Below are positions 1-61,620 of a stretch of 61,620 nucleotides of DNA, in pieces. The stretch comes from Minisyncoccota bacterium (lineage in GTDB: Bacteria; Patescibacteriota; Microgenomatia; UBA1400; PJMF01). Each line of letters opens with the position of its first letter. Position 1 is the stretch's first letter. The stretch lies in the NCBI GenBank assembly GCA_003173865.1, contig PJMF01000009.1, forward strand, positions 1 to 61,620, written 5' to 3'. The position numbers and the translations under genes were made by a program. Under the pieces are notes generated by a model. It was not told where the DNA came from. It ran no database searches and saw only the letters and a program-made list of their open reading frames with translations.

Positions 1-1326
1 TATCGTACCGCCGCTGAAAATCATGACAATCAACTCATTCACCAAACTGGTGAACAAATTAAAGGACTTGAAGATGAAAAAAAACATTTAGAAGAGACGC
101 AGAAACGTCTTGCGGCATTTACAGACCAACTCAACAGTCAGGTTGCATTTTTCCAAAAAGAAATTAGTGGCGCTAAAGCGTATCAACAAGATTTAAGTAG
201 TAAAATTGCGGCGCTCTCCGCAAAGCAACAAGAAATTTTGAATGCACGTTCGGGAACATTTACCACGTCAGTAGGAGAAGTTCCGGAAGGTGATGACTTT
301 AATGCATCGATTGCTTTTAAGCCTCAAGCTCCGGGAAATTCTTTTGCCGTATTTAGTTTTGGTGCGTACACACATCGTAAAGGTTTGAGTCAATACGGTG
401 CAAAAGGTCGTGCGATGTCTGGCCAGTCATATAAAGATATTTTGCAAGCATATTATGGCAAACAGCCAGAAAGCCGTGACACTGGCGGAAATATTAATGT
501 TGCTGGCTCAGGTTCCATTAATTTTGAAACAACGTATTTATATGGTGTAGCAGAAATGCCTTCTAGCTATCCGAAAGAAGCGCTCAAGGCACAAGCAGTT
601 GCAGCGCGCACATATGCACTGCGCTACAAACAAAGTGGCGAAACAATTTGTGTTATTGATGGTTGCCCGGGACAAGTTTTTTTGAAGTCGAAGTCACAAA
701 ATCCTCCTGCAGAATGGAAAGCCGCCGTGGATGAAACACGTGGACAGGTCATTCCTGATGTGGTGACGTACTTTTCTGCAACTACTGGTGGGTATGGCAC
801 TCCGGTTGGTTGGGATACGAAGTGCGGCAATAAAAATTGTTGGACTGGTGATGCGTATGAAAAAATTGCTGGCTCACCCTGGTTTTACCGTTCTTGGTAT
901 CGGCAAAATTACTATAATTCTTCGCCAAGTTGTGGCCGAAGTCATCCGTGGCTGTCGCAAGAGGAATTTAGTGACATTATTAATGCATGGATCGTACGCA
1001 ATAATCCAAATGGCGCAGATACTGGTCGTATTCAGCCAATCACAATTAACGATTGTCACGTGGGTGGCGGGGGCGGAAATCCATACTCAATGGCAGAGCT
1101 GCGTGACTTTGCGAACAAAGCTGGGGGAGGTGTCACAAATGTAAATGCAGTTTCTGTAAGTTACACAAATAGTGGGGAAACGGCTACTGTGCACCTTTCC
1201 ACGAATCGCGGCAATATTGATATTTCTGGTAACGACTTTAAAACTATTTTTAATTTACGTGCTCCAGGATACATGTCAATTCCGCAACGGACTTTTTCAT
1301 TCTTTAATATAGAATACAAGTCCTAG
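1..1326 (+). CDS. SpoIID/LytB-like amidase-enhancer domain protein with N-terminal coiled coil (5'-truncated by window)
   Basis: Frame +1 is open from base 1 (YRTAAENHDNQL...EEILN) into the listed ORF at 238; SpoIID signature 'YPKEALKAQAVAARTYALRY'; E/K/Q-rich coiled coil upstream. Confidence 0.85.
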   Translation, partial: YRTAAENHDNQLIHQTGEQIKGLEDEKKHLEETQKRLAAFTDQLNSQVAFFQKEISGAKAYQQDLSSKIAALSAKQQEILNARSGTFTTSVGEVPEGDDFNASIAFKPQAPGNSFAVFSFGAYTHRKGLSQYGAKGRAMSGQSYKDILQAYYGKQPESRDTGGNINVAGSGSINFETTYLYGVAEMPSSYPKEALKAQAVAARTYALRYKQSGETICVIDGCPGQVFLKSKSQNPPAEWKAAVDETRGQVIPDVVTYFSATTGGYGTPVGWDTKCGNKNCWTGDAYEKIAGSPWFYRSWYRQNYYNSSPSCGRSHPWLSQEEFSDIINAWIVRNNPNGADTGRIQPITINDCHVGGGGGNPYSMAELRDFANKAGGGVTNVNAVSVSYTNSGETATVHLSTNRGNIDISGNDFKTIFNLRAPGYMSIPQRTFSFFNIEYKS

Positions 1327-1327
1327 T

Positions 1328-2383
1328 ATGTATGTAGAAGTCATTTCACTTCAACATTTTCGTAATTATACGCAGCGAACGTTTTTCTTTACCAAAAATA
1401 CAACTGTTTTTATCGGTCACAATGCCGCCGGAAAAACTTCTGTGATTGAAGCGATTTCTTTGCTGACGACGGGCGAGAGTTTTCGCGCTGAAAAGATTGA
1501 AGAAATGATTTCGTTCGGACAAGAGATTGGTAGAGTAAAAGGAAAAATAAAAAACGGAGAAGAAACAGAATTGGAAGTGACATTAACGCGCGGAGTTGTT
1601 CAACAACGCAAAACGCAGACACGGCTTTATGCAGTGAATAACGTACGCCGTTTGAAAAAAAACTTCGTGGGAAATTTTTTTACAGTTACATTTCGTCCTG
1701 AAGACATGCGTTTGATTGAAGGGTCTCCGAGCCGGCGTCGTCAGTTCATTGATACATTATTATCAATGACTGATAAAGAATACATGCAATCGCTCAAAAC
1801 GTATGAAGAAGCGTTGAAACGACGAAACCGTTTTTTACAACAAATCAGAGAAGGATTAATGCAGAGGTCTGTTTTAACGTATTGGACGGACCTCATTGTA
1901 AAGCATGGACAAATCGTGCAAGAAAAAAGAAGACAACTTTTTACTTTTTTCCCAACTGTGCAATTTCCTTTTTTACTAGAAATACAGTACTTGCCATCAG
2001 TGATGAGTGAATCACGAATTCAAGAATACGCAGAAAGGGAAATTGCTGCAGGACACACTTTAATTGGTCCACATAAAGATGATTTTGAAGTAGAGTTGAA
2101 GATTGATTCCCATTCTTTAAATATTGCGGCATACGGCTCTCGTGGACAGCAACGTTTAGCAGTGCTGTGGCTTAAAACGTGTGAGTTATCCTATATGCAA
2201 CAACAGACAGGTATCCAGCCAGTGCTTTTGTTAGATGATATACTTTCTGAGTTGGACGCGGAACATCGCCAGGATGTTTTTTCTTTGCTCCAGCGTGGTC
2301 AGTCAATTGTGACAACTACCGAAGAGCGTATGAAAGATGAGATTGAAAAATACATGGGTGACATAGAAATTATTTCTTTATGA
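1328..2383 (+). CDS. recF: DNA replication and repair protein RecF
   Basis: N-term 'LQHFRNYTQ..FIGHNAAGKTSVIEAI' Walker A; C-term 'LLLDDILSELDAEHRQ'. Confidence 0.9.
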   Translation: MYVEVISLQHFRNYTQRTFFFTKNTTVFIGHNAAGKTSVIEAISLLTTGESFRAEKIEEMISFGQEIGRVKGKIKNGEETELEVTLTRGVVQQRKTQTRLYAVNNVRRLKKNFVGNFFTVTFRPEDMRLIEGSPSRRRQFIDTLLSMTDKEYMQSLKTYEEALKRRNRFLQQIREGLMQRSVLTYWTDLIVKHGQIVQEKRRQLFTFFPTVQFPFLLEIQYLPSVMSESRIQEYAEREIAAGHTLIGPHKDDFEVELKIDSHSLNIAAYGSRGQQRLAVLWLKTCELSYMQQQTGIQPVLLLDDILSELDAEHRQDVFSLLQRGQSIVTTTEERMKDEIEKYMGDIEIISL

Positions 2384-3207
2384 CAATTGCTGATTACTTT
2401 CACCAAATTAAGACGCCGTTATCGGACTCACACAAGGGAGACAACGGCAAGCTATTAATCATCGGTGGATCAGACCTTTTTCATGCAGCGAGTAAATGGA
2501 GTTTGGATGTGGCTTCGAAATTTGTTGACATGGTTTTTTACTCATCAGTGCCTTCAAATAACGAACTCATCATGGAAGCTAAAAAGAATTTTTGGAATGG
2601 TATTGTGATTGCGCGTGAAGATATTGAAAATTATATAGAAGAAGCTGATTGCATTTTAATTGGGCCGGGGATGACACGAGATGCAGAAACAAAGCGCGTC
2701 GTAGATGATTTACTTAAAAAGTATTCGCACAAAAAATGGGTCATTGATGCAGGTGCGTTGCAAGAAGTTGACCCACAGTTGCTCCAACCACAAATGATCA
2801 TTACGCCACATTGGGGTGAGCTAGAAAGAGTTGTTTCCTCACTAAACAAGGATTTTGGAGATTTGAAAAAATTAACCCCCACGAAGTTACAAGAACTGAG
2901 TAAGGAGTTAGGCGGTGTGACGGTTGTTCTCAAAGGTGAAAAAGATTTTGTATTTAATAACGAGGTTTTTGTGGAGGTGAGTGGAGGAAATGCAGGGATG
3001 ACAAAAGGTGGGACCGGGGACGTTTTGGCCGGATTGGTCGCAGGATTATACACAACACAAGAACAGATGGTCTCTGCGGTTGTTGCAAGTGAAGTGAATA
3101 AAAAAGCTGGTGATCGGTTATACGAAAAAGTTGGACCAAACTTTAATGCAAGTGATTTAGTCAATGAAATTCCTACCGCTTTGTGGGACGAGCTTAAGTC
3201 CTCTTAG
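2380..3207 (+). CDS. nnrD: ADP-dependent NAD(P)H-hydrate dehydratase
   Basis: 'HKGDNGKLLIIGGS', 'MTKGGTGDVLAGLVAGL' carbohydrate kinase/NnrD motifs. Confidence 0.85.
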   Translation: MTIADYFHQIKTPLSDSHKGDNGKLLIIGGSDLFHAASKWSLDVASKFVDMVFYSSVPSNNELIMEAKKNFWNGIVIAREDIENYIEEADCILIGPGMTRDAETKRVVDDLLKKYSHKKWVIDAGALQEVDPQLLQPQMIITPHWGELERVVSSLNKDFGDLKKLTPTKLQELSKELGGVTVVLKGEKDFVFNNEVFVEVSGGNAGMTKGGTGDVLAGLVAGLYTTQEQMVSAVVASEVNKKAGDRLYEKVGPNFNASDLVNEIPTALWDELKSS

Positions 3208-3490
3208 TAACTTTTTCGTGAAGATTTTCGATTCTTTTTTGTAAAAACGTCAGCTGCATCATTACAAGAATTGCAATGAACGTGATTGTAAAGGCGTAAA
3301 TAAATTGAGAGGCGATGCCACTACTTTTTCCAAAGTAAGGATCAATGTAACTTTCAACAATTTTCTTGACAAAGTCATTCCATGCAAGTGCGACAACCAA
3401 ACCAAAACCGCTTGTGGCAAGCATGATCATGTTTCGCACAAGTGAGAGTGGCAACTCGGTAATTTTTTCTGGAGCTTCAAGATCGGACAT
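3194..3490 (-). CDS. Small two-TM membrane protein (DUF5654-like)
   Basis: 'GFGLVVALAWNDFVKKIVESY'; start taken at internal Met (MSDLEAPEK). Confidence 0.6.
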   Translation of the reverse strand: MSDLEAPEKITELPLSLVRNMIMLATSGFGLVVALAWNDFVKKIVESYIDPYFGKSSGIASQFIYAFTITFIAILVMMQLTFLQKRIENLHEKVTKRT

Positions 3491-3515
3491 AGGGATATTA
3501 TACACAAAATCTGTA

Positions 3516-3543
3516 TTGACATAATTATATGAATTGATATAAT
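3516..3543 (+). promoter_or_regulatory. Consensus sigma70-type promoter for the TA pair
   Basis: TTGACA (3516-3521), 16-nt spacer, TATAAT (3538-3543); also ATTGACA...TGTCAAT inverted repeat around it. Confidence 0.75.
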
Positions 3544-3549
3544 TCTGTT

Positions 3550-3879
3550 GTGTCAATTCCATTTAATATACCGCCAGGAAATGCAGGAACTCCCTCTATA
3601 ACTATAAGTATGATGGAGCTCCGCCAGAAAGCGGGTGAACTCGTAAATCAAACGTATTATCAAGGTCAAAGTTTTCTTGTCAAACGTGCAGGACAAGTGA
3701 TGGTCGCTATCATTCCAGCTTCTGAATATCGCGAAGTTCAGCGTATTAAGCAGGAATCTAGAGATCGTTTTTTTGCTACTACTGACGAAGTTCGCCAACG
3801 AGTATCAAAGTCTGGAGTGAGTGATAAAGAACTTCAAAATGATATTGATGAAGCTGTGGCGGAATCAAGGAAAGCGTGA
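3550..3879 (+). CDS. Antitoxin, Phd/YefM-like
   Basis: 'MMELRQKAGELVNQTYYQGQSFLVKRAGQVMVAIIPASEYREV'; overlaps downstream PIN gene by 4 nt. Start may be GTG 3550 or ATG 3610. Confidence 0.8.
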   Translation: MSIPFNIPPGNAGTPSITISMMELRQKAGELVNQTYYQGQSFLVKRAGQVMVAIIPASEYREVQRIKQESRDRFFATTDEVRQRVSKSGVSDKELQNDIDEAVAESRKA

Positions 3880-4304
3880 AAATTGTCCTTGATACCAATG
3901 TTTTGATTTCCGCTGTGATAAAAAAATCGCCAACCATAAGAGCGGTGTTAGATGCATGTAGAGATGGAAATATTACACTTGTCCTCTCGAGACCAATTCT
4001 CCAAGAGTTTGGGCGAGTTATGCATAAACCAAATATTCAAAAATATCACCAAATGACTGATGCGCAAATTAGTCAATATATTTCTGATCTAAGTACATTT
4101 GTAGAACTTGCTGAGGGGACTACTCCAATTGAAGTATCTCAAGATCCTAAAGATAATATGTTTTTTTCTTGTGCTGTTGAGTCAGGTGCTGATTACCTTG
4201 TGAGTGGAGATGAGAAGCACATCCTTTCTATTCCGGTGTATCAAGGTGTGAAGACAATGAGTCCGACCCAATTTGTTCAAGAAGTTCTGAAAATTACTAG
4301 ATAA
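3876..4304 (+). CDS. PIN-domain toxin (VapC-like)
   Basis: 'KIVLDTNVLISAVI...DPKDNMFFSCAVESGADYLVSGDEKHIL' PIN acidic motifs. Confidence 0.9.
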   Translation: MKIVLDTNVLISAVIKKSPTIRAVLDACRDGNITLVLSRPILQEFGRVMHKPNIQKYHQMTDAQISQYISDLSTFVELAEGTTPIEVSQDPKDNMFFSCAVESGADYLVSGDEKHILSIPVYQGVKTMSPTQFVQEVLKITR

Positions 4305-4356
4305 AGTGATTTTTTCCCTGCATATTTTGCGGTAATTTGCGTTATACTAAGCTCGC

Positions 4357-5451
4357 ATGTATCAACCGAATTTTTCCATCACCAATAATTTGCTTACGTA
4401 TATTTCTAAAATTGAAGCTGCAAAGGCGATCATTGATCACGCAGCATTAGTTCCTGCGTGGGAAGCAAAGTTTCGCGACGATGCTTTAACTCGCACCGTG
4501 CATTTTGGCACTAAAATCGAAGGCAATGATTTAACAAAAGAGCAAGCTGAGCAGGTCGTACGTTTGGATAACTTAGTTGATCCAAAATTGATTGAGGAGC
4601 GAGCGGGCTTTATAGCCCGCGAGCGTGACATCCAAGAAGTCATTAATTATCGAAACGTCATGCAGTGGATCGATCAGTGGGAAAAATTTGTAAAGGACTC
4701 ATCTTCTTTTTCAGAAGATATTTTAAAAACATTACACAAACTAACGACGTACAAAATTATTGATACGCAGTACGTGGGAAGTTATCGTGATAAACAAGTG
4801 GTGGTGCGCAGTGCGACAGATGGTTCAGTCGTTTTTCGTCCACCAGTGTCAGCCGAAATTCCATTTCATGTTGATGACTTTTTTCAATGGTTAAACTCTG
4901 GGGAAAGTCGGCAAATTCATCCTATTTTTAAAGCCGCGATTACGCATTATCAACTTGTTTATATTCATCCGTTCATTGAAGGAAATGGCCGTACTGCGCG
5001 TGCAATGACCACACTCGTAATGTATAGCTCTGACTATGACTTTAAAAAGTTTTTTTCCATTGAAAAATACTTTGATGACGATGTCGAAAAATATTACCAA
5101 GCGCTCCTTTCCGTTCAACAACAATCAACGAATGATCTGACGTATTGGTTAGAGTATTTTTGTTATGGACTCGCAATCGAAATTGATAAAGTGAAACAGC
5201 AAGTGTTGAAACTTTCTAAAGACTTAAAACTGAAAAAAGAATTGGGTGAGCAAGTTGCTCTCTCTGAACGACAAATTGTGTTGTTGGAGCTCTTCCATAC
5301 ACAGGGAGAAATTACCTCTCAGGATGCACAATATGTACTTCCCAATGTATCAGTAGATACAATTTTGCGTGATATAAAGGACTTATTAGATAAAGGGGTG
5401 ATTGTTAAAAAAGGTGTCACTAAAGGAGTGAAGTATTCATTGAGAGAGTAA
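4357..5451 (+). CDS. Fic family protein
   Basis: Fic motif 'HPFIEGNGRTAR'; N-terminal 'GTKIEGNDLT' resembling the inhibitory helix; C-terminal winged-helix-like region. Confidence 0.9.
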   Translation: MYQPNFSITNNLLTYISKIEAAKAIIDHAALVPAWEAKFRDDALTRTVHFGTKIEGNDLTKEQAEQVVRLDNLVDPKLIEERAGFIARERDIQEVINYRNVMQWIDQWEKFVKDSSSFSEDILKTLHKLTTYKIIDTQYVGSYRDKQVVVRSATDGSVVFRPPVSAEIPFHVDDFFQWLNSGESRQIHPIFKAAITHYQLVYIHPFIEGNGRTARAMTTLVMYSSDYDFKKFFSIEKYFDDDVEKYYQALLSVQQQSTNDLTYWLEYFCYGLAIEIDKVKQQVLKLSKDLKLKKELGEQVALSERQIVLLELFHTQGEITSQDAQYVLPNVSVDTILRDIKDLLDKGVIVKKGVTKGVKYSLRE

Positions 5452-5453
5452 TT

Positions 5454-7250
5454 ATGCAGTTTTCCACATTTTCTAGTTATCTCCAAAAATTAGAAGGCAT
5501 TTCTTCAAGGTTAGAAATTACGGCGGTACTTGCCGAACTTTTTCAAAAGTTAGAAAGCGACGAAATCGCGGAAAGTTGTTACTTGATGCAAGGTCAATTA
5601 TTACCACCGTATCAATCGCGTGAGTTCCAAATTGCGGTGAAAACGGTTTTGAAAGCCCTTGCTCGTTTACAAAAAACTGCTGCCATAAATACGGCAACTC
5701 TCTTTGGTGAACAAGATTATTTTGAGCAAGAAAAATTAGTCGAACAAAAGTATAAAAAACTTGGAGATCTTGGTTTGCTCGCCGAAGAAATTTTAAAAAA
5801 TGCTGTCACTCAACAGCACAATTTTTCAATTCAACAAGCGTACCAACATTTATTTTTAATTGCACAAGAAAGTGGAGATCAATCTCAGCAACGCAAGTTG
5901 AATGGCTTACTTGAGCTTCTTAAAAAAGTTGATCCCATTTCTGCCAAATTCATCATCCGGATTATTTTAGGTCGTTTGCGTTTGGGTTTTTCTGATATGA
6001 CAATCATCGATGCGTTGTCATGGGCAATGACGGGTAATAAATCTGAAAGTGAACTTCTGGAAGATGCGTATCAAAAAAAAGCAGACATTGGGAAGCTTGC
6101 GGAGTTTTATTTACAGCAAAGTGATCTCACTACTCGTCACACTGCCCTGCAAAATTACAAAGTTGAGGTGGGTGTGCCGGTGATCCCAGCATTATGTCAG
6201 CGTCTCAACTCAGCCGTAGAAATGATTGAAAAAATGCATGACGTCATTGCAGAGCCAAAGTACGATGGCCTACGTGTGCAAATTCATGTGATAAAAAAAG
6301 ATGGACAAATCAATATAAAAACATTCACTCGCAATCTGGAAGAAACCTCGCACATGTTTCCCGAACTCGCAACAGCAGCCCAAAATCTTCACTGTGAGAG
6401 TTGTATTTTAGATGCCGAAGCAATTGGATATGATCCTTCTACTGGTCACCTTTTACCATTTCAACAAACAATTCAACGTAAACGAAAACACGACATTACT
6501 GAGAAATCAAAAGAAGTTCCAGTACGTTTTTATGTTTTTGATATTTTAAGTTTAGAGGGAGAAGACTTGTTACAAGTTCCGCTCTTTGAACGTAAGAAAA
6601 AGTTACATGCATTGTTCCGGGAAGATCATATTCTGTATCACTCACCGGAAATCCGAACATCTGATCCAGTTCAATTACACACATATCATGAAGAAAATTT
6701 AGCAGAAGGTTTGGAAGGAGTAGTGGTAAAACAAGCTGCCTCGCCATATCAAAGTGGACGCAAAGGCTGGAGCTGGGTCAAAATCAAAGAAGCTGAAGGA
6801 ACTTCTGGAAAATTATCTGACACGATTGATGTGGTGGTGCTGGGATATTATTTTGGGAGAGGGAAACGCACTGAGTTTGGTTTAGGAGCAATTTTAGTTG
6901 GTGTTATAAAGGATGATTCTGTATTTACGATCGCCAAAATTGGGACTGGCTTGACGGATGAAACGTTAAGAGAAATGCAGAAACGTTGTCAGAACTTAGC
7001 GACGACAGTGATGCCAAAAGCATATGTTGTCAACAAGTCATTGCAACCTGATGTGTGGTGTATTCCGCAACTAGTAGTTGAAGTAGCAGCTGATGAATTG
7101 ACTGATTCACCGCTCCATTCCGCTGGATTGGCGTTGCGTTTTCCGCGTTTAGTTAAGTTTCGCGACGATAAACAATGGCAGCAAGCAACGACCTTAGAAG
7201 AATTAAAACAAATTAAAGTACATCAACCTGTGCAAGCAACTTCTCTTTAG
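5454..7250 (+). CDS. ATP-dependent DNA ligase (archaeal-like)
   Basis: Adenylation motif 'AEPKYDGLRVQIH', 'FTRNLEETSHMFPEL', 'EGLEGVVVKQ..SPYQSGRKGWSWVKIK'. Confidence 0.9.
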   Translation: MQFSTFSSYLQKLEGISSRLEITAVLAELFQKLESDEIAESCYLMQGQLLPPYQSREFQIAVKTVLKALARLQKTAAINTATLFGEQDYFEQEKLVEQKYKKLGDLGLLAEEILKNAVTQQHNFSIQQAYQHLFLIAQESGDQSQQRKLNGLLELLKKVDPISAKFIIRIILGRLRLGFSDMTIIDALSWAMTGNKSESELLEDAYQKKADIGKLAEFYLQQSDLTTRHTALQNYKVEVGVPVIPALCQRLNSAVEMIEKMHDVIAEPKYDGLRVQIHVIKKDGQINIKTFTRNLEETSHMFPELATAAQNLHCESCILDAEAIGYDPSTGHLLPFQQTIQRKRKHDITEKSKEVPVRFYVFDILSLEGEDLLQVPLFERKKKLHALFREDHILYHSPEIRTSDPVQLHTYHEENLAEGLEGVVVKQAASPYQSGRKGWSWVKIKEAEGTSGKLSDTIDVVVLGYYFGRGKRTEFGLGAILVGVIKDDSVFTIAKIGTGLTDETLREMQKRCQNLATTVMPKAYVVNKSLQPDVWCIPQLVVEVAADELTDSPLHSAGLALRFPRLVKFRDDKQWQQATTLEELKQIKVHQPVQATSL

Positions 7251-8304
7251 ATTTTTTATTATACTCAGCGAGTGTTTCTAAATTTTTGTGAAATGAAGTA
7301 AGTTCTTCCGGGTGAGCAATGATCCGTTTAATCAGCTTTCCAGCTTTTAAGGGATTTTCTTCGACATATCCCAACTTATACTCGCGGATTAAGTCTAAGT
7401 TACCGTCTTCTTGTCCCGCCACGTGTGTGATTGCAAAGAATGGCGTCAACGTCGCAACTGATTCAAAGAGTGTATTTGGTCCGGCTTTACCCACAATTAA
7501 ATCGGCTGCTTGCATGTACAAATGCAGTTGTTTTGTGAACTGCAAAGGAATGACTTCACACTTACTATGCATCTTTTTCAAGATATTACTTAATGCCTTT
7601 GCACTTCTGAAAAGAGTTTTATTATTGCCGCAAGCAATGACAATTTGGAGTGGTCGTTTGACTGCAATTAAGTAAGGGAGAATGGTTCCGATAATATTTG
7701 TTCCTTCTGAGCCAGAAGTAATGACAAACGTCAAAATTTTTTCTTGGAGCCGAAGTTGTTTGCGCACTTGATCTTTTTGATATGTCTCTTCGAAGTTTTT
7801 CCTGACTAGCCATCCGGTTTGGTGCAGAGATGCTTGGGGTGAAAGTTTTTTTGCAACGTTGATTGATTTTTGATCAAAAACGAGATTGCTACGAGCTTTT
7901 CCGGAAATGAGCAATGGATGAATTGTCCATGGGTCAGTGATGACGTTAAGTAATGGCAATTGATACTTTGTCGCGAGATGTTCAAGTGTCCAGTTGTACA
8001 TTACAAAAGTGTTAATCAAAATATCAGGCTTGTGTTTTTCAATGAATTCACTCACTTCTGCTAAATAGCGCTCCAAATAAAATTTAGAAGAAAACTTCAT
8101 GACATGTTTATTTTGGCTAAGCATGAAAGGCAGTTTGTAACCAGAAGGAAAAAACTGATACAGAAAAACATACACATTCATTAAGTCGTCACGCTTATAA
8201 AAAACTCTCACATCATACTTGTGATGAAGTGCTTCAGATACTGCCTCAGCAATGCTTTGATGGCCTTCACTCGTTGTAAAAATAGCAACGACTTTTTTTG
8301 ACAC
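7213..8304 (-). CDS. MGDG synthase/MurG-like glycosyltransferase
   Basis: 'TSEGHQSIAEAVSEAL', 'DPWTIHPLL', 'ADLIVGKAGPNTLFESVATLTPF'. GTG start assumed at 8304. Confidence 0.75.
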   Translation of the reverse strand: MSKKVVAIFTTSEGHQSIAEAVSEALHHKYDVRVFYKRDDLMNVYVFLYQFFPSGYKLPFMLSQNKHVMKFSSKFYLERYLAEVSEFIEKHKPDILINTFVMYNWTLEHLATKYQLPLLNVITDPWTIHPLLISGKARSNLVFDQKSINVAKKLSPQASLHQTGWLVRKNFEETYQKDQVRKQLRLQEKILTFVITSGSEGTNIIGTILPYLIAVKRPLQIVIACGNNKTLFRSAKALSNILKKMHSKCEVIPLQFTKQLHLYMQAADLIVGKAGPNTLFESVATLTPFFAITHVAGQEDGNLDLIREYKLGYVEENPLKAGKLIKRIIAHPEELTSFHKNLETLAEYNKKSKEKLLAQVDVL

Positions 8305-8341
8305 TCTGATATTGTACAGAAGACTCGGTATAATAGAAAGG

Positions 8342-8881
8342 ATGATGAACACTCATTTTTTATTTGGTCTGGGAAATCCAGGCAGGGAATATCAATATAC
8401 ACGTCATAACGTTGGCTTTGATGTGGCTGATTTTGTCGTTCGTCAACAAAACGGTCATTGGCAGTCAAGTCCTAAACTGCATGCTGAAGTGGCAAAGGTG
8501 GATCGATTGATAGTGGCAAAGCCGCAAACGTTTATGAATAATTCGGGGCAAGCTGTGCGGGCAGTGATTGATTACTATGACAAACAACATTTGGGAGAAA
8601 TTTTTGTTGCGCATGATGATCTTGATATTGGGTTAGGTACCTTTAAAGTCCAGTTTGGGACTGGACCAAAAATTCACAACGGTTTGAGTTCAATTTACCA
8701 ACATTTAGGTACACACGATTTTTGGCACATTCGAATCGGAGTGGATGGCCGAAAAGGAGATCGAAGTATGCCTGGGCATGCATACGTCTTGTCGCAGTTT
8801 TCTGATGATGAAAGAGTAATCCTGAACAAAGTGATTGAACAAGCAGTACAGGTTGCATTAAGACAACTTCAATACTCATGA
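8342..8881 (+). CDS. pth: Peptidyl-tRNA hydrolase
   Basis: 'FGLGNPGREYQYTRHNVGFDVAD', 'KPQTFMNNSGQAV', 'VAHDDLDIGLG'. Confidence 0.92.
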   Translation: MMNTHFLFGLGNPGREYQYTRHNVGFDVADFVVRQQNGHWQSSPKLHAEVAKVDRLIVAKPQTFMNNSGQAVRAVIDYYDKQHLGEIFVAHDDLDIGLGTFKVQFGTGPKIHNGLSSIYQHLGTHDFWHIRIGVDGRKGDRSMPGHAYVLSQFSDDERVILNKVIEQAVQVALRQLQYS

Positions 8882-9186
8882 AAAAAACTTCTTCCTCTAC
8901 ATCCACCGCCACTTTACTCCCCGCAAATAGTCTGTTTGCCGGATACACATTGCAAGATAAAGGTGGCTACATTACTCAAGAATTTCAAGACTTTGGGTAT
9001 CGTTTAGCGCTAGCTTTAGATGACAAAAGTCATGTCAGTTTATACATAAGGTTAGCGAAGAAAGAGCCTCGCATATTACTTGAAAGAGCTCTCAGTTTTG
9101 TTACTGATTCCAAAACAGTCAAAAGTAAAGCAAAATTATTTATGTGGAAGTTGAAGCAAATAAAAATGGAAAAAAAAGCCGCATGA
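8878..9186 (+). CDS. Hypothetical protein
   Basis: ORF overlapping pth stop and the next start. Confidence 0.6.
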   Translation: MKKTSSSTSTATLLPANSLFAGYTLQDKGGYITQEFQDFGYRLALALDDKSHVSLYIRLAKKEPRILLERALSFVTDSKTVKSKAKLFMWKLKQIKMEKKAA

Positions 9187-10319
9187 AAATCGGTACAGTA
9201 CTTTTCATTCTTGTGTTACTTATTACAGCAGTTGGATTGGGATGGGCGAAGTATCACTATACGAGTGCTACTCCGGCAGTTATTAATTCTCCAAAACCAA
9301 CTGCGCAATTGATTACGTCTCCACCAACTAACAAAATCACACTTTCTCCTAAACAAAAAATTGCTCAAATGATCGCGCTGCCAGTGCGAGTTTCAAGGAA
9401 TAGTGCAACGGTTTCCGCATCTTTAAACACAGTCATACAAAATGATCCAGGTTTTGTGATTCTTTTTGGTAATAAAATTTCTGCGAGTGCCGCCGCGCAA
9501 GTTATTCACTCTATTTCTTCGCAATCGGCTGCGCCGATTGCTCCAGTGTTTGGAGTTGATCATGAAGGGGGAACAGTCCAACGATTAACTGGAAAAGGTT
9601 TTACCACTTTACCTAATTGGCAAACACTTTGTGCCAAAACATCTGAAGAAAAACAACAGCTCTTCACAAAATCGGCAGCAGAACTTGCCCAAGTAGGAAT
9701 ACAGATTGTCTTTGGACCTGTGGTAGATGTGGCAACAGACAATCATGTATTACAGAACAGAATTTGTAGTGACGATCCTGCAACAGTAGAAACAAATGCA
9801 AGACTTTGGTTGCAAATATTTAGTAACGCCGGAATTACTTCTGTGATTAAACATTACCCAGGAATTGGTTCAAGTACAAAAGATTTGCATAAAGAATTTG
9901 AAGCATTACATGTTTCACCAGCAGAAACCGCTGTGTTCACTCATCTTCTCAAAGAATTTCCACATGCGGCAGTGATGATTTCTCATGCAGGTGTCACGGA
10001 GAAAAATCCTGACACACCGTGTTCTTTGAGCAGCTCCTGTATTGCGGAACTGCGCACAGCAGCTCCCGACGCGCTTGTTTTTAGTGACGCAATTCAAATG
10101 TTAACAACGCAAACGAAAAGTGCGTCAACGCTGAGCGATCTTGCAACTCAGGCAATTCTTGCGGGAAATGATGTCATTGTTTTTGATACAAGTATTACGC
10201 AGTCTCAACTCGCTGATCTCCAAGCACAGTTAGTGATGGCATATCAAAATAATGTTACTTTCCAAAAGCGAGTAGATGAAAGTGTGCAAAAAATTATTAA
10301 GAAAAAACAAACACCATGA
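9183..10319 (+). CDS. Glycoside hydrolase family 3 (NagZ-like), membrane anchored
   Basis: 'FGVDHEGGTVQRL', 'GPVVDVATDN', 'VIKHYPGIGSSTKDLH', 'VFSDAIQM'. Confidence 0.85.
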   Translation: MKIGTVLFILVLLITAVGLGWAKYHYTSATPAVINSPKPTAQLITSPPTNKITLSPKQKIAQMIALPVRVSRNSATVSASLNTVIQNDPGFVILFGNKISASAAAQVIHSISSQSAAPIAPVFGVDHEGGTVQRLTGKGFTTLPNWQTLCAKTSEEKQQLFTKSAAELAQVGIQIVFGPVVDVATDNHVLQNRICSDDPATVETNARLWLQIFSNAGITSVIKHYPGIGSSTKDLHKEFEALHVSPAETAVFTHLLKEFPHAAVMISHAGVTEKNPDTPCSLSSSCIAELRTAAPDALVFSDAIQMLTTQTKSASTLSDLATQAILAGNDVIVFDTSITQSQLADLQAQLVMAYQNNVTFQKRVDESVQKIIKKKQTP

Positions 10320-10846
10320 TTATCTTTCATCTTTTAATACCTCTTCTTTACAGCTTATTTTTTTGGCCTATTTTTCGCGACCCAGTCCTTCTCACTGAGT
10401 TCACGATTGGTGTGTATATCGGTTTCCTCATTTTCTTTTTGGATCGTTTTTTACATGTTTTTTTCCTTGAACCAGAAGCAGAGCTGAGTAAAATAGTCCG
10501 TGAGCTTTGGCGAAATAAACAAGTGACAAAAGTAGTCAAAGCGGTGGTGATCGGCAGAAATTTACAAGAACGTTTAATTACGCGGTCTGTCTTTTTTTTG
10601 ATTGCGTATGTTGCCACAGCGATTTTTATATTAACTTCAACAGGGAGTGTCTTAGGAATGGGAGTAGTGCTTGGAATTGGTTTACATTATTGTTTTGATC
10701 TAATTCGTTACAGCCGAAACGCTGAACTTTTTCGCAAACACTTTTTTTGGCAGCTTAAAAAAGGATTGGCAGACAGGGAAATTTTAGCTGTAGTAACTGC
10801 TTTTTGTATCTTTTTTATTATTTTGTCTTTGTTAGTACTGAGGTAA
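10316..10846 (+). CDS. Multi-TM membrane protein
   Basis: Hydrophobic segments, overlaps neighbour by 4 nt. Confidence 0.6.
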   Translation: MIIFHLLIPLLYSLFFWPIFRDPVLLTEFTIGVYIGFLIFFLDRFLHVFFLEPEAELSKIVRELWRNKQVTKVVKAVVIGRNLQERLITRSVFFLIAYVATAIFILTSTGSVLGMGVVLGIGLHYCFDLIRYSRNAELFRKHFFWQLKKGLADREILAVVTAFCIFFIILSLLVLR

Positions 10847-10857
10847 AAAGGATACTC

Positions 10858-11643
10858 ATGTTTCAAGTTGGTCCGTTCACCTTTCATCTTTATGGGTTGT
10901 GCATTGGGGCGGCGATTTGGGTGAGTTTATGGTTGATTGAGGCGCGCGCGCAGCGCGCGCATATTCACTTTGCTGAGTTATGGCCGCTGATCATTTGGAT
11001 GTTTATTGGTGCTGTTGCCGGAGCTCGAATTCATCATTTAATTACTGACTTTTCACTTTACCAAGATCGTTGGATCGATATGTTAAAGATTTGGCAGGGG
11101 GGTCTGAGTATCATAGGTGCTGTAATTGGTGCCGGTATTTTTGCTCTCGTGTGGTTAAAACTTCATCCACACTTTAAAATTTCCTTTTGGACAATTGCAG
11201 ATTTATCAGTATTTGGTTTGCCATTTGGACAAGCCTTAGGAAGATTAGGAAATTTCTTCAATCAAGAACTCTACGGCTTGCCAACTCAATTACCGTGGGG
11301 AATATATATTGATCCGACGCATCGCGTTGCGCCGTATTTACACGCGCAGTTTTTTCATCCACTTTTTGCGTATGAAATGATCTTCACTGTAACTTTTGGA
11401 ATTGCGTTATGGACCTACGATCGTTACATCGGATCAAAAAAAACCATGCTTGGAACTGGGCAATATTTTTTACTGTATGCATTTTACTACTCATTCATTA
11501 GGTTTTTACTTGATTTTATTCGAATTGATAAATCAATGTTTTTTTACACTGGTTTAGGAAAAAATCAAGTTTTTCTTTTGATTGTTATGGTCATTTTGGT
11601 TACATTTTTGATAAAGAAAAAAGCACAATGCACAACTACTTAA
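10858..11643 (+). CDS. lgt: Prolipoprotein diacylglyceryl transferase
   Basis: 'FGLPFGQALGRLGNFFNQELYGLPT' and 'IRFLLDFIR'. Confidence 0.9.
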   Translation: MFQVGPFTFHLYGLCIGAAIWVSLWLIEARAQRAHIHFAELWPLIIWMFIGAVAGARIHHLITDFSLYQDRWIDMLKIWQGGLSIIGAVIGAGIFALVWLKLHPHFKISFWTIADLSVFGLPFGQALGRLGNFFNQELYGLPTQLPWGIYIDPTHRVAPYLHAQFFHPLFAYEMIFTVTFGIALWTYDRYIGSKKTMLGTGQYFLLYAFYYSFIRFLLDFIRIDKSMFFYTGLGKNQVFLLIVMVILVTFLIKKKAQCTTT

Positions 11644-12110
11644 AAACTGTTTTGGTATTTTCTTTCTGTTCCGTATTTCTAAGTGGTTGTATTAGTCAAC
11701 ATATAAATGGCATACAAACGACCGAGTTTCATGATCACCAAAAAGTTACTGCGAAGCTGCATGATCAAACTTTAACGCTCGAAGTAGTGAATACTCCACA
11801 GAGTATGGCTCAGGGTTTAAGTAATCGCACTGAGATTGGGTGTGATGGGATGTTGTTTCTACTTGGAAATCACGGTACGCCACGTTTTTGGATGAGAGAG
11901 ATGTTGTTTGATTTAGATTTTATTTGGCTAAAAGATGACACAGTCACGGATATTACACTTGATGCAAAAAAACCAGTTTCTTTTCAAGATCCGTTGCAAA
12001 TTTATTCGCCAACTGCTCCAGCCAACATGGTGTTAGAAGTAAATGCAGGGAAAGTTGCTGAGTGGAGAGTTCAAAAAGGAGATGTGCTCACGTTTACTTC
12101 TGAGCATTGA
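11628..12110 (+). CDS. DUF192 family lipoprotein-like protein
   Basis: 'MAQGLSNRTEIGCDGMLFLLGNHGTPRFWMREMLFDLDFIWL'; lipobox 'LSGC'. Confidence 0.85.
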   Translation: MHNYLKTVLVFSFCSVFLSGCISQHINGIQTTEFHDHQKVTAKLHDQTLTLEVVNTPQSMAQGLSNRTEIGCDGMLFLLGNHGTPRFWMREMLFDLDFIWLKDDTVTDITLDAKKPVSFQDPLQIYSPTAPANMVLEVNAGKVAEWRVQKGDVLTFTSEH

Positions 12111-12978
12111 CCGGTGCATACAAACTTACTGGACTTGGACTGACTAGAGGTTTACGTTTGATGTTGTGAGGGAGTAAAGCTGCTACAGCAACCATAATCA
12201 ATGCTCCGGTGAAGAGCCACCCAAAAACCCAGCCAAAAATACTAATAATCACAGGTCCAGTTATCTCTTGAGATTTTGGTGAGGGCGTTATATTCAGTAA
12301 GCGCTCAAAAATAAGACCTCTCATGGTGACAAAAAAGCTCCCAAACACACTACCAATTAAAAATAAAATTAATGACTTAGCAAGTTGTACATTAAAGTCG
12401 AGATTTATATTTGGTAGTTTATTCGTGACGATGATAATAAAAAGGAAGTAGAGGAAATAAGGAATGTATGTCGCTGTAAAAACTTTCCATTCGTGATCAC
12501 TGACGAGCGTTTTACTTGCGCCAAAGTGAAACTGTTTTTTATCTTTTAAGTAAATTCGCAACCAACCAAAGTATCCGAACCAGATAGAAAAGATTATCCC
12601 GGGAACAAAAAATAATAAAAATCCGCCCACGATAAGTAAGAAAAAGCACACTTGTTCAACGACGAATCTTCCTAGCAGAGCATACGCTTCTTGATAGAGT
12701 TTGGGGTAAGAAATGCGTTTGTTTCGGTCTCGAAAGATCAATGCGTACAGTAAAGCGTGGAGTCCTCCGAAAAGAATAGCGTAAGGGAGTATGATAAGTG
12801 TTCCGAGCAAGTGATATTCTTTAGCTGTAGGAAAAATCCGGAAGAAAAATATGTAGGCTACTTGGATAATCAAAATCGGCGCTAAAAAATAAATATACTT
12901 GGGGAGAACTTTTACCCAAGTTTGATAAGTGAGTCCGTATAGCTCACTCAAGCTAAAGAATTTTGATTTAGTTTTCAT
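12094..12978 (-). CDS. Multi-TM membrane protein
   Basis: Several hydrophobic helices; glycerophosphodiester-phosphodiesterase membrane-domain-like composition. Confidence 0.6.
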   Translation of the reverse strand: MKTKSKFFSLSELYGLTYQTWVKVLPKYIYFLAPILIIQVAYIFFFRIFPTAKEYHLLGTLIILPYAILFGGLHALLYALIFRDRNKRISYPKLYQEAYALLGRFVVEQVCFFLLIVGGFLLFFVPGIIFSIWFGYFGWLRIYLKDKKQFHFGASKTLVSDHEWKVFTATYIPYFLYFLFIIIVTNKLPNINLDFNVQLAKSLILFLIGSVFGSFFVTMRGLIFERLLNITPSPKSQEITGPVIISIFGWVFGWLFTGALIMVAVAALLPHNIKRKPLVSPSPVSLYAPVNAQK

Positions 12979-13070
12979 GTTCTTGGCCTCTTTCCAGGCT
13001 AAGGGATTATATCATGATGAGTTGCTACAATGGATACGTGCTCCAAGATTAAACATGATAAGATTATTAC

Positions 13071-13709
13071 ATGTCTGATCCTGCTCAAGACGCACAGGTC
13101 GTACCAGCCGCAGCACCTGCAGTCGTACACTCAAATAAGCATGTGTTAAAAGTGTTGCGTCGCTCGATTGGGGGAAAACGTGCCAATGATGACACGGCTC
13201 TGCCCCAAATTGATCGTGCACAAATCAGATCTCTACTCGCTGAAAATACTGAACTGACCTCTCTAGCCTCATCTTTACCAACAGCAGTGCAGTCGATTCA
13301 AGACACTTCATATGTTCCTTCTGGTGGAGGAAGATCAGGCGCACCAAAAGAGACTCCTCAAGCAAATTTTTCAATTGAAAAAACACAAGTTGATGCGGTT
13401 CCTGGAGTGCAGTATATCGAAAACGAACCACAAGTGGAACTTTCTCCGGAAGTTGAGTCGTTTATTACAAGTATTGAAAATCACCAAGAGCAACTCCCAG
13501 CAGAAATTGTTATCGCGGATAAAACAGACATTCTTCCTGAACCGAAGTATGTCGCAACTCCCGTCATTATGTTACCCATTACTCCCGAACAAGAAAAAGA
13601 AGGCGAACGCAAAGATCCTACTTTCAGTTTGCGCTGGCTGATAGAATTTAGTCGTAAAATCATGAAAACTTTTGCGGGGAAAGTGATTTATCGTCATGTT
13701 ACCAGCTAA
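13071..13709 (+). CDS. Hypothetical protein, disordered/acidic
   Basis: Same-strand ORF overlapping the downstream ATPase gene. Confidence 0.55.
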   Translation: MSDPAQDAQVVPAAAPAVVHSNKHVLKVLRRSIGGKRANDDTALPQIDRAQIRSLLAENTELTSLASSLPTAVQSIQDTSYVPSGGGRSGAPKETPQANFSIEKTQVDAVPGVQYIENEPQVELSPEVESFITSIENHQEQLPAEIVIADKTDILPEPKYVATPVIMLPITPEQEKEGERKDPTFSLRWLIEFSRKIMKTFAGKVIYRHVTS

Positions 13710-16065
13710 TATTGCTACTACACTTACTTCTACACCTAGTGTTGATGTGTTGCTAAATCAAGCAATTAGTATTGTATTTTCTTTGTTTTTTTTACTTCTC
13801 TTTTTGATTTTAGTAGCAGTTTTTTCCTACATGCTTTTTCAGTGGTTTAAGTATAAAGATCGTGAATCTTACGCACTGGACTTTGTGAGTTTACTGGTTC
13901 GTCTGCCCAAAGAAAATGAAATTAAGATTGATGCAGCGGAGCAAATGTTTGCCTCACTGTATTCTGTGAAACACGATGGCTGGTTCCATTGGCTCAAGCC
14001 AGAAGATCTTTTTTCTTTTGAGATTGTCGCGCTGAAAGAAGATCTGGCTTTTTACATTAACTGTCCGCGCAATATTCGCGACTTAGTAGAAAAACAAGTG
14101 CATGGAGCTTATCCGGGTGCAGATATTCGGGAAGCAGATGAAGTCAACATTTTTTCGGAAAAAGGGCGAGTGGCTTTTGCCGCATTGCGTTTAGAACATG
14201 CAAATTATTTTCCGCTCAAAAATTATAAAGAACTCCCGACTGATGGGCTCTCATTGATCACTTCGGCTATGTCAAAAATGGGTGACGGTGAAGGTGCCAT
14301 TTTACAAATTTTGATTCAACCGGAAAATCGAAAGTGGCAAAACAAAGGCTATTCTTACATGCAAAGTGAAAAGAAGCGCGAAGCCGATCCAGAAAAAGCC
14401 ACCTACAAGCACGATCCGAAAAAAATGGAGGGCATCGACAATAAAATCAATAAACCGGGATTTCGCGTTTCAATTAGAGTGGTGGTGTCATCCCCAAGTG
14501 CACAACTCGCACAATCACATCTCAATAACATTGTGGGCGCGTTTGCGCAGTTTAGTTCATCGCAAAATAACTTCACACGCACGATGTTATTTTTCAAACA
14601 TCTTTTCATGATTGATTTTATTTATCGTTACATGCCGATTATCAAGCGTGGTACGATGATTTTAAGTTCGGAAGAACTCGCGACGATTTTTCACTTCCCA
14701 AATAAAACTGTTGAGACGCACCACGTCCGCTGGCTCAACGCTAAAAGTGCACCTGCTCCATCAAGTATTCCGAATGAAGGGTTGCGCATTGGAAAATCAA
14801 TCTATCGTGGTCAAGAGCGCGAAATTTTTATGAGTTTAGAAGATCGGCGACGGCACATGTATATCATTGGAAAAACTGGTACCGGTAAATCTGAATTTCT
14901 TAAAGAAATGATCCTGCAAGATATCGAGGCTGGGCGGGGAGTCTGCGCAATTGATCCGCATGGCGAGTTTGTAGAGGATATTTTGCAGTTGATGCCACCT
15001 GAACGTGCCGAAGACGTCATTTACTTTAATCCCTCTGACCTTGATCGCCCCATGGGTATGAATATGATGGAAGCGGACACCGAAGAGCAGCAACACTTTG
15101 TGGTGAACTCAGTAATTAGCTTGATGTATAAGCTGTATGACCCGCATAAAACCGGTATTATTGGTCCTCGTTTTGAACACGCAATTCGCAACGCCATGTT
15201 AACGATTATGACGAAAAAAGGCGCGACGTTCATTGAAATGGTGCGCATTTTGACAGATCCAAAGTACGTTGATGAGTTGCTCCCATACGTGAAAGACCCG
15301 ATTGTAAAGCGCTACTGGACTGACCAAATTGCCCAAACCGCAGACTTCCATAAATCTGAAGTGTTGGACTACATTGTTTCGAAATTCGGTAAATTTATCA
15401 CTAATAAAACAATGCGTAACATTATTGGTCAATCTGAAAGTGCGTTTAACATGCGCAAGGTGATGGATGAAAAAAAGATTTTTTTGGCGAATTTATCAAA
15501 AGGTGTACTTGGAGAAGAAGATGCGAAGTTTTTAGGCTTGATCTTGGTGCCAAAGGTACTTACTGCGGCGATGAGTCGTCAAGATATTCCGATGGATCAA
15601 CGTCAGGATTTTTTCCTCTATGTTGACGAGTTTCAAAACTACGCGACAGAAGACTTTGCGGTTATTCTTTCGGAAGCTCGTAAGTATCGTTTAAATCTGA
15701 TTGTGGCGAACCAGTTTGTGAGTCAAATTGATGAGGATGTGAAGAATGCCGTGTTCGGTAACGTGGGTACGATGGTATCGTTTCGCGTTGGTGTGCCGGA
15801 TGCAAACTTTTTGCAACATGAGTTTTCACCGACGTTTAATGAGCATGACCTCACAAATATTGAAAAGTACCACGTTTATATTAAGACGATCGTCAAAAAT
15901 GAACCTGTGCCGCCATTTAGTATGTCGCTAGAAAAAGATATGGATGCAATTAAGGCGCGGATGAATCCGCGTTTAGCTGAGATGCTGCGCCAGTTATCGC
16001 GCCTGAAGTTCGGTCGCGATCGCGCGGATGTGGAAGCTGAAATGACAGTGAGAGCGAAGTTGTAG
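13696..16065 (+). CDS. VirD4/TraG-like (DUF87-type) membrane-anchored conjugation/secretion ATPase
   Basis: Walker A 'IIGKTGTGKSEF', 'IDPHGEFVEDIL', Walker B 'FFLYVDEFQNYATEDF'; N-terminal TM. Confidence 0.8.
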   Translation: MLPANIATTLTSTPSVDVLLNQAISIVFSLFFLLLFLILVAVFSYMLFQWFKYKDRESYALDFVSLLVRLPKENEIKIDAAEQMFASLYSVKHDGWFHWLKPEDLFSFEIVALKEDLAFYINCPRNIRDLVEKQVHGAYPGADIREADEVNIFSEKGRVAFAALRLEHANYFPLKNYKELPTDGLSLITSAMSKMGDGEGAILQILIQPENRKWQNKGYSYMQSEKKREADPEKATYKHDPKKMEGIDNKINKPGFRVSIRVVVSSPSAQLAQSHLNNIVGAFAQFSSSQNNFTRTMLFFKHLFMIDFIYRYMPIIKRGTMILSSEELATIFHFPNKTVETHHVRWLNAKSAPAPSSIPNEGLRIGKSIYRGQEREIFMSLEDRRRHMYIIGKTGTGKSEFLKEMILQDIEAGRGVCAIDPHGEFVEDILQLMPPERAEDVIYFNPSDLDRPMGMNMMEADTEEQQHFVVNSVISLMYKLYDPHKTGIIGPRFEHAIRNAMLTIMTKKGATFIEMVRILTDPKYVDELLPYVKDPIVKRYWTDQIAQTADFHKSEVLDYIVSKFGKFITNKTMRNIIGQSESAFNMRKVMDEKKIFLANLSKGVLGEEDAKFLGLILVPKVLTAAMSRQDIPMDQRQDFFLYVDEFQNYATEDFAVILSEARKYRLNLIVANQFVSQIDEDVKNAVFGNVGTMVSFRVGVPDANFLQHEFSPTFNEHDLTNIEKYHVYIKTIVKNEPVPPFSMSLEKDMDAIKARMNPRLAEMLRQLSRLKFGRDRADVEAEMTVRAKL

Positions 16066-16069
16066 TCCG

Positions 16070-16092
16070 AATGACGTGTACACGTCATTTTT
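16070..16092 (+). terminator. Intrinsic terminator-like palindrome
   Basis: AATGACGT-GTAC-ACGTCATT followed by T-run, between convergent genes. Confidence 0.6.
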
Positions 16093-16444
16093 AATGTTTT
16101 CCAAATCGCCCCTCATAATCCTTTACAACCTGCTGACAGTACATATAGCGGGCGGTTTCGACGGCTTTTTCTGGGAGCGAGATATTTCCGCTTTGTGTGC
16201 TCTCGGTTTGAGCCCCTAAGACTTGGGTGAATTTTTGTGCTTGCGGAAGTAACTGCGTTGCGGTTGCCAGACCCTGATTTGCCATTGGCTGCAGATTTTC
16301 TGCGTTTAGATTGGATGGAAGTGGCAGTGTATGACTTTTCCAAAGATACACACCAGCCGCAATGCCACCGACTACAAGTAACAAAAATAAAGATTTAATC
16401 AATTTCATCCATCTAAGGATAGAGCAGAACAAAAAAATTAGCAA
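16091..16444 (-). CDS. Hypothetical membrane-anchored protein
   Basis: N-terminal TM; ORF. Confidence 0.5.
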   Translation of the reverse strand: MLIFLFCSILRWMKLIKSLFLLLVVGGIAAGVYLWKSHTLPLPSNLNAENLQPMANQGLATATQLLPQAQKFTQVLGAQTESTQSGNISLPEKAVETARYMYCQQVVKDYEGRFGKH

Positions 16445-16704
16445 ACAATTTTTTTACGCACTGACTGCAAACGAATACGATTATATGTTTTGATTTCACC
16501 TGTTTTGTCATTGCGAATACTGACAGAAAAAGTGGTGGGGTCAATTTCGTCTGTCCATTCAAGCAATTTCTCGATCTGAAAAAATTCTTCCCAGAAAATT
16601 TGGTCGTCAGGATCATGAATATCGAAAAACTCGAGTTGATCTAAGTCATCAATTAAATCGAGCAACTCATCTATCTGGACTTTTTTGTTTGATGATTTAG
16701 ACAT
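16438..16704 (-). CDS. Hypothetical acidic protein
   Basis: ORF with ATG between tRNA and 16444. Confidence 0.5.
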   Translation of the reverse strand: MSKSSNKKVQIDELLDLIDDLDQLEFFDIHDPDDQIFWEEFFQIEKLLEWTDEIDPTTFSVSIRNDKTGEIKTYNRIRLQSVRKKIVC

Positions 16705-16711
16705 GGTGTTG

Positions 16712-16785
16712 TGCGCATACCAGGACTCGAACCTGGAACCCTCAAGGTATAAGCTTGATGCTCTAACCGATTGAGCTATACGCGC
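16712..16785 (-). tRNA. tRNA-Ile (anticodon UAU)
   Basis: Reverse complement GCGCGTA TA GCTC AATCGGTTA GAGC A TCAAG CTTATAC CTTGA GGGTT CCAGG TTCGAGT CCTGG TATGCGC A folds as cloverleaf; loop CTTATAC gives TAT at 34-36. Confidence 0.85.
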
Positions 16786-16846
16786 TTATAAACTTATAAA
16801 AGCTTTATGCAAAGCATTATACAAGGGGAAATCCTATTTTCTACAT

Positions 16847-18508
16847 CTAGAGTAACATTAATCCAACTGCGGCGATCGTTAAGATGACTCCACCTGCACC
16901 CAGCATGATCACTGTATTTTGTGGGGCACCTGCAACGGGTAACTTCTTAGGAGCAACTGGTTGTGGTGCCGGTGTTGACTGTACTGGGGTCGCATAGCTA
17001 TACACGACTTGTGGAGTCGAACAGGTTTCACTGTTAACGTAGTCTTGTAAGCGGCAGCGGCGACCACTACTTGTATCTGCACAGATGTAGTTACTGTAGG
17101 CACAGTCAGAGTTGGTTACGCAACTGTAGTTGCAGCCGACCTTTGGAGAAGGTGGGACGTAGACGACTGGCAAACAATTATTCGCTGTCACGTTGCTATT
17201 CAAGCGGCAGTTGCCTTGGTAACAGACATAGCTGGAGCTGGCTGTTTGGCACTGTGCATCGGTACTACACGAGCTGTTGCACGTATAGGCATTTGGTAAT
17301 GGCGTACAGCTATCTGATTGACGATTACTGTCTAAGCGACACTTGTTGCCGTAATTGCTGGAGCAGACATAGCCAGCGTTGGCAGTTTGACATTGAGAGT
17401 CGGAAGTACAGTTGCTGTTACATGTATATGTGATCGTCGGTGTTGGAGTTGGCGTTGGTGTTGCTGTTGGTGAAGGAGTTGCAGTAGGTGACGGAGTCGG
17501 TGTTGGAGTTGGCGAACTCATCTGCACAGTTACTGGCACACTACAGTTGGCAGTTACGTTGTTACTACTTGCGACGGCAGTGTTAGTAATTGAAGTCGCA
17601 TTGGGTGTGGTAGCACTCACTTTGACGCGGAACGTAAAGTTACTTGTGGCTCCTGGGTTAATTGAAACGGCACCACAGTTGAGTGTTTTCGAAGCAGCGT
17701 CATAGGCATTTGCTCCACAAGTACTATCTAAGAACTGGAAGTAATCTAAGTTGCTGCCAGTTAACACATCTTTTGCCGTTACAGAAGCGACAGCTTGTCC
17801 ATTATTTTTTAAACTCACTTGAAAAACGATATTGTCACTTGGCATGAAACTTGATTGCTGCTGTGTCAGTGTGTAGTTACCAGCTGAGTTACTGAGTTCA
17901 TCGCGATATGAAGTTTTTTGACAGCTTAGGTTTGTTGGAGCTGTAACACTAAATGCTAAACTGCATGCTTTTGAGTTTGAAGTTGGACCTGAATATGGAG
18001 AAGATGGAGATGATGGGCAGAAGCCACCGGCCGGCTGAGCAATTTTGCACGGTGGATTACTATCGAGACACGCTGGACGAGGAATGCAAGAAGAAGGTGC
18101 AGAAGCAGGGGTGGTGGATGCTGGAGTCGATGGAGCATTACATTTCGCAGCAGTACAGTGGGCGAGATGACACTCCAGGCCCGCTAGACAATCTTGATTG
18201 GAGCGACAAACAGCATTACATCCAGGAACCTCATTTCCAACACTGGCCTGCTGGCGATTTTCTTGTGAGTTTTTAAGTTGAGAAAGAGTGAGTACTGCTG
18301 CAAATGCCACCACTAATAAAATTGCGGCAGCGGCGAACCACTTCAGATTATTATTTTTTTTCGATTTCGGCTGCAATGCAGATGTGGAAGTGGCAGCAGG
18401 ACTCGATGATTGGCTCGCTTCTTTTTTACTTTTGAGTTCTGCAATCATCTGTTCAAATGATGAATTGGGTTGAGTTGAAGATGGTGTAGTGGTGTTGACA
18501 GTGTTCAT
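16847..18508 (-). CDS. Cys-rich surface protein with DUF11-like domain, Pro/Thr linker and C-terminal LPxxG-TM-like signal
   Basis: Repeated 'CNS.CTSDSQCQTA...YVC....CRLDSN...CTP' modules; (PT)n linker; 'KKLPVAGAPQNTVIMLGAGGVILTIAAVGLMLL' C-terminus. Confidence 0.7.
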   Translation of the reverse strand: MNTVNTTTPSSTQPNSSFEQMIAELKSKKEASQSSSPAATSTSALQPKSKKNNNLKWFAAAAILLVVAFAAVLTLSQLKNSQENRQQASVGNEVPGCNAVCRSNQDCLAGLECHLAHCTAAKCNAPSTPASTTPASAPSSCIPRPACLDSNPPCKIAQPAGGFCPSSPSSPYSGPTSNSKACSLAFSVTAPTNLSCQKTSYRDELSNSAGNYTLTQQQSSFMPSDNIVFQVSLKNNGQAVASVTAKDVLTGSNLDYFQFLDSTCGANAYDAASKTLNCGAVSINPGATSNFTFRVKVSATTPNATSITNTAVASSNNVTANCSVPVTVQMSSPTPTPTPSPTATPSPTATPTPTPTPTITYTCNSNCTSDSQCQTANAGYVCSSNYGNKCRLDSNRQSDSCTPLPNAYTCNSSCSTDAQCQTASSSYVCYQGNCRLNSNVTANNCLPVVYVPPSPKVGCNYSCVTNSDCAYSNYICADTSSGRRCRLQDYVNSETCSTPQVVYSYATPVQSTPAPQPVAPKKLPVAGAPQNTVIMLGAGGVILTIAAVGLMLL

Positions 18509-18511
18509 AGA

Positions 18512-19819
18512 TTATAGATTTTCGTATGGTTGACAGGTTGTCTCGCTGGCTCCAGTACAAATTCGACATTGTGCCGCAAATGCACCTGAAGTGTTAATTG
18601 TGTACGGACTCGAAACATTGCCATTTGCAGTTAAGCTTTGGAATGTTCCATCAGGCAACTTAACGCGGAACTCATAGTGATTTGCACCGGCAACAGTGCC
18701 ACAAGTAAAGGTGATTGAGTCGCCGAAACTAGGATTTGTTTTACTGGCGGTGATGTTGAGACACACTGGCGCAGGTGGCGTTTCACATGTAGATGAAGAG
18801 AGGTTATTCGCCAAGCGACATTTTTTGCTGCTACCACCTACATCAGTGCACACAAAGTTTTTGTCGTACGTTTGGCATTGATCAGTTCTTGTACAGTCGG
18901 TATTACAAACGTGAGGATAGGGAATCTGTTGTCCAGGTGGCGTGGAGTGAGATGGAGGGACTGATGAGTTCGATGTTGTACCGCCACCGCCGATGCTGGC
19001 AGTACTACTGCTGCCAGGTTGCGCACCACAAGAAAGACCGGGTTCGTAAACGCAATAGCCACCTGAACCACTACTACAGGCATAACAGTTCTTATTTCCT
19101 GAACAACCAATAAAATTTCCTGTAGCGCCACCACAAACAGAAGCATCTGAATTATTTGTAATAGCAGGAGATGTCACTCCATTTGTTGAAGCACAAGCAT
19201 GAGCATTACTAACAGTATCTGTTCCAGTTCCCGACGCATTACAGATTTGGCCTGTACCACCTAGTGGCCCCGAAGAACTACAACTTACAGCTTGACCTGG
19301 TTCACATACTTTTGCGCCAGTTGTCCCGTTCCAATTAATTTGAGAGCCTGATGCGGCACAAACAACACTCGCACAGTAATTCGCCGCGTTAGCGCTTGTA
19401 ACTGTTTCAGTAACAAGTTGTTTAATTGTGTTGCCACAAGCACAGGAAACAATGAAATTTACTTTATCTGGACAAGCATTTCCAGTTCCATCAGCATTGA
19501 TTCCACAACCACCCTGAATCAAATTTCCCGAACTATCAAAAGCGCAAACTTTTCCAGGTTCGCAAACAACTTTCCCATTTCCACTTGTATTAGTTGTCGG
19601 CTGAGTCGGTTGTACCACTTGCCCCTGTGGATTTGTCACAACATTATTAGAGCTGTTACAAGTATTACAACCATACGCTTGGCAGTAGTATCCACCATTA
19701 CACTGACAGGTATATTCATTTTTTTCAGCACTGCACGCCTTCACAATTGCTGGGTAAAAAATTGCGACACCAACCACACTCACAGTGAGTACGAGCAGGA
19801 TAGAAAAAATCTTTTTCAT
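18512..19819 (-). CDS. Secreted Cys-rich protein
   Basis: Signal peptide; 'CNTDCTRTDQCQTYDKNFVCTDVGGSSKKCRLANNLSSSTC' module shared with the neighbour. Confidence 0.65.
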   Translation of the reverse strand: MKKIFSILLVLTVSVVGVAIFYPAIVKACSAEKNEYTCQCNGGYYCQAYGCNTCNSSNNVVTNPQGQVVQPTQPTTNTSGNGKVVCEPGKVCAFDSSGNLIQGGCGINADGTGNACPDKVNFIVSCACGNTIKQLVTETVTSANAANYCASVVCAASGSQINWNGTTGAKVCEPGQAVSCSSSGPLGGTGQICNASGTGTDTVSNAHACASTNGVTSPAITNNSDASVCGGATGNFIGCSGNKNCYACSSGSGGYCVYEPGLSCGAQPGSSSTASIGGGGTTSNSSVPPSHSTPPGQQIPYPHVCNTDCTRTDQCQTYDKNFVCTDVGGSSKKCRLANNLSSSTCETPPAPVCLNITASKTNPSFGDSITFTCGTVAGANHYEFRVKLPDGTFQSLTANGNVSSPYTINTSGAFAAQCRICTGASETTCQPYENL

Positions 19820-19828
19820 AAAAGGTTA

Positions 19829-20398
19829 TTACTTTGGTTGTGCAAATATATTCATCTGTGTGTCACAGACACTGATGTTTGCTACAGTATCACCAGCGGT
19901 GAGTACAACTTTTTTCAACGAATGATCTGCATTTGTATATGCCATTTTGGTTGCAAGAGTTTGATCAGACACACTCACCACGTACGTTGATGGCGGTAAG
20001 CTAACGCTAAACGAGGGACCTTGCTGGGCTTTGATCGGACTATTACTGTTTAAATCAAAAAATACTAACGTCGCTGGGCCGTTTTTCACTTTGTCAATGC
20101 AGGCCGTTCCGGAAATTGTTCCTGTTGGCGCTGGAGTAGCGAGTGCAGCTTTTTGTTGAGCAACATATGGTTGCACTGGAGGTGGTGTTTCTTCAACGAA
20201 GGCTTGTTGACGCAGTTCTTGTTTGTTGCCAATCATCGTCATGACAATCACGGCTGCGACTACAATCACGAGCAGACCTACTCCTGCCACAATATACTTA
20301 CCGGTAGCATTTTTTTTCTTTATGGGCGCCACAGGCGTCGGGGTCTGAGATGCGGGGGGAGTGTATGTCGGGTATGATGGGGATACTGGTGTATTCAT
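19829..20398 (-). CDS. Membrane-anchored extracellular protein
   Basis: Pro-rich N-terminus, single TM, carboxypeptidase-regulatory-like C-terminus. Confidence 0.55.
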   Translation of the reverse strand: MNTPVSPSYPTYTPPASQTPTPVAPIKKKNATGKYIVAGVGLLVIVVAAVIVMTMIGNKQELRQQAFVEETPPPVQPYVAQQKAALATPAPTGTISGTACIDKVKNGPATLVFFDLNSNSPIKAQQGPSFSVSLPPSTYVVSVSDQTLATKMAYTNADHSLKKVVLTAGDTVANISVCDTQMNIFAQPK

Positions 20399-20466
20399 AT
20401 ACGTATACCTCTTATAAAAGATAAAGATTTCGTCTGGTTAAGTCAATACAGAATAAAAGACGAAGC

Positions 20467-21990
20467 TTACATCTCCTCGACAGTTTCAATACTTGCTAAA
20501 TGCTTTCGAGTTGCAAAAAAACTCCATCCTCCTGCGATAAGGAAGAACAATCCGCTTCCGACTACTAAGAACGTCGTTTCAGTGGAACCTGATTTCGGCA
20601 TTGCACTGCCACTTGCAGGTAACGAAACTCTGGGTTGTGTCGTAGCCACAGGCGTTGAACTCGGAATCGCAAATGGATTTGAGCTGCCGTACGGCTGCAG
20701 TGTGGAACCATCCGTTGGGGTTGGCGATGGGCTTGCGAATGCAATCAAGTTACTACTTGGTGCAGGACTCGCACTGTCACGAGGTGCAACTGTGAATGTT
20801 TTCGTTTCAGTGACAAGTTTTTTGGTCTGTGGATCGGTGTAACTAATCGTCACCGTGTGCTGACCAGGCTCAAGTGTTTTCTGCAGCTCAGCTAAGTCAA
20901 TAGAGTAACTTCCGGTGCTATCAGCAGTTGCAGTCGTAGTGATTTGCTGAGTAGAGTGTACTTTGATTGTGACTTTTACATTTGCGGGCGCTAAACCAGT
21001 GATAATTGGTTGAGCGGTATCTACTGTTTGTTTGGTATCTGCTTTGACATCTACCACTTTGTCCGATTGGGTAGGCGGTAAAAAGCTAGTTGTTTGTGAG
21101 AGTGGTGTTCCAGACGTGCTCGCGCTGGGGGATGTCACTGTAGTTGGCGATGGTGAGACTCCAAATGGGAGAGTTACTAGATTAGGGGTAGCAGAAGGAG
21201 TTGTCACCAACGCGGCTGGCGCTGATGAGGCGGCTACGACGCTACTGGTCCCCCCAGTTAACGCAATAGGTGACACTGGTTGGGCATCTTTCACTTTTAC
21301 TTTAAGAGTAGTCACGGAGTTTACTTCTACCCCTTGGACTGTCAACGTCATGTCATCCGAATCTTGAATCGATGCATAGTTACTTCCATCAAGAGTGCGC
21401 GCGCTACTGAGTGGAATTGCCCAATTACCGGAGTCTTTAACCAAGGAGGAAAGTTCTCCTACACCACTCATATTTGCATAGACAATTGCGCCGATAGCTG
21501 GAGAGTTTTGCGCATTGTTTACCGTGCCATACACGGTTTTCGCTGCGGAGGGACTGCCACTACGTGAAGTTGTTTTCACTGTGTATGGAGTTCCGTTATT
21601 ATCGTACGAAGAGTTAGAGCCCGTTCCGAGGTGAAAAAAATACGTAGTGTTTGGTGTGAGATCGCGAACAGTAATGTAGTGCGTTGTGTGGGGTGTCACT
21701 GTACCAGCTAATTGATCACGATCATCACCAGCTTGGAGCTTGAGACCATCTGCTTCAGTGCCGTACTTCACAAAGCCAACTGTTGATTCATCTGTTAAAA
21801 ACGAAACTGAAAACGTGCCATCTTTCACATTGGTAATTTTGACGTTCTTGGGAGTTGTTTGTGGCGTGGCGCGGGGCGCGAAGACGCCTAGTCCAGTGTT
21901 TAAGAAAATCACTCCGACTGCAAGAGAAAGCACTAAAATGCCAATACCAACTAAGGTGGGAATGCGTTTCTGTCCCAAAGCCATTTTCAT
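20467..21990 (-). CDS. Surface protein with fibronectin III/purple-acid-phosphatase-N-like and Ig-like domains, C-terminal sorting-like signal
   Basis: 'VKITNVKDGTFSVSFLTDESTVGFVKYG...YITVRDLTPNTTYFFHLG'; 'MPKSGSTETTFLVVGSGLFFLIAGGWSFFATRKH'. Confidence 0.65.
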   Translation of the reverse strand: MKMALGQKRIPTLVGIGILVLSLAVGVIFLNTGLGVFAPRATPQTTPKNVKITNVKDGTFSVSFLTDESTVGFVKYGTEADGLKLQAGDDRDQLAGTVTPHTTHYITVRDLTPNTTYFFHLGTGSNSSYDNNGTPYTVKTTSRSGSPSAAKTVYGTVNNAQNSPAIGAIVYANMSGVGELSSLVKDSGNWAIPLSSARTLDGSNYASIQDSDDMTLTVQGVEVNSVTTLKVKVKDAQPVSPIALTGGTSSVVAASSAPAALVTTPSATPNLVTLPFGVSPSPTTVTSPSASTSGTPLSQTTSFLPPTQSDKVVDVKADTKQTVDTAQPIITGLAPANVKVTIKVHSTQQITTTATADSTGSYSIDLAELQKTLEPGQHTVTISYTDPQTKKLVTETKTFTVAPRDSASPAPSSNLIAFASPSPTPTDGSTLQPYGSSNPFAIPSSTPVATTQPRVSLPASGSAMPKSGSTETTFLVVGSGLFFLIAGGWSFFATRKHLASIETVEEM

Positions 21991-22021
21991 GATAGTACTA
22001 CTGTAGGTGAAATCGAAGAGC

Positions 22022-22076
22022 CTCGCAACGCGAAAAAGAACCGAACATTAATAGGTGCCGAAACACGCTCTGCGAG
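22022..22076 (-). other. Intergenic structured element (hairpin with large internal loop)
   Basis: CTCGCA(22022-22027)/TGCGAG(22071-22076) and inner GCG/CGC pairing around a 33-nt loop; lies between a stop codon and the next gene. Confidence 0.45.
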
Positions 22077-22415
22077 TTACGGATGTGGAGTTGCCGTTGC
22101 TGCTGAAGGGCTAGATGCGCTTGACACAGACAGTTGATCTTGGCCATTTGCGTTTTTGATCAATTTAATGACTGAAAATTGGGCAAGATCACTTGCAGTA
22201 TAGACTCGTTTTTGTTCAATGCGACTCACGGCATCCAAATCAATATTTGGATTGAGTGGTGTAGACATTTGCACTAATTCACTCGGTAAAGCAGTTTTCT
22301 TCTGTGACTGAAATACACTTACACCAATCCAAATTAACACAACAAAAAAAGAAAATACTAAAATTTTCAGAAAAATTTGTTGTTGCCGGAGGCGATGCAT
22401 GCTAGCTGTCGTCAT
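22077..22415 (-). CDS. Membrane-anchored small protein in pilus-like cluster
   Basis: N-terminal TM; overlaps PilO-like ORF. Confidence 0.55.
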   Translation of the reverse strand: MTTASMHRLRQQQIFLKILVFSFFVVLIWIGVSVFQSQKKTALPSELVQMSTPLNPNIDLDAVSRIEQKRVYTASDLAQFSVIKLIKNANGQDQLSVSSASSPSAATATPHP

Positions 22416-23035
22416 TGTGTTGGTCCAAAGTACTCGATATTAACATTAAACATTGCGCGCAGTTGTTTGCTTCCTTGTTGATCTGTGACAGAAAAAACGA
22501 TTGACTCCACCACAAACATTCGCTGCGAGTTTCTTAAGTCTTCTGCAAACGCGCGAATTGAAGCGTAGTCACCGATGACGCCGACGCTGATTGATCGGCT
22601 GGTTCTGCTTTTTTGACTAAAGTCAACGTCTTTGACTGGTTCAGGCGGAACTTCTTTTGCATTCATGCTCATAATTAATAAATTATGATCGCTGGCCATT
22701 TTTTCTATCATGAGCACTGCTTGATCAAATTGCGGCGTGAGCGGAATTGCTTTATCGAGCACCGGCCATCTATCTTGATTACTGAGATAAATTGATTGCA
22801 CTGTCGAAAGCTCCGCAATTTTTTGCTTGAGTTTATTATCGAGCGCTTTTTTATCATCAATTTCTTTAATTAAATCGGACATAGTAATCAACGTAGGCCG
22901 AATTGCAAACAATGCAAACACAATTACCGTAATGATCGAGAAAAAAAGTTCCAACGACACTTTCGCCACCGGTTTTGCGTAAAACTGGGTAAGTGCTTGA
23001 TTGAATTGTTTTTGTCTAAAGTTTAGAGTTGCCAT
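22412..23035 (-). CDS. PilO-like type IV pilus assembly protein
   Basis: N-terminal TM, coiled coil, ferredoxin-like C-terminus 'ISVGVIGDYASIRAFAEDLRNSQRMFVVESI'. Confidence 0.65.
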   Translation of the reverse strand: MATLNFRQKQFNQALTQFYAKPVAKVSLELFFSIITVIVFALFAIRPTLITMSDLIKEIDDKKALDNKLKQKIAELSTVQSIYLSNQDRWPVLDKAIPLTPQFDQAVLMIEKMASDHNLLIMSMNAKEVPPEPVKDVDFSQKSRTSRSISVGVIGDYASIRAFAEDLRNSQRMFVVESIVFSVTDQQGSKQLRAMFNVNIEYFGPTQ

Positions 23036-23607
23036 TATGTTTGCAAAATTTTGCCCTGTAAGTCGCGTTTAATATTTGCTCTAATTACAAACTTAAATCC
23101 TGGATCCTGATCATTACTACTTTCTAGTTTATCAACTGCAACATCCGAAAAACTTCTGGAAAGTTGAATATTATTGATCAATAAATCGAGTGAGTTGCTT
23201 GATTTTGAAACTCCTGAAAAAAGAATCGACGTACGCGTGACTGTCAACTCAGTTAAGGACACATCTGGAGGAGTAATTTGAGTCAGGGATGCAAATGCAT
23301 CGGCGATGTTGACTTGTTGCTCTACTTGCAGGTAGCTTCCAATTTTTTTCTGTAAATTGACGACTTGAGTCTCCAGATCACCATACGACAGGATGATAAT
23401 TTCTTTCTGATGCAGCGCACTATTCAGGTCAGTAATTTGGCGGTCTAGTGTAAAACGCGTTGCAAAACTAAAAATAACCACCATTTCGGTGAAGATAACC
23501 AGATAACGCCCGATTGTTAACGCCCACTGCAAAAATCGGCCAATTGGAGAAGCCAGAAAAGGATCTTTTGGTAAAAGATTTATCTCGATATGGGCAGTTT
23601 TTGGCAT
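23035..23607 (-). CDS. PilN-like type IV pilus assembly protein
   Basis: 'IEINLLPKDP' start plus TM plus coiled coil; adjacent to PilO-like gene. Confidence 0.65.
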   Translation of the reverse strand: MPKTAHIEINLLPKDPFLASPIGRFLQWALTIGRYLVIFTEMVVIFSFATRFTLDRQITDLNSALHQKEIIILSYGDLETQVVNLQKKIGSYLQVEQQVNIADAFASLTQITPPDVSLTELTVTRTSILFSGVSKSSNSLDLLINNIQLSRSFSDVAVDKLESSNDQDPGFKFVIRANIKRDLQGKILQT

Positions 23608-23647
23608 GCATCTATCAGTTTACAACACGTCGATTATAATAAGCCAC

Positions 23648-25333
23648 ATGGTTTTTAAACTTCCAAAAATTTTGAGTTCTTACACCGAATGGCTTGAGAA
23701 ACAACAAAGCTCAATTATTTCGGCGGCGATGTTTATTATGATCGCCAATATTTTGTCGGGGTTGTTTGGATTTCTGCGGCAACGTTTGTTGCTTGGATTG
23801 TTTTACCATGGCACAGGCAAAGCAGAACTGGATGCCTTTTTATTTGCATCCCAAATTCCCGATATGATGTTTAAGTTGATCGTCATCGGGGCTCTTTCTG
23901 CTGCTTTTATTCCGGTGTTTACGCAGTATAAAAAAGAGAGTGAAGAAGCGGCATTCCACATGACCTCGGTGGTGATGAATTTATTATTGATTGTGTTTTT
24001 AGTGATTTCAGTGATTATCTTTATTTTTGCACAGCCCGTCACACTTTTACTTGCTGGGAGTGCCTACACAGCACACCAAATTGAAGTCACGAGTAACTTG
24101 ACGCGAATTATGTTGGCTGCGCAGTTTTTCTTTGCGATTTCTAATTTCTGGACGGGAATTTTGCAGTCGTACAAGCGTTTTATTTTGCCTGCATTGGCGC
24201 CAATTATTTACAACGTGGGTATTGTGATCGGGGCATATCTTTTCTCACCAATGTTTGGAATTTATGGGGCGGGAATTGGTGTGGTACTGGGCGCCTTTTT
24301 GCACATGATGATTCAGGTGCCCGCGGTGCGCAAACTTGGTTTTCGATACTCATTTAGTCTTGACCTCAAACATCCAGGAATGCGGAAAGTAGTTCGTTTA
24401 ACCCCCGCTCGTACGACAACTTTGGGTATCAGTGAAGTTCAAGATTTAATTATCGGTAAGTTTGTGACTTCAATCACAAGTGTTAGTTACTTAGTTTTTA
24501 CTTTAGCCATTTCATTAATGACGTTGCCGATCCGTTTCATTGGGACCCCAATTGGCCAGGCAGCCTTACCTTTTCTGTCTGATGAATCTGAAGAAAAAGA
24601 TCTGCATCACTTCCGTGACTTAGTCTTAAAGCTCATTCATCAGATTTCGTTTTTTGCATTTCCAATCTCAATTTTACTTTTAATTTTAAGAGTTCCCGTT
24701 GTGCGTTTAGTTTTTGGTGTGCCAGGATTTTCCTGGGATGATACCAAGTTAACGGGCCGCATTTTAGCAATCATCGCCGTTTCGATTACCGCGCAAGCTA
24801 TTTGTCAGTTACTCATTCGCGCATTTTATGCACTTAAAAATACAAAAACTCCGCTGAAAATTTCTTTGGTGACATCATCTATCTTTATTTTCGTCAGCTG
24901 GTTGTCGGTATTCGTTCTCAAAACTGGTCTTGAAGGAATTGCAGTGGGTGTTTCGTTTTCCACAATTTTAGAAATGTTGCTTTTCCTTTACTGTTTAGAT
25001 CGACGGGTAAAAGGTTTTATGAGCAAAGCTTTTTGGGTTCCGCAGATCAAAATGATCACGGCAAGCTTTTTCATGGCGGTATTTTTATATCTTCCATTTC
25101 GAATCTTGGATGAGTTGGTTTTTAACACTAGTCATACCATCGAGTTAATTTTGCTCACAATTACTACCAGTACGATCGGCATGCTGGTATATATTTACTT
25201 CGCGATGTTGTTCGAAATTCGCGAGTTAACGATCTTGAAAGATATCTTAGAAAAAATCGATGGCTGGAAAAAAACGCTCTCTCGCACAGAAGAAGTACTC
25301 CTCGAGACAGGTATGTCTGGGGATGAGCTTTAA
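23648..25333 (+). CDS. murJ: Lipid II flippase MurJ (MviN family)
   Basis: MATE-like multi-TM; 'SGLFGFLRQRLLLGLFYHGTGKAELDAFLFASQIPDMMFKLI', 'IRAFYALKNTKTPLKIS'. Confidence 0.85.
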   Translation: MVFKLPKILSSYTEWLEKQQSSIISAAMFIMIANILSGLFGFLRQRLLLGLFYHGTGKAELDAFLFASQIPDMMFKLIVIGALSAAFIPVFTQYKKESEEAAFHMTSVVMNLLLIVFLVISVIIFIFAQPVTLLLAGSAYTAHQIEVTSNLTRIMLAAQFFFAISNFWTGILQSYKRFILPALAPIIYNVGIVIGAYLFSPMFGIYGAGIGVVLGAFLHMMIQVPAVRKLGFRYSFSLDLKHPGMRKVVRLTPARTTTLGISEVQDLIIGKFVTSITSVSYLVFTLAISLMTLPIRFIGTPIGQAALPFLSDESEEKDLHHFRDLVLKLIHQISFFAFPISILLLILRVPVVRLVFGVPGFSWDDTKLTGRILAIIAVSITAQAICQLLIRAFYALKNTKTPLKISLVTSSIFIFVSWLSVFVLKTGLEGIAVGVSFSTILEMLLFLYCLDRRVKGFMSKAFWVPQIKMITASFFMAVFLYLPFRILDELVFNTSHTIELILLTITTSTIGMLVYIYFAMLFEIRELTILKDILEKIDGWKKTLSRTEEVLLETGMSGDEL

Positions 25334-25450
25334 ATTAATTTAATTTGTAAGGTTTTATCCATTGCGGAAGCCATTGCTACCAGGGTGCTGAGTGTTGGAT
25401 TATATTTTCCAGATTCTACTTGCTTGTGACCGTTAAATCTCGTTTGAAAT
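25330..25450 (-). pseudogene. Remnant of an XRE-family HTH (antitoxin-like) gene
   Basis: Minus-strand frame reads ...FNGHKQVESGKYNPTLSTLVAMASAMDKTLQIKLI*, typical XRE C-terminal end; no complete HTH or start upstream. Confidence 0.6.
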
Positions 25451-25523
25451 CTGGTGTCCAATCTTGTACAATTCACCAGCGTAAGCAACCTAGCAAGCGT
25501 AAAAAAGTAAGAAAAGGGAAACT

Positions 25524-25757
25524 ATGCCAATCTTAAAAAATGCCAAAAAGGCACTCCGCGTCAGTAAGCGCAAGGCCGAAATGAAGCGTCCAGTCCGCTC
25601 AAAAGTCAAAACAGTGACGGATGCTGTCAAGAAAAACCCCAGTGCCGCAACGCTTTCGAGTGCTTTTTCTGCCATTGATAAAGCCGTAAAACGCAACATT
25701 TTTCACAAGAAGAAGGCAGCTCGTTTAAAGAGTCAAATGGCTAAACTTGTCAAGTAA
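25524..25757 (+). CDS. rpsT: 30S ribosomal protein S20
   Basis: 'MPILKNAKKALRVSKRKAEMKRPVRSKVKT'; strong SD. Confidence 0.9.
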   Translation: MPILKNAKKALRVSKRKAEMKRPVRSKVKTVTDAVKKNPSAATLSSAFSAIDKAVKRNIFHKKKAARLKSQMAKLVK

Positions 25758-25764
25758 TACTCAA

Positions 25765-27555
25765 GTGAACCAACACATTCGTAATTTTTCGATCATTGCG
25801 CACATTGATCATGGGAAAACAACGTTAACAGATCGTTTGTTGCAAGCTACCCATACGGTCTCGGACCGTGACATGAGTGAGCGTTTAATGGATAGCAATC
25901 CAATTGAAAAAGAGCGGGGAATTACGATCAAACTCGCACCGGTGCGCATGGAGTACCTTTCTGAGGCAATTGGTGAAAAATTTATCTATAACTTAATTGA
26001 TACTCCTGGACATGTGGACTTTGGCTATGAAGTAAGTCGTTCGTTGGCGGCGTGTGAAGGGGCCTTACTGATCGTCGATGCTACTCAAGGAATTCAAGCT
26101 CAAACACTCTCTAACTATGAAAAAGCACGTGAACTTGGTTTAGATATTTTGCCAGTCATTAACAAAATTGATTTGCCATCTGCAGATGCCGATGCAGTCT
26201 CTTTAGAGTTAATGGAAATTTTTGGCCTACCAGAGTCTTCAATTGTTGCGATTTCGGCTAAAACTGGCCTGCATGTGGATAAAATTCTTGAAAAAGTTCA
26301 CACGCAGATTAGACCTCCCAGTGGTGATCCAAAAAAACCTTTGCGCGCACTCGTTTTTACTTCTCAGTTTGACCAACATAAAGGTGTGATCGCGTACGTC
26401 AAAGTAGTAGAAGGTGTTCTTGATACAGCCAAGTTGCAGTTACTCGCAACGAACGCCAAGTTTCAACCCGTTGAGATTGGAATTTTTTCGCCGCAAATGG
26501 TTCCAGTGAAGTCGCTTCAAGCAGGTGAAGTGGGCTATGTGTGTACTGGATTAAAAGATGTCAGTTTGGTTACAGTTGGTGACACGTTGACTACCGAAGC
26601 AGCTGCGCGCGAAATTTCGCCGTTGCCTGGTTATAAAGAACCGTTAGCCATGGTTTACATGGAGTTTTATCCGATTAATGGTGATGATTTTATGTTGATG
26701 CAAGATGCAATGGAAAAACTTGCTCTCCATGATGCAGCTCTACGCTTTACTAGTACGCACTCACCAGCATTGGGGAATGGTTTGCGCGTGGGATTTTTAG
26801 GCATTTTACATGCGGAAATTGTCCGAGAACGTTTAGAAAGAGAGTTTGACATCGAGTTAATTGCGACCTCGCCTTCTGTCACGTATCAAGTAATCACCCA
26901 GCAAAATGAAGAATTGGAAATTAAAACTCCTGCCGACATGCCGGATCCTTCTCAAATCAAGGAAATTCGCGAACCCATTACTCATTCCGTCATTTTTACC
27001 CCTAAAGAGTACTTGGGTGCAGTCATACAGCTGTGCGAAGAGCATCGCGGTGAGTTGATCTCGATTCAAGATGTTGGAACTCGAGTGCGGGCAGAGTATA
27101 AGATTCCGCTCGCAGAAATCATTGTCCAGTTTCACGATCAACTCAAGTCTGTTTCTTCTGGTTTTGCCTCACTGGAGTATGATGTGGAGAATTATCGAAC
27201 GGTCAATGCAGTGAAACTGGGGATTATGGTTCAAGGTGAAGTGATCGAAGCTCTGTCAGTCATTGTGGTTAAAGATCAGGCTGAACGCATTGGCCGCCTG
27301 CTGACGAAAAAGCTCAAAGAAGTGATCCCACGCCAGTTGTTTGAGATTCCTATTCAGGCAGCAATTGGAGGCAAAATTGTTGCCCGTGAGACGATCAGCG
27401 CTTATCGCAAAGATGTGACGGCTCATCTCTATGGAGGTGACGTCACTCGTCGGCAGAAGTTACTCAAGAAACAAGCCAAAGGCAAGAAAAAAATGAAAGA
27501 AATTGGGAAAGTGACACTCAATCAAGAAGCCTTCATGGCAGTTCTCGAAAGATAG
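25765..27555 (+). CDS. lepA: Elongation factor 4
   Basis: 'IRNFSIIAHIDHGKTTLTDRLL', 'RERGITIK', 'ALEYDVENYR'-like C-terminus. GTG 25765 or TTG 25747 start. Confidence 0.92.
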   Translation: MNQHIRNFSIIAHIDHGKTTLTDRLLQATHTVSDRDMSERLMDSNPIEKERGITIKLAPVRMEYLSEAIGEKFIYNLIDTPGHVDFGYEVSRSLAACEGALLIVDATQGIQAQTLSNYEKARELGLDILPVINKIDLPSADADAVSLELMEIFGLPESSIVAISAKTGLHVDKILEKVHTQIRPPSGDPKKPLRALVFTSQFDQHKGVIAYVKVVEGVLDTAKLQLLATNAKFQPVEIGIFSPQMVPVKSLQAGEVGYVCTGLKDVSLVTVGDTLTTEAAAREISPLPGYKEPLAMVYMEFYPINGDDFMLMQDAMEKLALHDAALRFTSTHSPALGNGLRVGFLGILHAEIVRERLEREFDIELIATSPSVTYQVITQQNEELEIKTPADMPDPSQIKEIREPITHSVIFTPKEYLGAVIQLCEEHRGELISIQDVGTRVRAEYKIPLAEIIVQFHDQLKSVSSGFASLEYDVENYRTVNAVKLGIMVQGEVIEALSVIVVKDQAERIGRLLTKKLKEVIPRQLFEIPIQAAIGGKIVARETISAYRKDVTAHLYGGDVTRRQKLLKKQAKGKKKMKEIGKVTLNQEAFMAVLER

Positions 27556-27579
27556 ATTTTTCCTGGTATAATTGCTCAG

Positions 27580-28179
27580 ATGGCTGATACACCACACACT
27601 CAAACTGCTTATCCTGAGTTGATTGCCAATACGCCGCAGAGTAAAAGCGCTTTAGATTCTTTTGCCGTGCGACCCCCGAATACGTCTTTTAATTTTCAAC
27701 TTGACCAAGAAGAGATTCTCTTAATGCTCCGTCAGCATCCCATTACCCAAAATAAATGGATTTTAGTGGCCATTTTGATGGTCGCGTTACCCATTCTTTT
27801 CTTGAGTACGTCATTAGCGAACACCTTACCAAGCCAGTTTGTTATTATTGCGGTGATGAGCTGGTTTTTATTGATTAGTGGACTGCTTTTTGAAGCATTT
27901 CTTGATTGGTTTTATAACGTAGATATGCTGACAAGCGAACGAATCGTTCAAATTGAGTTTACGTCACTTCTATTCAAAAATATCTCAACGGCCCGACTAG
28001 AAAAAATTGAAGACGTCACCGTGACCAGTAGTGGTTACGAGGGAGCGCTCTTTGATTTTGGAAACGTAAAAGTGCAAACAGCGGGTGCAACTGATGAATT
28101 TGAGTTTGATAACGTGCCACATACAAATAAAGTTTCTACATTTATTAACGAAATGCTTGAAGAACAAGAAAATAAATAA
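27580..28179 (+). CDS. PH-domain-like membrane protein
   Basis: Two TM segments then bPH-like 'DMLTSERIVQIEF...LEKIEDVTVTSSG'. Confidence 0.6.
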   Translation: MADTPHTQTAYPELIANTPQSKSALDSFAVRPPNTSFNFQLDQEEILLMLRQHPITQNKWILVAILMVALPILFLSTSLANTLPSQFVIIAVMSWFLLISGLLFEAFLDWFYNVDMLTSERIVQIEFTSLLFKNISTARLEKIEDVTVTSSGYEGALFDFGNVKVQTAGATDEFEFDNVPHTNKVSTFINEMLEEQENK

Positions 28180-28433
28180 TGCCACTCGGATCACTTTTAT
28201 CACCAACTTCTATTGTGAATGTCAATGATTTGCTTTTTACGGCGTTTAAAGTGTTATTTTTAATGGGACTGATCTTTTATTTAGTTTTCTCGTTACTCGT
28301 CTTGAGACAAGAAGAGGAAATGAGTAGCACGCTCATTACACCCTTGCGAGGAGTGATTCGCTTGTTTGGATTTTTACACGTTATTTTAACGATTGCCGTT
28401 ATATTGTTTTCATATCAATATCTGCTCCATTAA
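28179..28433 (+). CDS. Small membrane protein
   Basis: Two TM helices. Confidence 0.55.
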   Translation: MPLGSLLSPTSIVNVNDLLFTAFKVLFLMGLIFYLVFSLLVLRQEEEMSSTLITPLRGVIRLFGFLHVILTIAVILFSYQYLLH

Positions 28434-28456
28434 TTTCTCAGTGATACAATAACCTC

Positions 28457-30217
28457 ATGTACATCCTCGTGAGTGCGCCAGTGATTGGTTCGCCACAACC
28501 AGATGGTTGGGCGCAAGTAGTGACGAACGCGCAGCAAAATGTAGTATGTGCTTTTTCGGTCTCTGGGGTGAATGCTCAGGATTTTGGTCACGAAGTCGCA
28601 ACTCAATTATTGTCTGCGACACCTAATTCATCGCTTGAGCTTCATCAATTTATGGAACATTTAGTGAGCAAAGCTACTGCTCAAGGATGTTCACTACAGC
28701 TGGCAGCCATTTTATTACTTAACGATAAATCAGTACTCATTGCTTTGAATGGCAAAATTTTACTGAAGCGCTCTCACAAATTAGGTCAAATTTTAAATGC
28801 TAATGATGAACTACAAATTGTAGAGGGTCGATATATCAGAAATGATGTGTACCTTTTAAGTACACGCGAAACTCAGTCTTTTCAAGATCAATTGCACCAG
28901 GCGTTTCTTCACCAGCCGGACGCTGAGAGTTTTACAACTCAATTCATGCCAACGGTGCAGTCGCTGGAAAACTCAGCTCTAGTGGCAATTAGCTATGTTG
29001 ATTTAATAGAAAGAGGTGATGAAATCAAAAAACATACTCCCAAAACTTCACTTGCTCATACAGTAAAAAAATTCTTTTTTCAGCAGCGTGATGTCTATAT
29101 TCGTCAATCAAACACAAAACACTTGTCACGAATCGTAATTCCGCTTTTGCTCGTAGTGATTGGAGTGTCAGCGATTGGATTTTTTTGGAGGGGTAAGCAA
29201 CGCACAGAAACGATGGCAGCCCAAGCAGTTATTCAGCCCGCTGAGCAAAAAGTAGAAGAGATTAAAAAGATAATCAATGACAACCCCATTGAAGCTCGCA
29301 AAGAAACTGAAGATTTGCTTAACCAACTGGACGCAGCCAAGGTAGAGTTAAAAAATCAACCGACGGCTCAAAAATTGGTTCAAAACGAGTTCAATACTGT
29401 CCATGATTTTTATCAAAGCATTTCCGGCGTCCAACAGATCGAAACGTTACCGAAATTTTTTGATTTATTGTTAGCACAATCTGGTTTCCTCGCCAGTAAA
29501 ATGGATTTAAGTGATCATAATCTGTTTTTTCTTGATACGGGGAGCAAGAAAGTAATCAGTTTAGATATCGATACGAAGCAAAATTTATTGCTTCCTACCG
29601 GCACTTTTGCGGAGCTTAAAGATTTTACAGTTGTAGGGAAAGTCATGTACTTACTGGGAGGTGGTCTCTCAAAATTTGATTTAACCTCTACACAACCAGC
29701 GGTCGCAGCGCGAGCTGTAGAAGACGAAAACAAGGATGCCGTTTCACTACGTTCCTATACGAAGTATATATATGCCTTAAATCCCACGAAACGGAATATT
29801 TTCCGATATACCCTGCAAGACAAGGATGTACTATCTAGTCCGTCAGCGCTCATTCGTCCAGATCAAAATATTGATTATGCCAACGTACAGTCATTTGCCA
29901 TTGATGGTGATATCTGGTTAGGTATGAAGAATGGTGAGATTAAGCGGTTAGTGACAGGTAAAGCGCAAACGTTCCAAATCAACGGCTTAAAAGAAAATCT
30001 GAGTTCTGCACCACTGTTGTATACCAATGAAAATCTTGATAATCTCTATATTTTGGAACCAAGTAAGAATCGTCTTCTAGTAATTAGTAAAAAAGGTGAT
30101 TTCTTGAAAGAAATTAAAAGTGATACATTGGGTACTGCCACTGCCGTAGTGGCGGATGAAAAAACCCATCGTGCGTTTGTCTTAAGTGGCTCCTTAGTGT
30201 TTGAGATTGGTTTGTAA
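28457..30217 (+). CDS. Hypothetical membrane protein (PP2C-like N-terminal region, beta-propeller-like C-terminal region)
   Basis: Central TM; repeated 'LFFLDTGSKKVISLD', 'YIYALNPTKRNIFRY' propeller-like blades. Confidence 0.5.
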   Translation: MYILVSAPVIGSPQPDGWAQVVTNAQQNVVCAFSVSGVNAQDFGHEVATQLLSATPNSSLELHQFMEHLVSKATAQGCSLQLAAILLLNDKSVLIALNGKILLKRSHKLGQILNANDELQIVEGRYIRNDVYLLSTRETQSFQDQLHQAFLHQPDAESFTTQFMPTVQSLENSALVAISYVDLIERGDEIKKHTPKTSLAHTVKKFFFQQRDVYIRQSNTKHLSRIVIPLLLVVIGVSAIGFFWRGKQRTETMAAQAVIQPAEQKVEEIKKIINDNPIEARKETEDLLNQLDAAKVELKNQPTAQKLVQNEFNTVHDFYQSISGVQQIETLPKFFDLLLAQSGFLASKMDLSDHNLFFLDTGSKKVISLDIDTKQNLLLPTGTFAELKDFTVVGKVMYLLGGGLSKFDLTSTQPAVAARAVEDENKDAVSLRSYTKYIYALNPTKRNIFRYTLQDKDVLSSPSALIRPDQNIDYANVQSFAIDGDIWLGMKNGEIKRLVTGKAQTFQINGLKENLSSAPLLYTNENLDNLYILEPSKNRLLVISKKGDFLKEIKSDTLGTATAVVADEKTHRAFVLSGSLVFEIGL

Positions 30218-30241
30218 CTCAAGTCGCCGTATAATCCCCCT

Positions 30242-30694
30242 ATGACTTTGCTTGTAAATAAAAAGGCTAGTTACGAGTATGAACTCCTGCAAACGTACTC
30301 TGCAGGAGTGGTGCTGAGTGGCGGCGAAGTTAAGAGTTTACGAAATAAAAGTGGCAGTTTTACAGGGAGTTATATCAAAATACTGGGGGAAGAACTTTTT
30401 CTTTTAAATGCGCAGATCACCCCATATAAATTTGCCGACAATCGTGAGTATGATCCAAAGCGGACGCGCAAGTTACTGCTGAAGAAAAAAGAAATCCAGC
30501 ACCTCATTGAACAATCAAATCAAAAAGGACGCACACTGATACCACTTTCATTTGAGTCGATGGGTCGTCACATTAAGTTAAAGTTCGCACTTGGCCGAGG
30601 TAAGAAACAATTTGAGCATCGAGCAGATCTTAAGAAACGAGCGCAGGAGAGAGATTTACAACGAGAAATCAAAGAGAAAGTCAGAATTCGCTAA
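30242..30694 (+). CDS. smpB: SsrA-binding protein
   Basis: 'YEYELLQTYSAGVVLSGGEVKSLRNKSGSFTGSYI', 'DPKRTRKLLLKKKEI'. Confidence 0.92.
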   Translation: MTLLVNKKASYEYELLQTYSAGVVLSGGEVKSLRNKSGSFTGSYIKILGEELFLLNAQITPYKFADNREYDPKRTRKLLLKKKEIQHLIEQSNQKGRTLIPLSFESMGRHIKLKFALGRGKKQFEHRADLKKRAQERDLQREIKEKVRIR

Positions 30695-30730
30695 TTGAAA
30701 AAAAACAGAAGAATCTTGATAATAAGACAC

Positions 30731-30961
30731 ATGTCAAAGCAAGTTTTTTGGCCACTTACTTTACTTATCATGGGCTTGATTTTTCTTGCTTCTAATCTGG
30801 GGTTGCTCCCACGTGATTTTTGGAACTTATGGCCCTTAATTCTCGTGGTCGTTGGTTTAGGTGGCTTAATTACTTCAGATCGAGCTGAGTGGTTACATGA
30901 ACCTGCTAAGCCTGCATCTGCCCCCAAAAAAACTGCTAAAAAACGCAAAAAAGCTAAGTAA
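30731..30961 (+). CDS. Small membrane protein (LiaF-TM/DUF5668-like)
   Basis: 'FWPLTLLIMGLIFLASNLGLLPRDFWNLWPLILVVVGLGGL'. Confidence 0.6.
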   Translation: MSKQVFWPLTLLIMGLIFLASNLGLLPRDFWNLWPLILVVVGLGGLITSDRAEWLHEPAKPASAPKKTAKKRKKAK

Positions 30962-30968
30962 TTTACGT

Positions 30969-31658
30969 ATGTCTTTTCAAATTGCCATCGATGGGCCATT
31001 GGCTTCAGGAAAGGGCACAGTTGCTCGACTGGTCGCTGAGCGTCTGCACTTGCTTTACATCGATACAGGCGCGATGTATCGAATGACCGCGTTGCAAGCC
31101 TTGCGTCACCAAGTTGATTTAAATGACGAACACGCAGTCGTCAACATCCTTCAAACAGCTGATATGCAGATGCGCCCGCCACGCGATGCAGAAAAAGATG
31201 GTCGGCTTTCGACTGTTTTATTAAATGGAGAAGATGTTTCCTGGCAAATTAGAACTGAGCAGGTGAGTGATGGCTCTTCAAAAGTGGCTGTCCATGCGCA
31301 TGTGCGCGAATTTTTAGTAAAAAAACAACAAGCCATTGCCGCCAATCAAGACGTGATTATGGAAGGACGGGACATCACCTATCGCGTATTGCCTCATGCA
31401 AACCTTAAAATTTACTTAACCGCGAGTACAGAGGTGCGCGCTCAACGGAGATTGGAAGATCTGCAACGCCGTGGTGTTGACACACAGTACGAACACGTCT
31501 TGGCAGATGTGGTCATGCGTGACAAGCGAGATATGGAGCGAGAAGCAGATCCACTTCAAGTTGTTGAAGATGCATGGGTACTTGATACCACTCAAATGAC
31601 GATTGAAGAAGCGGTGGAAGCTATTGTGGCGCGAGCCGAACAATTGAAAGGTAAGTAA
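30969..31658 (+). CDS. cmk: Cytidylate kinase
   Basis: 'IAIDGPLASGKGTVARLVAERL', 'DTGAMYRMTAL', 'EGRDITYRVLP'. Confidence 0.9.
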   Translation: MSFQIAIDGPLASGKGTVARLVAERLHLLYIDTGAMYRMTALQALRHQVDLNDEHAVVNILQTADMQMRPPRDAEKDGRLSTVLLNGEDVSWQIRTEQVSDGSSKVAVHAHVREFLVKKQQAIAANQDVIMEGRDITYRVLPHANLKIYLTASTEVRAQRRLEDLQRRGVDTQYEHVLADVVMRDKRDMEREADPLQVVEDAWVLDTTQMTIEEAVEAIVARAEQLKGK

Positions 31659-31660
31659 AC

Positions 31661-31912
31661 ATGAAAAATCCATTTGGCAAAAAAATAAAAAAAGACAAAA
31701 AACTCAAAGTGAGTGAAGAAGAACGTGCTGAGCAAGTACGCAAAAGTACTCAACAAATCGAAGATGAAAAAAATGAAAAAAAATTCAAGCGCGAAGAACG
31801 CAAATTTATCAAAGAACAAGAAGCAAAACGCAAACGATTAGAGCGATTCATCGCACCAATTTTACTCACATTGACAATCCTTGTTTCGTATCTGATTTAT
31901 TTGATGAGATGA
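31661..31912 (+). CDS. Lys-rich tail-anchored small protein
   Basis: Highly charged N-terminus, single C-terminal TM. Confidence 0.5.
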   Translation: MKNPFGKKIKKDKKLKVSEEERAEQVRKSTQQIEDEKNEKKFKREERKFIKEQEAKRKRLERFIAPILLTLTILVSYLIYLMR

Positions 31913-31933
31913 AGGTGGTAGGATAGAAAATAT

Positions 31934-33021
31934 GGGTTAAGTGAAATTTTGCGTTGGTTTTTGGGATTGTTTTTGTTTGAGAAACGCGGCAATAATTTGT
32001 CGTCGTTGAAAGAGTGTGGTGCCACGATGATGGTCGATGTGCCGTTGAATTTGGGCGTTGATGCCACCTTCAATTCGGTTTGAGGTGTTGGGAATTTCTG
32101 GAAAACGAATGTACTGAAACAGGTTGGGGAAGGCATGTTTGAGATGTGAATGTGCCGCATGCAACCGACCGTGCGTGTAATGCCATTTCTGACGTCCAGT
32201 AGGTGTTCGTGAGTCTTGGTACGTTTTCTCTCTGAGAAATGTGTTGTATGCAACGTACCAGTGTTTGTATCTCATGAGCCAGATTTTCAGATCGTTCTGC
32301 GTTCTCACCATCACAATATCACCGACCAGTGCTTTGAATGTTTGTGCGGCGAGGGTTTCAGGATGTTTGGTGAGCAAGATATTGACTTGGTGAATGACAT
32401 GAAACTGACAGCGTTGAATGATGATTCCTGGCCATCGCAGTTTAATCGCTTTGATCATGCCTTTTTGACCATCACAGACAACTGCAAAAGGGAATACAGA
32501 AATCTTTTCACACAGTTCCAACCACGTCAAAAAGTTTTCTGCATACGTAAACAGCCAATTCACGACGTCATTTTTTGTGGATTGGGCAATCAGTACGGTT
32601 GCTCCATACTGCACGTAATACCCATCAATGATGAAAATTTCATCAGCTCCAGAAATACTGTGAGGAAGAATTTCTTGCTCTCGAAATGGTGCAAACCAGT
32701 TATCCAGTGTTCTGCGAGTGACCGCATATTTCTGTGCAAAATCTGAAAGGGTCAGTTTACTCAGTAACCAACTCTCGTACATGTGCCGATGACTTTTTTC
32801 GACGAGATCATCTCTTGTTCTTGTCGTACTTTTCTGACAGGTGAAGCACCGATGTCGTTGTGACCCATTCCTGTTTTTTCCCCACCGTTGCATTGCAGAG
32901 CCGCAGACTGAACATCGTTTTTTTTACGCATTTAATCTCCAAACACATTAATGTGCTGAGATTATATGCTACCAATCAATCTAAAGTGAGAAAAAAACCA
33001 ACGCAAAATTTCACTTAACCC
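31934..33021. mobile_element. Complete insertion sequence, 1088 bp, IS256-superfamily/IS1249-like transposase
   Basis: Perfect 29-bp TIRs GGGTTAAGTGAAATTTTGCGTTGGTTTTT; 8-bp TSD GAAAATAT at 31926-31933 and 33022-33029. Confidence 0.9.
31937..32893 (-). CDS. Transposase (mutator-type DDE)
   Basis: 'FIIDGYYVQYG', 'VCDGQKGMIKAIKLRWPGIIIQRCQFHVIHQVN', 'NRIEGGINAQIQRH'; stop codon lies in the TIR. N-terminus probably extends upstream by frameshift (see findings). Confidence 0.85.
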   Translation of the reverse strand: MQRWGKNRNGSQRHRCFTCQKSTTRTRDDLVEKSHRHMYESWLLSKLTLSDFAQKYAVTRRTLDNWFAPFREQEILPHSISGADEIFIIDGYYVQYGATVLIAQSTKNDVVNWLFTYAENFLTWLELCEKISVFPFAVVCDGQKGMIKAIKLRWPGIIIQRCQFHVIHQVNILLTKHPETLAAQTFKALVGDIVMVRTQNDLKIWLMRYKHWYVAYNTFLREKTYQDSRTPTGRQKWHYTHGRLHAAHSHLKHAFPNLFQYIRFPEIPNTSNRIEGGINAQIQRHIDHHRGTTLFQRRQIIAAFLKQKQSQKPTQNFT

Positions 33022-33027
33022 GAAAAT

Positions 33028-33594
33028 ATGCAAGAAGAAAGTCACGAAATATTTTCTATACCGTTTGGAAGTAGAGGCCATACATTAGAGCTTCAACAAC
33101 TTGGTTTACCGATCAATTCTGAAAATAGTGTTAGCTCTGATCAAATTGAAACAATTTTTAATCAACAGCCTACTCCTGAGCAGATACATATACAAGAAAT
33201 TTTGACAAGAGACTTAGCTTCAGAAGTGAAAACACGAATTTTAACTTTTGGCTCATCTGTCCAGACTTTTTTAGAATATGCAGCTGTAAATCCGGCTGCA
33301 AAACCTATCTTAATTAAGAAAATTATTGACAATTTTGTTTCTTTGGATCAATTAAGTACTGCTGTTCTTGCGATCATACCTGTTTTGGAAAGGAGAGTTA
33401 CTGGACCTGATGGTTGGCAAGATCACTTTCCTACTTTGCAAACGTATGTCAAACACATGGGAGAAATACTTCAAACTCCAGTTTCTGAGGCTGATAGTAG
33501 TCCCCAAGTACTTGATTCTGAAGAAATTAACTCAAGATTGAATACAATTGCACAGAAATATAGTGCTTTTGCAAAGCTTGTAAAAGAGAAATGA
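33028..33594 (+). CDS. Hypothetical protein
   Basis: ORF starting at the IS target duplication. Confidence 0.55.
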   Translation: MQEESHEIFSIPFGSRGHTLELQQLGLPINSENSVSSDQIETIFNQQPTPEQIHIQEILTRDLASEVKTRILTFGSSVQTFLEYAAVNPAAKPILIKKIIDNFVSLDQLSTAVLAIIPVLERRVTGPDGWQDHFPTLQTYVKHMGEILQTPVSEADSSPQVLDSEEINSRLNTIAQKYSAFAKLVKEK

Positions 33595-36099
33595 CTACTG
33601 CCCCACACTGACACCATCTAAAATTTGGTCGCGGTTATCGCCTGTTGAATCATATAGCTGAGTATAAAATTGCGAAGGACTACATGCGACAGTTGGTTCG
33701 GTGCCTTTGACAAATAATTCTTCGCTGACACTTGGACAGCCACGACATGGAAGCGTGTTCGTGCTACTACATACTTTCACTTTGACTAATCCGTCGGGAG
33801 TTGGGAAGACATGTGGTTTGGCATCGTCCAACTGAGTACGGATAATCTTATTCCAAATTGGTGATGCACCAGTAATACCAGAAGCAACGTAACTCATTGG
33901 TTTGCCGTCGTTGTTACCGACCCACACGGCTACTAAACGATCTTCGGTGTAACCAATTGCCCAGTTATCCTTCAAGTTGTTGGTTGTACCGGTTTTGACT
34001 GCAACTTGTTGTTTTGGAATGTATAAGACTGATTGTGGGCCGAATGCGGGTGTGCGGGCGTTATTGTCAGATAAAATATCCGTGATTTGATAGGCCACGC
34101 GGGAATCTAATGTACGAGTACGTTGACAGTCAGTGTTATCAAGTGCGCAGGAATTATGATACAGAACTTCACCTTTTGCGTTTTTGACTTCTAGAAGAGA
34201 GTTGAGTGGCACTGTTTCACCATAGTTGGCAAATGTGCCGTAAACCTGGGCTAAATCGACCATTAACACCTCACCACTTCCTAATGTAAGCGAAAGACCA
34301 AACCGCTTGCGATCTTTCCAAGTAGTAATTCCCATTTGTTCACCTTTATCAATCATGTTGGAGATACCAACTTCGGCTAATGTTTTTACTGCTGGGATGT
34401 TGAAAGATGAAGCGAGAGCGGTGCGCAAAGTAACTAACCCGTGAAACTTTCCATCGTAGTTTTTGGGTGTATATGGCGCCGATCCGGGTGTACTAAATGT
34501 GGTTGGCTCATCAAGAATCGTTGAAGAAGGGTTTTTACCATTACTTAAGGCCAGTGAATAGGTCAATGGCTTAATCGAGGAACCTGGTTGCCGAGGTCGG
34601 GTGGTGACATTGACTTGTCCGTCGTTTGCGAAGTCAAAGTAATTCTTACTTCCAATCATGGCTAAGATTTCACCGGTTTTGGGATTGGTTACAAGTGCTG
34701 CTCCGTTATGAATATTTAAACGAGCTAAGTTATTGACTTCATTTGTAACGATCTGTTGCGCTTGATCTTGTGTGTCGAGATCTAATGTTGTGCGTACTTC
34801 TAAACCGCCTTGATTGACAACATCTTCACCGTATTGTTTTTCTAACATATTTTTGACATACATCACAAAGTGTGGTGCTTTAATATCAGTCATATCTTGA
34901 CGGAAAGTAAGTGTTTCGCTGCGTGCTTTTTGGGCTTGTTCGGCAGTAATGTACTTATCTTCCACCATACGCTGTAACACTTCATGTTGGCGCACATATG
35001 CATATTCTGGCGTCGCACCAAATGGGGAGTAGGCAGAGGGAGCAGCTGGTAATCCAGCTAAAAATGCACTTTCGGCTAAATCAAGTTTACGAACCGATTT
35101 TCCAAAGTAGCGTTGTGAGGCTTCTTCAACACCGTACGTTGAGCCACCATATCCAACTTCATTAAAGTACATCTCTAAAATTTCGTCCTTTGAGTAGGTG
35201 CCTTCCATCATGAATGACAACACAACTTCTCGAATTTTACGCTTGAGTGTTTTTTCTGGAGTCAGTAACGTGTTTTTGACGAGTTGTTGGGTGATCGTTG
35301 AACCACCTTGTAGGCGATCACTTTGAGTGTTGGATACAAGGGCACGAAAAATGCCACGAATTGAAATCCCTCGATGCGAGTAAAAATTTCTGTCTTCAAT
35401 CGAGACAGTTGCATGAATCAAGTCAGCTGGCACTTGTGAGAGAGGAATTAAGGTGCGATTTTCATCTTTGAAAATCCGATACAGTAACTTGCCATTTCGG
35501 TCATAAATTTTGGTGGTTAAGTTTTGTTTGCGAGTGGTCAAGTCAGCGACAGAAGGCAAATCTTTAAACACAATGTCATACGTTTCATAGGCACCAAACA
35601 AGATTACGGCACTGGTTAATAAAGAAAGTAAGATCGCCCAAAAATGAAAACGAAGTAAATACTGGAAGGGCCAAAAAATTTCAGCATGGAAAAATTTCCG
35701 TACGCTTTTAATGAGTCGTTTAAAAAACCCTACAATTTTTGGGTTCTTGCGCTTTTTGCGTATAAGCTTTTTTTTTGTTTTTTTCTTTAGCTTGTTCAGT
35801 ACGTTACTTAAACGTGTTCCCATGAGTAATAGGGAGGGACGAACGTTCTTCAAAGGGCTCTTTGGTACTTTGACCAGAAGCTTAGGAAGCAGTTTTTTCC
35901 ATCGAGAACGAGTCGAAAAAATTACGCCGTTTTTCTTCTTAATCCGAACGGTTTTACTGGGTTTTGCTTTCTTTGTTTTTTTTATGCGGGCAACTGTAAC
36001 TGTTTTGGTTTTGAGGGCTGCTTGAGAAACCGTTTCTTTGCGAGTCTTTTTCGTCTGCTTTACTGCCTTTTTTGCTGTTATAGGTTTTCGCTTAGCCAT
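33595..36099 (-). CDS. Class A penicillin-binding protein (transglycosylase/transpeptidase)
   Basis: GT51 'ATVSIEDRNFYSHRGISIRGIFRA..QGGSTITQQLVKN'; TP 'QPGSSIKPLTY', 'SSFN', 'VKTGTTNN'. Confidence 0.9.
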   Translation of the reverse strand: MAKRKPITAKKAVKQTKKTRKETVSQAALKTKTVTVARIKKTKKAKPSKTVRIKKKNGVIFSTRSRWKKLLPKLLVKVPKSPLKNVRPSLLLMGTRLSNVLNKLKKKTKKKLIRKKRKNPKIVGFFKRLIKSVRKFFHAEIFWPFQYLLRFHFWAILLSLLTSAVILFGAYETYDIVFKDLPSVADLTTRKQNLTTKIYDRNGKLLYRIFKDENRTLIPLSQVPADLIHATVSIEDRNFYSHRGISIRGIFRALVSNTQSDRLQGGSTITQQLVKNTLLTPEKTLKRKIREVVLSFMMEGTYSKDEILEMYFNEVGYGGSTYGVEEASQRYFGKSVRKLDLAESAFLAGLPAAPSAYSPFGATPEYAYVRQHEVLQRMVEDKYITAEQAQKARSETLTFRQDMTDIKAPHFVMYVKNMLEKQYGEDVVNQGGLEVRTTLDLDTQDQAQQIVTNEVNNLARLNIHNGAALVTNPKTGEILAMIGSKNYFDFANDGQVNVTTRPRQPGSSIKPLTYSLALSNGKNPSSTILDEPTTFSTPGSAPYTPKNYDGKFHGLVTLRTALASSFNIPAVKTLAEVGISNMIDKGEQMGITTWKDRKRFGLSLTLGSGEVLMVDLAQVYGTFANYGETVPLNSLLEVKNAKGEVLYHNSCALDNTDCQRTRTLDSRVAYQITDILSDNNARTPAFGPQSVLYIPKQQVAVKTGTTNNLKDNWAIGYTEDRLVAVWVGNNDGKPMSYVASGITGASPIWNKIIRTQLDDAKPHVFPTPDGLVKVKVCSSTNTLPCRGCPSVSEELFVKGTEPTVACSPSQFYTQLYDSTGDNRDQILDGVSVGQ

Positions 36100-36185
36100 G
36101 GGGCGGATTTTACTATATCATCCTATATATTACAAGATAAAATCGACCACATTTATCGCTAAAGAAGAAAAAAACGAAAAACGAG

Positions 36186-37379
36186 TTATAACTTATTTTT
36201 TATCACATCCCATAACTCTCTTGAACTGCCTTCATATCCAAGCGCCCAAATAGCGATTCCGCCTAAATCGAGTTGATTCACTAAATCCAGTTTATACGAC
36301 ATCGACCGAGAGTTTTCGTAGTAAATCAGGTGGATCTCGCGATCCTTTTGGTAAGACAAATAAGGAGAGAGGGCATCGGTGTTCCAGCCTTCTTTAACCG
36401 AGTAAAGATTTTTTTGCAGCAGAAGTGACTGAATCTGATCAAAACCAATTGCTTCGCCTGTATCTGGAAACGTCTTTGCTTGTGAGTCCCGAGAAGTAGT
36501 TTGCCAAGCATAGCCATAAAAAGGAACTCCTAAGACCAATTTTGTATGTGGGACGAAGCTCAAGAAATCTCGCAAATGTTCGGTAATATCGCTATCCCAG
36601 AGTTTTTGTCCTCCAAAAAGTGGTGCGACTGGTCCGGCCGAAATCGAGGATTTACGGTGAAAGTCATAGGCCATCACGATAATGTGATCAACGATTTTGC
36701 TGAGTTGAGGGAGATCCCAAATCCCACGATTTGTGCCAGCCGACGCAAAAACATCAATCGAGAGATGAATATTCTGATACTTGCTATGTATGTGATCTGC
36801 AAGTAGCTGAATAAACTTCGTATAGTCATCGCGCAAATTCGGTGTAACTGTACCAGTGTACTCAATATCAATGTTGATCCCTTGGACGGGATATCCTTGC
36901 AACACGCCATCGAGTGACCGAAGCAATTTTTCTTGAGCAGCGGGAGAAAGCAAAAAGGTTGAAATTTGGTCGGGATCAAACTGCGCCAGGGTGACTTCAA
37001 TTTTACTTCCTCTTTGCGCGGCAGATTGGAAAAGGGACAAGATTTGTTCTGATTGTAGAGTATGGAAACCCATCTCCATTTCGCCTTGTTTATGGTCGAG
37101 AATATCTCCATTTTGATTAAACTCTAAACTAAAATAAGAAAGATGGGTGAGTTCAGGTTGTAAAGTGACTTTATCTTTATTCCAGTACGGTAAAAAACCG
37201 TATACAAGCTTGTGGTCTGTGTGTGTAGGCTGTGATGGTTCACTCAAAAATTGAAAAGTCGTTGATGAAGTAATTGGCGACAGCAGCGGAACTTTACGGA
37301 AAAACCATAATGCTTCTAAGGTCAGTAAAAATAAAATTCCGCTGAGTAAAACTAGAGGACCCACCCAGCGCTGTGTCAT
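36186..37379 (-). CDS. Glycoside hydrolase family 18-like protein, membrane anchored
   Basis: 'VQGINIDIEYTG' catalytic region, 'IIVMAYDFHRKSS', 'LVLGVPFYGYAW', C-terminal 'GGIAIWALGYE'. Confidence 0.85.
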   Translation of the reverse strand: MTQRWVGPLVLLSGILFLLTLEALWFFRKVPLLSPITSSTTFQFLSEPSQPTHTDHKLVYGFLPYWNKDKVTLQPELTHLSYFSLEFNQNGDILDHKQGEMEMGFHTLQSEQILSLFQSAAQRGSKIEVTLAQFDPDQISTFLLSPAAQEKLLRSLDGVLQGYPVQGINIDIEYTGTVTPNLRDDYTKFIQLLADHIHSKYQNIHLSIDVFASAGTNRGIWDLPQLSKIVDHIIVMAYDFHRKSSISAGPVAPLFGGQKLWDSDITEHLRDFLSFVPHTKLVLGVPFYGYAWQTTSRDSQAKTFPDTGEAIGFDQIQSLLLQKNLYSVKEGWNTDALSPYLSYQKDREIHLIYYENSRSMSYKLDLVNQLDLGGIAIWALGYEGSSRELWDVIKNKL

Positions 37380-39814
37380 GGTTGGTTTGGATCATATGGT
37401 GTGTCTTGGATAACGTAATCTGCAGGCACATCATACTTCTCATAGACCGTTTTGCCATCGGGACCAACTGGGCGGGTGCAATCTGCACAATATTGAGGGG
37501 TCAACGGATCACTGTAAATAGTTTTATGTTGTAAACCTAAACCATCAGTGGACTCTCCTGGAGCAGGTGGTAAGCCTGTGTCTGCTTTGATCCACACGTC
37601 TTTTTGGACTACACCGGAGTGAGAAGGTTGAGATTTTTTCCAATAAATTTCTTGCACTGGATTAGGACAACTTTCACCAGTTTGGGCGGGAAAGCCACTT
37701 GCACACACCATTGCCGATGTGACATCGCTCGGTTTATCTTCCCACAGGGGTTGTTGATCTTTCAAAACATACGACATGATGTCATTAAAAATTGGCGCGG
37801 CGCCGGTGATTCCTGAAACAAGTGCACGGTTCATTGGTGTAGAGTCATTATTACCGACCCAAGTAATCGTTAAGAAGTGAGGAGTGAAACCAACTGTCCA
37901 GTTGTCGCGCAGGTCGTTCGTGGTTCCGGTTTTGGTGCTGACAATTTGGTTCGGGATTACTAACTTTGAGTGTGGACCAAACTCAGCCATTCTGGCGTTA
38001 TTATCTTGCATAATGTGTGACACCATGTACGCAGGAGCTCTGTCCATCACACGTGTCAACTCGCCTTTGGATTGAGTCGTGTTATCAGCAGTCAAATCTA
38101 AGAGATCTTGCTTGCGTTGATCAAGGTTCACTGAGTCAAGTAAATTGCCTTTGTAGTCTTCAACGCGCAGAATTGGAGTAAACGGTACCTTCACTCCTTG
38201 GTTTGCGAGTGTCGAAAAGGCTTGGGCTAAATCAATCATCCGAACTTCACCACCACCAAGTGTCAGTGAAAGACCATAATTGGCTGGATTCGTCCAGGAA
38301 GAAATGCCCATCAATTGAGCTTGCTTGATAAATGTTTCGACGCCAATAATACGCAGCGCCTTTACCGCTGGAATATTTAAAGAGTTTCCAAGTGCAAACC
38401 GAATGCTCACCGGACCATGAAAACTGCCATCATAGTTGCGTGGACAGTATGTTTTTTGTCCAGTAACTTCGAAACAAGTCGGGATATCAAGCAAAGTAGT
38501 GCCGGGGTTTAACATGTGCTGCTGAAATGCCGTGGCATACATGAGTGGTTTAATTGATGATCCAGGTTGTCGTTGGGCCAAGGCAACATTCACTTGACCA
38601 TCATTACTGGAATCGAAGTAATCAGTTGATCCAACCATCGATAAAATTTCGCCCGTATCGGGTTTGATTACCATCGCGGCGCCATTACTCACACGAGCAG
38701 AGTGTAATTTTTGGACTTCTGCTGACAGAGAAGCTTGAGCAGCTCGTTGCAGATCGAGATCAAGTGTCGTGTAGACACGCAAGCCACCTTTTTCCACTTT
38801 ATCGACGCCATACTTTGCATAGAGAAGATCGCGTACAAAAAAAACAAAGTGTGGAGCTTGAATGTCAGTTTTAGAAATTGCAAAGTGCATGACTTCTTTT
38901 TCAGCTTGATCTGCTTGCGCGGCAGTAATGTATTTATCCTCAACCATGCGGCGCAACACTTCGTGTTGACGATTTTGTGCTTCCTTCGGATTTGATCCAT
39001 AGGGAGAGTAGGTCGTTGGAGATTGTGGTAATCCAGCTAACATGGCCGCTTCAGCTAAACTTAAATCTTTGGCTGATTTATTAAAGTAATGACGCGAAGC
39101 AGACTCGATGCCTACAGAAGTTCCGCCGTAAGAAATATAGTTAAGGTACATTTCCAAGATTTGTTCTTTACTGTAAAGAACTTCAGTTGCAATTGATAAA
39201 ACTACTTCTTTGATTTTGCGTGTAAAGGAACGCTCCGGAGTAAGAAGCGCATTTTTGACCAGTTGCTGCGTAATTGTTGAACCACCTTCAACACGGGTGC
39301 GCGTAATCGTATTGCGCACTGCGCGCAAAATACCCAAGATGTCAAAACCAAAATGGTGATAAAAATTTTTATCTTCAATTGCAATACTCGCTTGGTAGAC
39401 ATAAGGTGGCAGTGTTGAAATTTTAATCGGAAGCCGATTCTCTTTGCCGAAAACCTCGTAAAGCACTTTACCATTGCGATCAAAAATTTGGGTACTCACC
39501 GCAAAGTTTTCACCTGAGGTTAAATTTTTAGGAGAAGGTAAATCTCTGAGAATGTATAAAAGCCCCACGATGCTGGCTACGACAAGCAAAAGCAAAATCC
39601 AGCGAATCCATGGATTAGTAAATGGGGACAAGAGGATGCGTACAACTCGTCTATGTTGCGAAGTTTTCGCTTTAGTTGGACTTGGCTGCTCAGCAGCATC
39701 AGTTGGATCAACAAGATGTTTCCCAGCAAGAAATTGACGCATACCCTTCAGCGTTGGGCGTGCGGTTTCTTTAGAAAGCTCATTGCGATTACGTGACATA
39801 TTGTATGCGGGCAT
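37376..39814 (-). CDS. Class A penicillin-binding protein, paralogue of 33595-36099
   Basis: 'ASIAIEDKNFYHHFGFDILGILRA..EGGSTITQQLVKNALLTPERS', 'QPGSSIKPLMY', 'STKTGTTND'. Confidence 0.9.
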   Translation of the reverse strand: MPAYNMSRNRNELSKETARPTLKGMRQFLAGKHLVDPTDAAEQPSPTKAKTSQHRRVVRILLSPFTNPWIRWILLLLVVASIVGLLYILRDLPSPKNLTSGENFAVSTQIFDRNGKVLYEVFGKENRLPIKISTLPPYVYQASIAIEDKNFYHHFGFDILGILRAVRNTITRTRVEGGSTITQQLVKNALLTPERSFTRKIKEVVLSIATEVLYSKEQILEMYLNYISYGGTSVGIESASRHYFNKSAKDLSLAEAAMLAGLPQSPTTYSPYGSNPKEAQNRQHEVLRRMVEDKYITAAQADQAEKEVMHFAISKTDIQAPHFVFFVRDLLYAKYGVDKVEKGGLRVYTTLDLDLQRAAQASLSAEVQKLHSARVSNGAAMVIKPDTGEILSMVGSTDYFDSSNDGQVNVALAQRQPGSSIKPLMYATAFQQHMLNPGTTLLDIPTCFEVTGQKTYCPRNYDGSFHGPVSIRFALGNSLNIPAVKALRIIGVETFIKQAQLMGISSWTNPANYGLSLTLGGGEVRMIDLAQAFSTLANQGVKVPFTPILRVEDYKGNLLDSVNLDQRKQDLLDLTADNTTQSKGELTRVMDRAPAYMVSHIMQDNNARMAEFGPHSKLVIPNQIVSTKTGTTNDLRDNWTVGFTPHFLTITWVGNNDSTPMNRALVSGITGAAPIFNDIMSYVLKDQQPLWEDKPSDVTSAMVCASGFPAQTGESCPNPVQEIYWKKSQPSHSGVVQKDVWIKADTGLPPAPGESTDGLGLQHKTIYSDPLTPQYCADCTRPVGPDGKTVYEKYDVPADYVIQDTPYDPNQP

Positions 39815-39836
39815 TATCTCCTATATCCTACCTATT

Positions 39837-40334
39837 ATGCAACGTTTTAGCTTGTTTTATACACAAGAGTGGTATGTTGGACTGCACGTATGGCAGAAGG
39901 AACTCGTTCGCACTTCTCTTGAGTTATATGCTCGTGAGGAGCGGATGAAATCTGGTTTTGCCGATTACTCATTTTTGGTGTTTCCGATGGCGAAAGCATA
40001 TGAGGGTTTTTTGAAGCAATATTTACTTGACCTGGGATTTATTACGCAAGAAGTATATATGGATAAACGTTTTCGTATTGGCCGGTCGCTCAATCCAGAC
40101 ATTAATCCGAGTCATCGTGATGATCAATGGGTGTATGGCAAAATTCAGCAGCTTTGTGGTGAAAGTTTAGGAAGAGAACTGTGGAATACTTGGCTAGAAT
40201 GTCGAAATCAAGTGTTTCATTACTTTCCCGACAATCAAAAAAAATTAAGTTTGGCGCAAAGTGGCCAATGCCTAGAAATGATGGCCAACGCCATGGAACA
40301 CGCAGTTGCTTGCCAATTAAGCGCTCAGCGTTGA
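39837..40334 (+). CDS. HEPN-like domain protein (putative RNase motif RNQVFH)
   Basis: All-helical ORF with R-x4-H motif 'CRNQVFHYF'; 'YSFLVFPMAKAYEGFLKQYLLDLGFI'. Confidence 0.5.
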   Translation: MQRFSLFYTQEWYVGLHVWQKELVRTSLELYAREERMKSGFADYSFLVFPMAKAYEGFLKQYLLDLGFITQEVYMDKRFRIGRSLNPDINPSHRDDQWVYGKIQQLCGESLGRELWNTWLECRNQVFHYFPDNQKKLSLAQSGQCLEMMANAMEHAVACQLSAQR

Positions 40335-40339
40335 TAATC

Positions 40340-40435
40340 TAGGAATTACACAGGTTTCGAGAGACGACGATTGCACTAGTGTATCTGGAAATACTCACAC
40401 AGCTCTCTACGCTCTCGAAACCTGTGTAATTCCTA
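40340..40435 (+). ncRNA. Conserved long-hairpin RNA element, copy 1
   Basis: Perfect 24-bp arms (40340-40363 / 40412-40435) enclosing core GACGATTGCAC-N14-ATACTCACACAGCTCTC shared with copies 2 and 3. Confidence 0.7.
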
Positions 40436-40451
40436 AATAAGAGAAAAAATT

Positions 40452-41084
40452 ATGTCGATTACACACCAATACGCCTATCGCAACATTACTATTTCTGGTT
40501 TACCAGGAAATGGCTCGACCACTTTACTGAACTCTTTACGCGAAGAATTGAAGTTTGATGGATGGAAAGGGTTTAGTGGTGGTGAGTTTATGCGCGCTTA
40601 CGCTGAAGAAAAAGGATTGATTGATCCAAGAGTTGGATCACATCACGATGCCGCGATCTACAGTGATGATTTTGATTGGCAAGTTGATATGGGCATGCGC
40701 GAGAAACTGGAGAGAGAAGAGTGTTGGATTATCGAATCGTGGCTTGCGGGATTTTTGGCGCAGGGAGTACCTGGCGTGCTCAAAGTGCTGGTCATTTGTA
40801 GTGAAGATGCTGTACGCATTGATCGTCTGATGAATCGCGATAATATCTCAGTTGAACAAGCAAAACAAAATATTCAGCAGCGGTATGAAGTTAACAGCAC
40901 CAAATGGAAACGTATGTATGCGAATCAATGGCATGACTGGGTAGTTTCACAAACTGGCAAAATGAGTGCCGATGACCCAATTGATTTTTGGCATCCAGCT
41001 CTTTACGATGTAGTAATAGATACATTTTCAACAAATAAGGCTGCCGCCTTACAACTGGTCCTCGATGCCGTCAAGAAAAACTAA
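40452..41084 (+). CDS. Cytidylate/adenylate kinase-like P-loop kinase
   Basis: 'ITISGLPGNGSTTLLNSLREEL', 'IIESWLAGFLA', 'RLMNRDNISVEQAKQNIQQR'. Confidence 0.7.
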   Translation: MSITHQYAYRNITISGLPGNGSTTLLNSLREELKFDGWKGFSGGEFMRAYAEEKGLIDPRVGSHHDAAIYSDDFDWQVDMGMREKLEREECWIIESWLAGFLAQGVPGVLKVLVICSEDAVRIDRLMNRDNISVEQAKQNIQQRYEVNSTKWKRMYANQWHDWVVSQTGKMSADDPIDFWHPALYDVVIDTFSTNKAAALQLVLDAVKKN

Positions 41085-41730
41085 AAAAACGAATCATTTG
41101 GTCTTTTTTCCTTTGCTTATATTGCTGTTCGTGATGTGGGTCTTATATCGAATGTTGTTCCATTTTCCAGTTTGGTTCGATGAAACGATTGGTAAAGCCG
41201 TCTTTTTTGGTTTACCAGTATGGTTGTATATTTCACTTACTGGTTCACGTAGTATTAAAGAAACGTTTAGTCTCGATAAAATTACCCGTGGTTTATTTTT
41301 AGGAATTGCAGTGGGAGGAGTGTTTGGTTTTGTAGGGAGCTTCTCCACTTTTGTGGGTCGTCACGTGATTATTCAATCCGCACCACTCTTTTTGTCGAAT
41401 GCATTTTGGCAAGATTTCTTCTTAGCGTTAATGACTGGTTTTTGGGAAACATTATTTTTCTATTGCTGGGTGATGGTCGTCATTCAGGAAAAATTTTCGA
41501 AGTGGGTAGTGACGCAACAACTTATTGCGGTAACCATTATTTTCTTAGCGTTTCACTTACCAAACACAATTTTGCGTTTTCACACACCACAAATTATTAT
41601 TGGGCAAATTATATTATTAAGTTTCTTTTCACTGGGTCAATCGCTCCTTTTCTTAAAAGATCGCAATCTCTACGCCCTGACTCTTTCACAGGCAATTTGG
41701 GGAATGGTGCTTCTGGTTAGTACACGCTAA
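41065..41730 (+). CDS. Multi-TM protein, possibly degenerate CPBP-type
   Basis: 'FWETLFFYCW' and 'FLAFHLPNTI' at CPBP-like spacing. Confidence 0.45.
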   Translation: MPSRKTKKTNHLVFFPLLILLFVMWVLYRMLFHFPVWFDETIGKAVFFGLPVWLYISLTGSRSIKETFSLDKITRGLFLGIAVGGVFGFVGSFSTFVGRHVIIQSAPLFLSNAFWQDFFLALMTGFWETLFFYCWVMVVIQEKFSKWVVTQQLIAVTIIFLAFHLPNTILRFHTPQIIIGQIILLSFFSLGQSLLFLKDRNLYALTLSQAIWGMVLLVSTR

Positions 41731-42245
41731 AGCGAATGTTGAACAATCTGATCTTGTTCGATGATCTTGTCTATTTCTGAGCGGTTGGAATCTGTAAATT
41801 TAGGGCTGAGTTCTTTGAGTTGTTGGATGTGATAGAGAAGGGTTTTACTGAGGCGTTGGGTAACTGAACTGGGAGCTTGAAGGACTTGGGCATCGTGGAC
41901 GGCGTTTTGAAGATAATTTTCGGCTTTAAGGGCTGTAGTAAGGGCGAGACTTTCTTTGTTATCATTTAGGAGCTGCTGGGCATAGCCAAGACGTCGATTT
42001 GCGTACTCCATTTCAAGAAAAATTCTCTCTGAGTTAGGAGCTGTCTCAAGTTGAATCCGATCAATGGCCATTAACGCAGGATACATGAGGTTATCTGGAA
42101 GGATATCTTTACCAAAGTAAAGCTGTTTGCGCTCGGTAGTAGTCTTGTTTCCCGCATATACTGCTTGAACCTCAATGAGTGACAGAGCGAGGACGCCAAC
42201 GGCAAAAAACAAGGCAAGTGTAGAGAGTAATAAACGGGTCTTCAT
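41727..42245 (-). CDS. DUF5667-like exported protein
   Basis: Signal anchor; 'LYFGKDILPDNLMYPALMAIDRIQLETAPNSERIFLEMEYANRRL'. Confidence 0.6.
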   Translation of the reverse strand: MKTRLLLSTLALFFAVGVLALSLIEVQAVYAGNKTTTERKQLYFGKDILPDNLMYPALMAIDRIQLETAPNSERIFLEMEYANRRLGYAQQLLNDNKESLALTTALKAENYLQNAVHDAQVLQAPSSVTQRLSKTLLYHIQQLKELSPKFTDSNRSEIDKIIEQDQIVQHSL

Positions 42246-42417
42246 AGAAGAAACGATAATCTTTGATTATACCCCGCTAGAGGAAAATGTAAAAGAGGGT
42301 TGGCCATTTTCGTACGCCTGGGGGTCATTTTTTGCTCCAAAACTGATCTATTTTGATGCTTTTCTTTTCATTGACCAAATACAGCTGACCGTGAGATTCT
42401 TACTACCCGGCAAACAA

Positions 42418-42465
42418 ACACAATATTTAGTGGTATATAATAAAAACATATACTAAATATAGTAT
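42418..42465 (+). promoter_or_regulatory. Tandem NrdR boxes flanking a -10-like TATAAT
   Basis: ACACAATATTTAGTGG (42418-42433) and ATACTAAATATAGTAT (42450-42465), 32 bp apart; TATAAT at 42436-42441; upstream of nrdR. Confidence 0.8.
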
Positions 42466-42489
42466 TAGTAGCAACTTGGGAGAAATGCT

Positions 42490-42936
42490 ATGAAGTGTCC
42501 GTATTGTTCGGAATGCCAAACAACTGTTCTCGATACGCGCGATGCAGAGGATCAGACCACTGTACGCCGTCGACGGATGTGTGACAAGTGCAAGAAACGC
42601 TTCACGACGTATGAGCGTGTGGAAGGGGTTGATCTGACGGTTATTAAAAAAGATGGGTGTAGAGAGCCTTTTTCGCGTGAGAAACTGAAACGTGGAGTCG
42701 TAAAAGCAACGTGGAAAAGACCGGTCACAATGGAACAAATTGAAGAGCTGTTGGACGAAATTGAGCGCATCCTTCGTTTAAAAACAAGCACTGAGGTAAA
42801 AAGCTGGGAAATCGGAAACATGGTCATCAACCGATTGAAAAAAATTGACCCCCTTTCATACTTGCTCTTCTCAAGTGTGTACCGAGATTTTAATTCTTTA
42901 GAAGACTTTAAAGCGGAAATTAATAAATTGAGCTAA
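42490..42936 (+). CDS. nrdR: Transcriptional regulator NrdR
   Basis: 'MKCPYCSECQTTVLDTRDAEDQTTVRRRRMCDKCKKRFTTYERVE' zinc ribbon plus ATP-cone. Confidence 0.95.
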   Translation: MKCPYCSECQTTVLDTRDAEDQTTVRRRRMCDKCKKRFTTYERVEGVDLTVIKKDGCREPFSREKLKRGVVKATWKRPVTMEQIEELLDEIERILRLKTSTEVKSWEIGNMVINRLKKIDPLSYLLFSSVYRDFNSLEDFKAEINKLS

Positions 42937-42948
42937 AAAAAGGATAGT

Positions 42949-45900
42949 ATGTCTCCATCATCTTCTCTCCCCAAAAAGAAAATGAAGTTTGTCAATCGCA
43001 AACTGACAAAGGGACTCGGTGAAGCCGTTGCCAAGCGCACGATTTTGCGCACAAAGAAAAATGGTGAGCTCGAGACTTGGGAAGATGTGGCCGAGCGCGT
43101 AGCGCGCGGGAACACTTTGTTAATTCCTTCCGATCAACGCAAGCATCGCAAAGAAGAGTTTGAGTTAATGAAAAAGCACATTGCGAATGCGTCGCTTCTG
43201 ATGAGTGGTCGCCATTTACAACACGGTGATGAAACCCAACCAGAGAGAAATATGGAGATTTATACTAATTGCGCAACGGCATCAGCCTCCTATATTTTGT
43301 TTTACTTATTATTAAACGGCTCAGGAGTTGGTCGTGCATATGATGACGACCTTATGGTCACCAACTGGGATAACATGCCAATCATTCGCTGTGTGTTAGA
43401 CGATTCGCACAAAGATTTTGTGTGGGGTGAACATGAAAGTGTACGTGACGCGAAGCACAAATATGCGAAAGGATATTGGTACGAAGTGCCGGATACGCGT
43501 GAAGGTTGGGCGCAAACAATTGAAAAAATTGAGACGATGGCGTACGAGAAAAAATACAAAGATGAAACGTTTATTATCGATTTTTCCCAAGTTCGTCCGC
43601 GTGGATCGATGATCCATGGGATGCAAAATCGCCCGGCTTCTGGACCTCGTCCGTTAATGAACGCGATCGCAAAGCTTTCCACTATTAAAAATGCGGGAAT
43701 GTCTCCTTGGCGCCAAGCTTTATTTATAGACCACTATTTAGCAGAAAGTGTTCTTGTTGGTGGTGCGCGCCGCTCTGCTCGTATTGCTACAAAAACGTGG
43801 ACAGATCCAGAAATTTTTGACTTTATTGCAGTAAAACGCGGTGGCTTTCTATGGTCAGCAAACAACTCGGTCGCAGTTGATGACAAGTTCTGGAAACAAA
43901 AAACAAAACACTCAGAAAAAGTATTAGACGCCGTACTAAAAGCAAGTTATTACGATAAAACTGGTGAACCAGGATTTATTAATCAGCATAAATTTGTGCA
44001 GAACGACGAAGGTTTTGACGGATATTTAGATGGAAAGTTTGCGGAAAGTGCGAAGTACAAACCAGCGCACAAAACCGAGAAGATGCTGTCAGAAATTGCG
44101 CGACATGCATCAACAAAGATTTACACTCAAATTCCCAATCCATGTGGTGAGATTACTTTGAATATGTTGGGTGGCTACTGTGTGATTGCAGATGTGGTGC
44201 CGTACTTTGCGCCCACGGTTGAAGATGCGGAAGAAGCGTTTCGCTTAGCCACTCGCGCCTTAATTCGCGTCAATACGATGGATTGTTTATATAATCGTGA
44301 AGTCAATCGCACTAATCGGATTGGTGTGGGTATGACTGGTCTACATGAGTATGCGTGGAATGCATTTGGGTATGGTTTTCGCGATCTCATTAACGAGAAA
44401 AAAAGTAAAGACTTCTGGATGACCATTGGCCGCTTTAAACGTGCAGTAGTTCAGGAAGCCGAAGAGTACTCAGCTCAATTGGGTGTAGTGACGCCGCATA
44501 CAAACACGACGATCAAACCAGCTGGTTGCCGACCGTGGTACGCATTAACAACCACTAATAAAGGAATTCTAACTTTACAAGAACTTTTTACAAATCATAA
44601 AGAGGGAGAACAATGGAGCATTATGGATGGAGAGTTACAGGCGCTCCAAGACGATGGTAACACAAAACCCCTAACTCGCACATTTGATAATGGCGAAGCA
44701 GAAGTGTTACAAATTCAATTAGCTTATGGATTGACTGTTGAATCAACTAAAAATCATCCATGGTTTGTTAAAGAGCGCGTTTCATCAACGAATAAAAACA
44801 AAACTGTTCCACATAATGATTGGGTCACAACAGAACAAATTCAACCAGGAGATATTTTGGATGTGAAAGTTGGTGTGTATCAAAGTCGTGAACATGCTCT
44901 TCTCAAAACATTGCCAACATTTGCATTACACATGCGAGGCAAATCAAACCCCATTCAGCAGCCGCGAACAATGAATCCCAATTTGGCATGGTTGCTCGGA
45001 TATTTATGGGGAGATGGTGCAATGTCTCCGAGTAAGTATCGTTTGCGATGGTTAGATAGAAACACAGAGAATTTACATAAAGCCAACAAAATTTTTCAAG
45101 AACAATTCGGTATCAGTGGTGAAATTAAACAAGATCCTCACAAAGATGCTCGTTCACTAGAAATTGGCAATATAGAATTATGGCACTGGCTGATTAAAAA
45201 TGATGTTTTTAAGTATCATGCGGCTGTAGTTGATCTCATTCCTCGTGTAATCCGCGAATCATCTCAAGAAGATATCTTAGCATTCATAGCAGGCCTAATT
45301 GATGCTGATGGAGCAGTTGGTTTGGGTAAAACTGATAAAACAGTCACCTTCACTCAAGCAGATTATCGATTTGCACGTCATGTTCAAGATGTTGCATGGA
45401 CAGTAGGACTTGCTTTTGGAATGTCTCACAACACTGTAGGCGAAAATTGGCAACGTAAACGTAAGTCGATGTACCTGCTGACGATGAGTGCGGTTACGAA
45501 GCAAGAAGTGATTCAAACCCTTGTCAAACACAGTAATAAAATGGCGTCAGCAGAAACTTCTGTAGGATCAAAAAGGCTTCCTTGGCGCTGCGATGCGACT
45601 CCACATAAACGTAGGACATTAGGAAAAGTGGAAAGTATAAATAGTTTAGGAATGATGCCTACTTATGACGTAGAAGTTAGTGATAATCATTGGTTCTATG
45701 CTGGAGCTGTGAAATCTCACAACACAACTTCTAAACTGTTCGGTCTCTCCGAAGGCGCCCATTTACCTGCAATGCGTGAGTACATACGCTGGGTGCAATT
45801 TATGAATGAAGATCCGCTGGTTAAAAAATACGAGAAACTAGGCTATCCGACCAAGGAGTTGAAAAGTTACAACGGCACGACCGTGATCGGATTCCCAACT

Positions 45901-46320
45901 CAACCAGAAATTTGTAAGTTGGGCATGAATGGCCAGTTAGTCACTGCGGGTGAGGCTACGCCAGAAGAGCAGTATAAGTGGCTGATGCTTCTAGAAAAAT
46001 ACTGGATTGTTGGTGTTGATGAAAATGGAGAACCACTGGCAGAAGATACGGGGAATCAAGTTTCGTACACACTCAAGTACAATCCGGAAAAGGTAAGCTT
46101 TGCGAAGTTCAAGGAAATGGTGATGAAGTATCAATCGCAAATTAAGTGCTGCAGTGTGATGCCTCAGGTCGATGTGACAGCATATGAATATCAGCCGGAA
46201 GAGCCAGTCACGATCAGTCAGTTTATGCGCGTGCTTCATGAAATTAGCGCAGATGATGCAATTCGCGAAGATATTGATATGGAAACGTTGCAGTGTGCGA
46301 CAGGTGCGTGTCCGATTTGA
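42949..46320 (+). CDS. nrdJ: Class II (B12-dependent) ribonucleoside-triphosphate reductase, intein-containing
   Basis: 'NCATASASYILFYLLLNGSGVGRAYDDD', 'NPCGEITLN', C-terminal 'CATGACPI' redox Cys pair; interrupted by intein. Confidence 0.9.
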   Translation: MSPSSSLPKKKMKFVNRKLTKGLGEAVAKRTILRTKKNGELETWEDVAERVARGNTLLIPSDQRKHRKEEFELMKKHIANASLLMSGRHLQHGDETQPERNMEIYTNCATASASYILFYLLLNGSGVGRAYDDDLMVTNWDNMPIIRCVLDDSHKDFVWGEHESVRDAKHKYAKGYWYEVPDTREGWAQTIEKIETMAYEKKYKDETFIIDFSQVRPRGSMIHGMQNRPASGPRPLMNAIAKLSTIKNAGMSPWRQALFIDHYLAESVLVGGARRSARIATKTWTDPEIFDFIAVKRGGFLWSANNSVAVDDKFWKQKTKHSEKVLDAVLKASYYDKTGEPGFINQHKFVQNDEGFDGYLDGKFAESAKYKPAHKTEKMLSEIARHASTKIYTQIPNPCGEITLNMLGGYCVIADVVPYFAPTVEDAEEAFRLATRALIRVNTMDCLYNREVNRTNRIGVGMTGLHEYAWNAFGYGFRDLINEKKSKDFWMTIGRFKRAVVQEAEEYSAQLGVVTPHTNTTIKPAGCRPWYALTTTNKGILTLQELFTNHKEGEQWSIMDGELQALQDDGNTKPLTRTFDNGEAEVLQIQLAYGLTVESTKNHPWFVKERVSSTNKNKTVPHNDWVTTEQIQPGDILDVKVGVYQSREHALLKTLPTFALHMRGKSNPIQQPRTMNPNLAWLLGYLWGDGAMSPSKYRLRWLDRNTENLHKANKIFQEQFGISGEIKQDPHKDARSLEIGNIELWHWLIKNDVFKYHAAVVDLIPRVIRESSQEDILAFIAGLIDADGAVGLGKTDKTVTFTQADYRFARHVQDVAWTVGLAFGMSHNTVGENWQRKRKSMYLLTMSAVTKQEVIQTLVKHSNKMASAETSVGSKRLPWRCDATPHKRRTLGKVESINSLGMMPTYDVEVSDNHWFYAGAVKSHNTTSKLFGLSEGAHLPAMREYIRWVQFMNEDPLVKKYEKLGYPTKELKSYNGTTVIGFPTQPEICKLGMNGQLVTAGEATPEEQYKWLMLLEKYWIVGVDENGEPLAEDTGNQVSYTLKYNPEKVSFAKFKEMVMKYQSQIKCCSVMPQVDVTAYEYQPEEPVTISQFMRVLHEISADDAIREDIDMETLQCATGACPI
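44527..45723 (+). mobile_element. Intein with LAGLIDADG homing endonuclease (399 aa, in frame)
   Basis: Junctions ..TIKPAG|CRPWYALTTTNKG...DVEVSDNHWFYAGAVKSHN|TTSKLFGL; 'LLGYLWGDGAMS' and 'FIAGLIDADGAVG' motifs; 1197 nt. Confidence 0.95.
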
Positions 46321-46328
46321 TACAGATC

Positions 46329-46430
46329 AGATACACATACTCCAGAAAGACGAGATCGCGCCAGAGTTGGTCGTAGATACTCACGCAGCTCTCAAGTCTT
46401 TCTTTCGTATGTGTATCTTCTCGATTTTTT
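46329..46430 (+). ncRNA. Conserved long-hairpin RNA element, copy 2, with T6 tail
   Basis: AGATACACATAC/GTATGTGTATCT and GAAAGAC/GTCTTTC arms; core GAGATCGCGCC...GATACTCACGCAGCTCTCAA; TTTTTT at 46425-46430. Confidence 0.7.
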
Positions 46431-46468
46431 AAATGAAAATGAAGGCCTTGACGCGAGGTGGGGCTTTT

Positions 46469-47554
46469 CTAATTTTGGTCCACTTTCCATCTTGGTATTC
46501 GTTGTACGTTCTGAATATCGGCTTCGCTCGTCAAATATTTTTTCTGCTGAAAGTAAAATCCTGCAGTGACGCCAATCATAGCTGCATTATCAATGCAGAG
46601 GCGCTTTGTGTATGGAGTCAAAAGACGAAGGTTGTACGGACGAATTGTTTTACGAATTGCAGTGCGCAAAGCCATGTTTGAGGCCACGCCACCACCCAAC
46701 CAAATAGCGAAAATTTGATTTTTTGCTGGCGTGGATTTTTGATTGAGTAAAAATTTGTTCAATTTATACGTAATAGCGCGAAAAACCGAGTATTGAAATG
46801 ATGCACAGAGGTCATAAATTTCCTGTTTGGAAAGAGGGTGATCAGTTGTAATTTTTTCGGTTAAGCTTCGTGCGGCAGTTTTCAAACCAGAGAAGCTGAG
46901 ATTCGCGTTTCCACTGGTCGTCATTGGGAGAGGAAATGTATATGCATGGGGATTACCTTTACGCGCAAATTGTTCAATGATTGGTCCTGCGGGATAACCC
47001 AAATCAATCATTCGACCAAACTTGTCGAGTGCCTCACCCGCAGCATCATCGACGGTAAAACCGAGACGTTCGTACTCGCCGATTTTTTTAATTAAAATGA
47101 ATTCGGTGTGACCACCAGAAACGACAATAGCTAAAGCTGGCAGTTGAGGAAGCTGATGGGCCTGAGCGATTTTTGTTTGGGGGAGCGCGAGCGCAGAGAG
47201 CGCGTGACTTTCAACGTGATTGATAGGGATGAGTGGAAGATGCAACTCAAGGGCAAGCTGTTTTGCTTTCTCGATGCCGATTTCGAGAGCGGGGGCAAGA
47301 CCCGGACCTTGCGTGACGGCAATGGCAGCGATGTCTTTTATTTCTAGATTTGCGCGCCGCAGCGCGGCGCGCACCACCGCATCGATATGCTCGTGGTGGG
47401 CTTGCTTAGCAACAGTTGGAAACACGCCGCCAAATTGTTTATGGAGTTGCGTTTGCGACGCAACAACATTCGACAAGATAACTCTGCCGCTTGTCACCGC
47501 TGCAGAAGTATCATCACAGGAGGTGTCGATAGCGAGAATACAGCATTGCGACAT
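46469..47554 (-). CDS. tsaD: tRNA N6-adenosine threonylcarbamoyltransferase TsaD
   Basis: 'CILAIDTSCDDTSAAV', 'KQAHHEHIDAVV', 'INHVESHALSA', 'VSGGHTEFI', 'WLGGGVASNMALR'. Confidence 0.95.
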   Translation of the reverse strand: MSQCCILAIDTSCDDTSAAVTSGRVILSNVVASQTQLHKQFGGVFPTVAKQAHHEHIDAVVRAALRRANLEIKDIAAIAVTQGPGLAPALEIGIEKAKQLALELHLPLIPINHVESHALSALALPQTKIAQAHQLPQLPALAIVVSGGHTEFILIKKIGEYERLGFTVDDAAGEALDKFGRMIDLGYPAGPIIEQFARKGNPHAYTFPLPMTTSGNANLSFSGLKTAARSLTEKITTDHPLSKQEIYDLCASFQYSVFRAITYKLNKFLLNQKSTPAKNQIFAIWLGGGVASNMALRTAIRKTIRPYNLRLLTPYTKRLCIDNAAMIGVTAGFYFQQKKYLTSEADIQNVQRIPRWKVDQN

Positions 47555-47558
47555 AGGG

Positions 47559-48224
47559 CTATCTTTTCTTTGTAAGTACAGCGTTACCAAATTCTTTTGC
47601 CTGGTTTTCAAAAAAAATGCGAATTTGATTCTCTTGAATTGGTTTTAACACCAACTTTAAATCAGTTGGCTCAAAAGACACTAGTTGTGCCCCGAGTTGC
47701 AAAGGATCAATATGAGTATCAAATTTTTGTTTAGCATAAAAATAAAGTTCTTTAATGGAGAATTCTCTTTTTTGGAAAATAAAGTATAAATCGATAAAGT
47801 CTCTTGATCGATTTTTTACAGAAATAGTATGCAATTTATTAGTAGCAATATCGACAAGGCTATCAATCCGAATTTTTCCATACTGTGGTCCTTGTTCAAT
47901 TTGAGGAAATGGATAGTAGGTAAACTCTGTTTTCAATGATTGACCATCTTCAAAGTGAAGAAAAAACAAATTTCGGTTAAAAGAAGTTTGTACTTCTATA
48001 GAATCAAATTCTAATTCACTTTTGAAACCATGTAATATAAAGAGCACGTTTTCTGTATCAACTTCTTCTTCGGAAAAAAAATCTAAATCTTCAGAATCTC
48101 TATGATTGAGATAAGCGCTTGATAAAGCTGTTCCACCAGTAAAATAAAATGAAGATGCCAAGCCTGAATTAGAAATAAGATCTAAGGTTTTTTGCTGAGT
48201 TTTGGTGAGATTGTGGAGTTCCAT
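47559..48224 (-). CDS. AbiEii/AbiGii-type nucleotidyltransferase toxin
   Basis: 'FYFTGGTALSSAYLNHRDSEDLDFFSEEE' and 'RIDSLVDIATNKLHTISVKNRSRDFIDLYFI'. Confidence 0.85.
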   Translation of the reverse strand: MELHNLTKTQQKTLDLISNSGLASSFYFTGGTALSSAYLNHRDSEDLDFFSEEEVDTENVLFILHGFKSELEFDSIEVQTSFNRNLFFLHFEDGQSLKTEFTYYPFPQIEQGPQYGKIRIDSLVDIATNKLHTISVKNRSRDFIDLYFIFQKREFSIKELYFYAKQKFDTHIDPLQLGAQLVSFEPTDLKLVLKPIQENQIRIFFENQAKEFGNAVLTKKR

Positions 48225-48409
48225 AATAAAAGTGAAAGAAATTTTCTACGTTTAGGATCAATTTCGATTTTATAAAAATTGCGAAGCAGCTTCGACCGCG
48301 AAATTTTCTCCCCATTAAGCCCAAAATTAATCAGCTGTTCAAGTTCCCAAACTTCGCGCTTTTCCTTCGTTGAGAACTTGGAAGGGACTGTGTGGGACCA
48401 GTTGTGCAT
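48182..48409 (-). CDS. Small partner (putative antitoxin) of AbiEii-type toxin
   Basis: Overlaps toxin start; 'LEQLINFGLNGEKISRSKLLRNFYKIEIDPKRRKFLSLLLW'. Confidence 0.65.
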   Translation of the reverse strand: MHNWSHTVPSKFSTKEKREVWELEQLINFGLNGEKISRSKLLRNFYKIEIDPKRRKFLSLLLWNSTISPKLSKKP

Positions 48410-48436
48410 GAGTGTATTTTACCACGATTGGAGGTC

Positions 48437-49528
48437 TTATTGGGCAGCATTTACCTCGAGTTTGCGGACTCCGTTTTCTTCAGAAAAATTCACTTCTACA
48501 TACTGTGTCGGAGTTCTCTTAAGCAAATCTTTCAAAGACTCAGCCACATGATCAACCCACTCAATCACGACAACGTGATGTGCCCCGATCAGCTCCTGTA
48601 CTCTCAAGCGCTCAAACTCTGCTGCGTTTTCCACTTTCCATAAATCGAGATGAAAAAACTTCCCCGAGACTCCATGCCGCACAAAATCGTATTCTTCAAT
48701 ATAGGTATATGTGGGTGAAGTGATTGTGTCAGTGATTTTTAAAAATTCTGCAACGCCTTTACTAAAAATGGTCTTTCCCATTCCGAGTGAACCGTTCAAA
48801 CCAATCACCAAACCCCGTGACTTGACGTCATTCCAGTACTTCAACATGATTCGCTCCGCAATTGACTTTGTCTCAGCTTCGGAAGTTGACGTAAGTTGCC
48901 AGGTATTAGTTGCAGCTTCTAACACAGAGTTTCCTTGTCGAAAAATAACCGGCGTTGATAATGTGGTATCAATGACCGTCGATGGAGGATTATGCGGCAG
49001 TTCGCCAGCATCTAAAATAAGATCAATATGCAAAGATTGTTTTTCGGATAAATCATCTAAAATATCAGAAATTGCATACGGTTTTTTCCTATCAGAAATA
49101 TTCGCAGAGGTTGCAGTGATTGGACGTCCATATTGTTTCAACAAATCCAGCAAAAAAGCATAATCAGGAATCCGGACACCCAAAGTGCCAAACTCCGACT
49201 CAACTCCGGGCGCGACTACACCGCGGCTTTTGGAAATCACGGTGACTGGTCCAGGCAAAAACCGTTCATAAATCTTGCGCGCTGATTCATTCACATCAAC
49301 GTACTTTTGCGCCATCTCAATATCTGTAACCGCAATTGATAGAGGCTTACCCTCGCGGCGCGCCTTGTACGCGAGCAACTTTGCTACGCCTTGTGGATTG
49401 AGTGCGTCTACGCCGGCTCCATACGTCGTTTCAGTCGGAAATATCACCAACCCACCGGCGCTCAAGACTGTAATTGCCTGGTTGATCGCACTTTGCTGGG
49501 GCTCTTTCTTCAGATCAATAACCTTCAT
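48437..49528 (-). CDS. TsaC (YrdC/Sua5)-TsaE fusion, tRNA t6A biosynthesis
   Basis: TsaC part 'GLVIFPTETTYGAGVDA...KARREGKPLSI...RPITATSANIS'; TsaE part 'VIGLNGSLGMGKTIFSKGVAEFL...ITSPTYTYIEEY...FHLDLWKV'. Confidence 0.9.
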   Translation of the reverse strand: MKVIDLKKEPQQSAINQAITVLSAGGLVIFPTETTYGAGVDALNPQGVAKLLAYKARREGKPLSIAVTDIEMAQKYVDVNESARKIYERFLPGPVTVISKSRGVVAPGVESEFGTLGVRIPDYAFLLDLLKQYGRPITATSANISDRKKPYAISDILDDLSEKQSLHIDLILDAGELPHNPPSTVIDTTLSTPVIFRQGNSVLEAATNTWQLTSTSEAETKSIAERIMLKYWNDVKSRGLVIGLNGSLGMGKTIFSKGVAEFLKITDTITSPTYTYIEEYDFVRHGVSGKFFHLDLWKVENAAEFERLRVQELIGAHHVVVIEWVDHVAESLKDLLKRTPTQYVEVNFSEENGVRKLEVNAAQ

Positions 49529-49566
49529 ATCAGGACTTTCCTTGAGCTGTATTATATAATGGAAGG

Positions 49567-49914
49567 ATGCCAATGCTCCCACTTTCTTACTATAGCGATG
49601 AATCAAGCCATATTCCGCTCAAAGTGAGTATTTTTGCTAAGGTTCATGAAATGCGCAGTACTGTGCAGCAGCTTACTCAAATTGCTGAGTTACCGTCTCA
49701 ACAAAAAGCTGCTTGGCTTAGCGAGAACGAAGACATGTTGCAAACGTTACTCGATGTGATTACGCAGCAAGCTCCAGTGCATTTTGAAGAGCCAGATATG
49801 GATGCAGAGATGATGAAACTGTTGATGGAGTATACGCTTGTATTGCAAGATCTCATGGCAGTGGTCCAAAGTATTTTTACTGTTCAGAAAAAGAAGAAGA
49901 AGAAAACTTCCTAA
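49567..49914 (+). CDS. Hypothetical protein
   Basis: ORF preceding yidC on same strand. Confidence 0.5.
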   Translation: MPMLPLSYYSDESSHIPLKVSIFAKVHEMRSTVQQLTQIAELPSQQKAAWLSENEDMLQTLLDVITQQAPVHFEEPDMDAEMMKLLMEYTLVLQDLMAVVQSIFTVQKKKKKKTS

Positions 49915-49917
49915 ACT

Positions 49918-50772
49918 ATGTTCCTTGTAGATATTTTTATCCACTTCATCTATCAACCTTTTTTGAATATTTTGGTTTTTTTCTATTGGATCGATACGAT
50001 TATCTCCCGAGGTCATCCTGACATGGGTATTGCTGTGATTATGTTAACGGTGGTGATTCGCATTTTGCTGTTGCCGATGTCACTCGCAGAAGATAAAAGT
50101 GAAAACGAGCGTCGCGAGTTGCTCGCCAAAATGCATGAATTTGAGGTGCAGTATGCTCACGATCCAATCACACTGCGCAATGAAACCAAAAAGCTTTTTC
50201 GCCGCAATGGCAAAGTCGTAGCTGCTGAGATGTTTTCTTTTTTTGTGCAAGCAGCGATTGCATTGATGCTCTGGAAAATGTTTGATACAGGCCTCAAGGG
50301 TGACGATTTGCACTTGCTGTGGAATTTTATGCCCAAAGTAGACCTTCCTTTTAATTTGGTCTTTTTAGGCAAGTATGATCTGACAAAAACCAACTTCACT
50401 TTAAATCTAATTCAGTCATTGATGATTTTTATAGTCGAGACGGCAGCGATTCTTACATCGCCGTATCCGCCAATGAAAGGGGAAGTAGTGCGCTTGCAGC
50501 TCGTCTTGCCTATTGTTTCTTTCTTGGCGTTTATGTTGTTGCCAGCCGGAAAAAAAGTATTTGTGATTACGGCGTTAATCATCAGTTTGGTGATTATTAT
50601 TTATAAATATATCCGTCGTCTCATTCAAGATTACACAGCAAGAAATGTCGAAAAAGAACTCGCTGCCCAAAAAGAAGCCGAGGTGGCTGAGCGAGCCAAA
50701 CTCATCGAGCAGTTTCAAATGGCAAACCAAATGCTGCAACAACAAAATAAAGATGGGTCAAAGACAACTTAG
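49918..50772 (+). CDS. yidC: YidC/Oxa1 family membrane insertase
   Basis: 'FIYQPFLNILVFFYW', 'MGIAVIMLTVVIRILLLPMS'. Confidence 0.8.
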   Translation: MFLVDIFIHFIYQPFLNILVFFYWIDTIISRGHPDMGIAVIMLTVVIRILLLPMSLAEDKSENERRELLAKMHEFEVQYAHDPITLRNETKKLFRRNGKVVAAEMFSFFVQAAIALMLWKMFDTGLKGDDLHLLWNFMPKVDLPFNLVFLGKYDLTKTNFTLNLIQSLMIFIVETAAILTSPYPPMKGEVVRLQLVLPIVSFLAFMLLPAGKKVFVITALIISLVIIIYKYIRRLIQDYTARNVEKELAAQKEAEVAERAKLIEQFQMANQMLQQQNKDGSKTT

Positions 50773-51230
50773 CGCTTTTGTACAAACACAAAGACTTTTG
50801 CTCCTGAGCTTTCTTCAATCACTACGGTCTTGCCTTGAATTTTTGGACCGAATTGATTTGTATCAATACAAATAAGTCCTTGGGTGTAGTTTGTATAGTC
50901 AAAATGTTTAACAAGTGGTTGCTTATCTGGACCGAAATATACAGTGGCATTAAGACTTAAATTTCTCTGTTTACTGTTTTCATCTGTAATCGGTAATTTA
51001 TATAAAATGTCGATTGTGTTGCCGTACTTTACTTTTGGTTCAGTCACTAAAATAACGGTACCTTCAGTATTGGTTGCTTCGTGACCAATAAGTTGAAGTA
51101 ATCCATCGGGCCCTAAGTGATTAAAGACATGTGCAAGCTCATATTCTTTGCGGGTTGTTTCGTTTCGTTGCCCTTTATCTGAGCTATCCATAAGTGCTAA
51201 CATTTGTGACATTTTTTCTGTGTATGCCAT
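50769..51230 (-). CDS. Hypothetical protein downstream of SAM riboswitch-like leader
   Basis: ATG 51230 preceded by AAAAAGGA. Confidence 0.65.
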   Translation of the reverse strand: MAYTEKMSQMLALMDSSDKGQRNETTRKEYELAHVFNHLGPDGLLQLIGHEATNTEGTVILVTEPKVKYGNTIDILYKLPITDENSKQRNLSLNATVYFGPDKQPLVKHFDYTNYTQGLICIDTNQFGPKIQGKTVVIEESSGAKVFVFVQKR

Positions 51231-51315
51231 ACAGCGTTTCCTTTTTAATACTTGATAGAAAATTTTCACTCCGTTCTTTGAGCGAATCTCCTTTCTACAA
51301 GAGTGAGGAAAGCCA

Positions 51316-51340
51316 TAAAAAACCTCTTAGGGAAAGAGGT
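51316..51340 (-). terminator. Intrinsic terminator of the riboswitch leader
   Basis: Minus strand ACCTCTT-TCCCT-AAGAGGT followed by TTTTTT, between aptamer and start codon. Confidence 0.75.
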
Positions 51341-51381
51341 GTGTCTTTTTTATTTTCCTCTGCGTTGAACAGAAGAAATCG

Positions 51382-51481
51382 AATCTTTCCCCGAAGGGTT
51401 GGATGGAGCACCGTATTTTCTGAGCGAAAATCGGTTGCTGGATAGATCAACGAGCCAAAACTCTCCCTATCACTCTTGATT
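51382..51481 (-). promoter_or_regulatory. SAM-I (S-box)-like riboswitch aptamer
   Basis: Minus strand AATCAAGAGTGATAGGGAGAGTTTTGGCTCGTTGATCTATCCAGCAACCGATTTTCGCTCAGAAAATACGGTGCTCCATCCAACCCTTCGGGGAAAGATT: conserved AUCAAGAG, GGGA...UGA, GCAACC, GGUGCU...UCC, GAAAGAU blocks, P3 and P4 hairpins, UGG/CCA pseudoknot. Confidence 0.85.
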
Positions 51482-51546
51482 GTGTATTCACTTGTTAATG
51501 TTAAGGCAATTGTAACTTGAAATGGGGAGAAAGGAAGGAGGAGAAG

Positions 51547-52476
51547 TTATTTTGCAGCCAGCGCTGCTTCAAGAGGTGATATTTCTTGTACTAGATTCGC
51601 AATTGTGTGGTATAAAAAATCAACAATATAAAGATCACTTAATAGTGACTCCAATTGTCCATTATCTGTCCAAAATTCTAGTTTTTGCATCAAATTAAAG
51701 AGTCTTTTTTGAGGACTGACAGTAGATTTATAATCAAAAATGTTTGCAAAAGTTTTGTCATCTTTGTCCGTATAAGGTAAATCCTGATCAGGAGTTGAAA
51801 CACTAGAGGTATTCTTTAGGTTTAAGTCATAAATGTGGCTATGAAGCAAATCTAATAATTCAATAATTGATGTTATGCTCTCGATTCCATCTGAAGGATT
51901 ACTGAAAATAGCAGAGAGTTGAGCTATTAATTCTTTAATTTCTCCCTCAATTTGTGCGTTGGGTGATTGTGGTTGTTCTAAAAGTTTCTTAACACAGATT
52001 CGTAAGTTATCGTTTATTTCAAGAAACATTTGAATAAATGCTGGATGTCCAAAAACGGGATCTTTTCCTAATACACCACGATGAATGAGAGCCACAAGTA
52101 TACGGGCTCTATCCATAAATTCTTTGACGAGTTCATCTGGAGGAATGTAAGATTCTTGAGCGCCAGTAGTTTTTCGTAATTGAGAACAAAGCTCTTCATC
52201 TCCGCTTGCAGCTCCCCTTATGTTCAATTTAAATATGTATGCTTCAGCAAAAGAATTTTGTAAACAATTCATGAGCTCTATCAGCTGATACCTGGAACCT
52301 TCAACAGATTTGTATAGAGCAACGTCCCGAGACATTTGTAATTCTCTTGCTAAGAGACATAAGACATTTCGGAAAACTTGATTCGGATTATCGGTCTCAA
52401 CCAGAAAATTGATCTGATTTTGATCTAAACCATTGTGCCTCGAGGTGAATTTACTTTCTACTGCATTTCCTATCAT
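51547..52476 (-). CDS. Hypothetical helical protein
   Basis: Long ORF. Confidence 0.55.
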   Translation of the reverse strand: MIGNAVESKFTSRHNGLDQNQINFLVETDNPNQVFRNVLCLLARELQMSRDVALYKSVEGSRYQLIELMNCLQNSFAEAYIFKLNIRGAASGDEELCSQLRKTTGAQESYIPPDELVKEFMDRARILVALIHRGVLGKDPVFGHPAFIQMFLEINDNLRICVKKLLEQPQSPNAQIEGEIKELIAQLSAIFSNPSDGIESITSIIELLDLLHSHIYDLNLKNTSSVSTPDQDLPYTDKDDKTFANIFDYKSTVSPQKRLFNLMQKLEFWTDNGQLESLLSDLYIVDFLYHTIANLVQEISPLEAALAAK

Positions 52477-52508
52477 AAATAATAACTTTCTTTACGTTAA
52501 TCTGGGTG

Positions 52509-52922
52509 TTAAACAAGATCAAATTTTTCAAATCTTTCTAGATTTTCGATCAGAGTACAATACAAAAGTTGAACGACAGGATCAGGTCCATTTTCAGAAT
52601 CTGCACTTTGTTCTAAAAATTCCTCGGTTGTATCTTCAGTAACAAGTCCGTCATCTAAGAGTTCATTGGGTGTGTAAGCACTCTGCATTTCGAGAACTCC
52701 AACAATGGGTACTAATTTTATAACACGACCCTCTCCAATCATTTGAAGAGCTATCCCTGAATGATTCCTCAGTTCTTTAACTGCTTTAACAATTGCAGCT
52801 GTTATAAATTTCTGACTGCCTTTTTTTCCGAAAGATTCTGGATTAGATATAACAGTTTGAGTATTTTCATTGAGTTCTTCTACAATCTGTGCTGGTGTTC
52901 TCAGTTCTGCTGGGTTTATCAT
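52509..52922 (-). CDS. Hypothetical protein
   Basis: ORF with upstream GGAGG-like SD. Confidence 0.55.
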   Translation of the reverse strand: MINPAELRTPAQIVEELNENTQTVISNPESFGKKGSQKFITAAIVKAVKELRNHSGIALQMIGEGRVIKLVPIVGVLEMQSAYTPNELLDDGLVTEDTTEEFLEQSADSENGPDPVVQLLYCTLIENLERFEKFDLV

Positions 52923-53062
52923 ACCAGCCTCCTCTTTTTTTCATTTTTAATAAAAAGCCACGAAAACTTTCAGCTATTTTAACAGACGATCGCAACTTGT
53001 AAACTGAAGTTTGAGTTTTTGCTCATTCCACACTTCCGGCCGTGACAGTATATAATAGACGC

Positions 53063-53710
53063 ATGGAATTTGACCGTTTAGTGGTGTCGTTCATGGTTGA
53101 TGAGGTGGTGGGGGGATTTTTTATCTCCGTCCCGCCTGGTCATGTTGCTTGCGTCTACGACCGTGGTCGGGGTGTTTTGCCGCGCGTCTGGGGACCTGGT
53201 CTGCACTTGAAGATTCCTTTTTGGCAAGTTGCCAAGCTTTTCAATGCTCAAATTCTGGAGTACTCAATTCGCCGTGACTTTGATTTTTCTGCGAACAAAG
53301 AGGCACTTGGTGACCAACCGGTCATTACTAATACCAATGATGGAAGAGATATTTCGATTGAAGGATCAATTCTTTTTAGAATCGACCGTCATAATGCGCC
53401 TGAACTCTGGGAAAATTTAGGTGAAAACGTCGTCTCAAAAGTAGTCCGACCTTTTTCGCGCAGTCGCATTGCCTCTGCTTTTGCCGAGTTAACTCTCGAC
53501 CAAATTAAACAAAATCGTACTCAAATCGAACAAATTATTCGTGAAGATCTCAACGAGCACTTCAAGAATCGTGGTCTCAACTGCGAAGGCTTTTTGCTTT
53601 CGGAAGTGAAACTTCTGCACCCCAAGGGCAAAGAAGAGACAATCCTCAAGGAAGATGTGGCGATGATTAGTCAGGCTGCTCCGCATGTGGTTGTAAGGCC
53701 TGAGGAGTAA
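53063..53710 (+). CDS. SPFH/Band 7 domain protein
   Basis: 'FFISVPPGHVACVYDRGRGVLPRVWGPGLHLKIPFWQVAKLFNAQ', 'ISIEGSILFRID'. Confidence 0.8.
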   Translation: MEFDRLVVSFMVDEVVGGFFISVPPGHVACVYDRGRGVLPRVWGPGLHLKIPFWQVAKLFNAQILEYSIRRDFDFSANKEALGDQPVITNTNDGRDISIEGSILFRIDRHNAPELWENLGENVVSKVVRPFSRSRIASAFAELTLDQIKQNRTQIEQIIREDLNEHFKNRGLNCEGFLLSEVKLLHPKGKEETILKEDVAMISQAAPHVVVRPEE

Positions 53711-53716
53711 GTACGT

Positions 53717-54241
53717 ATGTTTAATCAAGAGCGTAGTGTTCAAAGGCACGATACACACCCAATTACTCAAGATGCTTATGTGGCGGAAACATTCCCTAAG
53801 CTTCGTGAGCTTATAAATCAAAGACTGCACCTCATGGAGCAGGATGTCGTACAAGAAAAAGCTGACATAGTTAAAAGAGTAAGTCAGAGATCCGGTTTGG
53901 GTGGAATTTTCTCTCAAGTAAAGGAGCTTCTCGAAAATCGTAATAAACCACCTCAAGGACCTAAATTACAACGAGCTCTACAAAATGCGTGTGCGCAGAT
54001 ATTTAGTGAATGGAGAAAAAGATATTTTCCTGATGTCAAAGCAATTCAAGTTACTGACGACTACTACCTTTTAAAAAATGGAGCACTGTGCAATCGAGAA
54101 ACTCTCGAAGATTTCAATTTTGCAAAGACAGGAGAGGTGATAACTTTAGCATACATACTTGCTGGACAGGCACGTACTCAAGATCTCTTAAATAGAGCTG
54201 CAAGAAATGCTGCTCAAAAACCGTTTAATATATCCAAATAA
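53717..54241 (+). CDS. Hypothetical protein
   Basis: ORF immediately after the SPFH gene. Confidence 0.5.
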   Translation: MFNQERSVQRHDTHPITQDAYVAETFPKLRELINQRLHLMEQDVVQEKADIVKRVSQRSGLGGIFSQVKELLENRNKPPQGPKLQRALQNACAQIFSEWRKRYFPDVKAIQVTDDYYLLKNGALCNRETLEDFNFAKTGEVITLAYILAGQARTQDLLNRAARNAAQKPFNISK

Positions 54242-54255
54242 CTTCAACACCCCCG

Positions 54256-54284
54256 TTGACAGAAATTTAGCAGTTGCATATACT
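54256..54284 (+). promoter_or_regulatory. groESL promoter (TTGACA-17-TATACT)
   Basis: TTGACA 54256-54261, TATACT 54279-54284; TAGCAG...CTGCTA inverted repeat overlaps -10/start. Confidence 0.75.
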
Positions 54285-54371
54285 AGCTGCTAGTTGCAGG
54301 TGCTGCTCAGCCTCGACTGAATTATCAAAAAAACTTGATTAAACAAGTAAAAAAACTTTAGAGGAGGTCTC

Positions 54372-54677
54372 ATGAAGGGAACTTTAAGTGTCTCTCAACT
54401 ACAACCGTTAGCAGGCTATGTGCTTGTTGAGCCTGCTAAAACTCAAAAGCAAACTGCTTCGGGGATTATTTTGCCAGATTCTCATGACGAAAAGCCACAG
54501 CATGGAACAGTCTTGGCTGTAGGTGGTGCAGTATATGTAGATGGGAAAGAGATTATGGCACCAGTCAAAAAAGGCGACCAAGTGATCTACAAAAAATGGG
54601 GTGGAAATGATTTTAAAATTGGGGATGTGGAGTATCAATTTTTAAAGTTTGAAGACATATTAGCAGTTATTAAGTAA
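54372..54677 (+). CDS. groES: Co-chaperonin GroES
   Basis: 'LQPLAGYVLVEPAKTQKQTASGIILPDSHDEKPQHGTVLAVG'; SD GAGGAGGT. Confidence 0.95.
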   Translation: MKGTLSVSQLQPLAGYVLVEPAKTQKQTASGIILPDSHDEKPQHGTVLAVGGAVYVDGKEIMAPVKKGDQVIYKKWGGNDFKIGDVEYQFLKFEDILAVIK

Positions 54678-56379
<1,702 letters not shown>

Positions 56380-56384
56380 TCTAC

Positions 56385-56476
56385 GAAGGTAGACTCACTT
56401 CGAAAAGACGAGATCGCACCGAAGTCTTCGAAGATACTCACACAGCGCTCAAGTCTTTTCTCAGTGAGCTACCTTC
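56385..56476 (+). ncRNA. Conserved long-hairpin RNA element, copy 3 (groEL 3' UTR)
   Basis: GAAGGTAG/CTACCTTC, CTCACT/AGTGAG and GAAAAGAC/GTCTTTTC arms; core GAGATCGCACC...GATACTCACACAGCGCTCAA. Confidence 0.7.
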
Positions 56477-56493
56477 TTATTAAGAAGTTAATG

Positions 56494-56526
56494 AAAAACT
56501 CCTCCGCGAAAGTGGGGGAGTTTTTT
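56494..56526 (+). terminator. Intrinsic terminator after groEL/RNA element
   Basis: AAAACTCCTCCGCGAAAGTGGGGGAGTTTTTT. Confidence 0.85.
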
Positions 56527-56544
56527 AATGTTAAAATAAAAAAG

Positions 56545-57045
56545 ATGAAAACGACTGACAATCAACAAGAAATGTTTATTGTGGTTGATGAGAATGACAT
56601 GGTACTTGGATATAAAACGCGTTACGAATGCCATCACGACAAGACGCTTATTCATCGTTCGGCAGGTTTGGTGATCTTCAATGATCGCGGAGAAATTTTA
56701 TTACAAAAAAGAAGTCTTACCAAAGATACATATCCTGGTTTCTACACGCTTTCCGCCAGTGGGCATGTGAATAAGGGAGAAACTCCCGCAGAAGCAATCA
56801 CCAGGGAAGCAATCGAAGAAATTGGAGCTCACATTCAACCGGAATTCAAAATGAAGTTTTTATATGAAGATCCCAGAGAGACAGAAATAGATTATTTGTT
56901 TACTACTCAGCACGACGGCCCCTTTCTGCCCAATCCTTTAGAAGTGGAGGAAGTTGCGTTTTTTTCGCTTGAAGAAGTAAAGCAAATGAAAGACGTGCTT
57001 ACTCCTGGAGCATTGTTTTCTCTAGAAAAATTGTCTTTACTATAA
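56545..57045 (+). CDS. NUDIX hydrolase (YfcD/IPP-isomerase-like)
   Basis: 'GHVNKGETPAEAITREAIEEIG' Nudix box; 'LLQKRSLTKDTYPGFYTLSASGHV'. Confidence 0.85.
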   Translation: MKTTDNQQEMFIVVDENDMVLGYKTRYECHHDKTLIHRSAGLVIFNDRGEILLQKRSLTKDTYPGFYTLSASGHVNKGETPAEAITREAIEEIGAHIQPEFKMKFLYEDPRETEIDYLFTTQHDGPFLPNPLEVEEVAFFSLEEVKQMKDVLTPGALFSLEKLSLL

Positions 57046-57057
57046 ATTCTTTTCCCC

Positions 57058-57089
57058 ACTTGTCTATTTTAAGTAACTTGTGTATTTTA
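57058..57089 (+). promoter_or_regulatory. Direct-repeat operator candidate upstream of XRE gene
   Basis: ACTTGTCTATTTTA (57058-57071) and ACTTGTGTATTTTA (57076-57089), 18-bp period, one mismatch. Confidence 0.45.
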
Positions 57090-57097
57090 TGCATCAT

Positions 57098-58501
57098 ATG
57101 ACAAGCATGACAAATCAATCGTTTGGGCAATCTATTATTGCGCTCCGCAAAAAACAGAAGTTAACGCAAGAAAATCTAGCGAAGAGAATTGGTGTGCATC
57201 GCAGTTTTATTTCTGGAATTGAAAAAGGTGAGCGCAACATTACGCTCGCCACGATTGTGAAGTTAGCAAAGGCGTTTGAAGTCGAGCCGGTAGAGTTGTT
57301 TACCTCATCAATGATTGAGTTGTCCACGCAGGTTGCTGAAACAGTGGTTCCTCAACCAGTCACTTTTCTGAAAATTGGTGGTACCTGGGACATGATTGCG
57401 ACGCCACAAGGATTTAAAGGGAGTGGAAAACTTGATGATACAGCAGTTGAAGAACTCGAAAAAAGCGTTGATCATAATGAGTTCGAGTTAATGAAAATTC
57501 TCGAGAAAAAATGGTCAGAAGTGCAACCAATACAAGAAGGATTAGGTGCACATTTATTTTGGGCAAAAGGCATTCAAAAAATAATTTCGGGTCCTTTTTT
57601 CCCATTGTTCAGTGGTGATAGTTCACATTTGAGAGCAGCATATATGGCGCCACTTTTGGCATACATTTTAAAAACATTTCAGGATGCACCAACCAGACCA
57701 ATCATTGCGGGATTTGGAACAGATACAACTGATATCTTTCTTGGTTTGCTCGATCCACTTCTTTTTGGGAGTGGGTATGCACCTTTCCTACTGACGGGAG
57801 CAAATCGTAGTTACCGTGAAGCGCATTCCGACGCTCCTCAAAATTTCTCAGATGCGGCGCAGGCTGCTCGTATGCACCTTCCTGCAGGAGCGTACTATAT
57901 CTTTAATAACTTTATCTATCGCGGTAGCGACATGGTAAAAATTGATCCACATGAAGATCCTCAATCTCTTGAGGGCATGGTGACTTTTTTTTCACCACAT
58001 CGTACACAAAAAAATCTTAAAAATGACACTCTTAAGTCAATGGCGAAAGCTCAAATAGAAAGTTCTTCTTGGAGTGCTTCACAAATCAACACTGCGCTTC
58101 AACAGATAGTAACACTCGATTTAGGTCACGCGAACCCAATTGAGCTTGAAGTGAAAAAACTGGAAGATCCAAGTTTCAAAGCAGTAATTATTGCGGCGCA
58201 CGCATTAGGAAATGCATCGTTACCCATTCGACGAGCTGTGCTCAAAGCTGTCCGAGAAAACAAATTAGTCATGGTCGTGAGTCGTTGCTTAATTGGTGAG
58301 ACGAGTGATCGCTACTCCGCCTCGCTCACGAGTGTAAACACACGGGAACTTGTTGATGAAAAAGTGCTTCTGATCAATGGAAAAAAGCTTGGTGTCTTTG
58401 CAGCCCGAGGGATATTACTACGGGCGCTTTTAGAAGAAAAAAATCAAGCGCAAACACAAGAATTTGTGGACAAATACTCAGTTGCACTTGGATTTACGTA
58501 G
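57098..58501 (+). CDS. XRE-family HTH fused to asparaginase-fold domain
   Basis: HTH 'IIALRKKQKLTQENLAKRIGVHRSFISGIEKGERNITLATIVKLAKAFEV'; asparaginase-like 'FLKIGGTWDMI', 'GFGTDTTDI', 'FLLTGANRSYREAHSDAPQNFSDA', 'AHALGNASLP'. Confidence 0.8.
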   Translation: MTSMTNQSFGQSIIALRKKQKLTQENLAKRIGVHRSFISGIEKGERNITLATIVKLAKAFEVEPVELFTSSMIELSTQVAETVVPQPVTFLKIGGTWDMIATPQGFKGSGKLDDTAVEELEKSVDHNEFELMKILEKKWSEVQPIQEGLGAHLFWAKGIQKIISGPFFPLFSGDSSHLRAAYMAPLLAYILKTFQDAPTRPIIAGFGTDTTDIFLGLLDPLLFGSGYAPFLLTGANRSYREAHSDAPQNFSDAAQAARMHLPAGAYYIFNNFIYRGSDMVKIDPHEDPQSLEGMVTFFSPHRTQKNLKNDTLKSMAKAQIESSSWSASQINTALQQIVTLDLGHANPIELEVKKLEDPSFKAVIIAAHALGNASLPIRRAVLKAVRENKLVMVVSRCLIGETSDRYSASLTSVNTRELVDEKVLLINGKKLGVFAARGILLRALLEEKNQAQTQEFVDKYSVALGFT

Positions 58502-59980
58502 TTATTGAAGTAATCTTTTTTCGAGTCGTAATTGTCCAAATGTTTTTTCTTCAACTAAAGTTGATTTCCCTAAATCTTCGGTCCACTTCTTTTGCCAATA
58601 TGGTTCAACTTGTTTTTCAATGACAACGTAGACAAGTTTTGAACCATCGTCAGTAGAGTTTGGAAAAAAATAGCTCTGTAAATACTGCCATCCTTCAGGA
58701 TGAAGGTAAGGAATTGTCAAAGGGGTCAGACGGTAAATTTGGCCCGCGGCATCTTGGTGCACGTACTTTAAAAGTGCAGTTTGATCAGCATAATTCATTC
58801 CTTCTTGAACGGTGATAAAAAAAGTATCTTGATTTGTACGCAACTTATGAAAACTTTGCGATACTCCGAGGATGAGTATCAATGCTTGAACTACGAGCAA
58901 GCACTTGCCCCAATTTTTTTGCCAGAGTGCTTTCCAACCTAAAACGGCAAGTAAAATCATCGGAATGCCAACGCCTAAATACAATTGATCTAAATCAATT
59001 TGTTGAGGAAAGTGAAGTAGTGGTAAGGTCATGAAAATCAAAATCACGAGAAAGAAAATTTCAAATGCGCGCAGTTTTTTTTGTTCAAGAATGAGGAATA
59101 AACCACTACAAATAATGACAAGTGTAATCAAAAGCGCGTCTTGTGAACTTGGCAAAGAAAGGCTCCTTTGAAACACTCGCTGATACTGTTGAGAGTATGC
59201 AAAAAGTGTGGAGTTGAAGCTTGGCTTTTGTTGATCATTGAGAGCTTGGGTAGATAGTAAAGCTGTTTGAATCAATGTATTTTGATTCCGAAAATTAAAA
59301 ATAATGTGTGGCAAAAAGATCAGCATGAGAAAGAAACAACTGAGGAGGCAGGTTTTGATTTTGGGAAAAGAGACCACGCGCGTGATCCATAAAAGCAAAA
59401 AACTCCAACTCAAAAAGAGGACAAGGATGATCTCGAACTGCGCCGCGAACGCGGCGCAGACAACTGCAAAAATGAAGAAGCGTTGTTTTTTTTCAGTTTG
59501 AAATAACCATAAAAAATAAAAAGAAAGCGCAAGAATTGGAATTGCAGGTGCTACATTTGATAACCATCGCGAAAAAATAATAAATTTATAACTTACACAA
59601 AATAAGATCGCGGTGACAATTGCCCAAGAGATAGAGTGAAACATTTTTTTAGCAAAAAAATAGGCAATGATCGGAAGAGTACTGCTGATCAGAATGAGCA
59701 CAAAACTTGCCGCCAACGGATTTCCATTGCTGAAAAAATATGGAATTATCAACAAATAATAATAATATGCGCCATGATAAATTCCTTCTAAATCTGTTTT
59801 TGGCCCAACTAACTTGAATTGATAATTTTTACAAATATCAAGAATAATCTGAGCATCACGCCCTTGTTCATATCCAAAAAAAAGATTTTGCGGCAGTTTG
59901 TAAAAACGAATGATAACGCTTACTAAAAAAACACCGAGTAAAAATAAGCATTCCAGTTGATAGGAATTTTTTTTCAACAT
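58502..59980 (-). CDS. Multi-TM glycosyltransferase (PMT/ArnT GT39-like)
   Basis: 'IIRFYKLPQNLFFGYEQGRDAQIILDI', 10+ TM segments. Confidence 0.7.
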   Translation of the reverse strand: MLKKNSYQLECLFLLGVFLVSVIIRFYKLPQNLFFGYEQGRDAQIILDICKNYQFKLVGPKTDLEGIYHGAYYYYLLIIPYFFSNGNPLAASFVLILISSTLPIIAYFFAKKMFHSISWAIVTAILFCVSYKFIIFSRWLSNVAPAIPILALSFYFLWLFQTEKKQRFFIFAVVCAAFAAQFEIILVLFLSWSFLLLWITRVVSFPKIKTCLLSCFFLMLIFLPHIIFNFRNQNTLIQTALLSTQALNDQQKPSFNSTLFAYSQQYQRVFQRSLSLPSSQDALLITLVIICSGLFLILEQKKLRAFEIFFLVILIFMTLPLLHFPQQIDLDQLYLGVGIPMILLAVLGWKALWQKNWGKCLLVVQALILILGVSQSFHKLRTNQDTFFITVQEGMNYADQTALLKYVHQDAAGQIYRLTPLTIPYLHPEGWQYLQSYFFPNSTDDGSKLVYVVIEKQVEPYWQKKWTEDLGKSTLVEEKTFGQLRLEKRLLQ

Positions 59981-59995
59981 AATAGAGGCAATCCT

Positions 59996-61525
59996 CTAGG
60001 ATTTTTTCCAAGTTTCTAAAGTAAGAACACCAATTTTTTCTTGGCGCACAAGAGTACCACCTTTAGTCGCTTCGGTATACCACGGATCAAAAAAGATTTT
60101 TGGTACCGTGTCACGTGATTCGATGATGATGTACCAAATTTTATCAGTGGGGGAGCTCACGGTGCGTGGAGCAGTTACATGCCTTTGCTGAGCAATCCAC
60201 TGATATAAGTAATCATATTGTTCGGTGTAAATATTAGCAGTGTATGTTCTGATTGTGGCTTGGCTCACGTTATCTTCTTGTTGCCAGTCGTAGACTTTAT
60301 TGATTGCTGCTTCCATTTTAGCCAAACCAGCATTGTTTTCTGGATTCAAAATTGTTCCTTGCCAGTGATGGAAGGCAGCCAAGCAGAAATAAACGATTAC
60401 TAAACAACTCGCTGCATAAGCGAGATATCGCGTTTTTGATTTTCGTTTGGTAAGTAAGACAACTTGTTGAATCCCAAAAACAACCATTGGTACCAAAAAA
60501 ACAAAGTGCGCAGTGACATAGTACGAGAAAAAATACCCATGATTTCCCCGCCAGAGCATAAAAAATGGATACGGAATAATAGCAAAGAGAGCAGTGAGTT
60601 TCCACAAAAACATATTGCTATCTTTTTCTCTATCGGTTTTTAAAAATCCAAAAAATGCCATCAACATCAGACAAAGAATCGTCAGCGTCGAAATGCTCGA
60701 TGCCGATCCTGGACCAAATAGTAATTCACTCGTAACGTCCGCTAGTTGATGAGGTCGCTGATCAAAGAGCTGAGACCAAGGAATTGATTGCGACGTATCA
60801 CCTAGAGAGTGAAGCAGCGAAGTGGTCATAATGAAGTGATTTCGCAGATCGAAGACAAACTGGGGCACAAGCGTAATGGCAACCACTGCTGCAGCCACGG
60901 AAAAATCTTGCCATGCAAAATGTTTGCGAATCCATGGAATACAGGCAAACAGTACTGGCAAGAAAAAGATGGCGTAGGCAAACTCACTTTGGAGGGTAAG
61001 TGCCAACAGGAAAAATCCCGTAGCGAACCACTTTAAAGAGTCTCGCCCTTTCCAAATGCAAAGGAGTGCACCAGTCATGAGTGGGACGGACATCAAGGGA
61101 TTCCAGACAAAAGTACTCGCTGTAATACTTCCAGGCACTATTGCCAATAAGATTGCACATAAGAAGGCATACCATTTATTTGCGAATAGTTGGTGAGCCA
61201 GATACCAAAACATGGGGAGGGCGAGGCTGGAGATTGATATGAGCCATAGCGAAGTCACATACGGATTTCCGCCCCCAACCAAAAAGCCTGGTAAACACAC
61301 ATAGAACCACAGCGGGCCCAGGAATAAGCCGCCAAGACCAGTAGTTGGGCCAACCAATACTAAATGGCCATGCGCAATTTTTTGCAAGACTAACGCATCC
61401 CTGCCTTGATCATAAATAAAGTAGAGCGAACGCTGAAAGTTATAAAAACGAACAAAAAGTGAGAAAAAGAGATATGCCCAAAAAAGTGGTTGACGGAAGA
61501 GAGAAGGCAGTCGATATGCTGTCAT
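59996..61525 (-). CDS. Multi-TM glycosyltransferase, tandem paralogue of 58502-59980
   Basis: 'FVRFYNFQRSLYFIYDQGRDALVLQKI' aligns with the neighbour's N-terminus. Confidence 0.7.
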   Translation of the reverse strand: MTAYRLPSLFRQPLFWAYLFFSLFVRFYNFQRSLYFIYDQGRDALVLQKIAHGHLVLVGPTTGLGGLFLGPLWFYVCLPGFLVGGGNPYVTSLWLISISSLALPMFWYLAHQLFANKWYAFLCAILLAIVPGSITASTFVWNPLMSVPLMTGALLCIWKGRDSLKWFATGFFLLALTLQSEFAYAIFFLPVLFACIPWIRKHFAWQDFSVAAAVVAITLVPQFVFDLRNHFIMTTSLLHSLGDTSQSIPWSQLFDQRPHQLADVTSELLFGPGSASSISTLTILCLMLMAFFGFLKTDREKDSNMFLWKLTALFAIIPYPFFMLWRGNHGYFFSYYVTAHFVFLVPMVVFGIQQVVLLTKRKSKTRYLAYAASCLVIVYFCLAAFHHWQGTILNPENNAGLAKMEAAINKVYDWQQEDNVSQATIRTYTANIYTEQYDYLYQWIAQQRHVTAPRTVSSPTDKIWYIIIESRDTVPKIFFDPWYTEATKGGTLVRQEKIGVLTLETWKKS

Positions 61526-61547
61526 AGGGGCTCGGTGAAGACCTGAG

Positions 61548-61620
61548 TGTCAAGGGGGAGACTCGAACTCCCAACCTCCACGTTATGAGTGTGGCGCTCT
61601 AACCGGTTGAGCTACCCTGA
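61548..61620 (-). tRNA. tRNA-Met-like (anticodon CAU), first base beyond window end
   Basis: Reverse complement TCAGGGTAGCTCAACCGGTTAGAGCGCCACACTCATAACGTGGAGGTTGGGAGTTCGAGTCTCCCCCTTGACA; loop CTCATAA. Confidence 0.8.

Follow-up and report, generated by a model that had tools for sequence, protein, structure and literature searches.

A conserved-core hairpin family downstream of nrdJ and other genes of a Minisyncoccota bacterium

The nrdJ locus and its hairpin

The window analyzed here is a stretch of 61,620 nt of contig PJMF01000009.1, from a Minisyncoccota bacterium with a genome of 1.2 Mb. On its positive strand lies a gene for a B12-dependent ribonucleotide reductase, nrdJ, facing a convergent tsaD gene, and in the spacer between them a hairpin begins 8 nt downstream of the nrdJ stop codon (Table 1). 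The nrdJ reading frame carries an intein that contains a LAGLIDADG domain. The arms of the hairpin are paired at 20 of 23 positions and lead into a conserved core. Its MFE is -38.4, compared to -21.7 +/- 3.2 in shuffled sequences (fold z of about -5), and by this measure and by the presence of nine full copies in the genome the hairpin is far above chance.

A preliminary description of this locus, made from the letters alone, correctly gave the start of the element, the length of the outer stem (12 bp), the core sequence and the T6 run. The inner stem, described there as 7 bp around a 4x4 internal loop, reads instead as a 3x3 loop followed by 8 bp, and the hairpin itself stops at 46418. The same description pointed to an A-to-G change in the motif GCRC, matched by the same change in CACRCAG, as a hint of a coupled non-canonical contact; the paired change is present, however it is found in the nrdJ copy only and is thus a single event that alone gives no evidence of a contact.

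Table 1. Hairpin copies and associated features, in window coordinates except where a prefix is given.
Feature	Coordinates	Strand	Remarks
Type B copy (40k)	40340..40435	+	Flanked by a 183-aa ORF and a cytidylate-kinase-like gene
nrdJ	42949..46320	+	B12-dependent ribonucleotide reductase with intein
Type A copy after nrdJ	46329..46418	+	12 bp, 3x3 loop, 8 bp, core
Conserved core of the nrdJ copy	46352..46395	+	
T6 run	46425..46430	+	6 nt past the stem of the nrdJ copy; not common to the family
Separate terminator-like site	46441..46468	+	Between nrdJ and convergent tsaD; consensus match only
Type A copy after groEL	56387..56478	+	7 nt past the groEL stop
Core-deleted copy	C26:3355-3403		

Copies, subtypes and placement

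The nrdJ hairpin had been listed as the second copy of a structured RNA family. The family itself is borne out and its extent is larger: three full copies lie inside the window, and a search of the whole genome added six further full copies, for a total of nine with lengths of 90-98 bp, together with one copy from which the core is deleted. A covariance model built from five copies recovers and aligns the remaining four. One base in an internal loop distinguishes two subtypes, type A (the nrdJ, groEL, C11 and C8 copies) and type B (the 40k, C20, C22, C25 and C26 copies).

Sequence conservation is distributed unevenly along the element. Between subtypes, identity is 88% in the core of approximately 45 nt (tip loop excluded) versus 23% in the arms, a value close to chance. 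Type B copies share 61% identity in their arms, suggesting that these are partly inherited. Inside each copy the two arms are nearly fully complementary; counted end to end and with the core-deleted copy included, the arms form 224 Watson-Crick pairs, five A-C pairs and a single G-U pair, and 13 of the 17 outer pairs have changed on both sides. A selected RNA helix is expected to tolerate G-U pairs far more readily than A-C pairs; since G-U is the rarer of the two in these arms, albeit in small numbers, complementarity appears to be kept mainly at the DNA level.

Within 194 kb chosen around the copies, made up of the window and seven further stretches to which the analysis of gene position below is also confined, long hairpins are mostly members of this family. 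Another long hairpin at C11 (L066 134-268, negative strand), with a perfect 25 bp stem and an 85-nt structured tip, immediately follows a 446-aa PEGA-domain ORF of that strand; as a candidate for a further repeat family it was ruled out, being present in a single copy.

Each of the nine full copies has the same orientation as one or more of its neighbouring genes, and seven begin 1-13 nt past a same-strand upstream stop codon. The C25 and C26 copies sit upstream of a gene, the former in a divergent spacer. With ORFs of 90 aa or more serving as gene proxies, the 1-13 nt range accounts for 4.65% of intergenic position-strand states. The placement of seven of nine copies within it has a rough probability near 1.6e-8, a figure to be read in light of a range picked after viewing the data, stretches picked for holding copies, and an ORF preceding the 40k copy that is not a secure gene. 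The conserved core, variable paired arms, sense-strand placement and proximity to stops together support the earlier proposal of a structured family in 3′ UTRs.

The genes that host these copies include housekeeping genes, namely nrdJ, groEL, and mreB-like and trxB-like genes, the latter two named from reading their ORFs. At the groEL locus the stop codon is followed first by the copy and then by a T-run hairpin, which gives the impression of an addition ahead of the ordinary terminator. The C20 copy overlaps, in frame, the beginning of a 415-aa pilin-like ORF (L068 9975-11222) and lengthens its leader; this ORF carries a laminin-G-like domain, and some neighbouring pilin-like ORFs have short leaders.

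Distribution and search for a mobilising enzyme

Covariance model searches (R2) returned no match in 48 other genomes of the taxonomic family, none of them congeneric, nor any beyond the source genome in a 389-genome sample of the phylum to which it belongs as a member; the filters were strict and may lose weak matches. The window copies have no match in Rfam at the gathering score, and at a relaxed score all nine full copies yield nothing meaningful. GTDB genomes and viral contigs were also scanned for sequence patterns, giving 3 and 5 matches that were rejected as none has a family-like fold, and a longer core pattern found no match in the viral contigs. BLAST searches of plasmids and phages gave no match to the hairpin repeat, and the literature surveyed on structured RNAs and palindromic repeats in candidate phyla holds nothing on it.

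In relatives, the orthologous groEL and nrdJ 3′ regions have ordinary short terminators or are without such a core, suggesting that the hairpin is a lineage-specific addition and not an ancestral part of these UTRs. Comparison of orthologous regions was proposed in the preliminary description, which held that plain terminators with no conserved core and no transcript accumulation would count against the element; the absence of the core in relatives bears out part of that outcome. One relative has a long nested hairpin of another kind downstream of groEL (L109), and other genomes of the taxonomic family may own separate stop-proximal hairpin repeats.

A search for Y1 transposases (PF01797), which returned matches in control genomes, found none in this 95% complete genome, in which no reverse transcriptase was detected either, and inspection by eye of the 30-nt flanks of the copies showed no target-site duplication. 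It is therefore only from their dispersal and their restriction to this lineage that mobility is deduced. The window does contain one insertion sequence (31934-33021), in which perfect 29-nt inverted repeats flank a 318-aa Mutator-family transposase ORF, bordered on both sides by an apparent 8-base duplication, GAAAATAT. The ends of the hairpin repeat are unlike those of this sole insertion sequence found in the window.

Interpretation and comparison with known systems

The evidence leans towards the hairpin family being a lineage-specific dispersed palindromic repeat, located in mRNA 3′ ends and endowed with a constrained core, for which the best reading of general kind is that of REP, MITE or RPE repeats. 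Three other explanations were weighed.

The copies could act as cis-acting RNA regulators or protein-binding elements, comparable to a riboswitch or a 3′ UTR regulon, selected gene by gene and with the core binding a protein or ligand. Such a role would fit the constrained core with its conserved internal loops, the changes on both sides of the outer helix, the sense orientation and stop-proximity, and the housekeeping nature of several hosts. However, the arms are almost without G-U pairs, the element is absent from the relatives searched and from Rfam, the core has been lost in one copy, and no pathway common to the hosts is evident, all of which make this explanation doubtful.

A function as an intrinsic terminator or plain stable 3′ end, proposed for the nrdJ copy from its T-run, is very improbable. 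The stems are strong and the nrdJ copy does pair a hairpin with T6, however this run is set off from the stem, and a U-tract directly past the stem is not a feature of the family. Separate terminator-like sites also lie downstream of the nrdJ and groEL copies, and two copies precede a gene instead of following one. Least credible is a small self-cleaving ribozyme or other catalytic RNA with the conserved tip as its core, as the highly conserved internal-loop core atop variable stems might suggest, given that no Rfam ribozyme was matched at the gathering score, none meaningfully at the relaxed score, and no cleavage-site logic was seen.

As a dispersed palindromic repeat, the family would have spread inside the lineage through a DNA-level process, with arm complementarity kept by palindrome correction of the DNA (template switching) more than by selection on an RNA helix. 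The constraint on the core implies that something recognises it, either an enzyme that mobilises the repeat or a partner that binds it as RNA. Copies would be transcribed as the first structure past the stop codon, where they may hold back ribosomes at termination or protect the mRNA against 3′ exonucleases, in the manner of stop-proximal E. coli REPs. Less in line with this reading, the uniform sense orientation and the closeness to stops point to more selection on the RNA than a plain selfish repeat needs. The hairpin may also stabilise 3′ ends. More speculatively, the family may represent a small folded repeat of a new type, conserved at its tip and not in its stem, which is targeted to the few bases after stop codons and whose folded tip is recognised by an enzyme that moves or reads the element; this proposal is put forward only tentatively. 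A repeat with a constrained folded core behind housekeeping stops, in a genome this small, offers a handle on a mobilising enzyme or on translation control at 3′ ends, and within the literature searched little of such kind has apparently been described in this lineage.

Integron attC sites are imperfect palindromes that are read as folded strands, their structure being kept while their sequence varies. The conserved part of the hairpin repeat is at the tip, unlike attC sites, where it is at the base, and its ends do not read as attC core sites.

The Rickettsia palindromic elements (RPE) are lineage-specific stem-loops of 105-146 bp, some of which are found in frame in proteins (PMC2229807). 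The hairpin repeat is likewise a long, dispersed, lineage-specific stem-loop, slightly shorter than the approximately 100-150 bp of the RPEs, and the in-frame C20 copy at the start of the pilin-like ORF may be a further likeness. Unlike RPEs, the repeat lies mostly behind stop codons and not inside genes.

As a dispersed extragenic palindrome in several copies, the hairpin repeat also answers to the description of a REP. It is much longer than the REPs of E. coli, has only nine full copies, is conserved at its tip rather than its stem and, in contrast to REPs with RAYT, resides in a genome in which a Y1 (RAYT-type) transposase was not detected. The two are alike as dispersed hairpins in mRNA 3′ ends, a share of which lie close behind stops (PMC12306157). 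When located no more than 15 nt from a stop codon, REPs are reported to stall ribosomes and to reduce translation (PMC12306157, citing earlier work); such a stop-proximal effect on ribosomes, which may also operate here, is the best functional analogue for the hairpin repeat.

Follow-up and report, generated by a model that had tools for sequence, protein, structure and literature searches.

Dispersed hairpin repeats with copy-specific complementary arms, mostly placed just past stop codons, in a Minisyncoccota genome

Most of what is known about small hairpin repeats comes from cultured Proteobacteria and Firmicutes. Integron attC sites, which lie in the sense orientation directly behind stop codons, keep structure over sequence. 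Copies of the enterobacterial ERIC element (IRU, RU-1; 127 bp) are alike in sequence along their whole length and have short terminal inverted repeats (TIRs). ERIC elements are transcribed with their neighbours, an effect on mRNA stability has been proposed, their orientation is reported to be crucial, and their transcripts, together with those of the Neisseria repeat NEMIS (Correia repeat enclosed element, 107/155 bp), are proposed targets of RNase III/RNase E (PMC2229807). NEMIS have 24-bp TIRs with target duplications (PMC2229807), and a NEMIS hairpin in transcripts with RNase III binding or cleavage is reported (PMC2229807; PMC2649163). REPs are 20-40 bp long and carry GTAG/CGTC tags (PMC3733652). 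Their partner is a RAYT transposase.

The stretch of DNA dealt with here (the window, all 61,620 nt of contig PJMF01000009.1) belongs to a draft genome, G000, of 1.2 Mb and 95% completeness, whose gene calls are mechanical ORFs. Three copies of a repeat lie in it (Table 1), and an earlier note, made from the letters alone, had seen in the third of these three stacked stems, a core common to all three copies and a hairpin additional to the transcription terminator; folding and alignment bear out each of these points. Copy 3, 92 nt long and beginning 5 nt past the groEL stop, scores 93.8 bits (E 4e-19) with a covariance model of the family. Its outer stem of 8 bp (56385-56392 with 56469-56476) is separated by a bulged A56393 from a middle stem of 6 bp (56394-56399 with 56463-56468), and a 2x2 internal loop leads on to the inner stem of 8 bp (56402-56409 with 56453-56460). 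Together with the terminator the predicted fold reaches -62.6 kcal/mol, where shuffled sequences average -35.8 (z -7.25) and 0 of 200 are as stable. The core shared by the window copies reads GATNGCRC...ATACTCACRCAGC. The bases after 56476 read TTATTAAGAAG, with no T-tract directly after the stem, and the separate terminator-like hairpin begins after a gap of 15 nt; its absence from a consensus terminator scan is due to the T-run having been counted within the stem. The gene neighbours of the three copies (groEL, nrdJ and an uncharacterised ORF upstream of copy 1) are unrelated, again as the earlier note had it.

Table 1. Features of the window that bear on the repeat (positions in the window)
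Feature	Position	Strand	Basis or remark
Copy 1 of the repeat	40340..40435	+	perfect 24-bp arms; 5 nt past upstream ORF stop (stop ends 40334)
Copy 2 of the repeat	46329..46418	+	8 nt past nrdJ ORF stop (stop ends 46320)
groEL (542 aa, TAG stop)	54751..56379	+	gene call
Copy 3 of the repeat (complete hairpin)	56385..56476	+	spacer 3' of groEL; fold and covariance-model match
Copy 3, 5' arm	56385..56409	+	fold; 8 + bulged A + 6 + 2-nt loop + 8
Copy 3, conserved core GAGATCGCACC...GATACTCACACAGCGCTCAA	56410..56452	+	alignments among copies
Copy 3, 3' arm	56453..56476	+	fold
Intrinsic-terminator-like 16-bp hairpin ending T6	56492..56527	+	fold; position matches groEL terminators of relatives
ORF downstream of copy 3, NUDIX-like (judged by eye)	56545..57045	+	ORF list

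Some other features of the window deserve a mention in their own right. The nrdJ ORF (L004 3-1475, window about 44848-46320) has a LAGLIDADG_3 domain (Pfam 2.8e-11), which suggests an intein. A 29-nt inverted repeat of 100% complementarity (31934-31962 / 32993-33021, 1030 nt apart) possibly represents insertion-sequence ends or an invertible segment, and several direct repeats spaced about 3.94-3.98 kb in 33894-39288 suggest that a gene or a pair of genes has been duplicated in tandem.

Genome-wide, a covariance model built from four copies (R1) finds nine full copies in G000, and a second built from all nine (R2) recovers the same nine (E 1e-16 to 2e-19) and adds a tenth that lacks the core. 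Full copies are about 90-100 nt, and the folded intervals of the ten, 66-101 nt, each form one single hairpin; multi-copy, intergenic and with one long stem-loop, the family has these features of ERIC/NEMIS-type repeats, which are of the order of 100-200 bp. The stems, 23-27 bp and near-perfect, carry the conserved core at the apex. In the alignments conservation of the core is far above that of the arms, and the outer arm ends are unlike between copies except within one subfamily. Two classes (A: L001-L004; B: L005, L006, L007, L017 and L019) have cores differing by one inserted base. L005, L017 and L019 have arm sequence in common with the core-less L021, which is what multiplication of a repeat would produce. 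Decoding of the core as protein was considered and rejected: L005 has an in-frame stop there, and in the aligned sequences the class A copies differ in length by 1 nt, which also interrupts the frame.

L021 itself (G000:C26:3348-3413, minus strand) has the L005/L017/L019 arms around a tiny loop. It precedes an adenosine-deaminase-like gene, in whose leader it follows a stretch that is rich in T, possibly structured and without an Rfam match. Two further hairpins of the genome are of another kind. L069 (G000:C11:134-268, minus strand), to which R2 gives no match, starts right behind a stop codon and pairs perfectly over 25 bp around an 85-nt loop. L056 6471-6620 (G000:C8:46471-46620, minus strand) is a 29-bp inverted repeat enclosing a tRNA-like 3' half (GGTTCGAATCCCGC), and its sequence suggests that part of a tRNA was duplicated in inverted orientation.

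Placement of the copies is not random, which answers the genome-wide test that the earlier note had proposed. Seven of the ten begin 0-13 nt past a same-strand stop codon and none follows an antisense stop. With intergenic position and orientation drawn at random over 397 kb of G000, and a distance of 0-15 nt allowed, 6.3% would be expected in same-strand post-stop positions (P=3.9e-7 for seven of ten; copy numbers are small). The genes upstream of the seven are groEL, mreB, nrdJ, that for a thioredoxin-reductase-like pyridine-nucleotide oxidoreductase, a pilin-like gene and two uncharacterised ones. Weak Pfam matches in neighbouring ORFs (RnlA, a neurotoxin receptor-binding fold) are low-scoring domain resemblances. 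Five copies are between codirectional genes, and most copies are without a T-tract at the stem base. The remaining three (L017, L019 and L021) are in 5' leaders, sense to the downstream gene, so the description of the repeat as a 3' UTR element is apt between the groEL stop and its terminator and does not extend to these. The hairpin of L006 and the start region of a pilin-like ORF overlap.

The second main feature is that the arms change together. In the nine-copy alignment double-sided changes are found in 13 of 23 pairs, paired cells amount to 90.3% against 71.2% in shuffles, and a covariation score of 0.507 compares with 0.137 for shuffles and no more than 0.148 for slid controls. Arm pairing in the family is under selection. 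What the pairing is selected as is another matter, since ordinary RNA helices have noticeably more G-U pairs than are present here: interior pairs departing from Watson-Crick in the sense arms of the ten copies include one G-U and six A-C mismatches, and on folding the antisense strand is the more stable in 10 of 10 copies. With G-U no commoner than A-C, and the antisense strand folding better, the RNA form is not treated as proven; a DNA hairpin, templated correction of one arm by the other, or selection for a perfect duplex would each fit the arm data. Copying of arms from host flanks was also considered. One comparison, groEL with its counterpart in G032, was suggestive (Smith-Waterman score 24, 0.7% of the null), and the idea was dismissed because one such value in 23 comparisons is allowed by chance.

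Inheritance as a groESL feature does not survive comparison with relatives. The closest of these, G032 (84% GroEL identity), has no copy behind groEL, in most related genomes the spacer 3' of groEL contains a terminator only, the orthologous loci examined in relatives are without copies, and R2 gives no significant match in 384 other genomes of the class. With the G032 spacer empty and those genomes without a match, the repeat is, on sequence comparison, a lineage-specific dispersed palindrome and no old groESL control element. A single match in G031 (L020, just behind an HU-like gene; 24 bits) is not claimed as a member, its E of 0.014 being for one genome among 49. No Rfam family is above the gathering threshold, the only matches being weak ones, below threshold, to miRNA precursors. 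Exact-pattern scans of genome and viral contigs gave nothing beyond a single coding match, due to chance, in a Clostridia MAG, and phages and plasmids gave no matches to the repeat pattern. A literature search, limited to the terms tried and so no proof of absence, found no description of such repeats.

A sister genus, g4, provides a parallel. The groEL spacer in three of its genomes (G003, G035, G062) has a different large hairpin. A de novo search for hairpins in 360 kb of G003, followed by a covariance model (R3), revealed a second family of about 165 nt. Its 75 matches are spread over 8 of 8 g4 genomes, and 41 others have none. Thirteen of the 30 loci read begin at most 15 nt past a same-strand stop, none follows an antisense stop and none is inside a gene; one, L150, is cut by a contig end and had its placement judged from its groEL context. 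Judged by eye, the genes upstream encode GroEL, DnaJ, HrcA, NrdR, GreA and RuvA, among others, and copies L148, L153, L154 and L176 are behind groEL, dnaJ and hrcA. Enrichment at heat-shock genes is possible, groEL being a biased sample. The outer arms are again copy-specific and near-perfect, with 646 Watson-Crick, 12 G-U and 23 A-C pairs. At one orthologous locus in two g4 genomes (L157/L171) five arm pairs are double-changed and still Watson-Crick, the arms otherwise differing from perfection by one G-U and one mismatch. The genes on either side of this locus diverge, and it lies immediately ahead of a peptidyl-tRNA-hydrolase-like (pth-like) gene, near a TATATA stretch, where it is possibly the very 5' end of the pth-like transcript. 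The two families are alike in having a conserved core, copy-specific complementary outer arms and sense, post-stop copies, including behind groEL; they differ in length, the g4 repeat being the longer, and in core. Homology between them, for which a CAGCUC..UCAA stretch seen by eye in both might be invoked, was rejected, as neither covariance model finds the other family. Yet other hairpins are behind groEL in genus g16 and in G069. Those in g16 (L042, L048) are large, with long near-perfect outer stems, L048 apparently comprising two tandem hairpins, both with CTTCAAGGTA.CTTGTC, and they are a possible third family.

Placement, orientation, the lack of a termination signal and paired evolution are together most simply fitted by a co-transcribed processing or decay hairpin. 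The repeat would then be a dispersed, lineage-specific palindrome kept for its fold, and acting as an RNA hairpin that tunes how stable the upstream and downstream mRNA is, a reading to which a probability of roughly 0.45 is given. The hairpin, in transcribed spacers, would be co-transcribed with the upstream gene; it does not terminate transcription. At a spacing of 0-13 nt a terminating ribosome would cover the stem base. Its departure on termination would let the stem close, so that folding would be timed by termination, and the closed stem could serve as a double-stranded site for processing of the RNase III type, as a block to 3'-to-5' decay, or as both, much as has been proposed for NEMIS and ERIC transcripts (PMC2229807). 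Several findings sit uneasily with a co-transcribed hairpin. G-U pairs are not above A-C in the sense arms of either family, and their scarcity together with the better antisense fold counts against ordinary selection of an RNA stem. The emptiness of orthologous loci in relatives, the three copies in 5' leaders and the overlap of L006 with an ORF start are also against it.

The scarcity of G-U pairs and the repeat-like dispersal give weight to the main rival of RNA processing, a selfish element moving as a single-stranded DNA hairpin, whose pairing would be that of a transposition substrate or would be re-perfected by hairpin-templated correction, and whose post-stop copies would be the ones surviving at the least harmful sites. 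Arms that are Watson-Crick-perfect without preference for G-U, a subfamily with common arms that includes a core-less copy, and the very patchy occurrence are what it would lead one to expect. Positive GC skew on the element strand in nine of ten copies is consistent with use of one replication strand, but for the same reason a replication-strand bias is inseparable from gene orientation in G000 alone, and one second-family copy tracks its gene and not the skew. In addition the 95%-complete genome has no match to the Y1 transposase PF01797 and no known partner enzyme, the arms vary between copies in a way that transposase-recognised ends do not, and a sense-after-stop bias of 7:0 and 13:0 in two unrelated families is not what one would predict if a near-palindrome inserted wherever it did no harm. 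This explanation, of movement as DNA and survival at harmless sites, is considered rather unlikely, and the mode of spread, no less than transcription, nuclease action and an effect on expression, is something we infer. The choice that the earlier note set up between an RNA motif and a REP/MITE-like repeat is nevertheless a false one, the pairing being selected and the dispersal, with its shared-arm subfamily and core-less copy, being that of a repeat.

A cis-regulatory or protein-binding RNA motif, 3' UTR-derived small RNAs included, would have the core as its ligand, protein or seed site. The much better conservation of the core than of the arms, the sense orientation and the presence of copies in 5' leaders as well are in keeping with this, but the adjoining genes are unrelated, Rfam has no match, orthologous sites in relatives are without the motif and one copy is entirely without the core. 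The explanation is distinctly doubtful, and the small-RNA or ligand-site role that the earlier note had put forward among others has not been borne out. Very improbable indeed is a role as part of a tandem terminator, since despite the closeness to the stop codon there is no T-tract at the base, copy 3 has a separate canonical terminator after it and five copies are inside codirectional gene runs, which already contradicts it. Just as improbable is a recombination site of the attC kind, as likeness in placement, size and conservation of structure over sequence is offset by dispersal of the G000 copies behind single housekeeping genes and by the conserved part being the apex, with no conserved R boxes at outer ends that have no common sequence, the reverse of attC.

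Two unrelated families, in an apparently reduced-genome candidate-phylum lineage, agree in their design and in their address (sense, 0-15 nt post-stop). They may be instances of a class of hairpin repeats, recurrent in this bacterial family and so far without a name, with unrelated, genus-specific cores, copy-specific complementary arms, sense post-stop placement (repeatedly at groEL) and one common mechanism, an idea that is tentative and on balance doubted. If it is true, that mechanism could be insertion or arm copying coupled to termination of transcription or translation, or a function at mRNA ends. The question raised is whether RNA ends and processing are the reason that pairing is kept, or whether the life cycle of a DNA hairpin maintains it.

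In relation to described repeats, the one in G000 is not a REP, is not known to Rfam and is not a terminator. With REP/REPIN it shares being a dispersed extragenic palindrome, but it is about 90 bp long and in a genome without a Y1 transposase. NEMIS is similar in combining an inverted repeat with a conserved core, and differs in that the arm sequences of the G000 repeat are unconserved; target duplications were not seen by eye in the flanks read. The likeness to ERIC (PMC2229807) is in intergenic location, one long hairpin, the importance of orientation and, on the RNA reading, transcription with the neighbours and a proposed effect on mRNA stability. No sequence relation to ERIC was found, and in the G000 repeat only the core is conserved, the arms are copy-specific but complementary and the copies hug stop codons. 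Lacking the conserved terminal inverted repeats by which ERIC and NEMIS are defined, the G000 repeat may yet, by analogy, resemble them in action.
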